From: Bacteroidota bacterium
GTDB taxonomy: Bacteria; Bacteroidota; Ignavibacteria; UBA10030; UBA6906
Assembly (NCBI GenBank): GCA_030835135.1
Contig: JAUQWO010000077.1
Location: 35,748-99,747 of the forward strand
Length of the DNA: 64,000 nucleotides
Reading direction: 5' to 3'
Shown in pieces: positions 1 to 64,000 of this stretch. The notes under the pieces were generated by a model. The model saw only the letters and a program-made list of their open reading frames with translations, did no database searches and was not told the DNA's origin. The translations under genes were made by a program, and so were the position numbers. Position 1 is the stretch's first letter. Every line of letters begins with the position of its first letter.

Positions 1-259
1 GCAGGGTCTCAAGCGCAAGGAACAGCTCCCCGCGTTCAAGATGCCGGCACACCACACTCTTGCACGCCTTGTCCTCGTTCTGCAGGCGCCGGAGGCGCTC
101 GTGCTCGTAGCGCGCAAGGCGAGACTGCATGAGGAGCTTCCCACGGTCCCGGATCACGGCATCGAGCACTGAGTCACCAGAGGCAATGCGCCTCGAATAT
201 CCCACCTCCGGCCTCGGGAATGAGGCATCCCCGATCGTTTCCACAATCGACGGGCTCAT
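1..259 (-). CDS. Hypothetical protein, 3' part cut by window edge
   Basis: Open frame on the minus strand from ATG (259-257) running off the left edge, so absent from the ORF track. About 86 residues are visible, starting MSPSIVETIGDASF and rich in Arg, Glu and Leu, probably helical. The start overlaps the stop of the upstream 50-aa gene as ATGA, which suggests translational coupling. No family recognised. It lies in the body of the integrative element whose right end is at 5410. Confidence 0.5.
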   Translation of the reverse strand, partial: MSPSIVETIGDASFPRPEVGYSRRIASGDSVLDAVIRDRGKLLMQSRLARYEHERLRRLQNEDKACKSVVCRHLERGELFLALETL

Positions 260-408
260 GCGTCCTCCCTCGCCTCCGCCTGCTGGCGGCGGACCATGTG
301 CAGGAGATCCTCGAACCTTGCCCGGTCGCGGGGTTCGCGCACTCGGGTGAGAATATGCAGGAGCGTACGCTCCTGTATGAGCAGGTGATACTGAACATTG
401 CTTTCCAC
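256..408 (-). CDS. Small hypothetical protein, 50 aa (GTG start)
   Basis: Too short for the ORF track. The minus-strand frame starts at GTG (408-406) behind a purine-rich AAAGGTG segment and encodes 50 residues, beginning V/M-ESNVQYHLLIQE and ending QQAEAREDA. It is charged, amphipathic and probably all-helical. Its TGA overlaps the ATG of the next gene by 4 bases, the usual layout of co-translated phage or element genes. No function can be assigned. The competing frame in the track (174-398 minus) is read as a shadow because it is Cys/Ser/Arg-rich and lacks a ribosome site. Confidence 0.5.
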   Translation of the reverse strand: MESNVQYHLLIQERTLLHILTRVREPRDRARFEDLLHMVRRQQAEAREDA

Positions 409-618
409 TGATGGACACCTTTCTCAGGTTAGTTCACGGCATGGGGCGTTTTGCGATAAGTTCTGATGGGGACGCACGTGGCAGCATGCGCAAGGAAGCG
501 CACGGACATACCACGAGTGAGCGGAGCGAACTCATCGCTGTACAGCATGCTCCCGGGAGTGCATGCCCATCAGTAGGGTATGCTACTCCTCGGGAGAAAG
601 GACAGGGACGTATGTGCG

Positions 619-933
619 TTAGGCCTCCACCGCCAACTTCACCTCCTGCGCGAAGTCAGGACGCGTGAAGCTCAGCGCGAGACATGCGTAGCCGGGGATC
701 TTCCGCGAGGGTCCGAGTGCTTTCGGGGTCTCAGGTGCGGACTTGCCCTTGGCGGTGTAGGGCGTGAGGCCGAAGGCGTGTGCCTTGGCGCGTGCTGTGG
801 TGATGGTTGCATCCACGAGCTTCGGCGGGCAGTGGACAGTCGCGCCGTCAGCGTCTGCGAAGGACTTCACAGGCAGGGAACGTTTCTCTGTGCGTGAGTA
901 GCGGGTCGGGATGATGAATACGGTGGCTTCCAT
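619..933 (-). CDS. Hypothetical protein, 104 aa
   Basis: The track ORF runs from 1113, but ATG at 933 has a GAGGAG Shine-Dalgarno about 7 bases upstream, and the extra N-terminus looks random. The 104-aa product begins MEATVFIIPTRYSRT and contains a central KLVDATITTARAKAHAFG segment. No membrane segment, signal or recognised domain. It is probably cargo or an accessory gene of the integrative element. It shares orientation with the two small genes at 1-408, about 210 bases away; that gap holds only a short CTCCCGGGAG palindrome. Confidence 0.45.
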   Translation of the reverse strand: MEATVFIIPTRYSRTEKRSLPVKSFADADGATVHCPPKLVDATITTARAKAHAFGLTPYTAKGKSAPETPKALGPSRKIPGYACLALSFTRPDFAQEVKLAVEA

Positions 934-1122
934 GAGGCAGGCTCCTCGAGTGTTGTGCCAGTTCATGTGCGTGTGATGGCGCATCATGGCTCGGCAGAGC
1001 CAAAAGGGGATCGGCCTAGTGGGGAGGGAAGACACGTGAGGGCAAATGAACTCAAACGAACAAACTATCCAACGGCGATCACCCCCACCCACCCCCCAGA
1101 ACGACCGGGGCACCCTCTTGGT

Positions 1123-1157
1123 GGACTTCGCACTCCAAGTCCGTGATTTTTTTTTTT
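1123..1157 (+). terminator. Hairpin plus T-run in the 934-1259 gap
   Basis: In the 326-base gap between the minus-strand gene at 619-933 and the plus-strand gene at 1290, GGACTT (1123-1128) can pair with AAGTCC (1137-1142), followed by an uninterrupted T run (1147-1157). It looks like an intrinsic terminator read on the plus strand, but no plus-strand gene lies directly upstream, so the role is unclear. Nothing else recognisable was seen in this gap. Confidence 0.25.
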
Positions 1158-1289
1158 GGCCGATACGTTGAATCGACCCGCCTAAGCCCTTTTCTTTAAG
1201 TCAACCTGGGAGCCGCATTTTGCTGGAGCTCCCGGGTCCTGAAGCAAACCATAGGTTACGTGACGGACTTGATGGGAGATAGGGCACAA

Positions 1290-2042
1290 ATGGAGGTGAG
1301 AGATGTCAACTGCTTCGTTCTCTGCAAGGAGATCGAGGAGGTCAAGGGAGGGAGGTACGTCATTCGGAGATGCCAGCTGATTTACGACGAGACTCTGAGT
1401 TTTCCGCTGGACTTACGTGATGAGGTTGGGGCTGTGCCGCGCTCGCTTGATGAACTCGGCATTACCCTTCCGCTCGACCTGGCGGACCGCGTGTGGGAGA
1501 AGCCCGAGACCGAGTGGGGTGATCTGAAGCACGTTCAGGAATCATTCCGGAGGTACGAGAGACTGTTCGACGAACGCTGCGCACAGATCAACAGCCACGA
1601 GATGCTCCGCGCGTTTGAGGCGTCGAAACGGAATGCGGATCTCCTCAAGATCTATCCATCCAGCACTGATCTTCAGCGTCGGCGGACATTTCTCGATAAC
1701 GTTGGGGGAACATTCGAGGCATGGTTCGCAAAGGTCGATATGTCGCTTCCCGAGGAGATTCTGGAAACTCTGCAGCGGCTTCAAAGCGCTCCACCTGCGC
1801 CTGAGCAGGCATCGAACCTTGATAGGTTCCAGGCCGAGCTCACTGCGCGTAGATTGAAGAGGGGGAAGACGGTGCCGCGGGAGGTGCTGTACGCAGTCGC
1901 AAAAGAGGTCTATCAGGAAGGCGTGCCTCCATTTGAGCAATTCAAGAGCGGGGACAGAATCTATCAACGAGCCCGCAAAGCAGCGTCAGATCTTGGTTTC
2001 AGGAAGCTACCCCGGGGAAATACGCTGCAAGAGAATTACTGA
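1290..2042 (+). CDS. Hypothetical protein, about 250 aa
   Basis: The track starts at GTG 1260, but ATG 1290 follows a better purine-rich site (GGGAGATAGG) and gives 250 residues. The protein is soluble and mixed charged, with no signal peptide or membrane helix. The C-terminal third (near RLKRGKTVPREVLYAVAKEVYQ and ARKAASDLGFRKL) looks helical and basic and could contact nucleic acid, but no named family is recognised. It sits upstream of the replication/integration genes of the element, in the same direction. Confidence 0.5.
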   Translation: MEVRDVNCFVLCKEIEEVKGGRYVIRRCQLIYDETLSFPLDLRDEVGAVPRSLDELGITLPLDLADRVWEKPETEWGDLKHVQESFRRYERLFDERCAQINSHEMLRAFEASKRNADLLKIYPSSTDLQRRRTFLDNVGGTFEAWFAKVDMSLPEEILETLQRLQSAPPAPEQASNLDRFQAELTARRLKRGKTVPREVLYAVAKEVYQEGVPPFEQFKSGDRIYQRARKAASDLGFRKLPRGNTLQENY

Positions 2043-2224
2043 AATTACCTCTGTTGGAAAGTTAGGTAACAGGCTCCTCGTATAGTTCATTTCCATCCGT
2101 GACCATCGGTGATCAACTTCGAGTAGATGAAGGATTTTGATTGCAGGCCGTGTTGGCGCTCCGATGGTCACGCAGAGGAGTTGATGCCGACACGGCCTGC
2201 GTCATTTTTGGAGGGAAACCTGCA

Positions 2225-2491
2225 ATGCGGGAAAGAAATTGCACACCGCTCAGGGCGATCAGAAGGAACTGTCTGGACTGCTCGGGGAGCCCGACAGTGG
2301 TCCGACTTTGCACCCTTGAGGATTGTCCGCTCTACGCGTTTCGTTTTGGAACTCAGCCATCGCGAAAGGGTATTGGAGGTCGGGGCCGCGATCGTGGTGC
2401 GGAAGGTGGGGAAAGCCATTCGGACCCTGAGAATGTCACTGGATCACGCCTGCCGGCCGCACCCGACACCTTGCCGGGGTCCCAGGCATGA
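2225..2491 (+). CDS. Cys-rich phage/element mini-protein (zinc-finger-like)
   Basis: The track frame opens at 2141, but ATG 2225 is preceded by TTGGAGGGAAA, a strong ribosome site, giving 88 aa. The core has Cys residues in CLDC, RLC and EDCPLY plus a trailing YAFRFG, a pattern I recall from small phage- and element-borne proteins of the form PLKAIRxxCLDC...VRLCxxxxCPLYxxRFG. Four Cys could bind one zinc. Function is unknown. The stop overlaps the ATG of the RepA-like gene (ATGA), so the two are probably co-translated. The Gly/Arg/Ser-rich C-terminus looks disordered. Confidence 0.6.
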   Translation: MRERNCTPLRAIRRNCLDCSGSPTVVRLCTLEDCPLYAFRFGTQPSRKGIGGRGRDRGAEGGESHSDPENVTGSRLPAAPDTLPGSQA

Positions 2492-3408
2492 CCCCGCAAG
2501 AGAAAGGCATGAACGAATTCTGGGAGTTTTCAAAACTTATGACTGACAATTCTCAACCGCCCCCGGCCATCATCGGCGACGGGGTCTTGCTTAAGGAATG
2601 TCTCCTCCTCATCTCCGGTCCTCCGAAGGTCAAGAAGAGCTTCCTTGCAGCCAACCTCGCGATCTCTCTGGCATATGGACGCAGCTTTGCGGGATTCAAG
2701 ATCGCGGCTGGGCAGAGTGTCTTGCTCATCTCTGCAGAAGGGGGGCGCGCGCCGAACAAGAAGCGCTTGCAGCAGATGTGGCGCAGTTGGCCTTCCCCGC
2801 AGATCGCGTCGGGTCGCTTTCATGGCACCTTTGCCTGGACGCAACCACTGGATTCACAAGAGGGTGAAACGAAACTCAGGGAGGCTCTTGAATGCTACCG
2901 GCCGGACGTGCTGGTCCTGGACCCGCTGGTTCGCTTTCACCAGGGTGAGGAAAACTCGGCAACGGATATGGGCTGCTTCTTCCGGTTGCTCCGGGAACTG
3001 ATGAAGGAGTTCCACTTTGCTGTGATCCTTATCCACCACGCAGGCAAAAATCCGGAGCAAGGGGCCCGGGGAAGTTCGGCCATTCAAGCGGAGTACGATT
3101 CAGCGATCCAGATGAAGAAGGACGGTGACGGCGCCGTCTTGGCATTCGACCTTCGCCATGAAGACACACCCCCAAACCGGAGACTTCGATTCAACACCAC
3201 AACTCTTTGGTTCGGATCAGACAATGAAGGCATCGTTGTGCAGTTTGTGCGTGAGTGTGGTTCTCCTATGACCAGGAAGGATCTCGCGGAGAAGCTCCGG
3301 ACCGAAGGATTGGCCGGGTCGAGAAGCAATGTCTACAAGATGATCAGAGAGGCTGAGAAAGCCGGTCTGATTGTCGAGAGGGACCAGATGATCTTTTTGG
3401 TCATGTAA
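2488..3408 (+). CDS. RepA-like AAA_25 ATPase (RecA/DnaB-type)
   Basis: 306 aa. Walker A is SGPPKVKKS (about residues 43-51), Walker B is VLVLDPL, followed by the HHAGKN and ARGSSAI segments typical of the AAA_25/RepA family (hexameric helicase of RSF1010-type plasmids and many phages or integrative elements). The C-terminal 60 residues resemble a winged helix (MTRKDLAEKLRTEG, SNVYKMIREAEKAGLI). Likely role: replicative helicase or helicase loader of the element. An alternative start is ATG 2509, behind AGAGAAAGG. It is translationally coupled to the Cys-rich gene upstream. The 365-base gap downstream with repeats and a hairpin may be its target. Confidence 0.8.
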   Translation: MTPQEKGMNEFWEFSKLMTDNSQPPPAIIGDGVLLKECLLLISGPPKVKKSFLAANLAISLAYGRSFAGFKIAAGQSVLLISAEGGRAPNKKRLQQMWRSWPSPQIASGRFHGTFAWTQPLDSQEGETKLREALECYRPDVLVLDPLVRFHQGEENSATDMGCFFRLLRELMKEFHFAVILIHHAGKNPEQGARGSSAIQAEYDSAIQMKKDGDGAVLAFDLRHEDTPPNRRLRFNTTTLWFGSDNEGIVVQFVRECGSPMTRKDLAEKLRTEGLAGSRSNVYKMIREAEKAGLIVERDQMIFLVM

Positions 3409-3589
3409 GGAGGCATTCTCAATTCTCCTGTCTCATTTGAGACGAGAGTGGGTGAGAGACTCTATTAGTCAAGCCCTGGTAATGACTTAGCGGAGTCTCA
3501 GCGAGAATAGTCCAGAAGGCTCCAAAGACAACGAAAATCGGTGTATATGAATCAGAATCAACACATTCTCCATTCTCCATTTCCCTATA

Positions 3590-3614
3590 AAGCTCTTCTC
3601 GTGGAGAAGAGCTT
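3590..3614. other. Perfect 11-bp hairpin in repeat-rich 3409-3773 gap
   Basis: AAGCTCTTCTC (3590-3600), loop GTG, GAGAAGAGCTT (3604-3614). The same gap holds several ATTCTC/ATTCTCC copies (3415-3428 and 3564-3577) and a GTCTCA-TT-TGAGAC inverted repeat (3430-3443). There is no T-run after the hairpin, so a simple terminator is less likely. Short iterated motifs plus a strong hairpin next to a RepA-type gene are compatible with a replication origin or another cis-acting site of the element; that is inference. No coding frame in the gap looks real. Confidence 0.4.
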
Positions 3615-3773
3615 ATGGCAAGTTGTCCGCACGGACGGCGCCCACCCGGCAGACTACCTCGCCGGCGAGGAACCACCGACCACTCGATTGTGCGAGTACG
3701 TCCCGTACATGCCGACCACGTGCGTCACCCAGGGAAGTCCACAGTTGAGTTACTGTTGGATCGTTGGATTGGC

Positions 3774-4079
3774 ATGAACGGTCGGTCCGAAATACTGACC
3801 GCCGCCGAAGTCGCCAGGCTGCTCAAGGTCAGTCGACGCACGGTGTATGCACTCCATCAGCGGGGATTGCTGATACCTTCTCACCAGCTTCCATCGGCGA
3901 CAACGGGAACTCGACGAAGCAGAGAAGGATTCAGATGGACCATGGACGATGTGGAGAGCTTCTTGTGCCGCAACCGGTATCGACCCTCCATTGTGCCACG
4001 TGAAGAGACGTCACTCGGAGACTTCATCCCCGTGGAGCTGCCGAAAAGAAACCGCGGCGAGAAGTGTCAAAAGTCTTGA
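3774..4079 (+). CDS. Excisionase/MerR-like helix-turn-helix protein
   Basis: The track frame opens at 3615, but the N-terminal 53 residues are Arg/Pro-rich junk; ATG 3774 gives 101 aa. Residues about 6-60 form an HTH_17-type domain: ILTAAEVARLLKVSRRTVYALHQRG, then a wing (TRRSREGFRWTMDDVESFL). This is the usual fold of excisionases and small phage DNA-binding proteins. It is the gene just upstream of the integrase (91-base gap), so recombination directionality factor is the natural guess. The Shine-Dalgarno is poor. The C-terminal 35 residues are charged and unassigned. Confidence 0.65.
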   Translation: MNGRSEILTAAEVARLLKVSRRTVYALHQRGLLIPSHQLPSATTGTRRSREGFRWTMDDVESFLCRNRYRPSIVPREETSLGDFIPVELPKRNRGEKCQKS

Positions 4080-4105
4080 CAAACGACTGCGAGCAATAGT
4101 ATCTT
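4076..4105 (+). promoter_or_regulatory. Candidate integrase promoter
   Basis: TTGACA at 4076-4081 overlaps the end of the excisionase-like gene, and TATCTT lies at 4100-4105 (18-base spacer). It sits about 65 bases before the integrase ATG. The spacer is one base longer than at the other promoter-like sites in this window, hence modest confidence. Confidence 0.4.
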
Positions 4106-4169
4106 CTCGATCCGACAGGAAATCGGACCGTCGGAAAGACAAATCAACTAACTGAAGAAGGGGGTTCAC

Positions 4170-5360
4170 ATGATTCGAATTCCGTCACGTGAACGGGTCT
4201 ACCTGTTCAAACGTGGCAAGTTCTGGCGAGCGCGGTATCGGCGGGACGGCAAACGATTCGAACAATCGTTGAAAGTCTCTACACGAAAGGAGGCCTTGGA
4301 TCTTGCTTCCGCGCTTGAAGACCGACTCAACAGCGTAGCCGAAGCCGCAGATCCTGCTCCACTAACGTACGCCCAACTGGTCCAGCGATTCCTTGAGTTC
4401 AAGGATGGACAAGGGAGATGCACTTCCACAATGGTGGCGTACAAGAACCAGTTCAACAACTTCGGGAGGTTTCTCGGTAAGGACCGTTATCTCGACCAAA
4501 TCACGCCTGCTCACTTCGAAGATTATCCTGGTGTACGCCGCAAGGAGGTGAACCGAAATGTGACGCGACGAGATGAGAACGGCAACCTGTTCCTTTCCAA
4601 TCACCCGACATTGAAGACGGTACGCGAGGAGCTCATTGCGCTCTCGACCCTTTTCAAGTGGGCGGAAAAGCGCAGCTTCATCAGGATAAGCCCGGCGCGC
4701 AACATCGAGTTGCCCAAAGTGCCGAAGCTGCCGCCACGCTATCTGACCTACGAGCACTACAAGGCGCTCCATGCTGCGATCGATGATGAAGAGTTCAAGG
4801 ATGTCGTCGATTTCTACCTCATGACAGGAATGCGCAGGTCAGAGGGCATCCTGCTGTCAATACGCAACAACATTGATTTCGAAAGAAAGATCCTCACGAT
4901 CCCTCAGCCCAAACAAGGGAACTATCGCCAGATTCCGATCTCGAAGGACCTGGACCGGATCATTCGGCGGCTGATCCTTCGTGCAGGGCAGAGGGACAAG
5001 CTCATACGGTACCATGAGGATTCCCTCACCTGGATCTTTCATGGGTATGCAAAGAAGGCTGGCTTGCCCGACAACCACACCTTCCACGTGCTTCGGCACA
5101 CTTTTGGAACTTGGCTTGCCGAAAGGGGCCTGACGTTCTCTGAGATCCAGATACTCATGGGGCATACGGATCCGGACAGCACCAGGAAGTACGTTCATCC
5201 GTACGCTCAGAATCTTGCGGCTGCGATCGCGAAGCTCACGCTCCCGATCGATTCACCAGAAACGACCGCCACAAAATCGCCACACGATCACGTCACAGTA
5301 TGCACAGTATGCACACCGGAATCCTCGAAAACAGGGTCAATTTCCGTGGAGGCATCATGA
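4170..5360 (+). CDS. int: Tyrosine recombinase (phage-type integrase)
   Basis: 396 aa with N-terminal AP2-like DNA-binding region (FKRGKFWRARYRRDGKRFEQSL), a SAM-like core-binding domain (about 65-185) and a C-terminal catalytic domain. All active-site motifs are visible: Arg in TGMRRSE, Lys in QPKQGNYRQ, HVLRH, the GHTD histidine and the nucleophile Tyr in RKYVH. It should therefore be active. It follows an excisionase-like gene and stops 8 bases before the tRNA-Pro 3' fragment at 5369, the classical position next to an att site. RBS GAAGAAGGGGG precedes the ATG. The tail after the catalytic Tyr is about 55 residues, longer than usual, and includes a CTVCTPES stretch. Confidence 0.9.
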   Translation: MIRIPSRERVYLFKRGKFWRARYRRDGKRFEQSLKVSTRKEALDLASALEDRLNSVAEAADPAPLTYAQLVQRFLEFKDGQGRCTSTMVAYKNQFNNFGRFLGKDRYLDQITPAHFEDYPGVRRKEVNRNVTRRDENGNLFLSNHPTLKTVREELIALSTLFKWAEKRSFIRISPARNIELPKVPKLPPRYLTYEHYKALHAAIDDEEFKDVVDFYLMTGMRRSEGILLSIRNNIDFERKILTIPQPKQGNYRQIPISKDLDRIIRRLILRAGQRDKLIRYHEDSLTWIFHGYAKKAGLPDNHTFHVLRHTFGTWLAERGLTFSEIQILMGHTDPDSTRKYVHPYAQNLAAAIAKLTLPIDSPETTATKSPHDHVTVCTVCTPESSKTGSISVEAS

Positions 5361-5368
5361 TTCGAGTC

Positions 5369-5410
5369 TTCGGGACCAAGAGGTCCCGGGTTCAAATCCC
5401 GGCGCCCCGA
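5369..5410 (+). other. tRNA-Pro(CGG) 3'-half fragment: probable att site
   Basis: The 42 nt read as a tRNA 3' half in order: anticodon loop TTCGGGA (anticodon CGG), stem CCAAG, variable AGGTC, T-arm CCGGG-TTCAAAT-CCCGG, acceptor CGCCCCG and discriminator A. The 5 bases before the loop (GAGTC) do not pair with CCAAG, so no full tRNA exists here. A truncated 3' tRNA half directly after an integrase gene is the typical att core duplicated on integration. It marks the right end of the element; the intact tRNA-Pro(CGG) is predicted left of the window. Confidence 0.8.
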
Positions 5411-5470
5411 CTCAAAAAGGCATATTTGATTGTCCACACCAGGGGATGGACACCAAATGGACACCACTTG

Positions 5471-5511
5471 CAAACGGCGCTCTTCGTGGACGAAGGGCGC
5501 CGTTTGTTTTT
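5471..5511 (+). terminator. Intrinsic terminator after the tRNA fragment
   Basis: CAAACGGCGC (5471-5480) pairs with GCGCCGTTTG; CTTCG and CGAAG extend the stem inside, and TTTTTC follows. It lies about 60 bases after the tRNA-Pro 3' end and could be the original terminator of the tRNA gene left behind by the insertion. Just before it, TGGACACC occurs twice (near 5450 and 5461), possibly integrase arm sites. Confidence 0.75.
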
Positions 5512-5553
5512 CCCCCGAGGGAGAATAGTCCAACAAGCTTCGAAGAGCCACCT

Positions 5554-6036
5554 TTGCCTATCCCACCGCTCTGTTCTCACGGGCTCTTGCCGCCCGGGAT
5601 TCATGACTGCACGCTCCAGGAGATCCAAGATCGCTATGTGACCTCCTTCAACGGTGATTGTCGGAAAAAGCTCTGGGACAATCTACAGATCCTTCTGAAG
5701 GAGGTGAGGTCGCTTGGTTACGTTGACACGGTACTAATCGATGGGGGATTCACTTCGGACAAGCAGATCACTAAGGATGTTGACGTCGCACTGGTGATGC
5801 CCCCCGCATCCAGAGTCAGTTCAGACCCCGACCTGCAAAGTAGAGTCTTTGCATTCATCCTCGGCTTCTGGCGTTGGCACGATGACATCGAGGCGCGACT
5901 GGCGATCGATGTCTATCCCAACCTCGAGTGGGGGAATGACTTCGGATTGTTCTTCCAGTATGTCAAGGCCGAAGAGGCTTCGCGTCGTGGAATATCACCG
6001 GATGACCTGAAGGGGGTATTGAGGGCGAGAATATGA
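5554..6036 (+). CDS. DUF6932-like nucleotidyltransferase-fold protein
   Basis: The track frame opens inside the integrase; the plausible start is TTG 5554 (GAAGAG upstream), giving 160 aa that begin PIPPLCSHGLLPPGIHDCTLQEI. That LPPGxH opening and the following region match DUF6932 proteins as I recall them. Nucleotidyltransferase signature: IDGGFTSDK, then KDVDVALV (DxD), and a third acidic position in LAIDVYP. Such proteins are scattered next to unknown partners in accessory regions. The ATG of the next gene overlaps this stop (ATGA), so the two form one unit. Substrate unknown; toxin-antitoxin or defence function is conjecture. Confidence 0.65.
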   Translation: MPIPPLCSHGLLPPGIHDCTLQEIQDRYVTSFNGDCRKKLWDNLQILLKEVRSLGYVDTVLIDGGFTSDKQITKDVDVALVMPPASRVSSDPDLQSRVFAFILGFWRWHDDIEARLAIDVYPNLEWGNDFGLFFQYVKAEEASRRGISPDDLKGVLRARI

Positions 6037-7019
6037 CGACCTGGGTTGAGGCGACGAAGCACAAAGTGCGGTTGCTCTCTCATCAACTTTCCGCAATCAA
6101 GGACTATGTTCACGGAATTGGCGGAGATGATAAGATGATCGAGTCGCTATCGCACCAGGTGCACCTGCATATCGATCAGCTCTATACTGATGAACTACCA
6201 CTTTCGATCGCATTGGACAAGTCTGATCTCGTATTCAGACTGGAAGGGCCAGGGATTTCCTCTGATCTTCCAAGTGCGACTCTCATCGCTGCTCAGCTCA
6301 TCGGAGCGAGGAAGCAGGTTTTCAATGTGATGAAGTCCATCTCTGGAGTCTCATCGACAAAACGAGTTCACATGGCTGACATTGATCTCGGCGTCACGGC
6401 GTTTGCGAAGGGGAGTATAGTGATTGGACTTGTTGCAGTTCCTAGTCCTGCGACCTCAACCAGATCGGCAAGTGTCCTACTGGAGGAGGATCCACTCCTC
6501 CGGGCGACGCAACGAGCCATTCACGAAATCGGGATCGTCACCAAGCACCTGGGGAAGAAGGATTTTAGAGATCGCGTAGCGGAGGATATTCCGGATCCCA
6601 GGGTCCGTGACGCGGCTATTGTTGCTGTCGAACAATTCTCCCCGACTGCCCAATCAGGCATCGAGGTCGTTTCGATTTCGAGCAAGAGTGCATCTGGTGA
6701 GTTTGCCAGGCTTACGCGTGATGACCGTAAGTTCCTCCGAGGGGTCATCCGTCGACCGATTGCGGTCCGCAAGAAAGCTGCATCATTCTCGGGAGTCATG
6801 CGCGAAATCGACCTGGATGCTCATCGTTTTGAGCTTCGCAAGATAAAGGGGTTGCCCGGCTTGTCATTACGCTGTGCATTTGCGGGAGAGCAGTTCAAGA
6901 ATCCTGAGTCACTCGTGAATAAGTATCTGACGGTGAGCGGAGAAGTTGAAGACTCCGCAGAGGGGACCCCACGACTGATGATGGTCAGGACAATCAAGCG
7001 GAGCCGGCTCCGGACGTAG
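6033..7019 (+). CDS. Unknown partner of the nucleotidyltransferase-like protein
   Basis: 328 aa, soluble, no signal or membrane helix, translationally coupled to the upstream gene by a 4-base overlap. N-terminal about 45 residues are helical; residues 60-160 look alpha/beta (HLHIDQLYTDELPLSIALDKS, then VHMADIDLGVTAFAKGSIVIGLV), and the C-terminal 90 residues are basic and beta-rich (KFLRGVIRRPIAVRKKA, GLPGLSLRCAFAGEQF, NKYLTVSGEVEDS). No family recognised. Coupling suggests it forms a complex with, is modified by, or neutralises the nucleotidyltransferase-like protein. Confidence 0.6.
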   Translation: MTTWVEATKHKVRLLSHQLSAIKDYVHGIGGDDKMIESLSHQVHLHIDQLYTDELPLSIALDKSDLVFRLEGPGISSDLPSATLIAAQLIGARKQVFNVMKSISGVSSTKRVHMADIDLGVTAFAKGSIVIGLVAVPSPATSTRSASVLLEEDPLLRATQRAIHEIGIVTKHLGKKDFRDRVAEDIPDPRVRDAAIVAVEQFSPTAQSGIEVVSISSKSASGEFARLTRDDRKFLRGVIRRPIAVRKKAASFSGVMREIDLDAHRFELRKIKGLPGLSLRCAFAGEQFKNPESLVNKYLTVSGEVEDSAEGTPRLMMVRTIKRSRLRT

Positions 7020-7112
7020 CTGGCGTCTCCGCCACGGCTGCGGGCTAATGTTTGGGGCGAGTCTACGTCTCACAAACTTCACATCGTCACAGCACATCAA
7101 GTGGGGGACTCC

Positions 7113-7634
7113 ATGAAGGCAGTCAGGTCCACTCCGATGGTCAGAGTTCTTGCGAGATCTTCTCTAGGGATGAAAGACGCCTCATCGCGCGGTATTGCTG
7201 GCGACCTTCTGTTCGCGGTTTTCGGATTGCTGCTCGCGCTGATGACAAACCCGGAGAAGTCTGGCAGTTGGTACCTCCCGCCAGACCTCGCTGGGATATG
7301 GGCCATCACCGGACCCAGCACGAATTCGGGATTCATGACCCTGTCCCTGAAACGCGATACCCTAAGGTCCGGCGGATGGATCGGCTGCTTCGAGGGCAAC
7401 GAGTTCCGTCTCGATGTTCTAGGAGGGTAGGTGCCGAATACCCGCAACTGCTGGCTCACCGGGTCGACCAGCCAGTTCGACTACGATTTTGCAATTCGCC
7501 TCTCGGATGGTGATCAGTTCTTTTCCGGCGCGACAGTCACCGTAAGGAAACGGGGAAGCGTGACAACGTGCTACGACGGGTACTTTAGCGGGATGCGGAA
7601 CGACCCTCGCGTGCCAACCGCACCCAGGCGTTGA
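7113..7634 (+). pseudogene. Exported lipocalin-like protein split by in-frame TAG
   Basis: Two track ORFs (7101-7430 and 7431-7634) are in the same frame, separated only by TAG at 7428-7430. Together they read as one protein: ATG 7113 (GGGGGAC upstream), one hydrophobic segment (GDLLFAVFGLLLALM), then a beta-rich domain with AGIWAITGPST, SGFMTLSLK and WIGCFEGNEFRLDVLGG, continuing after the stop as NCWLTGSTSQFDYDFAIRL. The alternating pattern suggests a small beta-barrel interrupted by a nonsense mutation. The alternative is two genes: AGGAGG lies just before the GTG that follows the TAG. Confidence 0.45.
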
Positions 7635-7707
7635 GAATCCAAGCCAATCGGGCAGCCTCTTCGCCCGGCGATTCTCACCCATTGCCACATCACAACAGGG
7701 GAAGCAC

Positions 7708-8088
7708 ATGCCGACGATCACCGATTGGATTCAGGCATCATCAACGGTCATTTTGGTGGCCGTCACGATTTTGTACGTCTGGAAGACTGCGGCAATAGCA
7801 AATGCGAACCGTGAGGCCGTTGATGCGATGCGCGCCTAGACGGATGCCCTCCCGCGACCCTATGTAACCATCACCCCTCTGTGGCACAGGAGGTCCCTTC
7901 TTGAAATCGAGATCTCGAATAAGGTTATGACCACAGCCCAGAAGCCGAAGCCGACGATCTCCCCGCGTTTCGCACCGAAGACTTTTGGTTCTTCCTGGAC
8001 GGCCGGAATTCATGCGTTCACTCATGACATCGCATCATTTCCGTCTGGCAGCAGATTGTTGTTCCCAGTTGGGAGTCTAGAAAGTTGA
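7708..8088 (+). pseudogene. Decayed membrane-anchored protein
   Basis: ATG 7708 after CAGGGGAAGC starts a 43-codon frame with one membrane helix (STVILVAVTILYVW) ending REAVDAMRA, then TAG; the same frame continues TDALPRPYVTITPLW. About 75 bases later the reading must shift to another frame (RTEDFWFFLDGRN) and back (HAFTHDIASFPSGSRLLFPVG) to keep sensible protein. This fits a single-pass protein of the REAVxAMRxQTxxxxRPYV type, common in bacteria and of unknown function, with one nonsense codon and at least two frameshifts. Confidence 0.5.
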
Positions 8089-9134
8089 ACGAGACCGTAT
8101 TTCCACTTTCTCTTCCCAAACCATTGTTCGAGGTTTATGATTCCGAGGATTCGAGGAGGGTCATCAGTCTGCTATAGAGTTGTAAAGATACCGGCCCGGA
8201 CCCCTTTTGGCGCAAGAAGACTGGTGAACAAGATGATTCTCAAGCTTGCATCTGCTGGTGCTGAACCATACCTTGTCTTGTGTCACGAGGGGGAGCGAAG
8301 AGGTTCACTTCTCAAGCCGGTACTCGACATCGCTCCTGTAGCGACGCGTTCAAGCTCGATATTGTACGATGCCACATTGAGGGCGAGAGTTTCGGTTGTT
8401 GGCACGAGGTGTGTATCGTGTGGCTGGCCGAAAGATGTCTCCAGCGAGTCTTCGGCAGATGGTTGCCTTCGTCGCCATGCACGCCCACAGCGGTCTGGAG
8501 ATGAGCCTGGAGTTCTCGCTTGGTGGTCCGTCTTACTGGTCGTCGACGAGAAACTTGTCCCTGTCCGTCGCAAAGTCTTGTGGTGTTATCTCGCAGTCGG
8601 CACACGGGCGATGTCGTTCACTGGCGACCTGTGTGGGAGTGCTCGGTGAGTGAGGGCGTGGTGTTCCTCGAAGAGGTTCTTGCTCTGGGTTCTCCTTGGC
8701 GAGACATCACCAGCGACTCCGATGCGTTGCTGACTTTGACCATTGAACACGACTATGCAGAACAACCGCATAAGTACTGCATTGGAGCGCCTTGGACGTG
8801 GTGGGGGAGATCCTGGGCTATCACTACACCCAGAAGCAACGATGCTGACGTGTTGGGCAACTCAGCGCCAACTTCGAGCGACTGCCCTTGAAGGAGGGGC
8901 CTAGCGGGTGGCAGTATTTGTGGCTTGCTGGGTGGAGTGGAGTTTGGCAATGGCTTGTCCGCAGACTTCACTCGCGTGGAGTAGTTCGTTCATCACGTGC
9001 TACAAGGAGTGGCGTGATTTGGCCCCTCCCCCCTACGCTCTGTCTCGTCAAGGATTAGTCACCAAATTCTACCTGGGCAAGGATAAGTGGTCATCCCGAA
9101 CCGCCCGTCGGGGATTAGAAATCAGAAACCTGAA
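8089..9134. other. No recognisable gene (about 1 kb)
   Basis: Several overlapping ORFs are listed on both strands (8137-8649, 8520-8891, 8283-8573 minus), but their translations are low-complexity, Arg/Ser/Cys-rich and lack ribosome sites or recognisable motifs. The stretch follows two decayed genes and precedes the SIR2-STAND gene, so it is most simply degraded accessory DNA. No repeats, tRNA or strong hairpins were seen. Confidence 0.4.
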
Positions 9135-9163
9135 TTGAGAACTTTCAGCCTAGCCACTACAGA
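9135..9163 (+). promoter_or_regulatory. Candidate promoter of the SIR2-STAND gene
   Basis: TTGAGA (9135-9140), 17-base spacer, TACAGA (9158-9163). The predicted transcription start falls only a few bases before ATG 9175, implying an almost leaderless mRNA; indeed no Shine-Dalgarno is visible. Same TTG-N20-TA geometry as other sites in the window. Confidence 0.35.
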
Positions 9164-9174
9164 GACCAACTCCA

Positions 9175-11553
9175 ATGAATGGTAACGGGCCCACAACATT
9201 CGACCCTTCGGGATCAATCCTCTTCCTTGGCTCTGGATTCGCTGCCGAAGCGAGGAATCTTTCGGGGGATCTTCTCCCGACCGGGATGGGTCTAAAGCAA
9301 ATCTTCGCAGACCTTGTCGGCGTTGAAGTCGGAGCTTACGACCTTCAAACTCTGGCAGACGAAGTGGCAACCAGGACTGACCTCTACCAGTTGCTCTATC
9401 AAACGTTCACTGTTGTTAGCTTGAGCGAAATGCAGCTGAGATTATTGAGTTTGCCTTGGTTGCGCATTTATACGACCAATTACGATGACGCCATTGAATT
9501 GGGGCTCCAGAAGCAACACAAAGCTATCCATTCCTATTGCTATGATGAGAGCAAACCGCGAAAACTTCTTCCAGGCTCGGTAGTTCATCTGCATGGGGCC
9601 ATTAGGCGAACTAGTTCGAATAACGTCAGGGATCAGCTGGTCCTAAATGAACATTCGTACGTCCGGCAGCATTTTGAGCGTTCTCTCTGGTATGATGAGT
9701 TCAGCAGAGATGTTCGTTTTGCGACGAATTGCTGCTTTATCGGATACCGCTTGGCCGACTATCACATCGCCGCATTGCTACAACCAGTCAAGACTATCCG
9801 GGATAAAACCTTCTTCATTGTCAAAGAGCATGACCAGATTTTTGCGAATCGAGTTGCAGAATATGGCCGCGTAATGCCGATTGGTTTGGACGGGTTCGTC
9901 AAACTGTACCTGGAGCTTCCGAAGCTGAACCGGTTGCAGAGTCCCCATTCCTTAAAGACGTTTCGTTATATTGATCCACTTAGAGATAAGAAGACCATTA
10001 CACCACCGACCCCGATAGAGATTCTCAATTTGGTGACATACGGCACCTTCAATGAAGGGCGCTGCATGGAAACGCTGCCAAATAGCAGATACGTGATCTC
10101 TCGGCAAGAAATGGCCGAGAGCGCGGTGAAAACCCTGGTAACCGGGAAGACATTGCTAGTTCACTCACGCCTCGGAAACGGGAAGTCAATATTCCTGTCC
10201 ATTCTTGCCCATAAGCTGGCTGCCGCTGGGCATCAATGCTTCTGGTGTCACGAAAACTCTCCCACTCTTCTTGAAGATTTAAGGGCATTGAAACCTCTGC
10301 AGCGCCTTGTGATTTTCTTCGATTCCTATGACGTTGCTATTGAGGTGCTAGATAGTATCGCTCAAGAATTGGACGACGCCGTGTTTGTCGTGGCAATCCG
10401 AACTGGGATTTTGGAAATCCGGGCACACGAGATTCTGGACAGACTTCCTCAGCCTATAGGGAGAGTGAGTCTAGACGGACTGGCAGACTCTGAAAGAGAT
10501 GACTTTCTATCGTTGCTCGACCTTGCCGGGATTCTCGAAAGAGGTCTTAGGACAGATGTCGAGCGCTGCGATGACATTCGAGAGATCGTCACCTCCATCT
10601 ACAAGCACTCTGGAATTCGCGAGAAACTGGAAAACGAGCTCGTGCCGATCTTCTCTGATACGCCTCTGCGGAGGATCGTGATAGCAACTCATCTGTTGAA
10701 AATTGCGGGCCAAGATGCTGAATCTGCTTTTTTGCGAGCGGTATCTGGGTTCGATCCTTTCACCGTCGCCCAAAAGTTTCGCACAAAAGTGTCCGAGATC
10801 ATCCGTATTGAAGATGGAGAGCTAAGGGCCCATTCTCCCGTCTTCTCTGCCTATCTCTCAGAAGAGTTTTTCCGGGGTGAAGATATTGCAGATGTACTGT
10901 ACCTCATCATTACTGAAGCCGTACGTCGCACACCCTCAAGACGGTACCGGGCAATCAAGAGTTACTTCATGCAAGTGTCGAATCTAAAGCAGTTGATACG
11001 TGGATCAAATCAAAAGGCACTGATAAGTGGCCTATTCGATCATCTGCATCGAGATTCGCTTGTTAATGACGAACCCTTGTTTTGGCTCCAGTATTCCATT
11101 TGGATGATGGACCTAAATGAGCTAAGTGCTTCAGAGACATTCCTTAGCACGGCGTACACGCGAGCCGAGTCCCTCTCAGGGTTCAAGACCTACCAACTCG
11201 ATACTCATGGTTTGCGCATACTACTTTTGATTGAACAGTCAATGGGTTTTGCAGAACGGGTTACTCGCATTGAGAAGATATTGTCGACTTTGGACAACAT
11301 GATAGTAATGGTTAGTGAGACTAGTCACAGATCTTACGCGCTTCGTGCGCTTAATGAACTGGAACCATTCGTGAACACTCGTGCGTTAGGCTTGAGTGAT
11401 TCCGAGTCGAGAGCACTCGCTGCAAATCTGGAGAGGCTAGTTCGGACTCTCGAAGACTTGCGACGAGACAACGAGCACAACCAAGAAGTCGCCGAGACAG
11501 CTGCGAGCGTCGAGAGAGCTCAGTCGGCCCTAATGAAGGTAGTCCGCCCTTAA
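9175..11553 (+). CDS. SIR2-STAND-type putative antiphage defence protein
   Basis: 792 aa. N-terminal SIR2-like domain (about 12-260): LGSGF at 18-22, RIYTTNYDDAIE around 97-108 and HLHG at 138-141, the glycine-rich, Asn/Asp and catalytic His positions of NAD-consuming SIR2 effectors. A P-loop NTPase follows: Walker A SRLGNGKS (331-338) and Walker B-like LVIFFDS (about 378-384). The C-terminal about 400 residues are helical, as expected for a sensor region. This layout matches known SIR2-STAND (Avs-like) defence proteins, which sense phage proteins and deplete NAD. Stand-alone gene in decayed accessory DNA; codon use looks more AT-rich than the neighbours, consistent with transfer. Confidence 0.8.
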   Translation: MNGNGPTTFDPSGSILFLGSGFAAEARNLSGDLLPTGMGLKQIFADLVGVEVGAYDLQTLADEVATRTDLYQLLYQTFTVVSLSEMQLRLLSLPWLRIYTTNYDDAIELGLQKQHKAIHSYCYDESKPRKLLPGSVVHLHGAIRRTSSNNVRDQLVLNEHSYVRQHFERSLWYDEFSRDVRFATNCCFIGYRLADYHIAALLQPVKTIRDKTFFIVKEHDQIFANRVAEYGRVMPIGLDGFVKLYLELPKLNRLQSPHSLKTFRYIDPLRDKKTITPPTPIEILNLVTYGTFNEGRCMETLPNSRYVISRQEMAESAVKTLVTGKTLLVHSRLGNGKSIFLSILAHKLAAAGHQCFWCHENSPTLLEDLRALKPLQRLVIFFDSYDVAIEVLDSIAQELDDAVFVVAIRTGILEIRAHEILDRLPQPIGRVSLDGLADSERDDFLSLLDLAGILERGLRTDVERCDDIREIVTSIYKHSGIREKLENELVPIFSDTPLRRIVIATHLLKIAGQDAESAFLRAVSGFDPFTVAQKFRTKVSEIIRIEDGELRAHSPVFSAYLSEEFFRGEDIADVLYLIITEAVRRTPSRRYRAIKSYFMQVSNLKQLIRGSNQKALISGLFDHLHRDSLVNDEPLFWLQYSIWMMDLNELSASETFLSTAYTRAESLSGFKTYQLDTHGLRILLLIEQSMGFAERVTRIEKILSTLDNMIVMVSETSHRSYALRALNELEPFVNTRALGLSDSESRALAANLERLVRTLEDLRRDNEHNQEVAETAASVERAQSALMKVVRP

Positions 11554-11787
11554 TACTATCGGTTTTGGGTTTCGAGAGAGCTGGGGCTGCTACTTCGACT
11601 TGCTGGAATGGTGTCACGCGATAGACAAATGAATCTGGGACTTGCAGCCCGCGGTGAATTGTTGAGCGACGGATCTGCCGCGTTCTAGAGCAGGCACGTT
11701 CGACGCAGCGGCTCGAACTGCCACAACCCCGAATCCTGCCATCGCTGAATGCTGCAACAGTTGGAAAGCTTGGTTAACCCATTGGAG

Positions 11788-11866
11788 GAGCCGGGTGCGG
11801 GAAAACTGCACGCCCAGATCTGTGAGGGCGAAAGCCAAATGGCTGAGCTAATCGACCTATCCCGTC
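11788..11866 (+). mobile_element. Degenerate group II intron 3' end (domains V-VI)
   Basis: GAGCCGGGTGCGG-GAAAA-CTGC followed by AC and GCCCAGATC (11788-11820) matches the layout of group II intron domain V: lower stem, AC bulge, upper stem with a GAAA-type loop. The lower stem has two mismatches (GATC-side CAGATC where CGGTTC would pair). The following segment with CGAAAGCC and ATCGACCTATCCC resembles domain VI and a 3' intron end. No reverse transcriptase frame remains, so it is a remnant. The rest of the 491-base gap (11554-12044) holds nothing else recognised. Confidence 0.5.
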
Positions 11867-12044
11867 AACAGCATTGAATATGATGATGATCCCAGCACTT
11901 TCCGTGCGGTTCGGACACCGCGGCCACGGGCGACGGTCGCGATGGATGCTGGCCACTTCCGGTGACCACCCCGTGCCCCTGCAGGGTGGAGCCGACCGGT
12001 AATGTCTCTTCTCTTGACAGGGTGCATTTCCAACGGACCGGCTC

Positions 12045-12686
12045 ATGCAACTGCCATTCACCATTGATCAATTCATCGGGGTCTTTGCGAGCTACAATAC
12101 CGCCGTGTGGCCGGCTCAGATCGTGCTCAACGCGATGGCCGCTGTGGCACTGATCTTTGCTATTCGTCGCTACCCGCATGCTGACCTGGTGATCTCCAGC
12201 ATCCTCGGACTTCTATGGCTCTGGACCGGCATTGCCTACCATTGGGTCTTTTTCACGGATGTCAATCCGGCAGCCTATGGCTTCGGTATCCTCAGCGTCG
12301 TGCAAGGCGGACTCTTCCTTCGAGTTGCTGCCCGTGGTGCGATGCAGTACCGGTTTGCATCGGATTGGCGCGCGATCCTTGGAGGCATCTTCCTCCTCTA
12401 TGGACTGCTGATCTATCCGATCCTCGGCCACTTCCTGGGTCATGTGTTCCCGGGGAGCCCGACGTTCGGAGCTCCATGCCCCACCACCATCTTTACGTTC
12501 GGAATCCTTCTCTGGGCGAAAGACGTTCCCCGGCATGTGGTGGTGATCCCCGCCGTGTGGTCATTGATCGGCTCTTCTGCGGCTTTCTCTCTGGGGATTC
12601 GTGAGGACCTAGGACTGCTGGTGGCCGGCCTGGCAGGGACAGCGCTTCTCTGGTCCCGGCCTTGCATCTGTCTGAACAAATCGTGA
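12045..12686 (+). CDS. DUF6064 family membrane protein
   Basis: 213 aa with six or more hydrophobic helices. The opening QLPFTIDQFIGVFASYNTAVWPAQ matches DUF6064, a family of integral membrane proteins of unknown function. It is the first gene of the arsenic locus: its stop lies inside the ArsR-type operator and 18 bases before arsR, so it may share regulation or carry the arsR promoter in its 3' end. DUF6064 genes turn up in metal-resistance neighbourhoods, but no role is established. Confidence 0.7.
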   Translation: MQLPFTIDQFIGVFASYNTAVWPAQIVLNAMAAVALIFAIRRYPHADLVISSILGLLWLWTGIAYHWVFFTDVNPAAYGFGILSVVQGGLFLRVAARGAMQYRFASDWRAILGGIFLLYGLLIYPILGHFLGHVFPGSPTFGAPCPTTIFTFGILLWAKDVPRHVVVIPAVWSLIGSSAAFSLGIREDLGLLVAGLAGTALLWSRPCICLNKS

Positions 12687-12695
12687 TATTACGAT
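12680..12695. promoter_or_regulatory. ArsR-type operator 1
   Basis: ATCGTGATATTACGAT: ATCGT and ACGAT arms around GATATT. It ends 9 bases before arsR ATG. The reverse complement of operator 2 (13044-13059) differs at one position of 16, and the similarity extends into the flank (AGGTC versus AGATC). Confidence 0.7.
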
Positions 12696-12704
12696 AGGTC
12701 AACC

Positions 12705-13025
12705 ATGGGACTCTCCAAGAGCACAGCGTTCAGCGAACGCGAGAATAAGATCGCCGATCTGGCAAAGGCACTCGCACATCCAGCCCGCGTGGCCATCCTG
12801 GACTTTCTGGCCAAGCAGGATGTCTGTATCTGCGGTGATATCGTCGATCAGCTCCCCCTGTCCCAGTCAACAGTGTCCCAGCACCTCGCAGAACTCAAAC
12901 GTGCCGGATTGATCAAAGGCGAGATCGAAGGACCGCGCGTCTGCTACTGCATCGATCGCGCCGCCTGGGATGATGCCCGGAAAACACTGTCACAGTTCCT
13001 TGCCGACGTCAAGAAGTGTTGCTGA
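12705..13025 (+). CDS. arsR: ArsR/SmtB-family arsenic-responsive repressor
   Basis: 106 aa winged-helix repressor. [50 protein letters not shown] contains the typical metal box (VCICGD, two Cys of the CxC type) in front of the recognition helix [12 protein letters not shown]; a terminal KKCC pair could add ligands. Expected to repress the locus until As(III) binds. Near-identical palindromes lie just before this gene and before arsM, so autoregulation plus direct control of arsM onward is likely. Confidence 0.92.
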
Positions 13026-13043
13026 GTTTTTTTGTCCTGATCT

Positions 13044-13059
13044 ATCGCAATATCACGAT
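13044..13059. promoter_or_regulatory. ArsR-type operator 2 (upstream of arsM)
   Basis: ATCGCAATATCACGAT, an inverted, one-mismatch copy of operator 1. It lies between a T-run just after the arsR stop and the strong AGGAGG ribosome site of arsM (13067-13072). The position suggests a second ArsR-controlled promoter for arsM and the genes after it. Confidence 0.65.
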
Positions 13060-13080
13060 CACTAGCAGGAGGATACCGTC

Positions 13081-13896
13081 ATGAAGAGCGGCCAGGAGAT
13101 CAAGGAGATGGTGAAGGAGAAGTACGCTGCGATCGCCGAGCAGTCGAAAGAGGAGAACAAGTCTTCGTGCTGCGGGAGTACCTGCGGTTGCTCATCCGTG
13201 GAATTCTCAGTGATGGCGGAGGACTATGCGCAACTCCCGGGATATGCCCCGGATGCAGACCTTTCGCTCGGATGCGGGCTGCCGACGGAGTTCGCGAAGA
13301 TGAAGAGCGGTGATACCGTCGTGGACCTGGGCGCAGGCGCGGGCAATGACTGCTTCGTTGCCCGATCGGTCGTGGGCGCGGACGGGCGCGTCATCGGCGT
13401 CGATATGACCGAGGTCATGGTGGCGAAGGCACGTGCGAACGCCGCGAAGCTCGGTTTCACGAATGTGGAATTCCGGCTCGGTGATATCGAGCAGATCCCC
13501 ATCGATGCCAACACCGCGGATGTGGTCGTGAGCAACTGCGTGATGAACCTTGTCCCCGACAAGGAGAAGGCGTTCGCGGAAACCTACCGTATCCTCAAAC
13601 CCGGCGGACACTTCAGCATCTCCGATATCGTCCTGAAAGGAGAACTGCCGGCGGCCCTGCGTGAGGAGGCTTCGCTGTACGCAGGATGTATCTCCGGTGC
13701 CGTGCAGAAGGCGGAGTATCTGGGGGTCATCGAACGGGCGGGATTCCGGAATGTGACGGTCCAGAAGGAACGGGTCATCGACGTGCCGAATGAGATCCTC
13801 GCCCGGCACATGAGCCTCGAGCAGCTCAGGGAATACAAGAGCAAGCGGATCGGCATCATCAGCGTGACGGTGTTCGCCGAGAAGCCGCGGCCGTGA
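13081..13896 (+). CDS. arsM: Arsenite S-adenosylmethionine methyltransferase
   Basis: 271 aa. SAM-binding motif [13 protein letters not shown] (about 79-91), then the methyltransferase acidic residue in [11 protein letters not shown] and GDIEQIP. Cys residues typical of ArsM are present: SLGCGLPT near 63, SNCVMNL near 156 and AGCISGA near 206. The N-terminal CCGSTCGC cluster is common in environmental ArsM. Converts As(III) to methylated species using thiols. RBS AGGAGG is ideal. Preceded by ArsR operator 2. Confidence 0.93.
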
Positions 13897-14002
13897 GTGT
13901 CCTGGTCTCCTCACGGATCATTCCACCCAGCGTGCTGGCCGGAACGACTCCGGCCTGCCCGGTGGGTTCACGTGCAAACATATATTCAAACGGAGTCCGC
14001 AC

Positions 14003-15064
14003 ATGTCGACCCTGAGGAACCAACTCAGCCTGATCGACCGCTATCTGACGCTCTGGATCTTCGTGGCCATGATCCTGGGGATCCTGTGGGGATATTCCTT
14101 CCCGGGAGTCGTCGACTTCTGGGGCTCGATGCAGTCGGGGACAACGAATATCCCGATCGCCATCGGCCTGATCCTGATGATGTATCCCCCCCTTGCAAAG
14201 GTACGCTACGAGGAGATCGGCGATGTGTTCCGGAACCGGCGCATTCTCCTCCTCTCGCTCGTCCAGAACTGGGTGATCGGCCCGGTCCTTATGTTCGTCC
14301 TTGCCATCGCGTTCCTCCCCGACATGCCGTCGTACATGGCCGGCCTCATCATCATCGGCCTGGCGCGCTGCATTGCCATGGTGATCGTCTGGAACGATCT
14401 CGCGGGCGGTGACAGGGAATACGCAGCGGGACTGGTAGCGTTCAATTCGGTCTTCCAGGTTCTCTTCTTTCCGGCGTACGCCTATTTCTTCGTGACGCTT
14501 GCCCCCCGGTGGCTCGGGTTGAGCTCGTTCGCCGTGTCCATTACCTTCGGACAGGTAGCGGAGAGCGTCCTCATCTATCTGGGCATCCCGTTCCTTGCAG
14601 GCCTGCTTTCACGGCTGCTCCTGCGAAGGTGGAAAGGAGATGAATGGTACCGCCGCGTCTTCCTCCCCCGGATCAGCCCGGTCACACTGATCGCCCTGCT
14701 GTTCACGATCCTGGTGATGTTCTCGTTGAAAGGGGAGTACATCGTGGGGATCCCCCTCGATGTCATTCGCATCGCGATCCCGCTCATCGTGTACTTCGTG
14801 GTCATGTTCTTCGTGTCGTTCTTCCTCAGCCGGCGCATGGGCGCCGATTACGAGAAGACGGCCACGCTCTCATTCACCGCCGCCAGCAACAACTTTGAAC
14901 TCGCCATTGCCGTGGCCGTGGCGGTGTTCGGGATCAACTCCGGAGAGGCCTTTGCCGCCGTGATCGGCCCACTTGTCGAGGTGCCCGTCATGATCGGATT
15001 GGTTGGAATCGCACTCCGGCTGAAAGCACGGTATTTCGAACCATCCCTGCCGGCGGGGCGCTGA
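14003..15064 (+). CDS. acr3: ACR3-family arsenite efflux permease
   Basis: 353 aa, about ten membrane helices. ACR3 signatures are visible: [17 protein letters not shown], containing the essential Cys, and [19 protein letters not shown] with a conserved Glu. Exports As(III) through the inner membrane using proton motive force. ATG 14003 follows CGGAGTCC. It lies between arsM and arsC, so reduction, methylation and extrusion are combined. The 106-base gap after arsM has no obvious promoter. Confidence 0.94.
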
Positions 15065-15113
15065 CATCATCAGCGGCTCCCCGCGGCGGTCGACCATATT
15101 CACGTGAGCACGT

Positions 15114-15551
15114 ATGAGCAAACAAAAGGTGTTATTCGTGTGCATCCACAACAGCGCACGAAGCCAGATGGCCGAAGCCTATCTCAACGCACTGGGCGGG
15201 GACCGCTATGAGGCCGAGAGCGCCGGGATCGAACCCGGGGTGCTCAACCCCATTGTGGTCGAGGCGATGAAGGATGATGGGATCGATATCTCCGGGAATG
15301 CAACGAAGGATGTCTTTGAATTCCTGCGTCAGGGAAGGGTCTATTCGTACGTGATCACCGTCTGCGACGAGACGGCAGCGGAACGGTGTCCCGTATTCCC
15401 CGGATCGGGTACGCGCCTCCACTGGGGCTTCCCGGATCCGGGTTCGCTGACGGGCACGCGGGACGAGAAGCTCGAGAAGACCCGGCAGATCCGCGACAAC
15501 ATCAAGCGGCAGGTGGAAGCCTTCCTCCGCAATGAGCAGCTTGCCCGATGA
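15114..15551 (+). CDS. arsC: Arsenate reductase, low-MW phosphatase type
   Basis: 145 aa. P-loop CIHNSARS (Cys10, Arg16) as in thioredoxin-coupled ArsC and low-molecular-weight tyrosine phosphatases, followed by [15 protein letters not shown] carrying two further Cys that can form the disulfide relay, and HWGFPDPG. Reduces As(V) to As(III), the substrate of ACR3 and ArsM. Thioredoxin-type partners are encoded downstream (16732-17395). The product is of usual family length. Confidence 0.93.
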
Positions 15552-15693
15552 TCTCTCGACGACTGAGAGCGACGTACGGCATCCTCCGCACACCGGGTCT
15601 GGCGATCGATGAACGGGTCGCCTCCGGCGGCCGTGTCCGGGCTGTCGAAGAGAGACAACAGCTGACCATGGCACAGTCCAGAGGATACGACGC

Positions 15694-16710
15694 ATGAAGC
15701 TCACGCCGCTCCGGATCGCGGTCCTTGCATTCGTTGCCTGGTGGGTCGCCTATACGAATCTCACGCAGGCGGTCGACGCGGTGGTCTACGGTGTCCTGCA
15801 GCTCGCACCGGGATCGAGGATCTCGTCGGCCATTCATTTCTTTCTCTATGAGACGCCCAAGGTCCTGCTCCTCCTCACACTCGTGGTCTTCGGGGTGGGG
15901 ATCATCCGTTCGTTCTTCTCCCCTGAGAAGACCCGCCGGATCCTCGAAGACAAACCGCCGCTGGTGGGGAATGTCCTCGCGAGCACGCTGGGGATCGTCA
16001 CGCCGTTCTGCTCGTGTTCGGCCGTTCCACTGTTCATCGGGTTCGTGGAGGCCGGTATCCCTCTCGGCGTGACATTCTCGTTCCTTATCGCCGCACCGAT
16101 GATCAACGAAGTGGCCATCGTGCTGCTGTTCGGCCTCTTCGGCTGGCAGGTCACGCTCCTGTATGTCGGCATGGGACTGTGTATCGCGATCATTGCAGGG
16201 TACATCATCGACCGTCTCAAGGTGGAGCGCTTCGTAGAAGAGTGGGTCTATGCCATCCGTGCGCAGCCATCGGCGCTGCAGGAAGAACGCCTTTCCGCGG
16301 ACGACAGGGTCCGGTACGGATGGACCCAGGTCCGGGAGATCGTTGCGAAGGTCTGGTTGTATGTGCTCCTCGGGATCGCCGTGGGTGCCGGCATCCATGG
16401 CTATGTCCCGGAGAACTTCATGGCGGGTCTCATGGGGCGGTCGGCGTGGTGGGCGGTCCCGGTGTCCGTCCTCATCGGCGTGCCGCTGTACTCCAATGCC
16501 GCGGGCATCATTCCCATCGTGCATGCGCTTCTGGAAAAGGGTGCATCCCTCGGCACCACGCTTGCCTTTATGATGTCCGTGATCGGGCTTTCGCTCCCCG
16601 AGACCATCATCCTCCGCAAGGTGCTGAAGCCACCCCTCATTGCGATCTTCGTCGGTGTTGTAGCTACGGGGATCCTGATCGTCGGTTATCTCTTCAACGC
16701 CATCATGTAA
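15694..16710 (+). CDS. arsP: ArsP-like permease
   Basis: 338 aa with eight or so helices. The TPFCSCSAVPLFIGFVEAG motif carries the CxC pair typical of this permease family (ArsP, trivalent organoarsenical efflux); the second half repeats the pattern (VPLYSNAAGIIPIVHALLEKG). Since ArsM in the same locus makes methylarsenite, an exporter for methylated As(III) fits. RBS AGAGGATA precedes the ATG. A 142-base gap separates it from arsC. Related permeases of other specificity exist, so the exact substrate is inferred. Confidence 0.8.
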   Translation: MKLTPLRIAVLAFVAWWVAYTNLTQAVDAVVYGVLQLAPGSRISSAIHFFLYETPKVLLLLTLVVFGVGIIRSFFSPEKTRRILEDKPPLVGNVLASTLGIVTPFCSCSAVPLFIGFVEAGIPLGVTFSFLIAAPMINEVAIVLLFGLFGWQVTLLYVGMGLCIAIIAGYIIDRLKVERFVEEWVYAIRAQPSALQEERLSADDRVRYGWTQVREIVAKVWLYVLLGIAVGAGIHGYVPENFMAGLMGRSAWWAVPVSVLIGVPLYSNAAGIIPIVHALLEKGASLGTTLAFMMSVIGLSLPETIILRKVLKPPLIAIFVGVVATGILIVGYLFNAIM

Positions 16711-16731
16711 CATTCAATGACAGGACACATC

Positions 16732-16983
16732 ATGACAACAGTGAAGATCCTCGGTTCGGGATGTGCAAAATGCAAAGCGCTCCACCAGCGGTTGCTGGAC
16801 CTGCGGACGGAGCACGGCCTCGAGTTTGACCTCATCAAGGTAACAGAATTGCGGGAGATCATGTCGTATGGGATCATGGCAACACCCGGCCTGGTGGTGA
16901 ATGACGTGGTGAAGAGCACCGGCGTGCTGCCTGACGCTACCCAGATCCTCGAATGGCTGAAGGAGGCACACCATGCAGCGTAA
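16732..16983 (+). CDS. Small cytosolic thioredoxin-like redox protein
   Basis: The track start is 16717; ATG 16732 has ACAGGAC upstream and gives 83 aa beginning MTTVKILGSGCAKCKAL. The CAKC motif and cis-Pro loop (MATPGLVVND) mark the small redox-active disulfide/MTH895-type thioredoxin family. Cytosolic. It overlaps the next gene by 11 bases. Its position beside ArsP, an exported thioredoxin and CcdA suggests it feeds electrons to the membrane carrier or to ArsC. Confidence 0.8.
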   Translation: MTTVKILGSGCAKCKALHQRLLDLRTEHGLEFDLIKVTELREIMSYGIMATPGLVVNDVVKSTGVLPDATQILEWLKEAHHAA

Positions 16984-17395
16984 CCTCGCGTGCATGGTGT
17001 TCACCATCGCACTTTTGCTGACGGGCATGGCCCCATCGGCTTCGACTCAAACGACCCGCTCCGATCGGCCCGCCGCGCCGCAGCCCGCGAAGGCTGGTCC
17101 GCTCGTGACATTCGTCGAACTCGGGTCTGTCAAGTGCATACCCTGTCGCCAGATGCAGCCCGTGATGCGGGCCATCGAGGAGAAGTACGGAGAACAGGTG
17201 GCCGTTGTCTTCCATGACGTGTGGAAGGATGATCAACGGGCCTTTGCACAGAAGTACGGCGTGAAGGTCATCCCAACACAGGTCTTCCTGGACCGGGAGG
17301 GCAAGGAGTTCTTCCGTCACGAGGGGTTTTTCCCGGAGTCGGAGATCGACAAGCTCTTTCAGAAGCGCGGATTGGTCGCGCGGGCGAAGGGGTGA
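16973..17395 (+). CDS. Exported thioredoxin-family protein
   Basis: 140 aa. N-terminal signal peptide (CMVFTIALLLTGMAPSAS) followed by a thioredoxin fold: FVELGSVKCIPCRQM active site (CIPC) and cis-Pro in VKVIPTQVFLD. Should act in the periplasm. It starts inside the upstream thioredoxin-like gene and ends 3 bases before CcdA, so it is tightly coupled. Likely receives electrons from CcdA and reduces an envelope partner. Confidence 0.85.
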   Translation: MQRNLACMVFTIALLLTGMAPSASTQTTRSDRPAAPQPAKAGPLVTFVELGSVKCIPCRQMQPVMRAIEEKYGEQVAVVFHDVWKDDQRAFAQKYGVKVIPTQVFLDREGKEFFRHEGFFPESEIDKLFQKRGLVARAKG

Positions 17396-17398
17396 CCG

Positions 17399-18100
17399 AT
17401 GCTGGACAGCCTCTTCACGTGGTTGACATTGGCGATGGGCGATTCGTTCGAACTCGCGCTCGTCGCCGCCGTCGGCTGGGGAGTGTTGAGCATCCTCCTG
17501 AGTCCCTGTCACCTCTCAAGCATCCCCCTCGTCATCGGCTACATCGGGAGCCAGAGATCGACGGGTAGGTCCCATCCGTACGCGCTTTCCCTCGTGTTCG
17601 CGCTGGGGATCCTTCTCACGATCGGGATCGTCGGGTTCGCCACGGCGTCGGCCGGGAGGATGATGGGCGACGTCGGACGCTGGGGGAATCTGGTTGTCGC
17701 CGCCGTGTTCTTCATTGTCGGCCTCTATTTCCTGGACGTCTTCACCCTGTCGTGGGGCTCAGTCCTCACGAAGGTGAAGATCGCACAGGGCTGGCCGGGG
17801 GCACTGCTCCTCGGTCTCGTTTTCGGGATCGGCCTGGGGCCGTGCACCTTCGCGTTCATGGCACCCGTCCTCGGCGTCGCGTTCAGCATGGCTTCGTCTG
17901 ATACGCTGCGCGCGGTTGGTCTGGTTGCGGCATTCGGGCTCGGTCACTGCGCCGTCATTGTCGCCGCCGGCGGCGCGGTGGGATTGGTCCAACGGTATCT
18001 CAACTGGACCGAAGAATCACGCGGAGCAACGGTGCTCCGGCGAGGGGCCGGCGTGCTCGTTATCCTCGCAGGCGTGTACTTCGTCCTGACAACGTTGTAG
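17399..18100 (+). CDS. ccdA: CcdA/DsbD-like transmembrane electron carrier
   Basis: 233 aa with six helices. Paired redox Cys are in ILLSPCHLSSIP (helix 1) and GLGPCTFAFMAP (helix 4), the hallmark of the CcdA/DsbD membrane domain that passes reducing equivalents from cytosolic thioredoxin to periplasmic partners. It completes a relay: cytosolic CAKC protein, CcdA, exported CIPC protein. Last gene of the arsenic locus; ppk2 follows on the other strand. Confidence 0.85.
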   Translation: MLDSLFTWLTLAMGDSFELALVAAVGWGVLSILLSPCHLSSIPLVIGYIGSQRSTGRSHPYALSLVFALGILLTIGIVGFATASAGRMMGDVGRWGNLVVAAVFFIVGLYFLDVFTLSWGSVLTKVKIAQGWPGALLLGLVFGIGLGPCTFAFMAPVLGVAFSMASSDTLRAVGLVAAFGLGHCAVIVAAGGAVGLVQRYLNWTEESRGATVLRRGAGVLVILAGVYFVLTTL

Positions 18101-18176
18101 GTCACGGCAAGACAGGGAGGACGTCAGCAGATGGGCGTCCAGGTTCCGTCATGCCGTTAGCGTACCGCACGGGACC

Positions 18177-19022
18177 TTAGTACACCTCCGGCACAAATGT
18201 CTGATCCGTGATCGGAGGCCGCACGTACCCGAGGGCCTTCTGCCGCGGAGGCAGGACGGGCGATCTGTGCTCCAGCTTCTCGTGTGGCAGGACGTTCAGA
18301 AGGTGCGAGATGCAGTTGAGGCGCGCACGTTTCTTGTCGTCGGCATCCACCACGTACCACGGACACTGCTTCGTATCGGTGTGGGCGAACATCTGGTCCT
18401 TGGCCCTGGAGTAATCCACCCATCGCGCGCGCGATTGGAGGTCCATCGGACTGAGTTTCCACCCCTTGGTCGGGTCCTCGATGCGCGCCTGAAACCGCCG
18501 CTCCTGTTCATCGTCGCTGACGGAGAACCAGTACTTGATCAGGATGATCCCGTCGCGTACAAGCATCCGTTCGAATTCCGGGCAGGTACGGAGGAACTCG
18601 GCGTATTGCGTTTCCGTGCAGAATCCCATCACGCGTTCCACGCCAGCTCTGTTGTACCAGCTCCGGTCATAGAGGACCATCTCGCCGGCGCCGGGGAGAT
18701 GCGCGACATAGCGCTGGAAGTACCACTGGGACTTTTCCTTCTCCGTGGGCGTGCCGAGAGCGACGATGCGGCATACACGGGGATTCAACCGCTGCGTGAT
18801 GCGTTTGATGACGCCACCCTTGCCCGCGGCATCGCGCCCTTCGAAGAGTACGACGACCCGCAACTTCTTCTCGACGATCCATTCCTGAAGGATCACAAGG
18901 TCTTCCTGAAGCCTTGCGAGCGCCTTGTTATATTCCTTCTTGTCGAGCTTCTTCCTGGCGGTCTTCTTCACCAATGATGCTTCGTCGCGTTTCTCTTCTT
19001 TGGACTTCTTCTTCTTTGACAT
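18177..19022 (-). CDS. ppk2: Polyphosphate kinase 2
   Basis: 281 aa from ATG 19022, which has GGAGAACGGGAG just upstream; the longer track ORF adds 33 unlikely residues. Walker A GRDAAGKGG, lid-region sequence around TPTEKEKSQWYFQRY, and Walker B-like LYDRSWYNRAGVE identify PPK2, which transfers phosphate between polyphosphate and nucleotides. The Lys-rich N-terminus (MSKKKKSKEEKRDEA) is charged and probably flexible. Length fits single-domain PPK2. Convergent with ccdA. Confidence 0.93.
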   Translation of the reverse strand: MSKKKKSKEEKRDEASLVKKTARKKLDKKEYNKALARLQEDLVILQEWIVEKKLRVVVLFEGRDAAGKGGVIKRITQRLNPRVCRIVALGTPTEKEKSQWYFQRYVAHLPGAGEMVLYDRSWYNRAGVERVMGFCTETQYAEFLRTCPEFERMLVRDGIILIKYWFSVSDDEQERRFQARIEDPTKGWKLSPMDLQSRARWVDYSRAKDQMFAHTDTKQCPWYVVDADDKKRARLNCISHLLNVLPHEKLEHRSPVLPPRQKALGYVRPPITDQTFVPEVY

Positions 19023-19268
19023 CTCCCGTTCTCCTGACGTGCCACGTGCGGTGCTGTCCCCGGAAGGGCCGTGGGTCCAGTGGTGCAAACAGGATGCCGG
19101 AACGCTGTCTGCGAATGGCAAGAAATACGGCAGAAATCGGGGGTTGAAGAAGGGGGGAGAACCGGGCTGTGTTGCCTTTCACCACATGGCTAAACCGGTA
19201 CCGACCGGCATCTTCGTGCTTCGTGCCGGGGGGTGGAGACGGAAATGACAGGCCGGCTGCTGCGGATC

Positions 19269-19309
19269 GGACGGGCCCGGCTCGCGGAGGCCGGAAGCCG
19301 GGCCTGTCC
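19269..19309 (-). terminator. Strong hairpin downstream of the efflux operon
   Basis: GGACGGGCCCGGCT (19269-19282) pairs with AGCCGGGCCTGTCC (19296-19309) with one mismatch. It follows the PII-like gene on the minus strand and probably ends the tetR-RND transcript. No U-tract follows. The rest of the 298-base gap to ppk2 has no clear feature. Confidence 0.4.
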
Positions 19310-19320
19310 TGCATGAGGCC

Positions 19321-19620
19321 TCAGACGATCCTCTCCAGAGGTACCTGGAATAACCGGATCTTGTCATCCGCACGGAGGATCTGAGCATTCACCTCCTCGA
19401 TGCCGCGGATCAGACGCTCCAGGATATCCTCCTCGCGGATAGCGATCATGAGCACCGCGTTGTGCCCCGGGAAACTCCGTGTCCCGAGATGGGGTTCGGT
19501 GCCATGCCCTTTGCCGGTCACCTGGTCCCACCGCGTGTAGTAGTCGATCTCCAGCTTCTCGAGCAGGTCCATCAGACGCGGGGCATACACGTCGTTGCAT
19601 ACCGTGAATACGATCTTCAT
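19321..19620 (-). CDS. PG0541-type PII-like transporter-associated protein
   Basis: 99 aa, starting [25 protein letters not shown]. Ferredoxin-like PII fold pattern with a flexible T-loop-like middle (VTGKGHGTEPHLGTRSFPGHN). Resembles PG0541 family proteins, small PII relatives encoded next to RND pumps in Bacteroidota. The ATG overlaps the RND stop by 4 bases, so it is co-translated and likely modulates or senses the pump. Ligand unknown. Confidence 0.8.
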   Translation of the reverse strand: MKIVFTVCNDVYAPRLMDLLEKLEIDYYTRWDQVTGKGHGTEPHLGTRSFPGHNAVLMIAIREEDILERLIRGIEEVNAQILRADDKIRLFQVPLERIV

Positions 19621-22600
19621 GGCTGTTTCCTTTTCTTCGATCCGGGCATGATCCGTCCGATCGCACGGATGGCTCCGCTCACCGTGAGGTCGTCGAGGAC
19701 CGAATACACCACCGGGACGACGAACAGCGTCAGCAGCGTTGATGTGATGAGTCCGCCGATCACCGCCTGACCCATCGGTGAACGGAACTCGCTCCCTTCG
19801 CCAAAGGCGAACGCGACCGGGACCATGCCGAACACCATCGCGAGCGTGGTCATCAGGATTGGGCGGAGCCGCGTGGCCCCCGCCATGACCAGCGCCTCAC
19901 CACGCTCGTGCCCGCGGTCGCGGAGCACGTTGGTGAAGTCCACCAGCAGGATGCCGTTCTTCGTCACGAGTCCCATGAGCATGATGATGCCGATCATCGA
20001 CATCACGGACAGCGATCCCTTGAACACCAGCAGGGCGAAGACCGCGCCGATCAGCGACATCGGCAGGGCGAGCATGATGGCGAACGGGTACTTGAAGCTC
20101 TCGAATTGTGCCGCGAGCACGATATAGACGAACACGATGGCCAGTCCGAGGGCGAGCAGGATGTTGGCGAACGACTCCGACTGCATCTCGCCCATGCCCA
20201 CCACCCCGATGGCGTATCCCGGGGGGAGGTCGATGGCCTTCACGCGGTTCTGCACCTCGCCCAGCACTTCGCCGAGCAGCGCACCCGACAGATTGGCATC
20301 GATACGGATCTCGCGCTGACGGTCATAGCGGTTGATGCGTGAGGGACCGGAGGCCTGGGTGATGGTGGCGACCGACCCCAGCGGGATCAGCACCTTCTGG
20401 CCATTCCCGGCATCCTTGGTGCTCTTGATCGACAGGGCCCGGACGTTCTCGATCGATGACCGGTCGGCCTTGCTCAGGCGGACGCGGATGTCATACTGTT
20501 CTTCGCCTTCCTGATACTTCGAGGCGACAGCACCGTCGACCATCGCGCGCGCGCTGGAGGCGATGAGGCCGACGTTGATCCCCAGGTCCGATGCCTTTTC
20601 CCGGTCGATCACTACACGCACTTCGGGCTTGGAGGTCTCCAGACTGTTCTCCACGTCCGCCGCACCGGGCGTCGTGCGGAACATGTACTCCACGCGGCTG
20701 GCGATGGTCTGGAGGGTCGCCAGGTTCTCACCGCGGACACTGAGGATGGCCTGTTTCTGGTTGCCACCCATGCCACCCGTCGGCATGAACCCGAAGTTCG
20801 CGCCGGGGATGCGGGAGATCTCCTGCCGCGCTTCCTCCATGAGCTGGTCGAGGGTCTTCGACCGCTCGGCCTTCTTCACGGTCTTCACAAGGATCGTGCC
20901 CTTGGTCACCGGGTCACTGCCGGCACCGATGGTGGTCAGCGTGGAGACGACCTCCGGATGTTTCCGCAGCACATCCTCCGCGGCCGCGCAGAGCCGGCTG
21001 GTCTCTTCGATGGAGCTGCCTGGTGCCGCGGTGACGACGACGTTGTATTCGCTCTGGTCCATGGAGGGAAAGAACGCCGTACCGAGGAAGCGCATGAAGT
21101 AGAAACTCGACAGGAAGATGAGGAGCGAGCCGAGGATAACGGTCTTCCGGTGCCCGAGCGACCACTGGATCGCGGTCCGGTATTTCGCGCTCAGCACCGT
21201 GAAGGCATGATTGAACCAGTAGAGGCCGCGGCGGAGGAGGCTTCCTTCGTTGGTGAGCTCCTCGTCCTCTTCCTTCAGCCATTTCGAGGAGAGCATCGGG
21301 GTGAGCGTGAACGCCACGAACAGCGACACGAGCACCGAGACCGACACCGTGATACCGAATTCGTAGAAGAACCTGCCCACGATCCCGGGCATGAACGCCA
21401 CGGGCACGAACACCGCCACGATGGTGAATGTCGTGGCCATGACGGCCAGGCCGATCTCGGCGGTGGCGGCCTTGGCGGCCTCGATGGGTGATTCGCCGTC
21501 CTGCATGTGCCGGTAGATGTTCTCGATGACCACGATCGCGTCATCGATGAGAAGACCCACGGCCAGCGACAACGCGAGGAGCGTCATCGTGTTGAGCGTG
21601 AAGCCCAGCGCGAACATGATGATGAAGCTGGCGATGATGGATGTCGGCAGGGCGATCGCGCTGATGAGCGTCGACCGGATGTTCGCCAGGAAGAGGTACA
21701 CCACGATCACCGCCAGCAGGCCGCCATACACGATGTCGAAGAGCACGTCGCGCACCGAGTCGCGGATGAAGGTACTGTTGTCGCGCGCGATGGTGAGATG
21801 GATGTCGGATGGCAGTTCCCTCTGGATCGCATCGATCTGCTTCTGAATGGCCTCCGCCACGCGCACGGTATTGCTGCCCGACTGGCGCAGGATGCTCAGG
21901 CCCACGGCCTGCCTGCCGTTCAGCCGCGACAGGCTCTCCTGTTCCTTGACGCCGTCTTCCACCGTCGCGACCTCGGAGAGGTGAACGACCTTGCCCCCGG
22001 GCGTGGCCACGATCACCGACGCGAAGTCCTTCACGCTGGTGTACTTGCCCATGGTGCGGAGGAGGATCTGCCTGCTCCCTTGCTCCAGATTGCCGGCAGG
22101 GATCTCGACGTTCGCCGCACCGACTGCCTGGATGACATCCTGGATCGACAGGTTGTAGGCCTGCATCCGGGCGGCATCCACGATGATCTGGATCTCGCGT
22201 TCGGCACCACCCACCAGATCGACGCGACCCACGCCTGGCACGTTCTCCAGGCGCTTCTTGACCACGTTCTTGGTGAACGTCGTGATCTCCTTCGGGGAGC
22301 GCTCGCCCGAGACCGTGAGCGTGAAGATCGGCGTGCTCGCAGGGTCCAGCCGCTGGATGACGGGATCCTCGATATCCGCCGGCAGGTCGCCGCGGATCGC
22401 GGCGATCTTCTCGCGCACGTCCTGAGCGGCCTGCTGGCCCTTCACTTCCAGTTTGAACTGGACGATGACGATCGAGACCCCTTCCTGTGAGATGGAGGAA
22501 ATGTGGTCCACCCCGGCGACCGTATTGACGGCGTCCTCGATCTTCTTCGTGACCTCGGTCTCCATCTGTTCCGGTCCGGCACCCGGGAGGACCGTGGTGG

Positions 22601-22739
22601 CGGTGACGTACGGGATGTCGACGTCCGGGAACTGATCGATATTCAATTTGATGTACGAGAACAGTCCCAGCACCACCAGCGCGAGGATCATCATCGTCGC
22701 GAAGACCGGGCGTTCTATGGAAACATCGGCAAGCTTCAT
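19617..22739 (-). CDS. RND efflux pump, HAE-1/AcrB-like
   Basis: 1040 aa, full length. N-terminal [20 protein letters not shown], two large periplasmic loops and about 12 helices. The proton-relay double Asp is in [19 protein letters not shown]. Second-half motifs include [19 protein letters not shown]. It exports drugs or other hydrophobic compounds through the adaptor and TolC-type channel encoded upstream. The fourth gene of a five-gene operon led by tetR. Substrate not deducible; proximity to arsenic genes need not mean metal export. Confidence 0.93.
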
Positions 22740-22772
22740 AGGTATCTACCTGATTGTTCTATGGAGATCCGG

Positions 22773-23849
22773 TCAGCGCGCACCGGTCTGCTGCGACACG
22801 ACGACATAGCTGCTGTCGCGGACATTGGCGATCCCGACCGTTGCCACCGTGTCGGCGGGGGAGAGGCCCTTCAGGATCACGGTCCGCTCTCCGTCGGACA
22901 TGCCCGTTTCCACGACGCGCTGGTACGCCCGGCCCCCGGCGATCACGAAGACCTTGCTTGTCACACCGTCCGTCTGAACCGCCACGTTCGGTACGATGAG
23001 CGTTCCGGCCCCTGAGGCGATCCGGGTGCGGACCTTGGCGAACATCCCCGGGCGGAACCAGCGGTCCGGTGTGTTGGCGAACATCGCTTTCACTTCGAAC
23101 GAACGGGAGCGGACGTCCGCCGAGCGGGAGATCTGCACGATGGTGCCCTGCACGGTGAGATCCGGACGGGCCTCCGACGTGATCGACAGCTTCTGGCCGA
23201 TGGCAAGCGATGCGACGTCGGCTTCATTCAGATTGAAGATCGCCTTCATCCGGTCGATCCGCGCCACCGTGGCCAGGGGGATCCCGGGAGAGGTGAGATC
23301 GCCGATGGCGACGTTCACGGCCGTGACCACCCCGCCGATCGGCGTGATGAGCTCGACCATGCTGCGCGCGCCGATGAAGTTCGCCTGGGCCACGTCGTAC
23401 GCGGTCTGGGCTCCGTCCAGCGTCTGCAGCGAGACGGCACCTTCGGCATAGAGCGATTTCATGCGCTCGAGCGACTTGCCGGCGTTCCGGAAGCTGGCCT
23501 CGGCCTGGTAGTACTGCGACGTCGCTCCGGATTTGTCCAGCGACACGATCAGGCGTTCCGCGGGCACGGTGGCGCCGACCTGCACATGGACCTTTGCCAC
23601 GCGTTCCGAGATCTTCGGAACGATGTTCGCCTGCTCCTGACCTTCGAGTGTGGCGGAGTACGTGCGCTCAACGGACAGCGTTCCGGTGCCGGCGACCGCG
23701 ACCTCCACGGGGACAGCGATCTTCGCCTTGATGTCTCCGTCATGCCCGGCGTCCTGCTCATGTGTGGCGCATCCGGCCAGGAACGCAAGCAGCACGAGGC
23801 CGGGAATGGCCGGGATCCGGCCGATGAGGGTATGCACAGATGTCTTCAC
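22773..23849 (-). CDS. RND periplasmic adaptor lipoprotein
   Basis: The track opens at 23897; GTG 23849 has AGGAG ten bases upstream and gives 358 aa starting V/M-KTSVHTLIG. Lipobox LLAFLAGC predicts an acylated Cys. The barrel-sandwich and helical-hairpin layout of membrane fusion proteins follows: EGQEQANIVPKISERVAKVHVQVG, coiled hairpin, then the second lipoyl half VITPIGGVVTAVNVAIGD-like region, and a C-terminal beta domain. It links the RND pump to the outer membrane channel. A 33-base gap separates it from the pump. Confidence 0.9.
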   Translation of the reverse strand: MKTSVHTLIGRIPAIPGLVLLAFLAGCATHEQDAGHDGDIKAKIAVPVEVAVAGTGTLSVERTYSATLEGQEQANIVPKISERVAKVHVQVGATVPAERLIVSLDKSGATSQYYQAEASFRNAGKSLERMKSLYAEGAVSLQTLDGAQTAYDVAQANFIGARSMVELITPIGGVVTAVNVAIGDLTSPGIPLATVARIDRMKAIFNLNEADVASLAIGQKLSITSEARPDLTVQGTIVQISRSADVRSRSFEVKAMFANTPDRWFRPGMFAKVRTRIASGAGTLIVPNVAVQTDGVTSKVFVIAGGRAYQRVVETGMSDGERTVILKGLSPADTVATVGIANVRDSSYVVVSQQTGAR

Positions 23850-23901
23850 GTGTCTGGTTCTCCTGATGGTTCTCATGCTCGTGGGGGTCGTGTGCAACGG
23901 G

Positions 23902-25275
23902 TCAGCGCTGCCGTCCGACCGCGTTTTCCCATTCGGCCTGTGCGACGAGATAGTCGTAGATGCCCTGGGCGTAGTTCGTTTGGGTGCGGGTCATGGCCAC
24001 CTGGGTGTCCATGAGCTCCAACTGGGTGCCGACACCGCTCGAAAATCGTGTCTGCGCGATGCGCACTGCCTTCTGTGCCTGACTCAGCGACCGCACCTGG
24101 CCGTCGATCCGCTTCCGGGCCTCGGCCATGCGCAGTTCGAGCGACTGGATCTGGAGACGGAGTCCCTCTTCGGCCTTCTGGCGCAGGGTAACGATCTTCT
24201 GATGGTCGACCATCGCCTGCTCGGTGCGGGCGCTCGCGCGGAAGCCGTCGAAGATCGGGATGGAGAGTTTCAATCCGACGTTGAATGAGTTCGCCCAGAG
24301 ATAATCCTTGAAGATGAATGAATTGTCCTGCGACTGCCACATGTACGCGCCGGTGAGGTCGAGGGTGGGGTAGTGCGCCGCACGTTCCACGCTGATATTC
24401 TGCTCCAGGAGCGACTCCTGCAGGGCAAGCTGCGCGATGCTCGCGTTGGTGGCGATCGCCTCGCGGCGGCGGTCCTCCAGCACACGTTGCTCCAACTCCT
24501 GATACGCCAGTTCTCCCTGCACATCGATCTCCTGATCGAGGGGGAGGGCAAGCACGTTCTTCAGGTTGTTCTTCGCCAGCAGGAGGGCATTCTCCGCCGC
24601 AATGGAGAGGGGCTCGGTGTTCGCTACCTGCACTTCGGCGCGGAGGAGATCGAATTCCGCGGCGGTCCCTTGCCTGTACTGCGCCCGCAGGTTCTCGAGG
24701 TTCGCCCGCACGACCTCGAGGCCTTCCCGGTTGGCGCGGACGAGTTCGCGGGCGAGGAGGACGGTGTAGAACGCCTTCTTCGTTTGCAGCGCGACATTCT
24801 CTTCCGTGACCTGATAGGCACGGTCGGCATAGTCGGCGTACGTGGTCGCGATGTCGAGCGCGGTGCCGACGCGGAAATTGAACAGCGGCTGGTTGAGTGT
24901 GGCCGTTGCGGCGTAGGCGTTCGTCGACCCGAACTCGATCGTCATCGTCTTGTCGGTCGGGTTGATGAGACTGTTCGGGGGCACGAACATCACGGCATTC
25001 TTGATGTTCCTGGTGTACACACCCGACACGTTGAGCTGGGGGAATGCTCCCGATCGGGCTTCGGTTATCTGGGCGTCGGCCTTCGCCCGGTCCTGATCCG
25101 CCACCTGAATGTCGCGGTTCTGTTTTGCCGCGATCTCCAGCGCCCTGTCGAGGGTCAGCACCATCGGTGCGGTGCCGGTCTGCGTGCGTGCAGGAAGTGC
25201 TGCTGCCACGGCCAGGATGAGAAGAACGACGCTTCTGGCGGCGGTGCCGGTCAGCGTCGATGGATGAGCGTGCAT
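23902..25275 (-). CDS. TolC-family outer membrane channel
   Basis: 457 aa from ATG 25275 (AAAGGATAA upstream). Signal peptide with SVVLLILAVAAALPA. Two repeated helical halves (LDRALEIAAKQNRDIQVADQDRAKADAQI, and FDGFRASARTEQAMVDHQKIVTLRQKAEEGLRLQIQSLELR reduced to its motif core) typical of TolC/OEP proteins. It completes the tripartite pump with the adaptor and RND genes. It starts 4 bases after the tetR stop, so tetR and tolC are co-transcribed. Confidence 0.9.
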   Translation of the reverse strand: MHAHPSTLTGTAARSVVLLILAVAAALPARTQTGTAPMVLTLDRALEIAAKQNRDIQVADQDRAKADAQITEARSGAFPQLNVSGVYTRNIKNAVMFVPPNSLINPTDKTMTIEFGSTNAYAATATLNQPLFNFRVGTALDIATTYADYADRAYQVTEENVALQTKKAFYTVLLARELVRANREGLEVVRANLENLRAQYRQGTAAEFDLLRAEVQVANTEPLSIAAENALLLAKNNLKNVLALPLDQEIDVQGELAYQELEQRVLEDRRREAIATNASIAQLALQESLLEQNISVERAAHYPTLDLTGAYMWQSQDNSFIFKDYLWANSFNVGLKLSIPIFDGFRASARTEQAMVDHQKIVTLRQKAEEGLRLQIQSLELRMAEARKRIDGQVRSLSQAQKAVRIAQTRFSSGVGTQLELMDTQVAMTRTQTNYAQGIYDYLVAQAEWENAVGRQR

Positions 25276-25279
25276 ACGA

Positions 25280-25930
25280 TTATCCTTTGCTATGTCGAAC
25301 GGTGATACCATCAAGGAGGATGGAAATGATGAGCCCTGCCTGCCGGTCGAGTTCGTCAGGACTCAGTGTGCCGTGGAGAAGGATCTGCCGGCTGGCGAGC
25401 CCCCGGATCATATCGTCCAGCATCGTGACGTAGTCGGCCGGCTCGCCCTTCCGGACCGTGCCGGCATCCATTTCCGTCTGCAGCACGGCTCCGATGATGT
25501 TGGCTACAGTGCGGGATCGGCCGATGATATCCTGAAGCCGCGCGGCTTCGCTCTTCCTGCCGCGGTGGAGTTCCTCGACGATCGCATGAAAGAGCTCGCC
25601 GTTGGTACGGATGAATTCCATGTTCGATCGTGCGTACCGCGTGAGCTTTGCGCGGGCATCCCCGTCGGAGGATGCACATTGACGGGCCATGACAATGGAA
25701 TCTTCGAGCAGCTGATCGATGAGTGCGTGGAAGATGTCCTCTTTGCTCGCGAAGTAATTATAGAGGGTCCCTTTGCCGAATTCGGCCTTCTGGGCGATCT
25801 CGTCCAGAGTGGTCTCCCTGAATCCTTTGGCGGCGAAGAGCTCCCGGGCGGCATTCAGGATGTCCTGCTGGCGGGCGCGCTTCTCGCGCTCTCTTCTGGA
25901 GAGTGTCTCTTGGGGGCTATGCTCGCTCAT
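25280..25930 (-). CDS. TetR-family repressor of the efflux operon
   Basis: 216 aa from ATG 25930; the longer ORF adds 16 unlikely residues. N-terminal HTH: ILNAARELFAAKGFRETTLDEIAQKAEFGKGTLYNYFASKEDIF shows the usual TetR pattern (TLDEIA, GTLYNYF, SKEDIF). The C-terminal domain is helical and divergent. First gene of the efflux operon; a consensus-like promoter and a palindrome (25971-25986) sit directly upstream, so negative autoregulation released by a pump substrate is likely. Confidence 0.9.
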   Translation of the reverse strand: MSEHSPQETLSRREREKRARQQDILNAARELFAAKGFRETTLDEIAQKAEFGKGTLYNYFASKEDIFHALIDQLLEDSIVMARQCASSDGDARAKLTRYARSNMEFIRTNGELFHAIVEELHRGRKSEAARLQDIIGRSRTVANIIGAVLQTEMDAGTVRKGEPADYVTMLDDMIRGLASRQILLHGTLSPDELDRQAGLIISILLDGITVRHSKG

Positions 25931-25970
25931 ATGACCAGTAAGTATGAGTAATGACCAATGATTATAAGAT

Positions 25971-26015
25971 ATGACCAACAGGTCATAAGATATACCAGCA
26001 GTTCACAAATGTCAA
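25971..26015 (-). promoter_or_regulatory. tetR-efflux operon promoter and operator
   Basis: Read on the minus strand: TTGACA (26015-26010), 17-base spacer, TATCTT (25992-25987), then the palindrome ATGACC-AACA-GGTCAT (25986-25971) just downstream of the -10. Further ATGACC half-sites lie at 25931 and 25951, and ATAAGATAT occurs twice about 21 bases apart. The layout predicts that TetR binding blocks transcription start. The 26016-26094 stretch holds nothing else. Confidence 0.7.
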
Positions 26016-26094
26016 GACATTTCTTAATGGCGCTCTGATTCCATAGATTCACTGTGTTCATGGGCCTTCCGCGAGCCCGCCGGTCCGGCCTGCT

Positions 26095-26130
26095 GCAAAA
26101 AAAAGCCCGATCCATGAAGACCGGGCTTTT
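26095..26130 (-). terminator. Terminator of the T9SS beta-propeller gene
   Basis: AAAAGCCCG (26101-26109) pairs with CGGGCTTTT (26122-26130). On the minus strand the stem is followed by a run of eight T residues, so it ends the transcript of the gene at 26173-28305. T residues on the other side make it partly bidirectional. Confidence 0.85.
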
Positions 26131-26172
26131 GATCCTGACCTTACACAAGCCAGCAGATGCAAGTCCAGCGAT

Positions 26173-28305
26173 CTATTTCATCAGCAGAAGTCGCTTCGTT
26201 TCCACGAACGGACCCGCGGAGATTCTGTAGAAGTACACTCCGCTGGGGAGACCCGTGCCGTCGAACTGCATCGCATGGTAGCCCGCGCCCATTCGTTGAT
26301 CGACGAGTGTGCGGATCTCCTGTCCGAGGACAGTATACACGACCAGCTTCACGTCCGACGTTGCCGCCAGGCCGAACCGGATCGTGGTCGTCGGATTGAA
26401 AGGGTTGGGGTAGTTCTGAAGGAGGCAGCATGTCGGGGGGATGGTGATCAGTTCCTCCCACACATTCGCCTGGGTCACCCCGCCACTCTGGGTGCCGATG
26501 ATCGTGCTGTTACTGCCGACGGCAACGGATCGTGTGTTGGTGGGACAGTCGACCGCATTCAGGAAGTTATCGGTGATCGGTTCTGCTTCTTCCCATGTCT
26601 CTCCACCATCCGTGGTGGACATGACGACGCTTTTTACTGACAGGCCAAGTCCCACGATCACTCCGCTGTCGGCCCCCGCAAGTGAGACACCCGTGTAGTC
26701 AAACCGGGGGTCGCCCGTGACCGGCATCCACGAGGCTCCGCCGTCAGTGGTCCTCCGGATGGTTCCGCCGACCCCCACTGCAACGCCCACGCTGGCATCA
26801 CCAAAGTCCACGGCCCAGAGACGCTGAGAGGTACCACTTGCAACGCCTTGCCATGAGATGCCTCCATCGGTGGTCCGGACCATCGTGCCGGCACTTCCGA
26901 CGGCGGTTCCCTGGAGCGGACCGGTGAATGCAACGGAGCACAGATCGTTGGATGTCGGGCTCACCTGTGCCGCCCAGTTTGTTCCCCCATCGCTCGATCG
27001 CAGAATGGTCCCTTTGGTACCCACCGACACGCTCAGAGTTGGACTCGGAGACGCGACCCACCAGAGATCCTCAGTCGACGGCGTCGTGGAAGTACTCCAG
27101 GTCCCGCCTCCGTCGGTTGTGCGACGAATGTATCCGCCAGTCCCCGCGACCAGACCATGGAGCGGCGTTGTGAAGAAGACGCTGCGGTAATTCGGTGAAC
27201 TCCCCTTATTCAATCGCGTCCACCGGGCCCCTCCGTTCGTTGTCTTCACGATCGTTTCGTGCGCCCCCACGGCATACCCGGTGTTCTCGTCCGCAAAATG
27301 GACCCCGACAAGTTCGTTCCCTGCGACGTCCGTATATGGCGTGATCCACGTTGTTCCACCATCCGTGGTACTGAACGTCTTGCCGAGCGCGCCGACGAAG
27401 AATCCGTTTCCCCCATCCCGGAAACACATGCCTTCAACGATCGCGGAGGTCGGAGGGGTGGAGAAGTACTTTGCGGTCTGCCATGTCGCTCCGCTATCTG
27501 TCGATCGCAGCATTTCCCCGGTGCTAATGACAAACGCCCTGGCCGGACCAGCAAATACTGCATGCTTGAGGGGGCTATGGCTTGGCTTCACAGTGGGCGT
27601 CCACGTCGTCCCACCGTCCGTGGTTCTGAGCAGGTGTTGGGCCCCTGCTGCGATGCCTGTCAGTCCATTGAGGAATGATATTGACTCGAGCGTGGATGAG
27701 ACCCCGCTGACCCCGCTATTCGACGAGTGCCAGGTCGTGCCTCCATCGGTGGTTGTGAGGATCGTTCCTTCTGCGCCCGCGATGAACGCTGTGTCGGCGT
27801 TCAGCATGTGGATGCCATACAGCGCTTTGTCCGTGGTGCTCTGTTGTCGCGACCACTCCATGCCGCCATCAGTCGTGCGTACGACCAATCCCTGGAGCCC
27901 GACGGCTATCCCACAACCACCGCGGAGGAGTTGGATGTCGGAGAACGAGTCGGATGAGAATCCAGTGATTCTCACCCAATGCTCACCGCCATCCGACGTG
28001 CGCAGGAGAATATTGGATCCGGCCACGAGTCCATTCCGGAGATCTGCAAAACTCACAGCTGTGAGCAGCTCGGTTCCACCACTCGGTTGACGGACCCAGT
28101 GGAGTCCCCGGTCAGTTGTGCGGAGGATCGTTCCGCCGGCCCCGACCGCTACTACTGTATTCGTATCAAGAAACTGCACATCCTGCAGGCTGTTCCCCTG
28201 AGGGAGCGGATTCTGATAGTGCCACGGTGTTTGGGCGGGCAGTCTGGAGAGTGACTGCAGGAGCAGGCAGAGGATCGCGAAGAAACAGCAGGCTGAACGA
28301 TTCAT
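26173..28305 (-). CDS. Secreted Ycf48-like beta-propeller with T9SS tail
   Basis: 710 aa from ATG 28305; the track ORF starts 69 codons upstream in unlikely sequence. Signal peptide (FFAILCLLLQSLSRLPAQ). The body is a chain of about 40-residue repeats of the form GTIL(R/T)TTDGGxxW, typical of Ycf48/BNR-type propellers; at least twelve TTDGG-type units are visible. The C-terminus carries YPNPFNPTTTIRFGL, LVVYTVLGQEIRTLV and LPSGVYFYRI, the type A T9SS sorting domain. Predicted to cross the outer membrane by T9SS and act on the cell surface. Ligand unknown. It is followed by a strong terminator. Confidence 0.85.
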   Translation of the reverse strand: MNRSACCFFAILCLLLQSLSRLPAQTPWHYQNPLPQGNSLQDVQFLDTNTVVAVGAGGTILRTTDRGLHWVRQPSGGTELLTAVSFADLRNGLVAGSNILLRTSDGGEHWVRITGFSSDSFSDIQLLRGGCGIAVGLQGLVVRTTDGGMEWSRQQSTTDKALYGIHMLNADTAFIAGAEGTILTTTDGGTTWHSSNSGVSGVSSTLESISFLNGLTGIAAGAQHLLRTTDGGTTWTPTVKPSHSPLKHAVFAGPARAFVISTGEMLRSTDSGATWQTAKYFSTPPTSAIVEGMCFRDGGNGFFVGALGKTFSTTDGGTTWITPYTDVAGNELVGVHFADENTGYAVGAHETIVKTTNGGARWTRLNKGSSPNYRSVFFTTPLHGLVAGTGGYIRRTTDGGGTWSTSTTPSTEDLWWVASPSPTLSVSVGTKGTILRSSDGGTNWAAQVSPTSNDLCSVAFTGPLQGTAVGSAGTMVRTTDGGISWQGVASGTSQRLWAVDFGDASVGVAVGVGGTIRRTTDGGASWMPVTGDPRFDYTGVSLAGADSGVIVGLGLSVKSVVMSTTDGGETWEEAEPITDNFLNAVDCPTNTRSVAVGSNSTIIGTQSGGVTQANVWEELITIPPTCCLLQNYPNPFNPTTTIRFGLAATSDVKLVVYTVLGQEIRTLVDQRMGAGYHAMQFDGTGLPSGVYFYRISAGPFVETKRLLLMK

Positions 28306-28543
28306 GGCGTTTGGCCCTGGTTGGTCCAAGCTCATCAAACGGTTGCACCCTGGTGCAGTGCGACCAGGGGAGGGGTGTCTGGCGACCGGTAGGGACACCG
28401 GTGCCAGTGGGTCTCCGGGACGGGGGGAATCCCGGGCTTGCATGCGCTTCCTGATCTCGATGCAGGACAATGTAGGCAAGGGCCACGATGATGTCAACCC
28501 GGGCAGATGCACCTCCCGAGCCGGTGCGGTACGGCGGCAGCAT

Positions 28544-28574
28544 TTGACTTTCTGACCAACCCCGCCTATCTTGC
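28544..28574 (+). promoter_or_regulatory. Candidate promoter for the gene at 28611
   Basis: TTGACT (28544-28549), 17-base spacer, TATCTTGC (28567-28574). It fits both the -35/-10 form and the TTG-N20-TAnnTT form. The remaining part of the 305-base gap before it (28306-28543) has no other recognised feature. Confidence 0.5.
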
Positions 28575-28610
28575 CGGAACCTGGTATTTCCTACTCTTCA
28601 GGGGTATCCC

Positions 28611-30047
28611 GTGAGCTTCGAAAAGGTCCTGGTGTACGGCTTCGCCTTCGTCTTCAGTGCGATCGGTGTTGGCATCGGCTATGCGTCGATCGCACAATTC
28701 GATGGCCCGGATACCACCCAGGCGTGGTTGATGCTCCTGGCCGGCTGTGCCTTCGCAGGGTTCGGGATCGCGGTCTTCTTGCTGGGCTCCGCGGGCTTCG
28801 AAAAGAGCAAGCGCGCAGACGCGCTTCGTGCGTTGCATGCGCGGGAGCCGTGGATGTGGAGGGAAGATTGGGCTGCGGGAAAGTCAGCGAGCAACGCAGG
28901 CTCGAAGGCATGGTTCCTCTGGGGTTTTGCGATCCTCTGGAATCTCATCAGCACGCCTCTCGTGCTCTTTCTCCCCGACGAGATCAGCAACGGCAACTAT
29001 CCGGCCCTCCTCGGTTTTCTCTTTCCACTCGTCGGAATCGGACTCCTCATCGCCGCCGCCCGCACGACCATCCAGCGGCTGAAATTCGGAGAATCGGAGT
29101 TTGTGCTCGACCGGATGCCGGGCGTGCTCGGTGGCGACGTTGCGGGGACCATCGTGTTGCCACAGGGCGTTGCGGGCGCAGGGTCCTTCACGGTGCGTCT
29201 GGCGAACATGCATGTACGGCGCGTGAAGTCCGGAAAGAACACGTCGACCGAGGAGACCATGCTCTGGCAAACCGAGCAGGTTGTCACGCATGCCACCCCG
29301 GCAATGACGGGCGTGCCGCAACGGCTCTCCGTCCGCTTCCGGACGCCGTTCGATGCGCATCCGACCGACGAGAGCGATGCGAACAGCAAGTTCGTATGGA
29401 AGCTGACCGCCGAGGCCGATGTTCCCGGCGTGGATTTTTCCGCGGAGTTCGAGATCCCGGTGTTCAAGACAGGGAATTCTTCGCCTCAGGTCACGGAAGA
29501 GGCGATACGGAAGGAAGAAGTGATCGCCCATCCGCCCGCCATCGTGTCGCCCGAAGCGACAGGCGTGAGGATCGTTCACGGTGCCGCAGGAGGCACCGAG
29601 TTCATCATCACCGCGAACGGCGCGAGTGCCGGTTCGTGGGGTGCGGCGGTGGTGTTCGTGATCTTCATCGGGATCACCGGACTTATCATCTCCTTCAGTG
29701 GCCCCGGATTGTTTGCTCTGATCTTTGGTGCCGTGGGGGTTCTCGTCGCGGGGCTCGGTCTCTTCGGTGTCTACGGAGAGAGTCGCATCGTCGTCGAGGA
29801 TGGCCATGTGAGCGTCCGGAATATCCTGTTCGGCAAGATGTGGGGGAAGCGGGTGCCGTGCGCGAGCGTCGAACGGATCGGCGTGAGGGGTGAGGGGAGA
29901 AAAGGGAAGCATGGCAATTGCTCGGTGACATTGACACTCGCCGGAGGGAAGAGCCTGTCGCCCCTGCAAAGTGTCTCAGCGTTGCAGACCGCCGAATGGC
30001 TTGCCGAAGAGGTGCGCAAAGCAATAGTCCCCTGGCGGGGCTCCTAA
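28611..30047 (+). CDS. Membrane protein, DUF3592-like
   Basis: 478 aa from GTG 28611 (CAGGGG upstream). Four or more helices: two near the N-terminus, a pair at about 105-150 (NLISTPLVLFLPD) and a hydrophobic block at about 343-385 (AAVVFVIFIGITGLIISF). The soluble middle is beta-rich (GSFTVRLANMHVRRVKSGKN). The pattern of two membrane pairs flanking a beta domain recalls DUF3592 proteins; assignment is tentative. No linked gene; it converges on the toxin-antitoxin pair. Confidence 0.6.
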   Translation: MSFEKVLVYGFAFVFSAIGVGIGYASIAQFDGPDTTQAWLMLLAGCAFAGFGIAVFLLGSAGFEKSKRADALRALHAREPWMWREDWAAGKSASNAGSKAWFLWGFAILWNLISTPLVLFLPDEISNGNYPALLGFLFPLVGIGLLIAAARTTIQRLKFGESEFVLDRMPGVLGGDVAGTIVLPQGVAGAGSFTVRLANMHVRRVKSGKNTSTEETMLWQTEQVVTHATPAMTGVPQRLSVRFRTPFDAHPTDESDANSKFVWKLTAEADVPGVDFSAEFEIPVFKTGNSSPQVTEEAIRKEEVIAHPPAIVSPEATGVRIVHGAAGGTEFIITANGASAGSWGAAVVFVIFIGITGLIISFSGPGLFALIFGAVGVLVAGLGLFGVYGESRIVVEDGHVSVRNILFGKMWGKRVPCASVERIGVRGEGRKGKHGNCSVTLTLAGGKSLSPLQSVSALQTAEWLAEEVRKAIVPWRGS

Positions 30048-30076
30048 GCGGCGAGGCCGGGCAGGAATCTGCCGTC

Positions 30077-30367
30077 TCAGTACTGGACAGTCTCGAGCAC
30101 GGCCTGTGGGTGCTTGGCCGCCACGCACAGGAGCACCCGAGCAGCGCCTTCCGGCCTCCGCCTTCCTTGTTCCCAATTGCGCAACGTGGACGGGCTGATC
30201 CCGAGGAGAGATGCGAATTGCCGTTGGGTAAGACCCAAATGATGCCTGATCGCTGCGACGTCGGGGTCCCGGATCTGAAAAGCTCGCGTTGGATCCTTCT
30301 TGCCCTTCAGGATCTTTCCGCCCTGCCGTAAGCTCTTCAGAAGCTCATCGTGAGTGCTGGGGTTCAT
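30077..30367 (-). CDS. NadS/HigA-like antitoxin
   Basis: 96 aa. C-terminal HTH_XRE: VAAIRHHLGLTQRQFASLLGISPSTLRNWEQGRRRPEGAA. N-terminal 40 residues (ELLKSLRQGGKILKGK) are the toxin-binding style segment of NadS-type antitoxins. It follows the RelE-like toxin with a 4-base overlap, the toxin-first order known for higBA-like systems. Expected to neutralise the toxin and repress the operon at the palindrome 30691-30705. Confidence 0.85.
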   Translation of the reverse strand: MNPSTHDELLKSLRQGGKILKGKKDPTRAFQIRDPDVAAIRHHLGLTQRQFASLLGISPSTLRNWEQGRRRPEGAARVLLCVAAKHPQAVLETVQY

Positions 30368-30681
30368 GGCAACTCCTGTGCGGCCACAGCCGCTAACACC
30401 TTTAATTGACCCTTCGAGAGGTCGCTCCGTTCGTTCTTTCTAAAGGCAAAGACCATGAGAATGATCATCCTCCCTGGATGCCAGTAGTAGATGATCCGGG
30501 TCCCGCTCCGCTTTCCGCGGCCTCGGCCTGCCCATCTCACCTTGCGCAATCCGTGGCCGCCCGGGATGAGATCCCCTGAGTCCGGGCAGAGAGTCAAATG
30601 GATCTGGAGCATCCGATACTGATCGTCCGAGAGAATGTCCGAAATCCGGCGGGTGAAGACCGGTGTCTCGATGATCGTCAA
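30364..30681 (-). CDS. RelE-superfamily mRNA interferase toxin
   Basis: 105 aa, start TTG 30681. The family pattern is clear: IIETPVFTRRISDILSDDQYRMLQ, HGLRKVRWAGRGRGKRSGTRIIYYW (RelE core beta strands with basic residues) and ILMVFAFRKNERSDLS. Such toxins cleave mRNA at the ribosome. The gene precedes the antitoxin. The predicted transcription start coincides with the TTG, so the mRNA would be leaderless, which is unusual with UUG. Confidence 0.85.
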   Translation of the reverse strand: MTIIETPVFTRRISDILSDDQYRMLQIHLTLCPDSGDLIPGGHGLRKVRWAGRGRGKRSGTRIIYYWHPGRMIILMVFAFRKNERSDLSKGQLKVLAAVAAQELP

Positions 30682-30686
30682 TGTTG

Positions 30687-30715
30687 AATATACGCCAATG
30701 GCGTACTTGTGTCAA
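30687..30715 (-). promoter_or_regulatory. Toxin-antitoxin promoter with embedded operator
   Basis: Minus strand: TTGACA (30715-30710), 17-base spacer, TATATT (30692-30687). The perfect palindrome TACGCCA-A-TGGCGTA (30691-30705) fills the spacer and touches the -10. An HTH protein bound there would exclude RNA polymerase. Nothing convincing was found in the remaining 30716-31143 gap except a small stem CTGGCGA/TCGCCAG before lemA. Confidence 0.75.
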
Positions 30716-31143
30716 GTCCCGGGATCTGGAATCCTCGAACGGTTCTCATCTGCGTACTCCATGGATGAAGTGCTGGCAACGAGATCCGGCTGCGCTACGC
30801 CCCGATTGTACATCAAACCGCCAGGATCTCAACCTCACCACCGGAGCCGGTCCCGCTTCGCGGGATCCGGGTTCCGACATCTCGCTTGCCTGCGGCAAGT
30901 TCGGTCGGAACGGGAGTTGACGACAAGCCGGTCCCCACTGCTCCAATGTGGTTGTTTCTACTCATACCCCGATCCTGCATTTTTTCTGACGACACGTATG
31001 ATTTGACTTTGAAGAAGCGGTGTGAAATATTGTAGGTAACATTTACCCCCGTCACTCGTATGCTCGTCTGACCGGCCTCCGGTCCAGGGGAACTGGCGAT
31101 TCTGAGTCGCCAGGGGCCATTTTCCACATCTTCGGAGTGTTCC

Positions 31144-31707
31144 ATGATCCTTCTTGTGTTACTTGGTGCCGTGCTGTTGATCATCGTCTGGGTGATCTCG
31201 AAGTACAACAGCCTTGTGACGTTACGCGCGCAGGTCGAGAACGGCTGGAAGCAGATCGACGTGCAGCTCAAACGCCGGCATGACCTCATTCCCAACCTGG
31301 TCAACACGGTGAAGGGTTTCATGCAGTTCGAGCAGGACACGCTCGAGAAGGTGATCCAGGCGCGCAACGCGGCAACGACGGCGACGGGCGTGGCCGATGC
31401 GGCCGCGAAGGAAAGCGTGCTCACCGGCGCACTGGGGAAGCTGTTCGCGCTGGCGGAGGCGTATCCGAACCTGAAGTCGAATGAGAACGTGATGCAGCTT
31501 CAGGAGGAGCTCTCCAGCACGGAGAACAAGATCGGCTTCGCGCGTCAGTTCTATAACGACATTGCCACGAAGTACAACATCGCCACACAGGTGTTCCCCG
31601 TGAACATCATCGCGAACATGTTCGGCTTCAAGCAGGCGGAGCTGTTCCAGGTGACCGACGCCGCCGAACGGGCGGTGCCGAACGTTGACCTTTCGCTGAA
31701 AAAGTAG
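31144..31707 (+). CDS. lemA: LemA family membrane protein
   Basis: 187 aa. One N-terminal helix (ILLVLLGAVLLIIVWVI) then the LemA helical bundle: YNSLVTLRAQVENGWKQIDVQLKRRHDLIPNLVNTVKGFMQFE is shown by the motifs VENGWKQID and RRHDLIPNLV; later NENVMQLQEELSSTENKI and ARQFYND. The role of LemA is unsettled; it is often linked to M48 peptidases, and here one follows after 9 bases, so they form an operon. Confidence 0.92.
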   Translation: MILLVLLGAVLLIIVWVISKYNSLVTLRAQVENGWKQIDVQLKRRHDLIPNLVNTVKGFMQFEQDTLEKVIQARNAATTATGVADAAAKESVLTGALGKLFALAEAYPNLKSNENVMQLQEELSSTENKIGFARQFYNDIATKYNIATQVFPVNIIANMFGFKQAELFQVTDAAERAVPNVDLSLKK

Positions 31708-31716
31708 CGACCGGCC

Positions 31717-32706
31717 ATGGCGTCAGTGCCAAGGAACATCTATGAGCAGCAGGCGCAGAACAAGCGGCTGACCGTTGCCGTCCTGACCGGTTTCGTGGTC
31801 TTCGTCGGCTTTCTCGGGCTCGGGTTGGACATGTTCGTTCTGGGGTATTCACCCGGCGACTCGTACGGCCTCTTCCCTCTTCCGGTCGCGACGATCGCGG
31901 CGGTCACTCTCGGTGGGATCGGAGCTGCGCGGAGCGCGGCCGGAGGCGACACCGCGGTGCTTGCCTCCTCAACGGCGGTGCTGGTGAAGGATGACGACCC
32001 GCACTACCGTCAGCTCGTGAACGTGGTGGACGAGATGGCGATCGCGTCCGGCCTTCCGCGGCCGAAGATCTACACGATCCCGGACCCGGATCCGAATGCG
32101 TTCGCAACCGGCATGAGTCCTGATCGTGCGTCGATCGCGGTGACGGAAGGACTCGTGGAGAAGCTGAACCGCGACGAGCTCCAGGCGGTGGTCGCGCACG
32201 AGATGGGCCACATCCGGAATCTGGACATCCGCCTGATGACGGTCGTTGCCGCACTCATAGGCACCATCCTGCTGATGAGTGAATTCGGAACCCGCATGAT
32301 GCGCTTCGGCGGCGGACGAAGCGGTGGACGGAAGAGCGGCAAGGATTCGGGTGGGGGACTGGGGATCCTGATGGTTGTGTGGATCGTCGCCCTCATCCTG
32401 GCTCCGATCATCTCGCAGCTGCTGGCGATGGCGGTCTCACGTCAGCGTGAGTACCTCGCCGATGCATCGGCCGCGGAACTGACGCGGAATCCGCTCGCCC
32501 TGGCATCGGCGCTCGAAAAGATCGACGGTGCGGTGGAGCCCACCCGGGCGATCAAGAAGGGGACCGCGCACCTTTGCATCGCCGATCCCCTCGGACGTCC
32601 GGCGAACGAGCGGGAAGGGATCGGGGCCGATCTCTTCGCCACGCATCCGCCGATCGCAAAGCGCATTGCACTGTTGCGTGGCATGGCGTACCAGAAGACC
32701 GCATAA
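31717..32706 (+). CDS. htpX: HtpX-like M48 membrane metalloprotease
   Basis: 329 aa. Two N-terminal helices, zinc motif VVAHEMGHIRN (HExxH), two more helices, and the downstream Glu ligand in SRQREYLADASAAEL. The NAFATG motif is in DPNAFATGMSP. A Gly/Arg-rich linker (GGGRSGGRKSGKDSGGG) interrupts the region after the third helix. Likely degrades misfolded membrane proteins. Cotranscribed with lemA. Confidence 0.9.
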   Translation: MASVPRNIYEQQAQNKRLTVAVLTGFVVFVGFLGLGLDMFVLGYSPGDSYGLFPLPVATIAAVTLGGIGAARSAAGGDTAVLASSTAVLVKDDDPHYRQLVNVVDEMAIASGLPRPKIYTIPDPDPNAFATGMSPDRASIAVTEGLVEKLNRDELQAVVAHEMGHIRNLDIRLMTVVAALIGTILLMSEFGTRMMRFGGGRSGGRKSGKDSGGGLGILMVVWIVALILAPIISQLLAMAVSRQREYLADASAAELTRNPLALASALEKIDGAVEPTRAIKKGTAHLCIADPLGRPANEREGIGADLFATHPPIAKRIALLRGMAYQKTA

Positions 32707-32847
32707 GGGCGGTGCAGCACGTGCGACCGTCCTGCGTCCCGCATCGGACCACTGGGACCCGGATGTTCTGCAGGAGCGGTCGCGCACGCGGGACCGCCCG
32801 CTCTTCTTTTCCCATCAGTACAACCCTAATCATGATCGGAGGTCAGC

Positions 32848-33525
32848 GTGAGTAGTCTGTTCCAGTTCGGCGAACGGGTGCAAGGATACACCATCCCGGT
32901 GGTCAATGAACGCGAGGTCCGTGCGGCGGCAGGTATCCTGTTTCTGGCAACGTTTCTGTCACTGATGTTCATCATGTTCGATCTGCAGTTCATGCCCATC
33001 AAGTACGTCATCACGCTGTTCCTGTCGGACTTTCTGATACGCGTGTTCATCAATCCGAAGTACGCCCCGACGCTCATCCTTGGCCGCCTGGTCGTCCGCA
33101 ATCAGACACCGGAGTATGTCGGCGCACAACAGAAGAAATTCGCGTGGGGGATCGGCGTCCTTCTCGCCGCTACCATGTTCGTCCTCATGGTGGTCCTGAA
33201 CACCTATAGCATCATCAGCGGCCTGATCTGCCTCGTGTGCCTGATCTTCCTGTTCTTCGAGTCCGCGTTCGGGATCTGTCTCGGCTGCATGGTCTATCCC
33301 TGGATCTACAAGGAGAAGGCGCAGTACTGTCCGGGCGAAGTGTGCGATGTGAAGGCGAAGCACGAGATCCAGAAGACCTCATGGAAGCAGGCGCTGGTCC
33401 TGGCTGGCTTCATCGTCTATACCGTCGGGGTGGTATACGCCGTGAACGCGAACGCGTCCGCCATGCCCCATGCGCTCTTCGGTCCGGAAACGATCGCACA
33501 TCCGGCTCCGCAATCGCCGCACTAA
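32848..33525 (+). CDS. DUF4395 family membrane protein
   Basis: 225 aa from GTG 32848 (CGGAGGTCA upstream). Four to five helices. DUF4395 marks: VNEREVRAAAGILF at the N-terminus, FLIRVFINPKYAP, KFAWGIGVLL and the conserved FGICLGCMVYPW with a CxxC pair. Function unknown; the CxxC in a membrane protein hints at redox or metal chemistry. No operon partner. Confidence 0.75.
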   Translation: MSSLFQFGERVQGYTIPVVNEREVRAAAGILFLATFLSLMFIMFDLQFMPIKYVITLFLSDFLIRVFINPKYAPTLILGRLVVRNQTPEYVGAQQKKFAWGIGVLLAATMFVLMVVLNTYSIISGLICLVCLIFLFFESAFGICLGCMVYPWIYKEKAQYCPGEVCDVKAKHEIQKTSWKQALVLAGFIVYTVGVVYAVNANASAMPHALFGPETIAHPAPQSPH

Positions 33526-33597
33526 GCCGGTAAGGCTCACGTCATCAATGGCCGGACCCACCGGAGGTCCGTCGTACCAATCGCAACAGGCTCCTGC

Positions 33598-36039
33598 ATG
33601 ACCGTTGTCCGTGCTTCCGTCCTCTCCCGTGTTCTGCTCCTTGTGCTTGTGGCAGCACCTGTGCACCTGATCGCACAGGAGACGCCCGTCGTCCGGGCTG
33701 TCCGGGTGACCACTCCTCCCCGTATGGATGGCACCCTGAACGATGCCGTCTGGGGGTTGGCGCGGCCTGCAGCGGGCTTCCTCCAGCGTGATCCGGTGGA
33801 TGGAGCCCCTGCCACGGCGGCGTCCGAGGTCCGGGTGCTGTACGACGGCGAGGCGCTGTACTTCGGCTGCCGATACTACGACCCGGAGCCCTCGAAGATC
33901 ACCGCGCGATTGGCCCGCCGCGATGACGAAGAAGACACCGACCGCGGGTCGGTGCGCATCGATACCTTCCACGATCATCAGAATGCGTACGAACTCACAT
34001 TCAATCCTGCCGGCGTGCGGGTGGACATCCTGCAGTACCGTGATGGCCAGTACGAGGACAATTCCTGGGACCCCGTCTGGCAGGTGGAAACGGCGATCGA
34101 TTCTCTGGGATGGACCGCGGAGTTGCGCGTGCCATTCAGCATCCTCCGCTATCCTGATGTACCGGACGGGGCAGAGCAGACCTGGGGGATCAACTTCCTC
34201 CGGTCGGTGTTCCGCACCCAGGAGGAGAGCCGATGGTCGTGGACACCCAAGTCCGTGCAAGGACTGGTGTCGCGCTTCGGGCATCTCGAAGGGCTGGTCG
34301 ATCTCCCGCGCCCGCGCCGCATCGAGATCATGCCTTTCGGGCTGCTCCGTCAGGAATGGCGGCCGGCGAACGGGACGACCGGCGGATCCGCGTTGCGGGG
34401 CAATGGGGGGCTCGATCTGAAGGTCGGACTCTCGAACAACTTCGTGCTGGATGCGACGATCAATCCTGACTTCGGGCAGGTGGAGGCCGACCCGGCCGTG
34501 CTCAACCTCTCCACGTTCGAATCGTTCTATCCGGAACGCCGGCCGTTCTTCATCGAAGGCATGCAGATCTTCCGGTTCTCCACGTTCGGCGGCGATGGCG
34601 CGGGACCCGGACTCTTCTATTCGCGCCGCATCGGGCGTGCGTTGGGTGAGGACCGCGTGCCGCTGGAGAGCGGTGAGCGTCTCGTCCGTGCACCGCAGGC
34701 GTCCACGATCCTTGGTGCGTTGAAGGTTGCAGGCAAGACCGCGGGTGGCCTGTCGATCGGCGTCCTGCAGGCGGTCACCGACAGAGAGTTCGCGATCGTG
34801 GAGAAGGAGGGCCGGGAGTTCGAGCGACAGGTGGAAGATGAGGCCAGCTATTCGCTCGTGCGTCTGCGGCAGGATGTGCTCGACGGTTCATCCATCGGGA
34901 TGATCGCGACCACGACCGCACGGAGACGTCAGTTGCCATCATTCACGGGTGGCATCGACTGGAATCTGTTCGATGCCGACCGGAGCCATGGCCTCACGGG
35001 ATTCCTCGCCGGGTCACTTGCCGGTGATCGCACAGGCAACCGCCCGGGTGGGATCGCCGGGAACATCGAGCTCTCGCGGACGGCTGCGGAGCACTGGCTC
35101 TGGAGCATCAGCGCGGACCTTACGACGAAACAGTATCAGATCAATGATATGGGATTCTTCCGGCGCCCCAATGACTACGGCACCTTCGGGACGATCACCT
35201 ACAAGGAAGAGAAACCCGCGGCGGTCGTCCGGCGATACGCTATCACGGGCATGCTGCATGAACGCCATAATTTTGACGGTGCGCAGATCAACCGCAGCGT
35301 GCAACTCGAGAGCAGCGTGCTGCTGACGGGGTTCGAGGAGATCGGGATCTCGGCAGGCGTGGATGCCGGCCGATACGACGACCGCGAGACGCGCGGGAAC
35401 GGGCTGTACGAGCGGCCACTGTCGGGTGCCGTGGAACTCTCGGCGAGCACCGACTACCGCAAGGATGTCGTGGTGTCGGCGGAGGTGAAGCACTCCTGGG
35501 ACCGTCATGGGAAGCGCGGCTATCGGTTCGAGGCCGAAGTAGAGTTCCGGCCGGCGTCCTGGACCGCTTGGGAGATCAGCGGGGAAGGGGACATCGTCGA
35601 CGATCAGGAAGCATGGATGACGAACGAAGACCTCGGGCAGGGCGCACGGAGCATCTTTGCGGACCGGGATACGAGAGCGATCAGTGCCACGGTGCGCGGT
35701 TCGGTCACATTTCACCGCGACATGACGCTGCAAGTATACTCGCAGATGTTCACCGCGAAGGGGCGCTACCGGAATCCGCGCGTGCTGCAGACCGCCTCGA
35801 TCTTCGGCCCGTTCACGGGCACGGTGGCAGGCGATTTCGCGGGGCAGGAGTTCAACATGAACCTCGTGTTCCGCTGGGAGTACATGCCGGGCAGTACGCT
35901 CTATCTCGTCCTCTCGCAGGCCCGTGTGGCCGGATCGGACAACTACTACGCGTCGTGGGGCCGGGATGTGGCGGACCTGTTCGCAGCGCCGCCGACGACG
36001 GTGCTGATCGGAAAGATGACGTTCTGGTGGAACATCTGA
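33598..36039 (+). CDS. DUF5916 outer-membrane protein with CBM9-like domain
   Basis: 813 aa. Signal peptide (VLLLVLVAAPVHLIAQ). Residues about 30-240 form a CBM9-like domain (PPRMDGTLNDAVWG, VLYDGEALYFGCRYYDPEPS). The rest is DUF5916: WGINFLRSVFRTQEESRWSW, NPDFGQVEADPAVLNLSTFESFYPERRPFFIEG reduced to its core DFGQVEADP and ERRPFFIEG, then amphipathic beta strands ending in a Trp-rich terminus (KMTFWWNI), consistent with an outer-membrane barrel. Common in Bacteroidota-like genomes; function unknown. Confidence 0.82.
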   Translation: MTVVRASVLSRVLLLVLVAAPVHLIAQETPVVRAVRVTTPPRMDGTLNDAVWGLARPAAGFLQRDPVDGAPATAASEVRVLYDGEALYFGCRYYDPEPSKITARLARRDDEEDTDRGSVRIDTFHDHQNAYELTFNPAGVRVDILQYRDGQYEDNSWDPVWQVETAIDSLGWTAELRVPFSILRYPDVPDGAEQTWGINFLRSVFRTQEESRWSWTPKSVQGLVSRFGHLEGLVDLPRPRRIEIMPFGLLRQEWRPANGTTGGSALRGNGGLDLKVGLSNNFVLDATINPDFGQVEADPAVLNLSTFESFYPERRPFFIEGMQIFRFSTFGGDGAGPGLFYSRRIGRALGEDRVPLESGERLVRAPQASTILGALKVAGKTAGGLSIGVLQAVTDREFAIVEKEGREFERQVEDEASYSLVRLRQDVLDGSSIGMIATTTARRRQLPSFTGGIDWNLFDADRSHGLTGFLAGSLAGDRTGNRPGGIAGNIELSRTAAEHWLWSISADLTTKQYQINDMGFFRRPNDYGTFGTITYKEEKPAAVVRRYAITGMLHERHNFDGAQINRSVQLESSVLLTGFEEIGISAGVDAGRYDDRETRGNGLYERPLSGAVELSASTDYRKDVVVSAEVKHSWDRHGKRGYRFEAEVEFRPASWTAWEISGEGDIVDDQEAWMTNEDLGQGARSIFADRDTRAISATVRGSVTFHRDMTLQVYSQMFTAKGRYRNPRVLQTASIFGPFTGTVAGDFAGQEFNMNLVFRWEYMPGSTLYLVLSQARVAGSDNYYASWGRDVADLFAAPPTTVLIGKMTFWWNI

Positions 36040-36102
36040 GACTTCCGTACATTCTTTCTCTGCGTGCATGAACTATCGATCGGTCAAACGAGGAGCTCCC
36101 TT

Positions 36103-37662
36103 ATGAACCTCCACCGCTGTGCATGGCTCGCTGTGTTCTGTGTTCTGCTCGTCGCCGGTGCCAGCGCGCAGCAGACCGCTGACATCGACGCGCTCGTTGA
36201 ACGTGTCCGGGCGGCATTCGACGTCCCCGGCATCTCCCTGGCCGTCGTGCAGGACGGCAAGGTCATCATCGCGAAGGGGTACGGTGTGAAGACCGCCGGT
36301 ACCTCGGAGAAGGTCGATGCCCACACGCTCTTCGGCATCGCCTCCAACACGAAGCTTTTCACCGCGACGGCGCTCGCACTTCTGGTCGAGGAAGGGAAGC
36401 TGGAGTGGGATGCCCCTGTGGTCCGCTATCTTCCCTGGTTCCAGCTCTCCGATCCGTACGTGACCCGCGAACTGACCGTTCGCGACCTGCTGGTGCACCG
36501 CAGTGGCCTCGGCCTCGGGGCCGGCGATCTTCTCTGGTGGCCGCCGTCAACATATTCGCGGAACGAGATCGCGCGCCGCCTGCGCCACGTCCCCCTGAAG
36601 ACGAGCTTCCGCAGTGCCTATGCGTATGACAATGTGCTGTATCTCGTGGCAGGTGAGCTCATCCTGGCGGTGAGCGGTCTGAGCTGGGAGGATTTCGTTA
36701 CCGCACGCATCCTTGCACCGGTGGGCATGACCGAAAGCACCGTGCGTCACGGCGACCCGGGTCCGGCAAAGAACGTCGCCACCCCTCATGCCTCGATCAG
36801 GGGGACAGTCCGGCCGGTGAAGTCCTTCGACAGCGACAATACCAATCCGGCCGGCGGGATCAATGCGAGCGCCGCGGATATGGCGCAATGGCTCATCACG
36901 CAGCTCGATTCCGGGCGGGTTGCAGGCGGCACGCGGCTCTTCTCGCCGCGGAGCACGAGGCAGCTCTGGGGTATCGTCACGCCGCTTGCCATCGGGGACC
37001 CCGCGCCTGAACTTGCTGCGCTCAAGCCCGAATTCAATGGCTATGCCCTCGGGATCCAGGTGCGCGACCTGCGCGGCGTGAAGATCCTCACACACACCGG
37101 CGGACTTCCGGGGTATGTGTCGCGGGTGACGATGGTCCCGAAACTGAAGCTCGGGATCGCGGTCCTCACGAACCAGGAATCGGGTGCGGCCTTCGAATCG
37201 CTCACGTATCTCATCCTCGACCGGTTCCTCAAGCAGCCCACCACGGACTGGGTCGCCGCGTACAAGCGTGTCGGTGCGCGCCGCGACTCGATCGGTGCTG
37301 CGGCCGATCGGAAGACCATGGTTCGCACCGACAGTGTGACGACCCCGCCGTTGCCGCTCGCACGGTACGCCGGCACCTACACCGATCCGTGGTACGGCGA
37401 CATGACGATCACGCACGAGGCAGGAAAGCTGCAGATCAGCATGACCCGCACGCCGTCGCTGCAGGGATGGCTGGAGTACTGGCAGTACGGCAGCTTCATC
37501 GCCCGGTGGTCGGATCCGGAACTCCGTGCCGATGCGTTCGTGATGTTCACGCTTGCGCCCGGCGGAACGATCGAACGAGTGACGATGAAGCCGGTGTCGG
37601 GTGAGACCGATTTCAGTTTCGATTTCCAGGACCTTTCCTTCACACCGGCACCGCGGCGGTAG
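36103..37662 (+). CDS. Exported beta-lactamase-fold serine hydrolase
   Basis: 519 aa from ATG 36103 (GAGGAG upstream). Signal peptide ending ASAQQ. Class C/esterase fold: catalytic SNTK (GIASNTKLFTATAL), YDN in SAYAYDNVLYLVAGELI, and HTGGLPGYVS as the third motif. The C-terminal about 120 residues form a DUF3471-like lipocalin domain (YAGTYTDPWYGDMTI). Likely a peptidase or esterase rather than a true antibiotic-resistance enzyme. Its stop overlaps the region of the nitroreductase start. Confidence 0.88.
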   Translation: MNLHRCAWLAVFCVLLVAGASAQQTADIDALVERVRAAFDVPGISLAVVQDGKVIIAKGYGVKTAGTSEKVDAHTLFGIASNTKLFTATALALLVEEGKLEWDAPVVRYLPWFQLSDPYVTRELTVRDLLVHRSGLGLGAGDLLWWPPSTYSRNEIARRLRHVPLKTSFRSAYAYDNVLYLVAGELILAVSGLSWEDFVTARILAPVGMTESTVRHGDPGPAKNVATPHASIRGTVRPVKSFDSDNTNPAGGINASAADMAQWLITQLDSGRVAGGTRLFSPRSTRQLWGIVTPLAIGDPAPELAALKPEFNGYALGIQVRDLRGVKILTHTGGLPGYVSRVTMVPKLKLGIAVLTNQESGAAFESLTYLILDRFLKQPTTDWVAAYKRVGARRDSIGAAADRKTMVRTDSVTTPPLPLARYAGTYTDPWYGDMTITHEAGKLQISMTRTPSLQGWLEYWQYGSFIARWSDPELRADAFVMFTLAPGGTIERVTMKPVSGETDFSFDFQDLSFTPAPRR

Positions 37663-37663
37663 G

Positions 37664-38212
37664 ATGATGGATTTCGCACAACTCATCAGGGAGCGGCAGA
37701 GCGTCCGCAGCTACGCCGACACGCCGGTGGAACCGGAAAAGCTCGCCATGCTCGTGGACGCCGTGCGTCTCGCCCCCTCCGCGAGCAATGCGCAGCCATG
37801 GAAGCTGGTGATGGTGGATGATCCGGTCCTCCGCGGAGAGATCGCGCAGGCGACGTTCAGCCAGGCGATCGCGTTCAATCGTTTCGCGCCCCAGGCGCCG
37901 GTCATCGCGGTGTTGACCATCGAGCGGACACGCACCATCACGCAGATCGGCGGGTGGCTGAAGGACCGGGAGTACCAGCTGATCGATATCGGGATCGCCG
38001 CGGAGCATCTCTGCCTGCAGGCTGCCGAACTCGGCCTGGGCACATGTATGATCGGATGGTTCAACGAGAAGAAGATCAAGCACCTTCTCCGGATACCTCG
38101 AGGGACCCGGATCGGACTGCTGGTCACGATCGGCTATCCGGCGGAAGGATACCCGGTCCGTCCGAAGGTCCGGAAAGAAACCGCGCAGATGAGCAGCTTC
38201 AACGGGTATTAG
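37664..38212 (+). CDS. Nitroreductase-family flavoprotein
   Basis: 182-183 aa from ATG 37664 or 37667, 1-4 bases after the previous stop. FMN-binding features: LIRERQSVRSYAD, LAPSASNAQPWKLVMV and AAELGLGTCMIGWF. NAD(P)H-dependent reduction of nitro compounds, quinones or similar; real substrate unknown. The C-terminus (GYPAEGYPVRPKVRKE) matches the family. Probably co-transcribed with the serine hydrolase. Confidence 0.88.
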   Translation: MMDFAQLIRERQSVRSYADTPVEPEKLAMLVDAVRLAPSASNAQPWKLVMVDDPVLRGEIAQATFSQAIAFNRFAPQAPVIAVLTIERTRTITQIGGWLKDREYQLIDIGIAAEHLCLQAAELGLGTCMIGWFNEKKIKHLLRIPRGTRIGLLVTIGYPAEGYPVRPKVRKETAQMSSFNGY

Positions 38213-38236
38213 TGGCGACGGGTCCCTCTGGGCCAC

Positions 38237-38342
38237 GCGGACGCCGCGGACCCCGGCAGACCCCGCGAACCCCGGCAGACCCCGCGGACCCCGGCAGTCC
38301 CAGCGGACCCTGGCAGACCCAGCGGACGCCGCGGACGCCGGC
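38237..38342. repeat. GC-rich tandem repeat, 9/18-bp period
   Basis: About six diverged copies of GCGGACCCC-GGCAGACCC between the nitroreductase stop and the following minus-strand gene. The period (18, from two 9-mers) makes collagen-like shadow peptides in several frames (GPRG, GFAG), but no ribosome site supports translation. Single-base insertions occur between later copies. Confidence 0.7.
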
Positions 38343-38346
38343 GATC

Positions 38347-38922
38347 TCACTGTCCGATACTCTTCAGTGATGCCGGCTCTTCAATTGGGTAGCGGGCATA
38401 CGCCTTCAGGAATGAGAAATCGCGTTGCTGGGGCGAGATCAGGACCTGGCCCTTTTCACCCACCGACGCACCGATCGCACATCCCGCCAGCATCCCGACC
38501 GCAGTACCTGCCAGCATTCCCGTCGCCTGATTTGACTCGTGTTCTGCCTGGGCGTTGCAGCCGAACGAGTCGTTGGGTTGCCGCTTCACTTCCGTCGCAG
38601 CACCGATCGCCAGTCCACCGAGACACCCCAGTGGCGCCCCGATCAGCATCCCCGTCACCGGGTGCGTGTTCTTTTCCGTCGTGATCATGTGGATCTGCGC
38701 GAAGGGGACGATGAGCAGGGCGCGGGGATCGTTGCGCATGTCGACCGGTGACAGGCCGGGCCGCGAGCCCAGGACGATGGTGCTTTCACGTACCGCGATG
38801 ATCTCACCGGTGAATGCCCTGCCTGCGGTCAGGACGATGTCGACGGCAGGAGATGTGGTCCCATCAACGACGACGCCGAGGGACAGAGCGGCGAGCAGAA
38901 CGAGGGAAGCGGGGAGTTTCAT
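38347..38922 (-). CDS. Exported protein with glycine-zipper segments
   Basis: 191 aa, ATG 38922 behind GGAGGT. Signal peptide (ASLVLLAALSLGVVVDG). A beta-rich middle (FTGEIIAVRESTIVLGS) is followed by two small-residue helices, GMLIGAPLGCLGGLAIGAA and GMLAGTAVGMLAGCAIGAS, resembling glycine-zipper proteins. The two Cys within the helices could cross-link. No family named. Stands alone. Confidence 0.7.
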   Translation of the reverse strand: MKLPASLVLLAALSLGVVVDGTTSPAVDIVLTAGRAFTGEIIAVRESTIVLGSRPGLSPVDMRNDPRALLIVPFAQIHMITTEKNTHPVTGMLIGAPLGCLGGLAIGAATEVKRQPNDSFGCNAQAEHESNQATGMLAGTAVGMLAGCAIGASVGEKGQVLISPQQRDFSFLKAYARYPIEEPASLKSIGQ

Positions 38923-39063
38923 GATAGACCTCCATCAGGGGTTGCGCATGGGCCGCGTGCACAGCTGCCCTCAGATCCCGGAGGCGAAGGCAGCGTTCCA
39001 TTCTGAAGGCAAGGTACTGCAGACTACGACAGGAGTTGTCACAAGGATGTCACGATGTGGGCC

Positions 39064-42000
39064 CTATGCTACTTCCACCTTCACCCATCGTTCGAGCATC
39101 TTCCGCATGCTATCACGGGTGACGGGTTTGGCCATATAGTCGTCCATGCCCGCCGTGATGCACCGCTTGCGGTCGCCCTCAAGTGCGTTCGCGGTCATGG
39201 CGACAATGGTCGTCCTGGTGCCGTTGTGTTCGCGTTTCCGGATCTCCGCTGTCGCCTCGAATCCATCCATCTCCGGCATCTGGCAATCCATGAAGACCAC
39301 CCCATAGGTCCCCGCGGCGATCGCGCCGAGGGCTTCACGGCCGTCGCCCGCCACATCCGGGATGCAGCCGAGTGCCTGCAGCATCTTCACCGCCACCTTC
39401 TGGTTCACGGGATTGTCTTCGACCACGAGCACCCTGACCCCTGAGAACGACTTCTGTTCGGCGACAGCCGTGCCTTCCGTGGCACGGGAGGGAATGGGCC
39501 CGGTCCCGGCCACCGTGTCGCGCCGCGTTGAGACCAGATCCACGAGCGTGGAGTACAACTCGGCTTTCCTGACCGGTTTGGGGAGGCATATGGCACGGCT
39601 CCTGCCCAACCCGTCGATGCAGACGGATGAGCCGTGGGGCACCAGCACAACGAGCGATGTGGACCCGAGTGCGCCGTTGTGTTCGAGTTCCCGTTTCACG
39701 GTTGCAGGATCGAATCCGGTGATCTCACTGTTGGCGATCATGATGGTGTACGGCAGCATCCGTTCGCGGGAAGCCCTGATCATGGCCCATGCATCGTCGG
39801 CCGCGTGAACGACATCGGCATGGATCCCCCACGACCGCAGCATGCTGTGCAGCGCTTCGCGGTTCCGGACGGCCTCATCGACGATGAGAATGCGGACCCC
39901 ATGCAATGCAGGATCCGGAGTCGGAGCCGAGCCGGCGCGCTTCCGGAAGACCACGGTGAACCAGAATGTGCTGCCCCTGCCGGGTTCGCTCTCCACGCCA
40001 ACGGTTCCGCCCATGAGTTCCACGAGGCGACGCGCAATGGCAAGGCCCAATCCCGTGCCGCCGAACTTGCGCGGTGTGGACCCATCCGCCTGTGCGAACG
40101 GCTGGAAGAGCCGTGCACACGTGCCTTCGGGGATGCCGATCCCCGTATCCGCGACCTCGCACCGGATCGTGACAGCGGCACGCGTCTCCCGGACAACACC
40201 CATGCGGACGGCGATCTCGCCGGAGGGTGTGAACTTGATCGCATTGCCGATGAGGTTCATCAGTACCTGTCGGAAGCGGCCGGGATCACCGCACACGGTG
40301 TCGGGGACGCTGTGGTCGACCAGTCCGGACAACTCCAGCGACTTCTGATGGGCCCGGTGCGCGAACAGAGAGAGCGTCTCGTCCAGCGTGGTCTGCAGGT
40401 CGAACCCCGTCTCTTCCAGCTCCACACGGCCGGCTTCGATCTTCGAGAAGTCCAGGATATCGTTGATGATGCCAAGGAGCACGTCGGCGGAGTATCGTAT
40501 CGTGTCGGCCAGGTCTCGCTGTTCCCGCGTGAGCTGCGTATCCAGCAGCAATTCCGCCATGCCAATGACGCCGTTCATTGGTGTGCGTATCTCGTGGCTC
40601 ATCGTGGCGAGGAACTCTGATTTGAGGCGCGATGCCTTCAGCGCATCCTCCTTCGCAGCAGCCAGTTCCTTCGCCTGCTGTTCGAGTTGGCGCGCCTGCT
40701 GCTCGGCCTCGACCCGTGCGACCAGCAATTCCTGATTCGAGCGTGTGAGGCTCTCCTGCGTTGCCTTGCGCAGCGTGATATCGCGGCCGATCCCCAGGAC
40801 CCCGATCAGGCGGCCCTTGGCGTCATACATCGGGGTCTTGATGGTCTCCAGGAACACCTCTTGTCCGTTCGTTGCCAGCGTGACGACCTCTTCATTCCGG
40901 CTCGGGCGGTTCGCTTCCATTGCCAGACGGTCGTTCTCACGGAAGAAGTCGGCGAGGTCCTTCGGTACGAAATCATGGTCGGTCTTGCCGATGATCTGCT
41001 CCTGAGGTGCGCCGAAGAAATGCTCGAACATCGTATTGCAGAGCAGATAGACCCCGTTCTTGTCCTTCAACCAGATGTAGTCGGGGAGCGAATCGACCAG
41101 CGTGCGGAGCATCGCCTCGCTCATGCCCAGGGCGTGCTCGGCCCGCTTGTGCTCGATGTTGAGGATCGCCATCGCGATCTGGTCGGCGAGCTGACATGCG
41201 AACGCGATCTCATCGGATTCCCACCGACGGGCGGGGCCGACGTGTTCAAAGGAGAGAACACCGAGGCTTACACCGCCATGCCGGATGACGGCGTCCAGCC
41301 TGGAGCTGATGCTGTTCGGCCTGAGATACGGTGCGACGTACCCTGCGGTCCGTGGATCCGTCAGGGCATCGTGAGCATCCACGAACTGCACATCCTTCAG
41401 CGCAGCGAATTCGTTCGTGAAGTCCCGGTGGTGCAACGTGTCGCCGGTGGAATGCATTCCGGAGGAAGCTACGTATGTGTCGATGTTCAGGAGTCGTGTG
41501 CCATCGTCTTCGAAGAGCCAGATCCCCACGCGGCCGACGCCGATCGCGCGTGATGCAGATTCCGTGAGCAGCGGGGCGATGGATGGCAGGTCCTTCGAGG
41601 TGGTTGTCGGTGCGGTTGCGAAACCGGCAACCACGTCGGCCTCACGCTGACGGCGCTCCGCGGCCTTCCGGGCCTCATCCTGGAGCAGTTTCCGTTCTGT
41701 GATGTCCTCGTGTGCCCCCGCCATGAGCAGGGGTTGACCCGATGGTGACCAGCGCGTGACTTTTCCACGGTCGTGGACCCAGACCCATCTGCCATCCTTG
41801 TGGCGCATGCGGACCTCGCACTCGTAGGACGGGGTCTCGCCGGCAAAGTGGCGGTGCAGCGCTTCGCCCGAGCGCGCGAGGTCCTCGGGATGCGTCAGGT
41901 TCTCCCAGGTCTTGATGCTGAGTGGTTCGAGCTCTTCCAGGGTGTATCCCACGATCGCCGCCCACCGGTCGTCAAAGCGCGTCACGCCGGTCGCAACATC

Positions 42001-42315
42001 CCATTCCCAGGTGCCGACATGGATGCTCCGCAGGATCTCGGAGAGCCGTCGCTGTTCGATGCGGACGATGACGAGAATGATGACCGCCAGTGCGCCCATC
42101 GCCACCGAAGCGAGGATGAGTGTGCCGATCATCCAATGGTCGTGGCGCAGCTGATACACACCGATGACGGCAAGGACAAGCAGCGGCGAGAGACCGCTCA
42201 GGAAGCCCATCCCGGAAAGGAAGCGGAGGCGTTGTCCGGTTGCGTTCTCCGGAGAGAGTATCCCTTTCCAGAAACTTCCCGTTTGTCCCATCCCTGATGC
42301 CACTCCGCTGTGCAT
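39064..42315 (-). CDS. Hybrid histidine kinase (PAS-GAF-PAS-HK-REC-REC)
   Basis: 1083 aa. Two helices (about 38-57, 63-86); PAS1 (IHVGTWEWDV...HEDITERK), a GAF domain (about 225-395), PAS2 (SLPDYIWLKD...GRDITLRK), a coiled linker, HisKA with phospho-acceptor His in MSHEIRTPMNGVIG, and HATPase with N box LIGNAIKFT, DTGIGIP and GGTGLGLAIA. REC1 (about 805-920) is degenerate: ILIVDEAVRNRE, and the acceptor position reads TIMIANSEITG with no Asp. REC2 is canonical: VVFMDCQMPEMDG and MTANALEGD. No Hpt or output domain, and no neighbouring regulator, so the downstream partner is unknown. Confidence 0.93.
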   Translation of the reverse strand: MHSGVASGMGQTGSFWKGILSPENATGQRLRFLSGMGFLSGLSPLLVLAVIGVYQLRHDHWMIGTLILASVAMGALAVIILVIVRIEQRRLSEILRSIHVGTWEWDVATGVTRFDDRWAAIVGYTLEELEPLSIKTWENLTHPEDLARSGEALHRHFAGETPSYECEVRMRHKDGRWVWVHDRGKVTRWSPSGQPLLMAGAHEDITERKLLQDEARKAAERRQREADVVAGFATAPTTTSKDLPSIAPLLTESASRAIGVGRVGIWLFEDDGTRLLNIDTYVASSGMHSTGDTLHHRDFTNEFAALKDVQFVDAHDALTDPRTAGYVAPYLRPNSISSRLDAVIRHGGVSLGVLSFEHVGPARRWESDEIAFACQLADQIAMAILNIEHKRAEHALGMSEAMLRTLVDSLPDYIWLKDKNGVYLLCNTMFEHFFGAPQEQIIGKTDHDFVPKDLADFFRENDRLAMEANRPSRNEEVVTLATNGQEVFLETIKTPMYDAKGRLIGVLGIGRDITLRKATQESLTRSNQELLVARVEAEQQARQLEQQAKELAAAKEDALKASRLKSEFLATMSHEIRTPMNGVIGMAELLLDTQLTREQRDLADTIRYSADVLLGIINDILDFSKIEAGRVELEETGFDLQTTLDETLSLFAHRAHQKSLELSGLVDHSVPDTVCGDPGRFRQVLMNLIGNAIKFTPSGEIAVRMGVVRETRAAVTIRCEVADTGIGIPEGTCARLFQPFAQADGSTPRKFGGTGLGLAIARRLVELMGGTVGVESEPGRGSTFWFTVVFRKRAGSAPTPDPALHGVRILIVDEAVRNREALHSMLRSWGIHADVVHAADDAWAMIRASRERMLPYTIMIANSEITGFDPATVKRELEHNGALGSTSLVVLVPHGSSVCIDGLGRSRAICLPKPVRKAELYSTLVDLVSTRRDTVAGTGPIPSRATEGTAVAEQKSFSGVRVLVVEDNPVNQKVAVKMLQALGCIPDVAGDGREALGAIAAGTYGVVFMDCQMPEMDGFEATAEIRKREHNGTRTTIVAMTANALEGDRKRCITAGMDDYMAKPVTRDSMRKMLERWVKVEVA

Positions 42316-42343
42316 GTCATCTGAGATTCCCCTGGGTGGTACG

Positions 42344-42372
42344 GCTGTACCGCCTCTTTAATAGTAGGTCAA
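42344..42372 (-). promoter_or_regulatory. Candidate histidine kinase promoter
   Basis: Minus strand TTGACC (42372-42367), 17-base spacer, TACAGC (42349-42344), 29 bases before the kinase ATG. The -10 is weak, but the geometry matches other sites in the window. Confidence 0.4.
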
Positions 42373-42561
42373 ATCCTGTGCCACCGCTTGGGTCGGGCCA
42401 CGACTTCCGACCCCCGAATATGCCACGATCGTGCCCGAATTCCAGAGAAAACCGGTTCACACGCGGTATCGTCGCGAAGGACCTGCCGCGACGTCGGAAC
42501 GGGTGCATACTTCTGGCCACCTGGATGGATGCACGTGGGCGGATGCACACCACCGCGTCGA

Positions 42562-42591
42562 TTGCATTCCCGTAAGAAAGCGCTATATTTC
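42562..42591 (+). promoter_or_regulatory. Candidate araA promoter
   Basis: TTG (42562-42564), 19 bases, TATATTTC (42584-42591), about 68 bases before araA ATG. It matches the Bacteroidota-style TTG/TAnnTTTG arrangement better than the sigma-70 consensus. The other part of this 343-base divergent gap holds only the kinase promoter. Confidence 0.5.
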
Positions 42592-42658
42592 TTATCCTCC
42601 TGCACATCTGCGGGAGACACCAAGCAGTCCACCGCCATTGCCCAAGTTGAAGGTCACC

Positions 42659-44128
42659 ATGATCGATCTCAAGAAGTATACCGTGTGGTTCATCACCGGC
42701 AGTCAGCATCTGTACGGTCCTCAAACGCTCCAACAGGTTGCTGAGAACGCCGGCGTCATCGTCAGCGAATTGAACCGGTCAAAGGACATTCCGTACCCCA
42801 TTCAGTTCAAGCCGGTCGTAACTTCGCCGGATATGATCCTGAATGTGGTGCGCGAGGCGAACAACGATCCATCCTGCGCAGGTCTGATCCTCTGGATGCA
42901 CACCTTCTCGCCGGCCAAGATGTGGATCGCCGGATTGAACGCCCTCGCAAAGCCCTTCCTCCACCTTCACACGCAGTTCAACCAGGATATCCCCTGGGAC
43001 ACGATCGACATGGATTTCATGAATCTGAACCAGGCCGCGCATGGCGACCGCGAATTCGGATTCATTTGTACACGCCTCCGCAAGAACCGGAAGGTGGTCG
43101 TGGGGCACTGGCTCGATGCTGAGGTGCACGGACAGGTCGGCGTGTGGATGCGTGTCGCGGCAGCGTTCGCCGATATGCGTTCCATGAAGATCGCCCGCTG
43201 GGGTGACAATATGCGCGAGGTCGCGGTGACCGAAGGCGACAAGGTCGAGGCACAGGCACGGTTCGGCTATTCGGTGAACGGCTTTGGCATCGGCGATCTC
43301 GTGGCGCGCATCAAGGCCGTGCCCGATGCGAAGATCTCTTCCCTGGTCAAGGAGTATGAGTCCCTGTACACGCTTGCAGCCGCTGCGAAAGAGGGCGGCG
43401 CGAAGCGGCAGAACCTCATCGAAGCGGCGCGGATCGAACTGGGTATGCGGGCATTTCTGGAAGAAGGGAAGTTCAGTGCCTTCACCACAACATTCGAGGA
43501 TCTGAACGGTCTGGTGCAATTGCCCGGTCTTGCCGTGCAGCGGCTCATGGCGGACGGCTACGGGTTCGGGGCGGAAGGAGATTGGAAAACTTCGGCGATG
43601 GTCCGGGCCGTGAAGGTGATGTCCGCGGGTCTCGCCGGCGGGACATCGTTCATGGAAGACTATACATACCACCTCGAGCCGGGCGGACAGAAGGTGTTGG
43701 GCGCGCACATGCTGGAGGTGTGCGGCTCCATCGCGGCGGGTAAGCCGTCACTCGAAGTGCATCACCTCGGGATCGGCGGCAAGGAAGATCCGCCGCGCCT
43801 TGTCTTCGACGTTCCCGAAGGTCCCGCCATGAATGTCTCGATGATCGATATGGGCGACCGCTTCCGCCTGATCACGAATACGGTGAAGGTCGTCCGGCCG
43901 GTGAAGCCGCTGCCGAAATTGCCGGTTGCCCGCGCGCTGTGGATCCCGCAACCGGACCTGAAGACCGCGGCGGCTGCATGGATCTATGCCGGCGGGGCGC
44001 ATCACACGGTGTTCAGTCAGGCGGTCGGCACGGAATACATGGACGACTTCGCCGAGATGGCAGGCATCGAGCATCTCGTGATCGATGAGTCCACGACACT
44101 CCGCGCATTCAAGCACGCATTGCGGTGA
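42659..44128 (+). CDS. araA: L-arabinose isomerase
   Basis: 489 aa from ATG 42659; the track ORF adds 76 unlikely codons. Starts [20 protein letters not shown], typical for AraA. Metal and catalytic residues are visible: Glu in [10 protein letters not shown], Glu in GFGAEGDWK, His in GAHMLEVC and His in [17 protein letters not shown]. Converts L-arabinose to L-ribulose. No araB, araD or transporter lies beside it, so the rest of the pathway is elsewhere. Length is as expected. Confidence 0.95.
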
Positions 44129-44153
44129 TACAATAACCGCATCGCATCGGCAG

Positions 44154-44179
44154 GGGCGGTCCCGCGTGCGGGACCGCCC
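44154..44179 (+). terminator. Perfect 12-bp hairpin after araA
   Basis: GGGCGGTCCCGC-GT-GCGGGACCGCCC, 26 bases after the araA stop. It lacks a U-tract but is the obvious candidate for transcript 3' end formation. The 43-bp array begins two bases later. Confidence 0.55.
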
Positions 44180-44181
44180 TT

Positions 44182-44417
44182 ACGATGTATGTACCGCGCC
44201 CCGTACGTTGCATGCGCCGCCCCCACGATGTATGTACCGCGCTCGTCACGTTGCATGCCCGACCCTTACGATGTATGTATCGCGCTCGCCACGTTGCATG
44301 CGCCGCCCCTATGATGAATGTACCGCGCCCCGTACGTTGCATGCACCACCTCCACCTTGTATGTACCGCGCTCGTCACGTTGCATGCGCCGCCCCCACGA
44401 TGTATGTACCGCGTGCC
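44182..44417. repeat. 43-bp tandem repeat, 5.5 copies
   Basis: Unit starts ACGATGTATGTACCGCG and ends in a C-run; copies begin at 44182, 44225, 44268, 44311, 44354 and a partial at 44397. Each unit has GTAC, CGTACG or CGTCACG variants and GTTGCATGC with the GCATGC palindrome. The period is not a multiple of 3 and each unit is diverged, so it is not coding. It lies between the araA hairpin and the A1-B1-A2-B2 module. 44418-44565 has no other feature apart from the A1 ribosome site. Confidence 0.9.
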
Positions 44418-44565
44418 AACTTCCGTACACCTCCTGCAGTTTGTAGATTCCACCCGGTGTTTCCTGTGTCTCCCATCGGAAACGTGACCCCCGGCACACG
44501 GGAAGGCCGGTTTGCCATGGCATGCTGCTTGCACGATCCTGTACCGTATGCCACGGAGGGGAGTC

Positions 44566-45195
44566 ATGGGTTGGCTCGTATTCTCGGTCTTCGCGGTCGC
44601 GGCGACGTTCGTCCTGACCTTCATCACGACCGGTGATATCTGGGACGCAATGTTCGCGGCTGCGGTCCCGGTGGGCCTGTTTCTCCTTGGCCTCTTCCTG
44701 CGCGCCACGCGGAAGAACGTCACTCCCCGCCAGCGTGTCACCCTTCTCTTCGTCGTCGCGCTCATCTGCATCGGGGTGGCCGGCCATTGGATGGTGATGC
44801 ATTCCATGACCCGCTGGCAGCACGATCAGCTCCTGACGGTCCGTGACCGTATCCAGCGAAGTCTGATGGTATCGTCGGTGTATGACCGCGCAACACCGGT
44901 CTTCAGTGCTTTTCATAGCCAGCGATTCCCTGAGAACAAGAGCATGACAGAAGTGTTCGCGGACCTGTATCCATCGATCATGGAGAAGAACGCCACCATC
45001 CTGCTCGACAGCCTCGATGGAGGCGTGAACGTGTATGCACGGAGCACATGGGGTGCGATGGTTGTCATCACCAGTGTCAGCAGCGTGGGGCATGGCATGG
45101 ACCCCGAGTTCCGGAATGTGGATGGACGTCGCGGCTACCTTCAGTCCTGCCTGCGGCTGACCCCCGAGGGGATGGTCTATGAAGTTCAGAATTGA
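44566..45195 (+). CDS. Module protein A1: three-helix membrane protein
   Basis: 209 aa from ATG 44566 (GGAGGGGAG upstream; the track ORF adds 18 codons). Three hydrophobic helices in the first 80 residues (WLVFSVFAVAATFVLTF, AAVPVGLFLLGLFL, VTLLFVVALICIGVAG), then an extracytoplasmic domain of about 125 residues with TRWQHDQLL, VYDRATPVFSAFHS and VYARSTWGAMVV. Paralog of A2 (46054-46755): shared TTGDIW, TRWQxD, YDR and the C-terminal GMxYExxN end. Overlaps B1 by 17 bases. No family recognised. Confidence 0.75.
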   Translation: MGWLVFSVFAVAATFVLTFITTGDIWDAMFAAAVPVGLFLLGLFLRATRKNVTPRQRVTLLFVVALICIGVAGHWMVMHSMTRWQHDQLLTVRDRIQRSLMVSSVYDRATPVFSAFHSQRFPENKSMTEVFADLYPSIMEKNATILLDSLDGGVNVYARSTWGAMVVITSVSSVGHGMDPEFRNVDGRRGYLQSCLRLTPEGMVYEVQN

Positions 45196-46057
45196 TCTGC
45201 AGCGGGCTGTGAAAGATCCCCTGCATGGGATATGGATCGCGTGCTACATCGGTGCCGCCATGATCGCTCTGGGGGCGGTGCAGGAGTCCTTCGTGCACGT
45301 CGCGGGGTGGGGAGATCCCGCGATCCCGATCGCGCATGCCGTCCTCCCGGCACAACCCGCGGTGCTGGCAGGAGGCATCGAGGTTGCCGAGGGGATCCTG
45401 CAGTTCTCCGGTCACACGGCCCGTGGCGTGTGGTCAGGATACGTCACGACCACCTTGATGGCCATGCTGATCTCATACATGGTCGGACCCGCGCTGCTCG
45501 TCTGGGGGATCAGGGCACGCGCCCGGCACCGGCAGCAGATCGCCGTTCGGGGCGGCGTCCCTGCGATAGCGGCGGCGCTCGCGCTGGGTGGATCAACCCT
45601 CGCGGCGGTCGTCCCCGCTCCGTTGTATGCCCTCGTCAGCCACCGGACATATACGATGCTCGAACGCGATCACCGTCACAGTGAAGCCCTCGATGACCTG
45701 AGCGTCGAGTTGTATGTGATGGCACGCAACGCACAGGTGGAGTATCACCGCTCCGGTGAGCCCCGCGGAGGTGGCCATACCTGGCTGACCCCGGTGCATG
45801 GCAGGAAAGGACCGCTTCGCATGTGCGATCTGTTGGGGCCGGGGCGTGGCCCGCAATGCACCGAAAGCGCGCACGTCACCATCGGCCGGCAGATGTTCAG
45901 TCTGCGTATCGAGCGTGCGGACTCGTTGACGTTGCACGGCCTGGTTGTCTGTGAGCCGCCGGGCTGTCCTGCACCAGCGGACACAAGTGGGCAGGACACA
46001 CTGTCGATGGTCGTTGGCGTGACCCCTTTGAACGTGAACATGATATTCGAGGAATGA
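45179..46057 (+). CDS. Module protein B1: membrane protein, pilin-like domain
   Basis: 292 aa. Helices at about 19-40, 85-110 and 125-150, then an extracytoplasmic domain that starts with a long helix (SEALDDLSVELYVMARNAQVEY) and a Gly-rich turn (GEPRGGGHTW) before beta-rich sequence. The helix plus GGG turn recalls pilin-like exported proteins I associate with Bacteroidota/Ignavibacteria; this is inference. Paralog of B2, identical in length, sharing QPAVLAGGIE-type, RGVWSG, VGPALLVWG, ERADSLTLHG and VGVTP. Its ATG lies inside the conserved C-terminus of A1. Confidence 0.75.
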   Translation: MKFRIDLQRAVKDPLHGIWIACYIGAAMIALGAVQESFVHVAGWGDPAIPIAHAVLPAQPAVLAGGIEVAEGILQFSGHTARGVWSGYVTTTLMAMLISYMVGPALLVWGIRARARHRQQIAVRGGVPAIAAALALGGSTLAAVVPAPLYALVSHRTYTMLERDHRHSEALDDLSVELYVMARNAQVEYHRSGEPRGGGHTWLTPVHGRKGPLRMCDLLGPGRGPQCTESAHVTIGRQMFSLRIERADSLTLHGLVVCEPPGCPAPADTSGQDTLSMVVGVTPLNVNMIFEE

Positions 46058-46755
46058 TGAAGAGCGTCCATGATATGGAGCGCCACCGCACCATACGGCT
46101 CCCCCGCATTGCGGGCGGCATGCCGGTGGTCTGGCTCGTGATCGCCATGGTGGTGACGTGTGGAACATTCAGCGGGGTCTATATCACCACCGGCGACATC
46201 TGGACGGCCGCGCTCGCTGGCGGTATTCCGGCTCTCATCTATATGGCAGGATTGACGGTGCACGCGACATGCACACCGGCAAGCCGCCGTTGCCGCATCG
46301 CCGTGATGCTGGTCGCTGTGACCGTCCTTACGGGAATCTCCGCGGAGTTCATGGTCCTCAGCTCCCGCACCCGCTGGCAGGCCGACATGATCGCCGGGAC
46401 CGGCGTATCCTATGACCGCAGCGCGATGATGTCCGCACTCTTCAGCACCGCTTCACCGGTGTTTGCCTCGTACCAACAGCAGCCACAGCGCAAACGGCGC
46501 GCCATGGCCGAGATCTTCAAGGACTCCTGGAGCACGCGGGACTGGACGACCGGGATGGTCACGCTGGACGGCCCGTCGGAACGGGTGAACGTCTATGCGT
46601 CCACGACCCCTGACGGCGCGATCGTGCTGACGGCCGTGGCTGCCGTGACACCCGGGGGAGATGCGGCATTTGCGAACGTGAACGGGTGCATCGGGCGTCT
46701 TCAGTCGCGCCTCCTCCTGAATGGCAAGGGAATGAGCTATGAGATCGAAAACTGA
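46054..46755 (+). CDS. Module protein A2: paralog of A1
   Basis: 233 aa. The ATG overlaps the B1 stop by 4 bases with GAGGA upstream. It has a 24-residue longer N-terminus than A1, then the same plan: three helices and an extracytoplasmic domain. Shared with A1: TTGDIWTAAL, SRTRWQADM, YDRSAMMSALFS, VNVYASTTPDGAIV, GRLQSRLLL and the terminal GMSYEIEN. The signal shows an ancient duplication, as identity is limited to motif blocks. Overlaps B2 by exactly 17 bases, as in A1/B1. Confidence 0.75.
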   Translation: MMKSVHDMERHRTIRLPRIAGGMPVVWLVIAMVVTCGTFSGVYITTGDIWTAALAGGIPALIYMAGLTVHATCTPASRRCRIAVMLVAVTVLTGISAEFMVLSSRTRWQADMIAGTGVSYDRSAMMSALFSTASPVFASYQQQPQRKRRAMAEIFKDSWSTRDWTTGMVTLDGPSERVNVYASTTPDGAIVLTAVAAVTPGGDAAFANVNGCIGRLQSRLLLNGKGMSYEIEN

Positions 46756-47617
46756 CTTTCGCGCGGTCCTCACGGACCCGCTCCACTGGATGCGTATCGT
46801 CCTGTACGTTGTCATCGCAACGGTCGTGCTCGGCTCGCTGCAGCACTATGTCAACAGACGATCGAGTCAGGGAGGGTGGTGTGCAGTGCTGAACACTCTC
46901 ATCCCCATGGCAGACCCTGCCGTACTTGCCGGGGGGATCGAGATGATCGAGGCATCCAACGCGTTTGCCGGGTATGGCTCCCGCGGCGTGTGGCGGGGCG
47001 ACATCACCGCCGTGATGATGTCCATGGTCTTCCTGTATATCGTTGGTCCGACGCTCCTCGTGTGGGGTCTGCGCGGCCGCGCGCGGTTCCGGCGTCATGA
47101 GCCCGGCACTCCTCCGGCGGCCGTGATCGCGGTGGCGATCGCCGCGGGCTGCTGCTCCGTGATGTTGCTGGTGCCGGGATTCCGGTATGCGTATTCAACG
47201 ATCGGAGAGCATGAACGGGACATTGCCCGGGTTGCGGCGATGGAGGACGAGGCCGCGTTGAAGGATGAGATGCTGTTGATGGCACACAAGGCGCAGGTCG
47301 CGTATTTCGTCGCAGGTGAACCCTGGCAGGTTGGAGGTTCATGGCAGATGTCGGACGGCTCACGGCAACCGGCCCTGTCGATCGTGCAGTTGATCGATCC
47401 CGGTGCCATTGCCGTGATCAAGGACAGCAGGCATGCGCTCATCGGCGGACGTTCGTACGAACTGATCGTTGAGCGGGCAGACTCGCTGACGCTGCGGGGC
47501 CAGTGTCCCCCCATCCCCCCGGAGGTGCATGGGGAACCGATCTTCGGGAACAACGGCGCACGGGACATCACGATCGGTGTCACGCCGTCCACGCTGTCGC
47601 TCGCCTACAACCAGTAA
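46739..47617 (+). CDS. Module protein B2: paralog of B1
   Basis: 292 aa, the same length as B1. Three helices, then an extracytoplasmic domain with a long helix (DEAALKDEMLLMAHKAQVAYF) and GEPWQVGGSW. Shared blocks with B1: DPLHWMRI, ADPAVLAGGIEMIE, SRGVWRGDITAVMMSM, IVGPTLLVWGLRGRAR, VERADSLTLRG, IGVTP. The ATG lies in the conserved GMSYE codons of A2, which supply GGGAATG upstream. A hairpin terminator follows at 47640, ending the four-gene unit. Confidence 0.75.
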   Translation: MRSKTDFRAVLTDPLHWMRIVLYVVIATVVLGSLQHYVNRRSSQGGWCAVLNTLIPMADPAVLAGGIEMIEASNAFAGYGSRGVWRGDITAVMMSMVFLYIVGPTLLVWGLRGRARFRRHEPGTPPAAVIAVAIAAGCCSVMLLVPGFRYAYSTIGEHERDIARVAAMEDEAALKDEMLLMAHKAQVAYFVAGEPWQVGGSWQMSDGSRQPALSIVQLIDPGAIAVIKDSRHALIGGRSYELIVERADSLTLRGQCPPIPPEVHGEPIFGNNGARDITIGVTPSTLSLAYNQ

Positions 47618-47639
47618 CCACCTCGTGTCCCCGATCCAC

Positions 47640-47668
47640 CGGGGCCCGGCGCGTTCAGCCGGGCCCCG
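47640..47668 (+). terminator. Terminator of the A-B-A-B operon
   Basis: CGGGGCCCGGC, loop GCGTTCA, GCCGGGCCCCG: perfect 11-bp stem starting 22 bases after the B2 stop. Only a weak T-rich tail (TGTTCT). Confidence 0.7.
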
Positions 47669-47727
47669 TGTTCTAAGCCCGCACGCGATCGTACGCCCGG
47701 GTGCGGTGCCCCTGGAGCGGACCCTCC

Positions 47728-47756
47728 TTGAATTTCTACCTTCAATACGCTATCCT
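47728..47756 (+). promoter_or_regulatory. Candidate promoter of the GH29 gene
   Basis: TTGAAT (47728-47733), 17-base spacer, TATCCT (47751-47756), in the 307-base gap between the B2 terminator and the GTG at 47925. This would leave a leader of about 160 bases. Confidence 0.5.
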
Positions 47757-47924
47757 ACGAGAGCACCAGTGCACTCATCCCCATGCCCGCTGGTCGCTGC
47801 GGAGCGGGATCGGTTCGCCGTCATCCTAAGCTTGGTGATCGGGCCCCAACCGCATGACGCGCTCACGTGCATGGCGCGCGCTGTACGACATATCCGGTAG
47901 TTCAATCGTGGAAGGATCAACACC

Positions 47925-49490
47925 GTGGATGCATCAGGCCACCATGCGATCAGAGGTTGGAGCCGTGCGCTCCTCTCCGCAAGTATGCTCTGCATGTTCG
48001 TCGCCTACGCGATGAACGCACAGCAATCAAGACCCACCAACGTCGCTGTGATCAAGCCCGGCGAGTCCATGACGAACATCATCACCAGGGCGGCGAACGT
48101 TGTACCATCACCGCGTCAGCTCGCCTGGCAACGCCGCGAGTTCATCGGGTTCATCCATTTCGGCGTCAATACATTCACCGATCGCGAGTGGGGCGACGGC
48201 AAGGAAAGTCCGGACATCTTCAATCCCCATCTGCTGGATGCCCGGCAGTGGGCGCGGGTGGCACGGGACGCGGGAATGAAGATGCTCATCGTCGTGGCGA
48301 AGCACCACGATGGATTCTGCATGTGGCCCTCGAAACTCACCAAGCATTCGGTGAAATCCTCGCCGTGGAGGGGCGGCGGAGGGGATGTGCTGGCCGACCT
48401 TGCCGCCGCGTGCCGCGAGTTCGGCATCAAGATGGGTGTGTATCTGTCACCCTGGGACCGCCACGAGCCTGCGTACGGGAACTCACCGGTGTACAATATC
48501 CACTTCGCCAACCAGCTCCGCGAGGTCCTCCAGAAGTATGCCCCGATCGAAGAAGTATGGTTCGATGGTGCGTGCGGCGAGGGGCCCAATGGCAAGCGGC
48601 AGGAATACGACTGGCAGTTGTATTACCGGACCGTGCGCGAGCTCGCTCCGAATGCCGTCATCGCCATCATGGGTCCCGATGTGCGATGGGTCGGAACAGA
48701 GAGTGGCGTTGGCCGGTTGACCGAGTGGAGTGTGCTCCCGGATATCACGCAGGACGTCGCTTCCATTGCCGCGCACTCGCAACAGAATCCTGTCGATGCC
48801 GGATTCAATCCGCACGACCTGACACAGGACGATCTGGGCAGCAGGGAGAAGATCCGCAACGCGAAGACCCTTGTCTGGTATCCGGCGGAGACCAACTGCT
48901 CGATCCGTCCGGGGTGGTTCTACCACCCGAAGGAAGACTCGCTGGTGAAGACCCCGCAGCAGCTCGTCGATACCTACTTCAGCTCGGTTGGCAGGAATGG
49001 GGTGTGGCTCCTGAACCTCGCCCCCGACCGCCGCGGATTGATCCATATCAATGATGTGAAGAGCCTGGTGGGGATGCGCGCCATCCTGGACAGCATGTTC
49101 GCGGTGAACTTCCTTGCCACCTCGAAGGTGAAGGGAGCCGCGGCAGGGAAGGGGCGTGAAGCGAAGAACGTGATCGATACGGAGTATGAAACCTACTGGA
49201 TGCCCGGCGCAGGGGTGACGGCGCCGTCCATCGAGTTCACGCTGGCAGGGGAGCGGACGTTCGATGTCCTGCTCCTGCAGGAATGCATCATGGTCGGCCA
49301 GCGCATCGAGAAGTTCCGCCTCGATGCATGGCAGGACGGGGCGTGGAAGGAGATCACGCGTGGAACGACCGTCGGTTATAAACGTCTGCTGCGGTTTCCG
49401 GCCGTGACGGCGCAGAAGGTACGGGTGGTGATCGAGGGATCCCGTACAAGTCCGACCCTTTCCGCGGTCGGACTCTTCAAGTCGCCGTAG
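47925..49490 (+). CDS. Exported GH29 alpha-L-fucosidase
   Basis: 521 aa from GTG 47925 (GGAAGGAT upstream). Signal region (ALLSASMLCMFVAYAMNAQQ). GH29 catalytic domain: FIGFIHFGVNTFTDREWG, MLIVVAKHHDGFCMWPS, GIKMGVYLSPWDRHEP, and the nucleophile Asp in EEVWFDGACGEG. The C-terminal about 130 residues look like an F5/8-type carbohydrate-binding domain. Releases fucose from glycans in the periplasm or outside. Convergent with the GH38/DUF4838 operon, making a glycan-use cluster. Confidence 0.88.
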   Translation: MDASGHHAIRGWSRALLSASMLCMFVAYAMNAQQSRPTNVAVIKPGESMTNIITRAANVVPSPRQLAWQRREFIGFIHFGVNTFTDREWGDGKESPDIFNPHLLDARQWARVARDAGMKMLIVVAKHHDGFCMWPSKLTKHSVKSSPWRGGGGDVLADLAAACREFGIKMGVYLSPWDRHEPAYGNSPVYNIHFANQLREVLQKYAPIEEVWFDGACGEGPNGKRQEYDWQLYYRTVRELAPNAVIAIMGPDVRWVGTESGVGRLTEWSVLPDITQDVASIAAHSQQNPVDAGFNPHDLTQDDLGSREKIRNAKTLVWYPAETNCSIRPGWFYHPKEDSLVKTPQQLVDTYFSSVGRNGVWLLNLAPDRRGLIHINDVKSLVGMRAILDSMFAVNFLATSKVKGAAAGKGREAKNVIDTEYETYWMPGAGVTAPSIEFTLAGERTFDVLLLQECIMVGQRIEKFRLDAWQDGAWKEITRGTTVGYKRLLRFPAVTAQKVRVVIEGSRTSPTLSAVGLFKSP

Positions 49491-49520
49491 TACACCGGAG
49501 AATAGGCCCGCCGCGATGCC

Positions 49521-49552
49521 ATGGCGCAGATGTGATGGACCGTCTGCGCCAT
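49521..49552. terminator. Bidirectional hairpin between GH29 and GH38
   Basis: ATGGCGCAGA (49521-49530) pairs perfectly with TCTGCGCCAT (49543-49552). It lies between two convergent genes and may end both transcripts; no clear U-tract. Confidence 0.55.
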
Positions 49553-49627
49553 GATCGTTCTTCTGCGGTGCCGATGCGCATCTCCCGCGTTCTTGAACCC
49601 TTCATGTCGGTGCGTAGGGCTATGGCG

Positions 49628-52600
49628 CTATTTGCGCACCACGACGAACTTTACCTCATAGGGTGTGAACGACACGGAGGGAACCGTGCGGAGCGGCGTC
49701 CCCAGCGCATCTGCTTCCTCCATCTTCACACCTTTTCGGTCGGGTGCCAGGAGCAGCGTCGCTGCCCGCCCCGCGGTCTCCCGAAGATGATAGAGCGTCC
49801 CGTTGACTGCCGGCCTCGCGCTCACCATCAGCACACTGGCCGGCTGGAAGGGCCATGCCGAGCGCGTCAGCGCGCCGTGCTGTTTCTTCGGGCTTGCGGG
49901 GAGGACGCGCGATACGAAAGGTACGCGCGTCCCCCATCCGAAGCGCGTCGCGGTCTCATTCGATGCATCGGTGCCCGAGGTGATCGCATAGCTCCACATC
50001 ATCTCACCTTCCTGGCTCGAGCGGAAGTTCGTCGTCCAGTAGTTGTTCAACACCCAGGAGAAGATCTGGCCGGATGCAGGTTTCGCGTTCTTCTGGAACC
50101 TGCCGGTGTTGATCCCGCCGAACTGCATCAGCGGCACCTCATCGCTCACCAGGACGATCTGACCGCGGTCGGACCGGAGTGCGGCAAAGTTCTGAGCGGT
50201 GTTCCAGTCCGTGGCGGTGCCCGGTAGCTGATCCTCTCCCGGCGTCGCGAGTCCGCCCTGCGCCTCGTACACGAGCCTGCCACCCTTCAGGGTGAAGGGG
50301 AATGCGACATACGCGGCTTCCGCATCGTGGACGGCCACCTTCCGCGCTGCGAAGATCAGGTCGATGCGCTTGGTGGGTTTGAACACCCGGAACTCGCAGG
50401 TCACCTGCATTGAATCCACGAATCCTTCGCTGAACCCTTTCACGGTGAAGCTCTGCCAGAGCGGGCCATCGATCCCCGGGTCGACCGTGATCGCGCGCAT
50501 ACCGGTGCGCGTGTGACCGCCCAGCCGCAATTCCTCGATGCTGGAGCGCGTACTCAACCGTTCATAGATGAGCTGCCCGAGCTGCCATGCCCGTGCGGTG
50601 TCGAGCAACTCCTGACCGAGCTGCCGGTCGAAAAGACCGGAGAGCCCGCCGGCTTTTCTGTCGATGATGATCCGGTAGTGCGCGCTCTGAACGGTATCCG
50701 ACGGGATGAACGGACGGTCCGGTGGCCGTTCACCCGCACCCCTGATGATCCGGATGGTTCGGTACCCGAGTGGCGGGACGTCCTTGAGCCACAGTGCCCA
50801 GTAGTTCCCCTCGGGGCGCGATCGCGTGATCTGGGCCGCGATCTCTTCCCCGCGGTCGTCCACCATGCGGAATGTCCGGTCCTTCGGGAGAACCTGGTCG
50901 TCGATGTAGACGATATGCAGTCCGGAGCGCTGCCAGTTGAGCGTGTTGAACACCACGATCGACGGGTCCGATGAGGCGGCAAGAGAGGGCTGCAGCTGTC
51001 CCATCGCGCCTTCGCGCAGAAGCCGTGATTGCATCACACCCTGCCATGCGTACGAGGACTTTTCCGCCCACTGGGTCTGTGTGTTCTCCGCCATGGGGTC
51101 GGAGATGCTCTCCGCGGCACCGAATGTGTGCTCGTTGTAGAAGTGCAGGTGATCGGCGACGGTGCGTACCTGTTCGTGCAGGGACGGCGGGAGGACGGCG
51201 CCGAAATCCTGTGCCATCGCGAGCAATCCCTGATTGGCGATCAGATCGGTCGCTGTCAGGCGGTTCGCCGCCGTTTCACGCATCGCGCAGCCATAGCCAT
51301 CGGTCCACCAGTCGGGCCAGGCAACACGATGGACGGGCAGGGAGGGACCGTGTTCCTTCTCCACCCATGCCAGGAACTCATGGACCGTCGCACTACGGAG
51401 CTTCGGGGCTTCGTAGATCTCGTTCCACCGGCGGATGTTGTCGCTCGAGAACGTGGATGGCGGCGAGTTGTCCGTGAAGTAGCCGCTGTACTGGATGTTC
51501 ACGCGATCGTACGGGTACCCGTCCGTTTCGAGCTTCTGGAGATACAGCGGCAGCTCACGCTCGATCAGGTCGATGCTCGATGTATGGATGTTCTGAAAGT
51601 TGCCGGTCATATAATGGTCTGCCCGGTACGCCAGAACGCGTTTGCCGGAGGGGGATTCCCACCAGAACGGTGTCGGGACATCGAAGGGCCGGAGTGCGCG
51701 GGCAACGTTGATGCCCGAGGTAACATAGCGGATGCCGAGGTCCTGAAAGTAGTCCACGAGACACCATGCGTAGCCGTTCACGTCATCCTGCATGGCAGTG
51801 CGTACCGGCAGTCCCTGTGCCTTCATCGTGGCGATGGGTTCGAGCGAGTGGACGAGCGCGTTCTCGTCCGCAACCTCCGCCCAGTTCAGCAGCATGCCCG
51901 TGACCTCGATGCGCCCTTCGGCGATACGCTGTTTGAGACGCGCTATCTGCGAGGCAGGCCTCGCCTTCAGGTATTCGCGCACGGCCCAGGAGGTCTCGCA
52001 CGTCCATCGGAACTTCGCGTCGTCAGGATAGGCATCGGTCTGATCGCACAGGTCCAGTGCGAAATCGATGTAGCGGAGATGCTCGGCGAGGATCTCGGTC
52101 TGTGGCCGGGTGTACCCGATATCCGTGTGCGCATGCTGCACCAGGTACAGGGTCCAGTGCCGCACAGGCCGAACGGTGATGCGTTCCGTGCTCGTTGTGG
52201 TGCCCATGCTCAGGGTCACGGTCCTGGTTGTGGGTGCGGACACCGGCGTGATCATCAAAGAGTGGCGGCTGACGCCGAACGGCAGTGTGATCTTTTCGGC
52301 GGCTGCGCCATCGAGCCCCAGCGTGCCTTCCGTCGCTCCGCCGATGTTCAGGATCTCGACATCGAGCGGCTGAAGCACTTTGCCATGGCTTTTGAGGAGG
52401 ACGGGACGGCTGGCGATGTTCAGGCCATTGGTGATGGGATGCGTGAAGGTCATCACCCACGCGGAACTCTTTGCGGATTCTCCCGTGATGCGGAGCTCGA
52501 CCGGCGAGCCGGGTTCATACGAGCCTGCCGGGAGGGTGAGTCGCATCAGCCCGAACCGGTCCTTGTTCCGGTCCGCGAGTACGAGCGAGAACTCCAGACG

Positions 52601-52963
52601 GATACCGCCTGCGCCGTTGATCTGCCAGCCTTCCGTGGGCGCGGTGGTGAACGTGGCGGCTTCCTTGCCGTTCAGGTCGAGCGTGAACGAGTGCGACCCG
52701 AGGTTGCAGCCGAGTCCTGCAAGCCAGATGAACGTGACCCCGCCCGCTGGTGCCGGTGCGGTCTTCCACGCGATGGTGCTCGTGCCATCGGTTGCCCGGG
52801 CGATCAGCGCATTGCGCATGGAAGAGAGCGGTGACGGGTAGGTGATGGTTGTTCCCGATACCGTGGATGCGTAGCCCGGGATGGGGTCTGTGAGACCGGC
52901 ATGCGAGGCAGACAGTGCGATGCAGAGGCCAAGGAACAACGCGATGGATCGGAGCTGGAGCAT
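49628..52963 (-). CDS. Exported GH38-type alpha-mannosidase-like enzyme
   Basis: 1111 aa from ATG 52963, which has AAAGGAC upstream. Signal peptide (SIALFLGLCIALSASHA). A beta-rich N-terminal region of about 260 residues precedes the GH38 catalytic domain: zinc ligands in VQHAHTDIGYT and the nucleophile Asp in TAMQDDVNGYAW. Later HLHFYNEHTFGAAES matches the family, and a large C-terminal beta domain follows (VVFNTLNWQRSGL). Substrate may be mannosides or a relative. Translated from the same operon as the DUF4838 gene (11-base gap). Confidence 0.88.
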   Translation of the reverse strand: MLQLRSIALFLGLCIALSASHAGLTDPIPGYASTVSGTTITYPSPLSSMRNALIARATDGTSTIAWKTAPAPAGGVTFIWLAGLGCNLGSHSFTLDLNGKEAATFTTAPTEGWQINGAGGIRLEFSLVLADRNKDRFGLMRLTLPAGSYEPGSPVELRITGESAKSSAWVMTFTHPITNGLNIASRPVLLKSHGKVLQPLDVEILNIGGATEGTLGLDGAAAEKITLPFGVSRHSLMITPVSAPTTRTVTLSMGTTTSTERITVRPVRHWTLYLVQHAHTDIGYTRPQTEILAEHLRYIDFALDLCDQTDAYPDDAKFRWTCETSWAVREYLKARPASQIARLKQRIAEGRIEVTGMLLNWAEVADENALVHSLEPIATMKAQGLPVRTAMQDDVNGYAWCLVDYFQDLGIRYVTSGINVARALRPFDVPTPFWWESPSGKRVLAYRADHYMTGNFQNIHTSSIDLIERELPLYLQKLETDGYPYDRVNIQYSGYFTDNSPPSTFSSDNIRRWNEIYEAPKLRSATVHEFLAWVEKEHGPSLPVHRVAWPDWWTDGYGCAMRETAANRLTATDLIANQGLLAMAQDFGAVLPPSLHEQVRTVADHLHFYNEHTFGAAESISDPMAENTQTQWAEKSSYAWQGVMQSRLLREGAMGQLQPSLAASSDPSIVVFNTLNWQRSGLHIVYIDDQVLPKDRTFRMVDDRGEEIAAQITRSRPEGNYWALWLKDVPPLGYRTIRIIRGAGERPPDRPFIPSDTVQSAHYRIIIDRKAGGLSGLFDRQLGQELLDTARAWQLGQLIYERLSTRSSIEELRLGGHTRTGMRAITVDPGIDGPLWQSFTVKGFSEGFVDSMQVTCEFRVFKPTKRIDLIFAARKVAVHDAEAAYVAFPFTLKGGRLVYEAQGGLATPGEDQLPGTATDWNTAQNFAALRSDRGQIVLVSDEVPLMQFGGINTGRFQKNAKPASGQIFSWVLNNYWTTNFRSSQEGEMMWSYAITSGTDASNETATRFGWGTRVPFVSRVLPASPKKQHGALTRSAWPFQPASVLMVSARPAVNGTLYHLRETAGRAATLLLAPDRKGVKMEEADALGTPLRTVPSVSFTPYEVKFVVVRK

Positions 52964-52974
52964 GGAGTGTCCTT

Positions 52975-55266
52975 TCAACGAACGACGATCTCGTCAATGA
53001 AGAGCCAGGATGGTTTGCCTGCGCCGATGTGCCAGCCGGGGCACGTCAGGCGTGACTGTGCGGTCAACCGGACATACCGTGCCGTGCGCGGCGGGCCGTC
53101 GATCCGGAATTCCTTGCGCAGCACCCCGCCTTCGGTCTCCGGTACGGTGCCCGTTATGCTGCCGGCAGGCGTGTACTCTTTTCCGTCATCGGACACAGCG
53201 ACACTCACGCTCTGCGGCAACCATGTCCACGAGTAGATCTCCTGATAGAAGTGGGCGGCCACGGAAGTGAAGGTTGCCGGCGCGCCGAGGTCGATCACGG
53301 CGTCCACATGCTCTGCTTCAAACCCCAGCCAGTTGCCGTGGTAGTCTCCCGCGCCGTGAATGCCGTCCGTGAGGGCACGGGCACCGCCAACGGGATATTT
53401 CTCGCTGTGTTTCGTGAGGAGCGTGACGGGTTTGCCATACGCGAGGTTCCCTTCAACGCTGACCAGCATATGGGCCTCCACCGCGCGGCGGTATTCATCC
53501 GGCGGACGTCCCATCTCGTCGAGCCGCTGGATGCCCGCATGGTTTGCCAGCGCAACGAAGCGTTCCAGCCGTTCGCGCATCGACGCCCGCGGCACGATCT
53601 TCCCGTCCTTCCGGTCGAAGTACGAGAGTTCCGGTGTCGCATCATGCAGGGAAATATCGAGGATCGCGAATTCGAGCGGCAGCCGCGCGATGCGCACGCG
53701 GTCGAGATACACGGGCGCATTCTTCACCGATGCTTCGGCCTCATCGAACTGTGATGTATAGGTGCGCAGCAGGGCCGGTGTCAGGTAGGAGTCGATGGCA
53801 TCGAAGGGATATCCGTAGATCCCCAGCCCTTTCCCTGATCGTTCGAGGGCATCATGCATCGTGTCGATATACCGCCGGATATGTGGTGCGGCCGGGCCGT
53901 AGTAGCCGGCGAGGAAGTCGTTCATCTCGGCGTTGATATCGCAGTCGGGGTTCCACAGCAGCTTGGCGATCAGATAGGTGCGCAGATCGCTGAATTCCGC
54001 CACGTTATGTCCGGCGCCCTGCTGGAACATCTGACGGATGTTGTTCTTCGCGAAGAGCTGCAGGTTGGGTTGCAGCACCCGGAGGTTGGGGAACGGATCG
54101 AGCAGGTTGCGGAACTGCACGACGTAGTCCCACATGAGGATGTTGTCGGTCAGCTTGCCCCAATCCTCGATGTCCTTTGTGAAGGATGCTCCTTCCGGAT
54201 CGGTGGCGATGGGTCTGCTCCGGTTGCATTCGATGGAGCAGAGCATGATGTTCACGTTCCGGTCCGGACGGATGTTGGTCGGTGCGCTCCGTGTATAATT
54301 GTATGCGAGCGTCGAGATCGTGTGGTCCGGGAAGGCACGGGCCACGCGGTTCACGAACGCAACCATGGTGCCGGAACTGCCACCGTAGCGTGCGTTCAGG
54401 GCCGTGCAGCTATCGCAGCGGCACTCATTCAGGTTATCGTTCTGGGAGACCGACCACGTGTGGGCGAGCGGTTGGCGGGTCATACGTTCGCGCAGGGCGG
54501 CGGTCAGCACGGTGAAGACATCAGGATTGGAGAGGCAGAGCTGTGCGTTCGCGAGCCGGCGCCCGCCCTGGAGGGTGAAGTACTCGGGGTGGGTGCTGAA
54601 GTACTTCGACGAGGGAACGAGTGGTTCGAATGTATGCACCCACATGCCCCACTCCTCGCGCTGATCTTCGCCGGACTGCAGCTTGTGCCAGTCGCTGTAC
54701 GCACGGTCGAAGCCGTTCAGGTAGTGGACCTGGCGGAAGCGGAAGAAGGGGACGATCGTGGTGTCGATCGCGGGGACCGTGACCGTTGCGCGTTCCGGCA
54801 CGATCGTGACCGTCGGGCTGTACATCCGGCAGCCGAGGTATTGTTCGAGGAGTGTGTAGACGCCGTAGAGTGTTCCTTTACGTTTGCCGCCATAGATCAC
54901 GAGTTTCTTCCCGCGCACCGCCATGCGGAACCCATCCTCTTCGAGGAGAGCGGGTGCGAGACCGGGGAGGAGTTTTCCGGAGCGCTTGGTATGGCCGAGC
55001 AGGATCTCGGCGGGGCGTTCCGGCGCTGCGTCTGCCACGACGGGGATGAGAGCCCCGGAGATCCGCCTGAGATACGACTGCAATTCGGTGGCGGCCTTCA
55101 ACTCATGCGGCGTGGGGGTGGTCGGGATCACGATCACCGTAGCGGGCTTTCCCTGATCGACCAGGAGGAGGCCCTGTGCGGCAAGGACAGGAGGGGCAGC
55201 CGGCAGGCAGAGCGCGACCAGGATCGCGCAGACTGTGGAACGGTACGATTGCGCTGGATGGAGCAT
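52975..55266 (-). CDS. Exported DUF4838 protein with discoidin-like domain
   Basis: 763 aa. Signal peptide (CAILVALCLPAAPPVLA). N-terminal GH20b-like domain (HELKAATELQSYLRRISGALIPV, RKGTLYGVYTLLEQYLGCRMYSP). The central DUF4838 region contains CLSNPDVFTVL, WSVSQNDNLNECRCDSC and ILMWDYVVQF. The C-terminal about 150 residues are discoidin-like (WLGFEAEHVDAVIDLG, WTWLPQSVSVAVSDDGKEY). Thought to act on glycans, but DUF4838 activity is not established. First gene of the GH38 operon. Confidence 0.82.
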   Translation of the reverse strand: MLHPAQSYRSTVCAILVALCLPAAPPVLAAQGLLLVDQGKPATVIVIPTTPTPHELKAATELQSYLRRISGALIPVVADAAPERPAEILLGHTKRSGKLLPGLAPALLEEDGFRMAVRGKKLVIYGGKRKGTLYGVYTLLEQYLGCRMYSPTVTIVPERATVTVPAIDTTIVPFFRFRQVHYLNGFDRAYSDWHKLQSGEDQREEWGMWVHTFEPLVPSSKYFSTHPEYFTLQGGRRLANAQLCLSNPDVFTVLTAALRERMTRQPLAHTWSVSQNDNLNECRCDSCTALNARYGGSSGTMVAFVNRVARAFPDHTISTLAYNYTRSAPTNIRPDRNVNIMLCSIECNRSRPIATDPEGASFTKDIEDWGKLTDNILMWDYVVQFRNLLDPFPNLRVLQPNLQLFAKNNIRQMFQQGAGHNVAEFSDLRTYLIAKLLWNPDCDINAEMNDFLAGYYGPAAPHIRRYIDTMHDALERSGKGLGIYGYPFDAIDSYLTPALLRTYTSQFDEAEASVKNAPVYLDRVRIARLPLEFAILDISLHDATPELSYFDRKDGKIVPRASMRERLERFVALANHAGIQRLDEMGRPPDEYRRAVEAHMLVSVEGNLAYGKPVTLLTKHSEKYPVGGARALTDGIHGAGDYHGNWLGFEAEHVDAVIDLGAPATFTSVAAHFYQEIYSWTWLPQSVSVAVSDDGKEYTPAGSITGTVPETEGGVLRKEFRIDGPPRTARYVRLTAQSRLTCPGWHIGAGKPSWLFIDEIVVR

Positions 55267-55386
55267 GGGTGTCTCTCACTGGAACGAGGGGATAGGGAAC
55301 GGGCGGCATGCGTGGAGGCCGCATAGGTGAGCGATAACGTAGGGAATGTGCGTGCGAGATGCAAGGCAGGCCGGGCACGCCAGTGT

Positions 55387-55571
55387 GTGTTCGAGGTCGA
55401 TGATGGTCAGTGTGATGTAGGGGCGCAGCATGCTGCGCCCGTGCGCCCGGTCGCCAGTGTGTTCGAGGTCGATGATGGTCAGGGTGATGCAGGGGCGCAG
55501 CATGCTGCGCCCGTGCGCCCGGTCGCCAGTGGGTTCGAGGTCGATGACGGGCAAGGGGATGCAGGGGCTTT
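55387..55571. repeat. 72-bp tandem repeat with 20-bp palindrome
   Basis: Copies start at 55387, 55459 and 55531 (last one partial). Each full copy contains GGGCGCAGCATGCTGCGCCC, a perfect 20-bp palindrome. The 72-bp period keeps frames open, which explains track ORFs on both strands (55327-55653 plus, 55276-55584 minus). Interspersed repeats with this palindrome core occur in many environmental genomes. It occupies the divergent gap between the DUF4838 and YhaO-like genes; no clear promoter was found around it. Confidence 0.88.
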
Positions 55572-55700
55572 TAGAAAGTATCATGGGATGAGACGGATAC
55601 TCTTCCCGGAACTCCTTATATTAGCATCGTGCCTCCTGTCCAGGTCCGTATGACCCGACAGGTGCCCTCCATCCAACGATACCAGATCAGGGAACTCCGC

Positions 55701-56768
55701 GTGCGCTTCCTTCATACAGCAGACCTTCACCTGGCGGTCGACGTGAAGGACTATGCTCTGTCAGTCCTCACGGAGCTCGGAACCGTGGCCGTTCGCGAGA
55801 AGGCCGCGGCCATCGTGTTCGCCGGTGATACGTTCGATTCCTTCCCCGATGCCGTGCAACTGCGCGGCGACCTTGCACGATGGGCCGATGGCCTGCCGGC
55901 CGGCATGGAGGTGCTTCTCCTTCCGGGCAACCATGAAGAACTGGGGCGCGGGGCGAACTCCCTCAGTGCCCTGAGCTTCGGATCGCGCGTTCGTCTCATA
56001 ACGGGTATCCCATACGAGCTCGTCACGATCGCGGACACGGAGTTCCTGCTCTTCCCGTTCCGTGCTGGCTATCTGGATCCTTCGGTGCTGCAGGTCCCAC
56101 CCCGCGTCGCGCCAGCCCGCGTTGCTGTCATGCATGGGACCGTCGCGGGCATGGCCTACACAGGCGACAACTCCGAAGAGGAGGAGAATGCGTTCATCGA
56201 CCCATCGATGTTCGACCGCCTGAACGCATGCTATGCGGCGTTGGGACATCTGCATCGTGCGCGCGACACGCGCGACGGCGGGACGCTGATCGTTTATCCC
56301 GGCTCGGCGCGGGTGTGGAGGAAGGGAGAACGAGGCGCACGAAGTGTCTGTCTGGTGGAAACGGGAGCCCACGGCGCAACGATGCGGAGGATCACGCTCG
56401 CTTCAGCCGGGGAATACCGCGAGTACCGCTGCGCTGTTTCGCTGGATGGAACCACCGTGGATATCGAGGGTATCGCCGGGATGTGGTCGCCCGCGGACAT
56501 GGTCACGATCGTGCTGACGGGCATCGTGGATGACGAGAATACCATCGCTGCTGTCGCGAACTCCATACGGTCGGCCTATGCCAGGAAGGTCAGAGCATTG
56601 GAGGTCCGCAGCGAGGTGGAGCCCGTGGCCGGTATCGCTGCTCATCCTGCAGCTGCGAAGTTCATCGCATTGCTTGCGGAGAAGGGCGTGCATGATCCGG
56701 TCCTGCTGGAGCGGGCGCGGAACCTGGGTCTGGCCGCGCTGGCAGACCGGATGGGAGGTGCCGCATGA
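55701..56768 (+). CDS. YhaO/SbcD-like metallophosphoesterase
   Basis: 355 aa from GTG 55701 (CAGGGAAC upstream; the track start 55629 adds 24 unlikely residues). Phosphodiesterase motifs of Mre11/SbcD: LHTADLHL, FAGDTFDS, LPGNHEE, VMHGT and LGHLHRA. C-terminal capping region of about 100 residues. Two-metal nuclease acting with the ATPase encoded next; the two genes overlap by 4 bases. Likely functions in DNA end processing or repair. Confidence 0.85.
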   Translation: MRFLHTADLHLAVDVKDYALSVLTELGTVAVREKAAAIVFAGDTFDSFPDAVQLRGDLARWADGLPAGMEVLLLPGNHEELGRGANSLSALSFGSRVRLITGIPYELVTIADTEFLLFPFRAGYLDPSVLQVPPRVAPARVAVMHGTVAGMAYTGDNSEEEENAFIDPSMFDRLNACYAALGHLHRARDTRDGGTLIVYPGSARVWRKGERGARSVCLVETGAHGATMRRITLASAGEYREYRCAVSLDGTTVDIEGIAGMWSPADMVTIVLTGIVDDENTIAAVANSIRSAYARKVRALEVRSEVEPVAGIAAHPAAAKFIALLAEKGVHDPVLLERARNLGLAALADRMGGAA

Positions 56769-59011
56769 TCGAGCGCCTCTCGCTGAAGAAATTCGGTCGC
56801 TTCGCGAACCGGGAATTCGAGTTCGGTTCGAGCGTCATCTTCTTCGGACCGAATGAATCGGGGAAGACCACCATCTTCGATGCCCTCTTCACCACGTTGT
56901 GCAGGGTCCCCAGACAGGGCGACTACAAGAACAGCATCTACCTGCGCTATGGCGATGCGATGCAGGCGGAGCTCGCACCCGAAGAGCTGGCAGAGTCCTT
57001 CGATACCCGCGAATTCGATGATCTTCATGCCATCCGGTCCGGAGACGTGAACCTGACATTCAATGATGGATCGCCATGGGCCGATGCCGTGAAGAACGCG
57101 CTGTTCTCGGGCGGCATCGACCCCGCGGCGGTCGCCGATGATCTCGAATCACGGGCCGCCGAGGGGGCCGGGCGGAAGCATAATAGAGAGATCGCACTGC
57201 GGAAGAAGACGCTTGCGCAATTGACCGCGGAGCGCGACCGGCTGGAAGGGGAACGGGCGCGGCATGCCGCACAGGTGCGTTCCAGCGACGACCTCGCACA
57301 GCGACTCCGGTCGACGGAGGAGGCTATCCAGGGGTGTGACGAATCGATCGCACGGTTGACCGCGGAGCTGGAGCACGAGACCGCGATCGAGCGGCGGCGC
57401 GACCTGGAAGAGGCGCAGCGTCTGCTGGACCGGGAGGCTGACCTGCGCGGTGAGCTGGACAGGCTGCCCGTCGTTGCCCCCGCGGACCTGAGTGCCCTGG
57501 GGGAATGTGATGCCGCGATCCCACGGCTCCAGGCGGAGGTCCGTTCTCTTACCGCGGATGCCGCGGAGAAGGCCCGCGAGATCCGGGAACAGGAGACGGA
57601 GCGCCGGGCAGTGGAATCGCGCCAACTGGCGGAGGCATCCCTCGCGCGCAAGGCGGAAGGGCTGCTGGTCCGCATCAACGACCTCACGGGCAGCGCCCGC
57701 CGCATGAAGACCATCACGCGCTGGAACGTTCCCCTGATCATCGTCTCCGCGGTCATCGCGCTTGCATCGGCCGTTGCAGGCGTGTTCGTGCATCCGGCGT
57801 TCTTCGCCGGGTTGCTTGCACTTGCCGGATCGGCATTGGCACGCAGGACGGAGACTGTCGAGGACACGGAGGCGTTGGATCGGCTCCGGACCGAGGTCCG
57901 CGATGAGTTCAGGAACGCCGGTGGGAAAGATCTCATGTCGGACAGCCTGCAGGGGATCGCCGGGGAACTACGCCAGGTGATCGCGGCATACGACGGGCTC
58001 GCCGCCGGACTCCAACGGATCGGCGCCGACCTCGAGCGATTGCGTGAACGTGCATCGCAAACGGAAGAGAGGCGCGGCGAGACCGAACGGAGACTCCGGG
58101 AGGCAGAAGAACGCCGTGGGGCGATCCTGCAACGCGTGGTGGCACCGAACAGGGAGGAGCTCCTGACCCGTGTCGGTGCACGGAAATCGCTCACCGATCA
58201 ATGGGAAGCGGCGGTGTCCGACAACCGGAAGCGCATGGCAGCGGCAGGATTTTCCGAACAGCCGTCGTATGCGAGCGACATCCGGAGGAGACTCGCTGAT
58301 GCTGATGCCAGGGGGATCCCGCGCGAAGGTGCCACACCCGCCGCCCTCCAGCGCACCAGGAATCTGCTGCAGGCGGAACAGGAGAAGCGACGGAAGCTCG
58401 GGCAGGATCGCGAACGCATGAAGGTGGACCGTGGTTTCGCCGAGGGCACGATGAGTGCCATGGGTCGTGTGCTCGAGGATCTGGTGGGGAAGGAGAAGGA
58501 GATCGCGCGCACCGAGGCCGAGATCGCGGACCTCGAGCTGAACAAGATGGCCGCGGCGCTGGCGGCTGAGGTCTTCCGCACGATGGCGGCGGATGCCGGC
58601 GCGATGCTGTCGTCGCTCGCCGGGGAGATGCAGACGATGTTCCAGGGGTTGGTCGATCTTCCCCGGACCGTTGAAGTGAGCGGCTTCGACAGCGGCATGC
58701 TGCAGGCCATGGATGCTGGGGGAGCCGTGCGTGGCATCGGTCACCTCTCGAAAGGGACGCGCGATACGCTGATGTTCGCCGCCCGCCTGACCCTTGCTCT
58801 CCGGTCAGATCCGGCGGGGGAGAAGCGCCTGCTCGTCCTCGACGAGCCCTTCGCGAGTCTCGACCCGGCCCGCATCGGGCATGCGCTTGCCCTGGTGCGG
58901 CGCATGCAGGATGCGCACGGATGGCAGGTGGTGCTGTTCACGAAGGACCCTGCGCTGGCGGATGCTGCAGTCAGCGTGTTGAAGGACCCCGTGCGCCACG
59001 ATCTCGCGTAG
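56765..59011 (+). CDS. YhaN/SbcC-like ATPase with membrane hairpin in the coil
   Basis: 748 aa. Walker A FFGPNESGKTTIFDALF (about 30-46), long coiled coil (about 145-310), two adjacent hydrophobic helices (NVPLIIVSAVIALASAVAGVF and FFAGLLALAGSALA, about 323-362), a second coiled coil, then signature HLSKGTRDTLMFAARL, Walker B RLLVLDEPFASLDP and an H-loop-like region. SbcC/Rad50 have a zinc hook at the coil apex; here a membrane hairpin replaces it, as in YhaN-like proteins. It likely tethers the nuclease complex to the membrane. Coupled with the YhaO-like gene. Confidence 0.85.
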   Translation: MIERLSLKKFGRFANREFEFGSSVIFFGPNESGKTTIFDALFTTLCRVPRQGDYKNSIYLRYGDAMQAELAPEELAESFDTREFDDLHAIRSGDVNLTFNDGSPWADAVKNALFSGGIDPAAVADDLESRAAEGAGRKHNREIALRKKTLAQLTAERDRLEGERARHAAQVRSSDDLAQRLRSTEEAIQGCDESIARLTAELEHETAIERRRDLEEAQRLLDREADLRGELDRLPVVAPADLSALGECDAAIPRLQAEVRSLTADAAEKAREIREQETERRAVESRQLAEASLARKAEGLLVRINDLTGSARRMKTITRWNVPLIIVSAVIALASAVAGVFVHPAFFAGLLALAGSALARRTETVEDTEALDRLRTEVRDEFRNAGGKDLMSDSLQGIAGELRQVIAAYDGLAAGLQRIGADLERLRERASQTEERRGETERRLREAEERRGAILQRVVAPNREELLTRVGARKSLTDQWEAAVSDNRKRMAAAGFSEQPSYASDIRRRLADADARGIPREGATPAALQRTRNLLQAEQEKRRKLGQDRERMKVDRGFAEGTMSAMGRVLEDLVGKEKEIARTEAEIADLELNKMAAALAAEVFRTMAADAGAMLSSLAGEMQTMFQGLVDLPRTVEVSGFDSGMLQAMDAGGAVRGIGHLSKGTRDTLMFAARLTLALRSDPAGEKRLLVLDEPFASLDPARIGHALALVRRMQDAHGWQVVLFTKDPALADAAVSVLKDPVRHDLA

Positions 59012-59023
59012 GGGCGGGGGGAC

Positions 59024-59066
59024 TTGATTGTGATGCGTCAATTGTCTATATTGATTCAGACAATTG
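59024..59066 (+). promoter_or_regulatory. Xre/RES promoter and operator
   Basis: TTGATT (59024-59029), 17-base spacer, TATATT (59047-59052). A perfect 9-bp inverted repeat, CAATTGTCT (59039-59047) and AGACAATTG (59058-59066), brackets the -10. Antitoxin binding there would shut off the operon. AGGAGG (59072-59077) follows. Confidence 0.75.
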
Positions 59067-59082
59067 GCGATAGGAGGGAATG

Positions 59083-59502
59083 ATGGCACATGATCTGAAG
59101 GCGCTGCTGAGTCTGAGTGGCGGCGCGGTGTCCGGACTGCATGTCGGTGAGCAGATCGAAGAAGGGCTTTCCGCCGGGGTGATCGACCGCATCAAAGAAG
59201 CCCTCGGTATCGCAGACCGGCAGCTTTCCGCCACGCTCGGACTGAGTTCGCGGACCATGACGCGGCTCCGGAAGAGCAAGCGGAAACTCCCGCTCCCGGT
59301 GGGCGACCGTCTCTACCGTCTGGCGCGAACCTTTACGCTCGCCCTGGATGTTCTGGAGGATGCCGACCGCGCGCGCGAATGGCTTCACACACCGCAGATC
59401 GGTCTGAACCGCCGCATTCCTCTCGAAGTCCTCGCAACGGAGGCCGGCGCGCGCGAAGTCGAGGACCTGCTCCGCCGCATCGACCTCGGCGTGATCGCGT
59501 GA
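59083..59502 (+). CDS. Xre/MbcA/ParS-type antitoxin
   Basis: 139 aa; the second ATG (59083) has the better spacing from AGGAGG. N-terminal HTH part (IDRIKEALGIADRQLSATLGLSSRTMTRLRK) and C-terminal MbcA/ParS toxin-binding domain (AREWLHTPQIGLNRRIPLEVLATEAGAREVEDLLRRI, recognised by LNRRIPLEVL). It pairs with the RES toxin, whose GTG overlaps this stop. Expected to inhibit the toxin and repress at the inverted repeat 59039-59066. Confidence 0.9.
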   Translation: MAHDLKALLSLSGGAVSGLHVGEQIEEGLSAGVIDRIKEALGIADRQLSATLGLSSRTMTRLRKSKRKLPLPVGDRLYRLARTFTLALDVLEDADRAREWLHTPQIGLNRRIPLEVLATEAGAREVEDLLRRIDLGVIA

Positions 59503-59969
59503 CCCTCGCCTGGCGTCTCGTCAAGTTCCGCCATCAGGCTGCGGCGTTCTCCGGCGAGGGCGCGCGCATCGTGGGAGGGCGGTGGAACCATCCCGGGACA
59601 AAGGTCGTGTATGCATCCGACAGTCTCGCATTGTCGGCACTCGAGACCTTCGTCCACCTCGGCCACGCCGCCACGGGGATCCGCTTCGTGGCCTTCCGCA
59701 TCACGATCCCCGATGGCATCACCGTGGACCACATCGCCCCACGCTCGCTTCCCCGCCGCTGGCGGTCGGAACCGCCACTCGCCGAGACCATGGATGTCGG
59801 AACGCGATGGGTCGCCGCCGGGCGGAGCGTGTGCCTTCGTGTCCCGTCCGTCGTGATCCCGCGCGAGTACAATCTGATGCTGAACCCCGGTCATCCCGAC
59901 TTCAAACGGATCACCATCGATCCGCCGGAGCCATTCACGTTCGATCCGCGCCTCTGGAAGAGCGCGTGA
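59499..59969 (+). CDS. RES-domain toxin
   Basis: 156 aa from GTG 59499, overlapping the antitoxin stop by 4 bases. The namesake residues are visible: Arg in GGRWNHPG, Glu in LSALETFVH and Ser in LRVPSVVIPREYN. RES toxins consume or transfer NAD and arrest growth. Domain order and length (about 150 aa) match the family. Together with the antitoxin it is a complete type II module. Confidence 0.9.
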   Translation: MTLAWRLVKFRHQAAAFSGEGARIVGGRWNHPGTKVVYASDSLALSALETFVHLGHAATGIRFVAFRITIPDGITVDHIAPRSLPRRWRSEPPLAETMDVGTRWVAAGRSVCLRVPSVVIPREYNLMLNPGHPDFKRITIDPPEPFTFDPRLWKSA

Positions 59970-59982
59970 CCTGCGGGGTGAC

Positions 59983-60486
59983 TCAGCTCAGACCCTTCGC
60001 GAACAGGTTCTCCCGTGCCTGACGTGGTGTCGAGAAGGGGAGAACCTTCGGGTCGACCAGACGTTCATAGTCGGCATAGGCCATCCGCACCATGTCGCGG
60101 TGCGACCCGGCATTGAATGCGATCTCATCGTCCTCGGTGAGCGGCGGCGAGACGATGACGTCCATGCCGAAGAGGTTGCCGAACGGCGGCATGGCACCCA
60201 CCTCGCACTCCGGGAAGAGGGCATTCAACTCCGACTCACTGGCCAGGCGCAGGTCCGGCTGTTCGATCAGCTCGCGGAGCAGGGGGAGATCGATCATCTC
60301 GCTCGCAGGCAACACCGCGAAGAAGTACACCCCGTGCGTGGCGAGGACAACGGTCTTTGCCACTTCGCGGAATGGCAGATGGGCAGAGACGGCCACCTCA
60401 CGGGCGGTGAACGCCGGTGAGTGATGGATATGGACATATTTGATGTGGTGGCTGTCCAGGAATTCGGTGAGTCGCTTCTGTATCAT
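59983..60486 (-). CDS. YbaK/ProX-type aminoacyl-tRNA deacylase
   Basis: 167 aa from ATG 60486, which has GGAGG six bases upstream. YbaK fold marks: FTAREVAVSAHLPFREVAKTVVLATHGVYFFAVLPA (catalytic Lys in AKTVVL), then VGAMPPFGNLFGM. Likely hydrolyses mischarged tRNA or related aminoacyl substrates. Convergent with the RES toxin. The N-terminal LTEFLDSHHIKYVHIHHS is typical. Confidence 0.85.
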   Translation of the reverse strand: MIQKRLTEFLDSHHIKYVHIHHSPAFTAREVAVSAHLPFREVAKTVVLATHGVYFFAVLPASEMIDLPLLRELIEQPDLRLASESELNALFPECEVGAMPPFGNLFGMDVIVSPPLTEDDEIAFNAGSHRDMVRMAYADYERLVDPKVLPFSTPRQARENLFAKGLS

Positions 60487-60743
60487 CGCTGCCTCCATGT
60501 GATGGTGAGAGGAGTCCACTCAACATGGCCGGCTCCGAAAGGGGGTCGGACGGTTTGGCACGACGCAATGAACGACGCGGGGCTCAGCCCCGGGGGGGTC
60601 ACGAGGGAACGTACGAATGACATTAGACAAGTGCAACAGCGGGGGGGGCTGATGGTGGCCGGGCACACTCCCATCGAATTCGGACTGAGATCATCGAATT
60701 TTTGCAGGAAACGTCAGTTTTCGGGCATGCCGCGAGAATTAAC

Positions 60744-60774
60744 TTGACTTCCTCCCCCCGCCTTTGTACCCTTG
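60744..60774 (+). promoter_or_regulatory. Promoter-like site in a 486-base gap
   Basis: TTGACT (60744-60749), 17 bases, TACCCTTG (60767-60774). The gene it would serve starts 200 bases on (60973). The gap 60487-60972 otherwise has only a short GGGGCTCAGCCCC stem; ORFs there look unconvincing. It could drive a long leader or a small RNA. Confidence 0.4.
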
Positions 60775-60972
60775 AACTGCTTCCAGCGTGACCCGGCCTC
60801 CAGAGTTCCCGCACACACCGAGGTCGCACGCAGTCCCGACGGATGTTCCGGCTTCACCACATCATCGTACATGCCCTGGCGGAAGAACTTGTCCGCCGTC
60901 AATGCACAAACAGCACACGTTGTCGCCCACCCGTGGCGATGAGTTCACTGTATCATGTGAGGAGGTTGGTTC

Positions 60973-61167
60973 ATGAGGACAAAGGTACAAAGCAGGGAAG
61001 AGCGCCGTCAGGCGATCCAGAAGGAGATCGAGGCGATCTCGACCGATATCGAGCGCGTCCGCTTGCTCGTCAGCGACGTCGTCCGTAATGTCGAACATGC
61101 CCCGGAGATCCATCCGGAGCAGAATCTGGCCCACACTGCCGCACCGCGTATCCCATCCGCCAACTGA
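60973..61167 (+). CDS. Small coiled-coil protein, 64 aa
   Basis: ATG 60973 follows GAGGAGG (60960-60965), an ideal site. The first about 40 residues are a charged helix (VQSREERRQAIQKEIEAISTDIERVRLLVSDV), the rest is polar (APEIHPEQNLAHTAA). No family. The frame and ribosome site make it credible despite size. It precedes the CsgG-family gene by 199 bases. Confidence 0.6.
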   Translation: MRTKVQSREERRQAIQKEIEAISTDIERVRLLVSDVVRNVEHAPEIHPEQNLAHTAAPRIPSAN

Positions 61168-61290
61168 TACCCTGAGCCGTACTCCTTTCCTGCCGCCCGA
61201 CCCAGGGGATCGACGGCAGGAAGCTGAAAGACACGCTTCGCTGAACCTTTTCCGGCCTCCGGCCCTCCCGGGGGACCCGCGCCCGCACGT

Positions 61291-61321
61291 TTGCTTTACC
61301 GCCTTCCGTTTGGTACCTTTG
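61291..61321 (+). promoter_or_regulatory. Candidate promoter of the CsgG-family gene
   Basis: TTG (61291-61293), 20 bases, TACCTTTG (61314-61321): a full match to the Bacteroidota-type TAnnTTTG element. It lies 46 bases before ATG 61367. Confidence 0.6.
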
Positions 61322-61366
61322 AATATGCCTGTATCCACTCACGTTTCCACTTCGAAAGGGCTCCCC

Positions 61367-62260
61367 ATGAAGGTGTCGCGCGTTCTCGGAATCACCATCC
61401 TGTGTCTCGCTCTTGGGCTCGCTAGCGCCTTCGCACAGCCGAAGAAACGCATTGCCGTGTCACGTTTTGACGACGGCGCGCACTACCACGGGTGCGGTAC
61501 TGGCATCGCGGATATGCTTGCCACCGCCCTCGTGAAGTCGGGCAAATTCATCGTGATCGAACGGAAGGACCTGGACAAGGTCCTGGAAGAGCAGCGCCTC
61601 GGGGCATCGGGCGTGATCACGGCCGAGAGCGCACCTGCCATGGGCAAGGTCCTCGGCGTTGATATGATCGTGGTCGGCAGCGTCTCGGAACTCGGGACGA
61701 AGAAGTCCGACATCGGTGGCGGCGCATCACTCTTCGGCGTCGGCATCTCCTCCAAGGGCGCACGGGCCGTGGTGGATATCCGCCTGGTCAACACCACGAC
61801 CGGTGAGATCATGGCCGCGGAGTCAGAGGAAGGGACCGAGAGTTCGATCGGTTTCCATGGCCGTTATGAGGATATCAACTTCAGCGACATGAACGCATGG
61901 GACGACACGGACCTCGGCAAGGCCGCCCGTGAAGCCATCAACGGCTGCGTCGAACTGATCATCGAGAACATGGCATCGATCCCGTGGTCGGGCCGCGTCC
62001 TCAAAGTGAATCCGGACGGCACGGTCCTGATCAAACCGGGCTCGGAAGGGAACGTGAACGTCGGTGACGAGTTCGAGATCTTCCAGGCGGGTGAAGAGAT
62101 CAAAGACCCCGATACGGGGCTGTCGATGGGGAGCGAAGAGACGAAGGTGGCGCGCATCAAGGTGACCGGACAGATGCTGAACGGCAAGGCAGCGAAGGCC
62201 AGCGTCGTCTCCGGCACGGGCATCAAGAACGGCGACATCGTCCGTCAGCCGGCGGAATAG
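61367..62260 (+). CDS. Exported CsgG/HfaB-family protein
   Basis: 297 aa from ATG 61367 (GAAAGGG upstream; the track frame starts 93 codons earlier). Signal peptide with no lipobox Cys (ITILCLALGLASAFAQ), unlike CsgG itself. CsgG-like region: KKRIAVSRFDDG, ATALVKSGKFIVIERKDLDKVLEEQRLGASG reduced to its core IVIERKDLDKVLEEQ, and MGKVLGVDMIVVGSV. The C-terminal about 100 residues are a beta-rich extra domain (GDEFEIFQAGEEI). May form or support an outer-membrane pore; no curli genes are nearby. Confidence 0.8.
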   Translation: MKVSRVLGITILCLALGLASAFAQPKKRIAVSRFDDGAHYHGCGTGIADMLATALVKSGKFIVIERKDLDKVLEEQRLGASGVITAESAPAMGKVLGVDMIVVGSVSELGTKKSDIGGGASLFGVGISSKGARAVVDIRLVNTTTGEIMAAESEEGTESSIGFHGRYEDINFSDMNAWDDTDLGKAAREAINGCVELIIENMASIPWSGRVLKVNPDGTVLIKPGSEGNVNVGDEFEIFQAGEEIKDPDTGLSMGSEETKVARIKVTGQMLNGKAAKASVVSGTGIKNGDIVRQPAE

Positions 62261-62265
62261 CGCGT

Positions 62266-62904
62266 TCACACGAACGGGAGATGCCGGCCCTGGTTCAGGA
62301 AACTGGTATCTCCCGACCCCTGGCGGACGATCACCGGTTCATCTCCCGTCAGGTCCAGCACCGTGGACTGCTCGGCGACGAGCGGTCCGGCATCGAGGAT
62401 CAACTCCACCGTGTTGCGATAGGTTGCGATGAGCTCCGCCGAATCGCGTAACACCGCGCCTCCTTCACCGGTGGCGCTGGTGCTGAGGATCGGATGGCCG
62501 AGTTCGCGCACGATAGCGAGTGTGGCCGGGCTGTCGGGGACGCGGATGCCGACGGTCTTGCGTTTTGAGAGGAGCAGTTTGGGGAGGTTCTTCATCCGCG
62601 CCGCGGGCAGGATGAAGGTATAGGGCCCCGGGATCAGGTGTTTCATGATCTTGAAGGCCGCGTTATCCACCGTCGCGTATTCGCTGATGTGCGTGAGGTC
62701 GGAACAGACGAAGCTGAATGGCTTGTCGGTGCGCTGCTTCTTGATCAGGTAGATGCGCTCGATCGCGGCCTTGTTCAGCACGCTGCAGCCGAGGCCATAG
62801 ACGGTGTCCGTCGGATAGACCACGATGCCGCCGGCAGTGAGGATCTCCGCCGCCTTGCGCATCGCGCGCGGCTCCGGGTTCTGCGTGTGGACGGTGAGTA
62901 TCAT
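62266..62904 (-). CDS. Sua5/YciO/YrdC-family protein
   Basis: 212 aa. Family pattern: AAEILTAGGIVVYPTDTVYGLGCSVLN, KKQRTDKPFSFVCSDL, GPYTFILPA, VGIRVPDS and LSTSATGEGG. Relative of L-threonylcarbamoyladenylate synthase (t6A tRNA modification); the YciO subgroup may differ in function. Only 31 bases separate it from the divergent der start. No clear Shine-Dalgarno. Confidence 0.85.
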   Translation of the reverse strand: MILTVHTQNPEPRAMRKAAEILTAGGIVVYPTDTVYGLGCSVLNKAAIERIYLIKKQRTDKPFSFVCSDLTHISEYATVDNAAFKIMKHLIPGPYTFILPAARMKNLPKLLLSKRKTVGIRVPDSPATLAIVRELGHPILSTSATGEGGAVLRDSAELIATYRNTVELILDAGPLVAEQSTVLDLTGDEPVIVRQGSGDTSFLNQGRHLPFV

Positions 62905-62935
62905 ACGTCAAAAAAAGTACTAAGAATAGTGAAGA

Positions 62936-64000
62936 ATGGCAACTGAAGCCCGATGGCTCGTAACACTGGTCGGCCGCCCCAACGTGGGGAAGTCGACCCT
63001 CTTCAACCGTATCCTCGGGCGGCGACATGCCATCGTTGACGATCAGCCGGGTGTCACACGCGACCGGCACTACGGCGAGGCCGAGTGGGCCGGCAAGCAT
63101 TTCACGCTGGTGGACACCGGCGGGTTCGTCCCCGATTCCGAGGACACGATGGAAACGGCCATCCGCGAGCAGGCCCAGCTCGCGATCGAACAGGCGAACC
63201 TGATCCTCTTCGTCGTCGACGCCGAGGCCGGCGTGGTGCCGGCGGAACGCGAGATCGCGGAGATCCTGCGGAAGACCGACAAGCAGGTGCTGCTCATCGC
63301 GAACAAGAGCGACGGCGACAAGAAGGAGTACGGCACCGCGGAGTTCTATGATCTGGGGCTCGGCGACCCGATCCCGATCTCCGCCCTCGTGGGCCGCAAG
63401 ATCGGTGATCTGCTCGACCTCATCACGAAGGACATCCCCACGAGCGACGGCACCGACGGCGACACGCGCCTGAAGATCGCCGTGATCGGCAAGCCGAACG
63501 CGGGCAAATCGTCGCTCGTGAATGCGCTGCTCCAGGAAGAGCGCCACATCGTGACGAACATCCCGGGGACCACGCGCGATCCGATCGATGCGGTCCTGAA
63601 GCATTACGGCGAAGAGATCGTGCTCATCGATACCGCCGGCCTCCGGCGCAAGAGCAAGGTCAAGGAGTCCGTGGAACTCTACAGCGCCCTCCGCACGATC
63701 AAGGCGATCGAGCGCTGCGATGTGGCCATCATTCTGGTGGATGCGCAGGACGGCGTCGAGCATCAGGACCTGCGGATCATCGAAACGGCGATGGAGAAGC
63801 GGACGCCGGCGATCATCGCGGTGAACAAGTGGGACCTGATCGAGAAGGACGACCGCACGGCCGCTTCGTATGAGAAGGCGGTCCGCGAACGCCTCCGCAT
63901 CTACGACTTTCTCCCGATCATCTTCGTCTCCGCGCTGTCCAAACAACGCATCTACAAACTGATCGAGATGGCCAAGGAGGTGCGCGCGGAAGCCCAGAAG
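62936..64000 (+). CDS. der: GTPase Der (EngA), 3' end outside window
   Basis: 355 codons visible, running off the right edge. Two G domains: LVGRPNVGKSTLFN with VDTGGF and ANKSDG, then VIGKPNAGKSSLVN with IDTAGLRRKSKVKESVE and VNKWDL. The C-terminal KH-like domain is not yet reached. Der acts in 50S ribosome assembly and is essential in many bacteria. It is a normal chromosomal gene, so the mobile region ends well before this point. Confidence 0.95.
   Translation, partial: MATEARWLVTLVGRPNVGKSTLFNRILGRRHAIVDDQPGVTRDRHYGEAEWAGKHFTLVDTGGFVPDSEDTMETAIREQAQLAIEQANLILFVVDAEAGVVPAEREIAEILRKTDKQVLLIANKSDGDKKEYGTAEFYDLGLGDPIPISALVGRKIGDLLDLITKDIPTSDGTDGDTRLKIAVIGKPNAGKSSLVNALLQEERHIVTNIPGTTRDPIDAVLKHYGEEIVLIDTAGLRRKSKVKESVELYSALRTIKAIERCDVAIILVDAQDGVEHQDLRIIETAMEKRTPAIIAVNKWDLIEKDDRTAASYEKAVRERLRIYDFLPIIFVSALSKQRIYKLIEMAKEVRAEAQK

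Follow-up and report, generated by a model that had tools for sequence, protein, structure and literature searches.

What is the role of a pair of overlapping membrane-protein genes that carries no family name and stands twice in tandem in one bacterial genome? In the window, by which we mean the whole 64,000-nucleotide stretch of DNA analysed here, four consecutive plus-strand genes, A1-B1-A2-B2, occupy positions 44566-47617. An earlier note, made from the sequence alone, had read these genes as two copies of one A-B pair and had suggested that A and B form an obligate membrane complex. Here, we ask how firmly the two genes are tied to each other, where their domains come from, and what such a unit could be doing in the cell envelope.

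Results

Two A-B pairs in tandem

A1 (44566..45195, +; 209 aa) and A2 (46054..46755, +; conserved part from 46120, 211 aa) are 35% identical over their full length, and so are the paralogues B1 (45179..46057, +) and B2 (46739..47617, +), each of 292 aa as previously described. Each A gene overlaps the following B gene by 17 nt, the stop codon of A included (45179..45195 for A1/B1 and 46739..46755 for A2/B2, both +), and B1 overlaps A2 by 4 nt (ATGA, 46054..46057, +) if A2 starts at 46054. In a whole-genome search, the likeness within each family is far beyond chance (E = 3e-38 for A1/A2 and 6e-44 for B1/B2), and the sole true relative of each protein in its own genome is its window copy. The motifs that had been named as common to the two A and to the two B proteins are also present. 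Thus the coordinates, the identities and both overlaps uphold the reading of the locus as two pairs in tandem. No named family matches the two proteins, as had been supposed: searches of Pfam, NCBIfam, PADLOC, PHROGs and PDB sequences gave no meaningful match for A or B, and none of the four window proteins matched an anti-phage defence model in PADLOC.

Upstream, a GC-rich strong hairpin (GGGGCGGTCCCGC-loop-GCGGGACCGCCC) at 44152-44179, directly 3' of araA, is likely the araA terminator. Since this hairpin probably ends the upstream unit, A1-B1-A2-B2 probably constitute an operon of their own. The region between araA and A1 also holds a tandem 43-bp unit (44174-44413; about 5.6 copies, with a 129-bp higher-order repeat), whose core is absent from the rest of the genome; the idea that this repeat is a special RNA was rejected, with a folding z-score of -0.68. 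Another tandem repeat, of 72 bp, lies at 55385-55568 (2.6 copies, 93% alike). By eye, the genes around the module (42431-52978) include sugar-use functions, namely L-arabinose isomerase, alpha-L-fucosidase-like and alpha-mannosidase-like genes, and araA was not found in the two genus-mates searched.

A and B are kept together with a near-invariant overlap

Within the order (Ignavibacteriales relatives), a profile search located A in 27 of the 98 genomes; another 24 genomes with A lie elsewhere in the phylum, and 23 of these belong to a single distant family that, from its gene content, is probably Balneolaceae. The five relatives that carry a name come from Ignavibacteriales, Ignavibacteriae or Bacteroidetes metagenome genomes, or from an unclassified bacterium. 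The other 20 of the 21 genomes in the window's own family lack the module, so its distribution is patchy, as would result from loss or transfer.

Across this range, B directly follows every intact A wherever the contig allows a check, and in 56 of the 58 assessable pairs the two genes share exactly 17 nt (51 in the main survey, the window's included, and five added). The pairing and its overlap, which the earlier note knew from the window alone, therefore persist in the same order and in a second, distant family. The two exceptions are G045:C22, with an overlap of 14 nt, and G415, the most distant member, in which about 4 nt separate the stop of A from the start of B. Two loci are damaged: in G038, a relic, a deletion joins the tail of A to the tail of B, and in G185 the frame of A is broken. 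Independent occurrence of A and B, which had been named as the observation that would speak against a fixed pairing, was looked for and not found; the B-like genes without an A comprise one cut by a contig end, one chimeric relic and one different protein with two membrane helices and a pilin domain. Two weak matches of the first B search (L003 and L010) were dropped, as they look FtsY-type by eye.

It had also been proposed that the last codons of A carry the ribosome site and start of B, with coding in two frames preserved. The site itself is there: a 4-base Shine-Dalgarno-like word lies 5' of the B ATG in 48 of 51 loci. However, synonymous shuffles of the A tail retain the word in 44.4 +/- 1.7 of 50 loci, against 47 observed, which indicates that the peptide itself carries the word and that no extra codon selection is visible; additional selection for a ribosome site on these codons is thus not supported. 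Short gene overlaps are enriched for subunits of heteromeric complexes (PMC10666635). An overlap that is nearly invariant in Ignavibacteria and in a second family, probably Balneolaceae, represents an unusually rigid gene coupling.

The pair was copied as a unit

Trees were built from 53 A and 53 B proteins. Each places the two window copies as sisters (SH-aLRT 96 and 100), with G090 and G081 next to them in the A as in the B tree. The patristic distances of A and B agree as well, with a Mantel r of 0.905, where none of 999 permutations exceeded 0.178. Together, the sister positions and the agreement of trees and distances indicate that in the window lineage A and B were duplicated together, which is the outcome expected from the co-duplication that the earlier note had suspected. 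A separate A-B-A-B array exists in G182, and G079 has two A-B pairs about 2.7 kb apart; by the trees, duplication of the pair also arose separately in another family. At the level of sequence, then, we regard the fixed pairing and the co-duplication of A and B as established, together with the membrane topology and the homology of B to pilins described below.

The outer domains appear to derive from pilus-fibre subunits

By hydropathy, most members of both families have three membrane helices. The loop between TM2 and TM3 is positively charged in A and in B, which places the C-terminal domain of both outside. AlphaFold2 models of A1 and B1, built from seven-sequence alignments, predict a long helix followed by a sheet. 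In A1 (pLDDT 78), residues 54-117 form a 64-residue helix that includes TM3, and five antiparallel strands follow; the pilin-like part, made of TM3, helix and sheet (residues 54-209), is encoded at 44725..45192 (+). In B1 (pLDDT 63, low to moderate), helices 127-144 and 146-191 precede five strands, and the corresponding part (residues ~127-292) lies at 45557..46054 (+); alignment to B1 and the B family puts it at 47117..47614 (+) in B2. The earlier description of B as three helices followed by an exported helix holds for the number of membrane helices and for the exported helix, but not for their separation, as the third membrane helix runs on into the exported one.

The type IV pilin fold has an alpha1 helix of about 50 residues whose C-terminal half packs on a four-strand antiparallel beta-meander (PMC4471445). 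The A1 and B1 models show the lollipop layout of such pilins, and the model of A has the same shape as the pilin-like domain of B. Foldseek returned no significant PDB match for either model; for B1, P. aeruginosa PilE came at rank 2 with an E of 0.97. Pilin-like models that find no significant match prove nothing on their own.

The sequence profiles give stronger evidence. From about residue 131 on, the B profile also finds stand-alone 'MGQQQLLL' proteins of 130-145 aa, which start MGQQQLLLIILG... and have the GGGG.SF turn in common with B. Almost all genomes of the order encode these pilins, several of them in tandem, and it is mostly through them that 91 of the 98 genomes match the B profile. 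In several genomes they adjoin T2SSF (E 5e-31) and T2SSE (E 7e-50 to 2e-94) genes, and in the window's own genome they lie beside T2SSE- and T2SSF-domain genes on contig C42. The B family aligns with them profile to profile at E 7.6e-18 (hhalign), and reciprocally a pilin HMM reaches B proteins at E down to 6e-19. By these comparisons, the last ~130 residues of B are homologous to the pilins. The last 50 residues are common to A and B (hhalign E 1.9e-8 and 6e-8); A gave no direct match to the pilins and is linked to them through B alone (E 6e-8). The earlier guess that B 'may be pilin-like' was thus right at the level of homology, and it extends to A by way of the shared tail.

According to Denise et al. 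(PMC6668835), a paper that also discusses the Cytophaga 'T2SS', the Bacteroidetes 'T2SS' groups with T4aP, and its major pilin is very divergent; the MGQQQLLL pilins probably belong to this system. On profile evidence, the C-terminal domain of B appears to be descended from a pilin of this divergent T4P/T2SS-like system of the phylum. The features in common are a membrane helix that runs on into a long helix, a GGGG turn and, as modelled, a beta domain. However, the pilins carry their helix at the extreme N-terminus, after 'MG', whereas in A and B it is the third membrane helix, with two extra ones in front. Type IV pilins are defined by a class III signal peptide, but no prepilin leader or Glu5-like site precedes the pilin-like helix in the eight A and B members inspected. 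Such pilins are also encoded with, or depend on, an ATPase, a platform protein and a prepilin peptidase; no T2SSE, T2SSF or pilin gene was found near A-B in 47 neighbourhoods, so the pairs lie outside pilus operons. Lacking the leader, A and B should not enter a fibre; with a helix in third position and no pilus neighbours, they are, as far as sequence can tell, pilin-domain membrane proteins and not subunits of a filament in the manner of known pilins.

The pilin-like domain is also seen fused to other partners (L143 in G069:C10, 3527-4645; L140, 4734-5270; L134, 7754-8398). These partners include a TPR-like N-terminus with two copies of the domain and no membrane stalk, as well as N-termini with two to three membrane helices, and the domain looks mobile in the phylum.

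Signalling genes adjoin some A-B loci

About a dozen A-B loci adjoin genes for ECF sigma or anti-sigma factors, Ser/Thr kinases or SpoIIE phosphatases. In eight loci of the order (L073, L076, L082, L085, L088, L092, L094 and L095), A-B comes directly after an ECF sigma and/or zf-HC2 anti-sigma gene on the same strand, often with no more than 30 nt between that gene and A. This link is confined to about two clades and so does not represent eight independent events. A and B themselves are not sigma or anti-sigma factors, and the Pfam matches listed for the A and B proteins include no zf-HC2 domain. In the window's two nearest relatives, a Ser/Thr kinase (Pkinase) gene lies 10-13 nt upstream of A.

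SpoIIE genes stand beside two A-B loci. In G045, moreover, B and SpoIIE are fused in frame in a 967-aa protein (L090, 4921-7824; B at residues 1-~270, SpoIIE at 776-966), and by its helix count the membrane separates the B outer domain from the SpoIIE domain, in line with expectation. The fusion belongs to a cluster with three to four further SpoIIE membrane phosphatases, reminiscent of SpoIIE/RsbU partner switching; the other B proteins examined, in contrast, have no enzymatic domain, this being the only one with SpoIIE. By eye, the cluster also contains RsbW-like and STAS-like genes, and the middle of the fusion looks like a CHASE2-type sensor region, which Pfam does not report. In G030, a GAF-SpoIIE gene comes after the A-B pair and a third gene, c4. 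Members of c4 are membrane proteins of about 140 aa that, within the order, often follow A-B (L072, 9324-9740, and 11 other neighbourhoods), and one has a sub-threshold match to DUF7670.

No signalling gene stands next to the window copy, which has araA upstream and an alpha-fucosidase gene downstream, and the Balneolaceae-like group has photolyase and other neighbours in what looks like an ordinary chromosomal context. As the signalling links fall in few clades and are absent at the window copy, a sensor role for A-B is one that we infer with guarded confidence.

Discussion

The reading that we favour, tentatively and with a fair chance of being wrong, is that A and B are two repurposed-pilin subunits of one inner-membrane assembly that acts as a heteromeric envelope sensor. 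The 17-nt overlap would couple their translation and fix the A:B stoichiometry, and A would bind B through the pilin-like stalks; complex formation, translational coupling and sensing are all steps that we infer. With two more membrane helices ahead of the stalk and no prepilin leader, the domains would escape cleavage and extrusion. Left uncleaved in the membrane, they could form a receptor or checkpoint on its periplasmic side, which may perceive an envelope ligand or, perhaps, pilin-like proteins. Neither protein has a cytoplasmic domain, so any output would need a partner, and the signal would pass to cytoplasmic regulators whose genes adjoin A-B in relatives (ECF sigma with its zinc-finger anti-sigma factor, Ser/Thr kinase or SpoIIE). 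The two diverged versions in the window would plausibly serve two signals. In its more specific form, an obligate heteromeric receptor with pilin ectodomains minus the processing site and with outputs that differ by lineage (ECF sigma/anti-sigma, Ser/Thr kinase, SpoIIE), the proposal is possible, though we would not expect it to hold in full.

Other functions are conceivable for a membrane pair of this kind. The homology of the B domain to the pilins of a T2SS-like machine, and the presence of such pilins (and, where looked at, of T2SSE and T2SSF) in genomes with A-B, would suit an accessory of that machine, a non-extruded inner-membrane pilin pair with a part in priming, capping or regulating the assembly of fibres. 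Such a role seems unlikely to us, as none of the 47 neighbourhoods includes a T2SSE, T2SSF or pilin gene and A-B itself is present in only 27 genomes of the order, against 91 with a match to the B profile, mostly pilins. We give similarly low credence to A-B being an effector, that is, an envelope-stress membrane complex controlled by the adjacent regulators. As a rule, an ECF sigma factor activates the operon that encodes it, and the A-B genes downstream may thus simply be targets; nevertheless, the in-frame fusion of B to SpoIIE, an output enzyme, fits an input module better. Far less probable is a transporter or channel: the proteins are polytopic and lie within the accessory sugar-use region of the window, but they have just three helices each and match no transporter family, and the conservation of A falls mostly in the tail of the outer domain and in loop motifs.

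The reading as an obligate heteromer with pilin ectodomains would make A-B a new kind of envelope receptor, if true. Whatever its function, the fixed membrane pair, unnamed in Pfam, NCBIfam, PDB and PADLOC searches, appears to use a pilin domain for something other than a filament, and its overlap, stoichiometry and possible signalling partners make it a compact, testable case.
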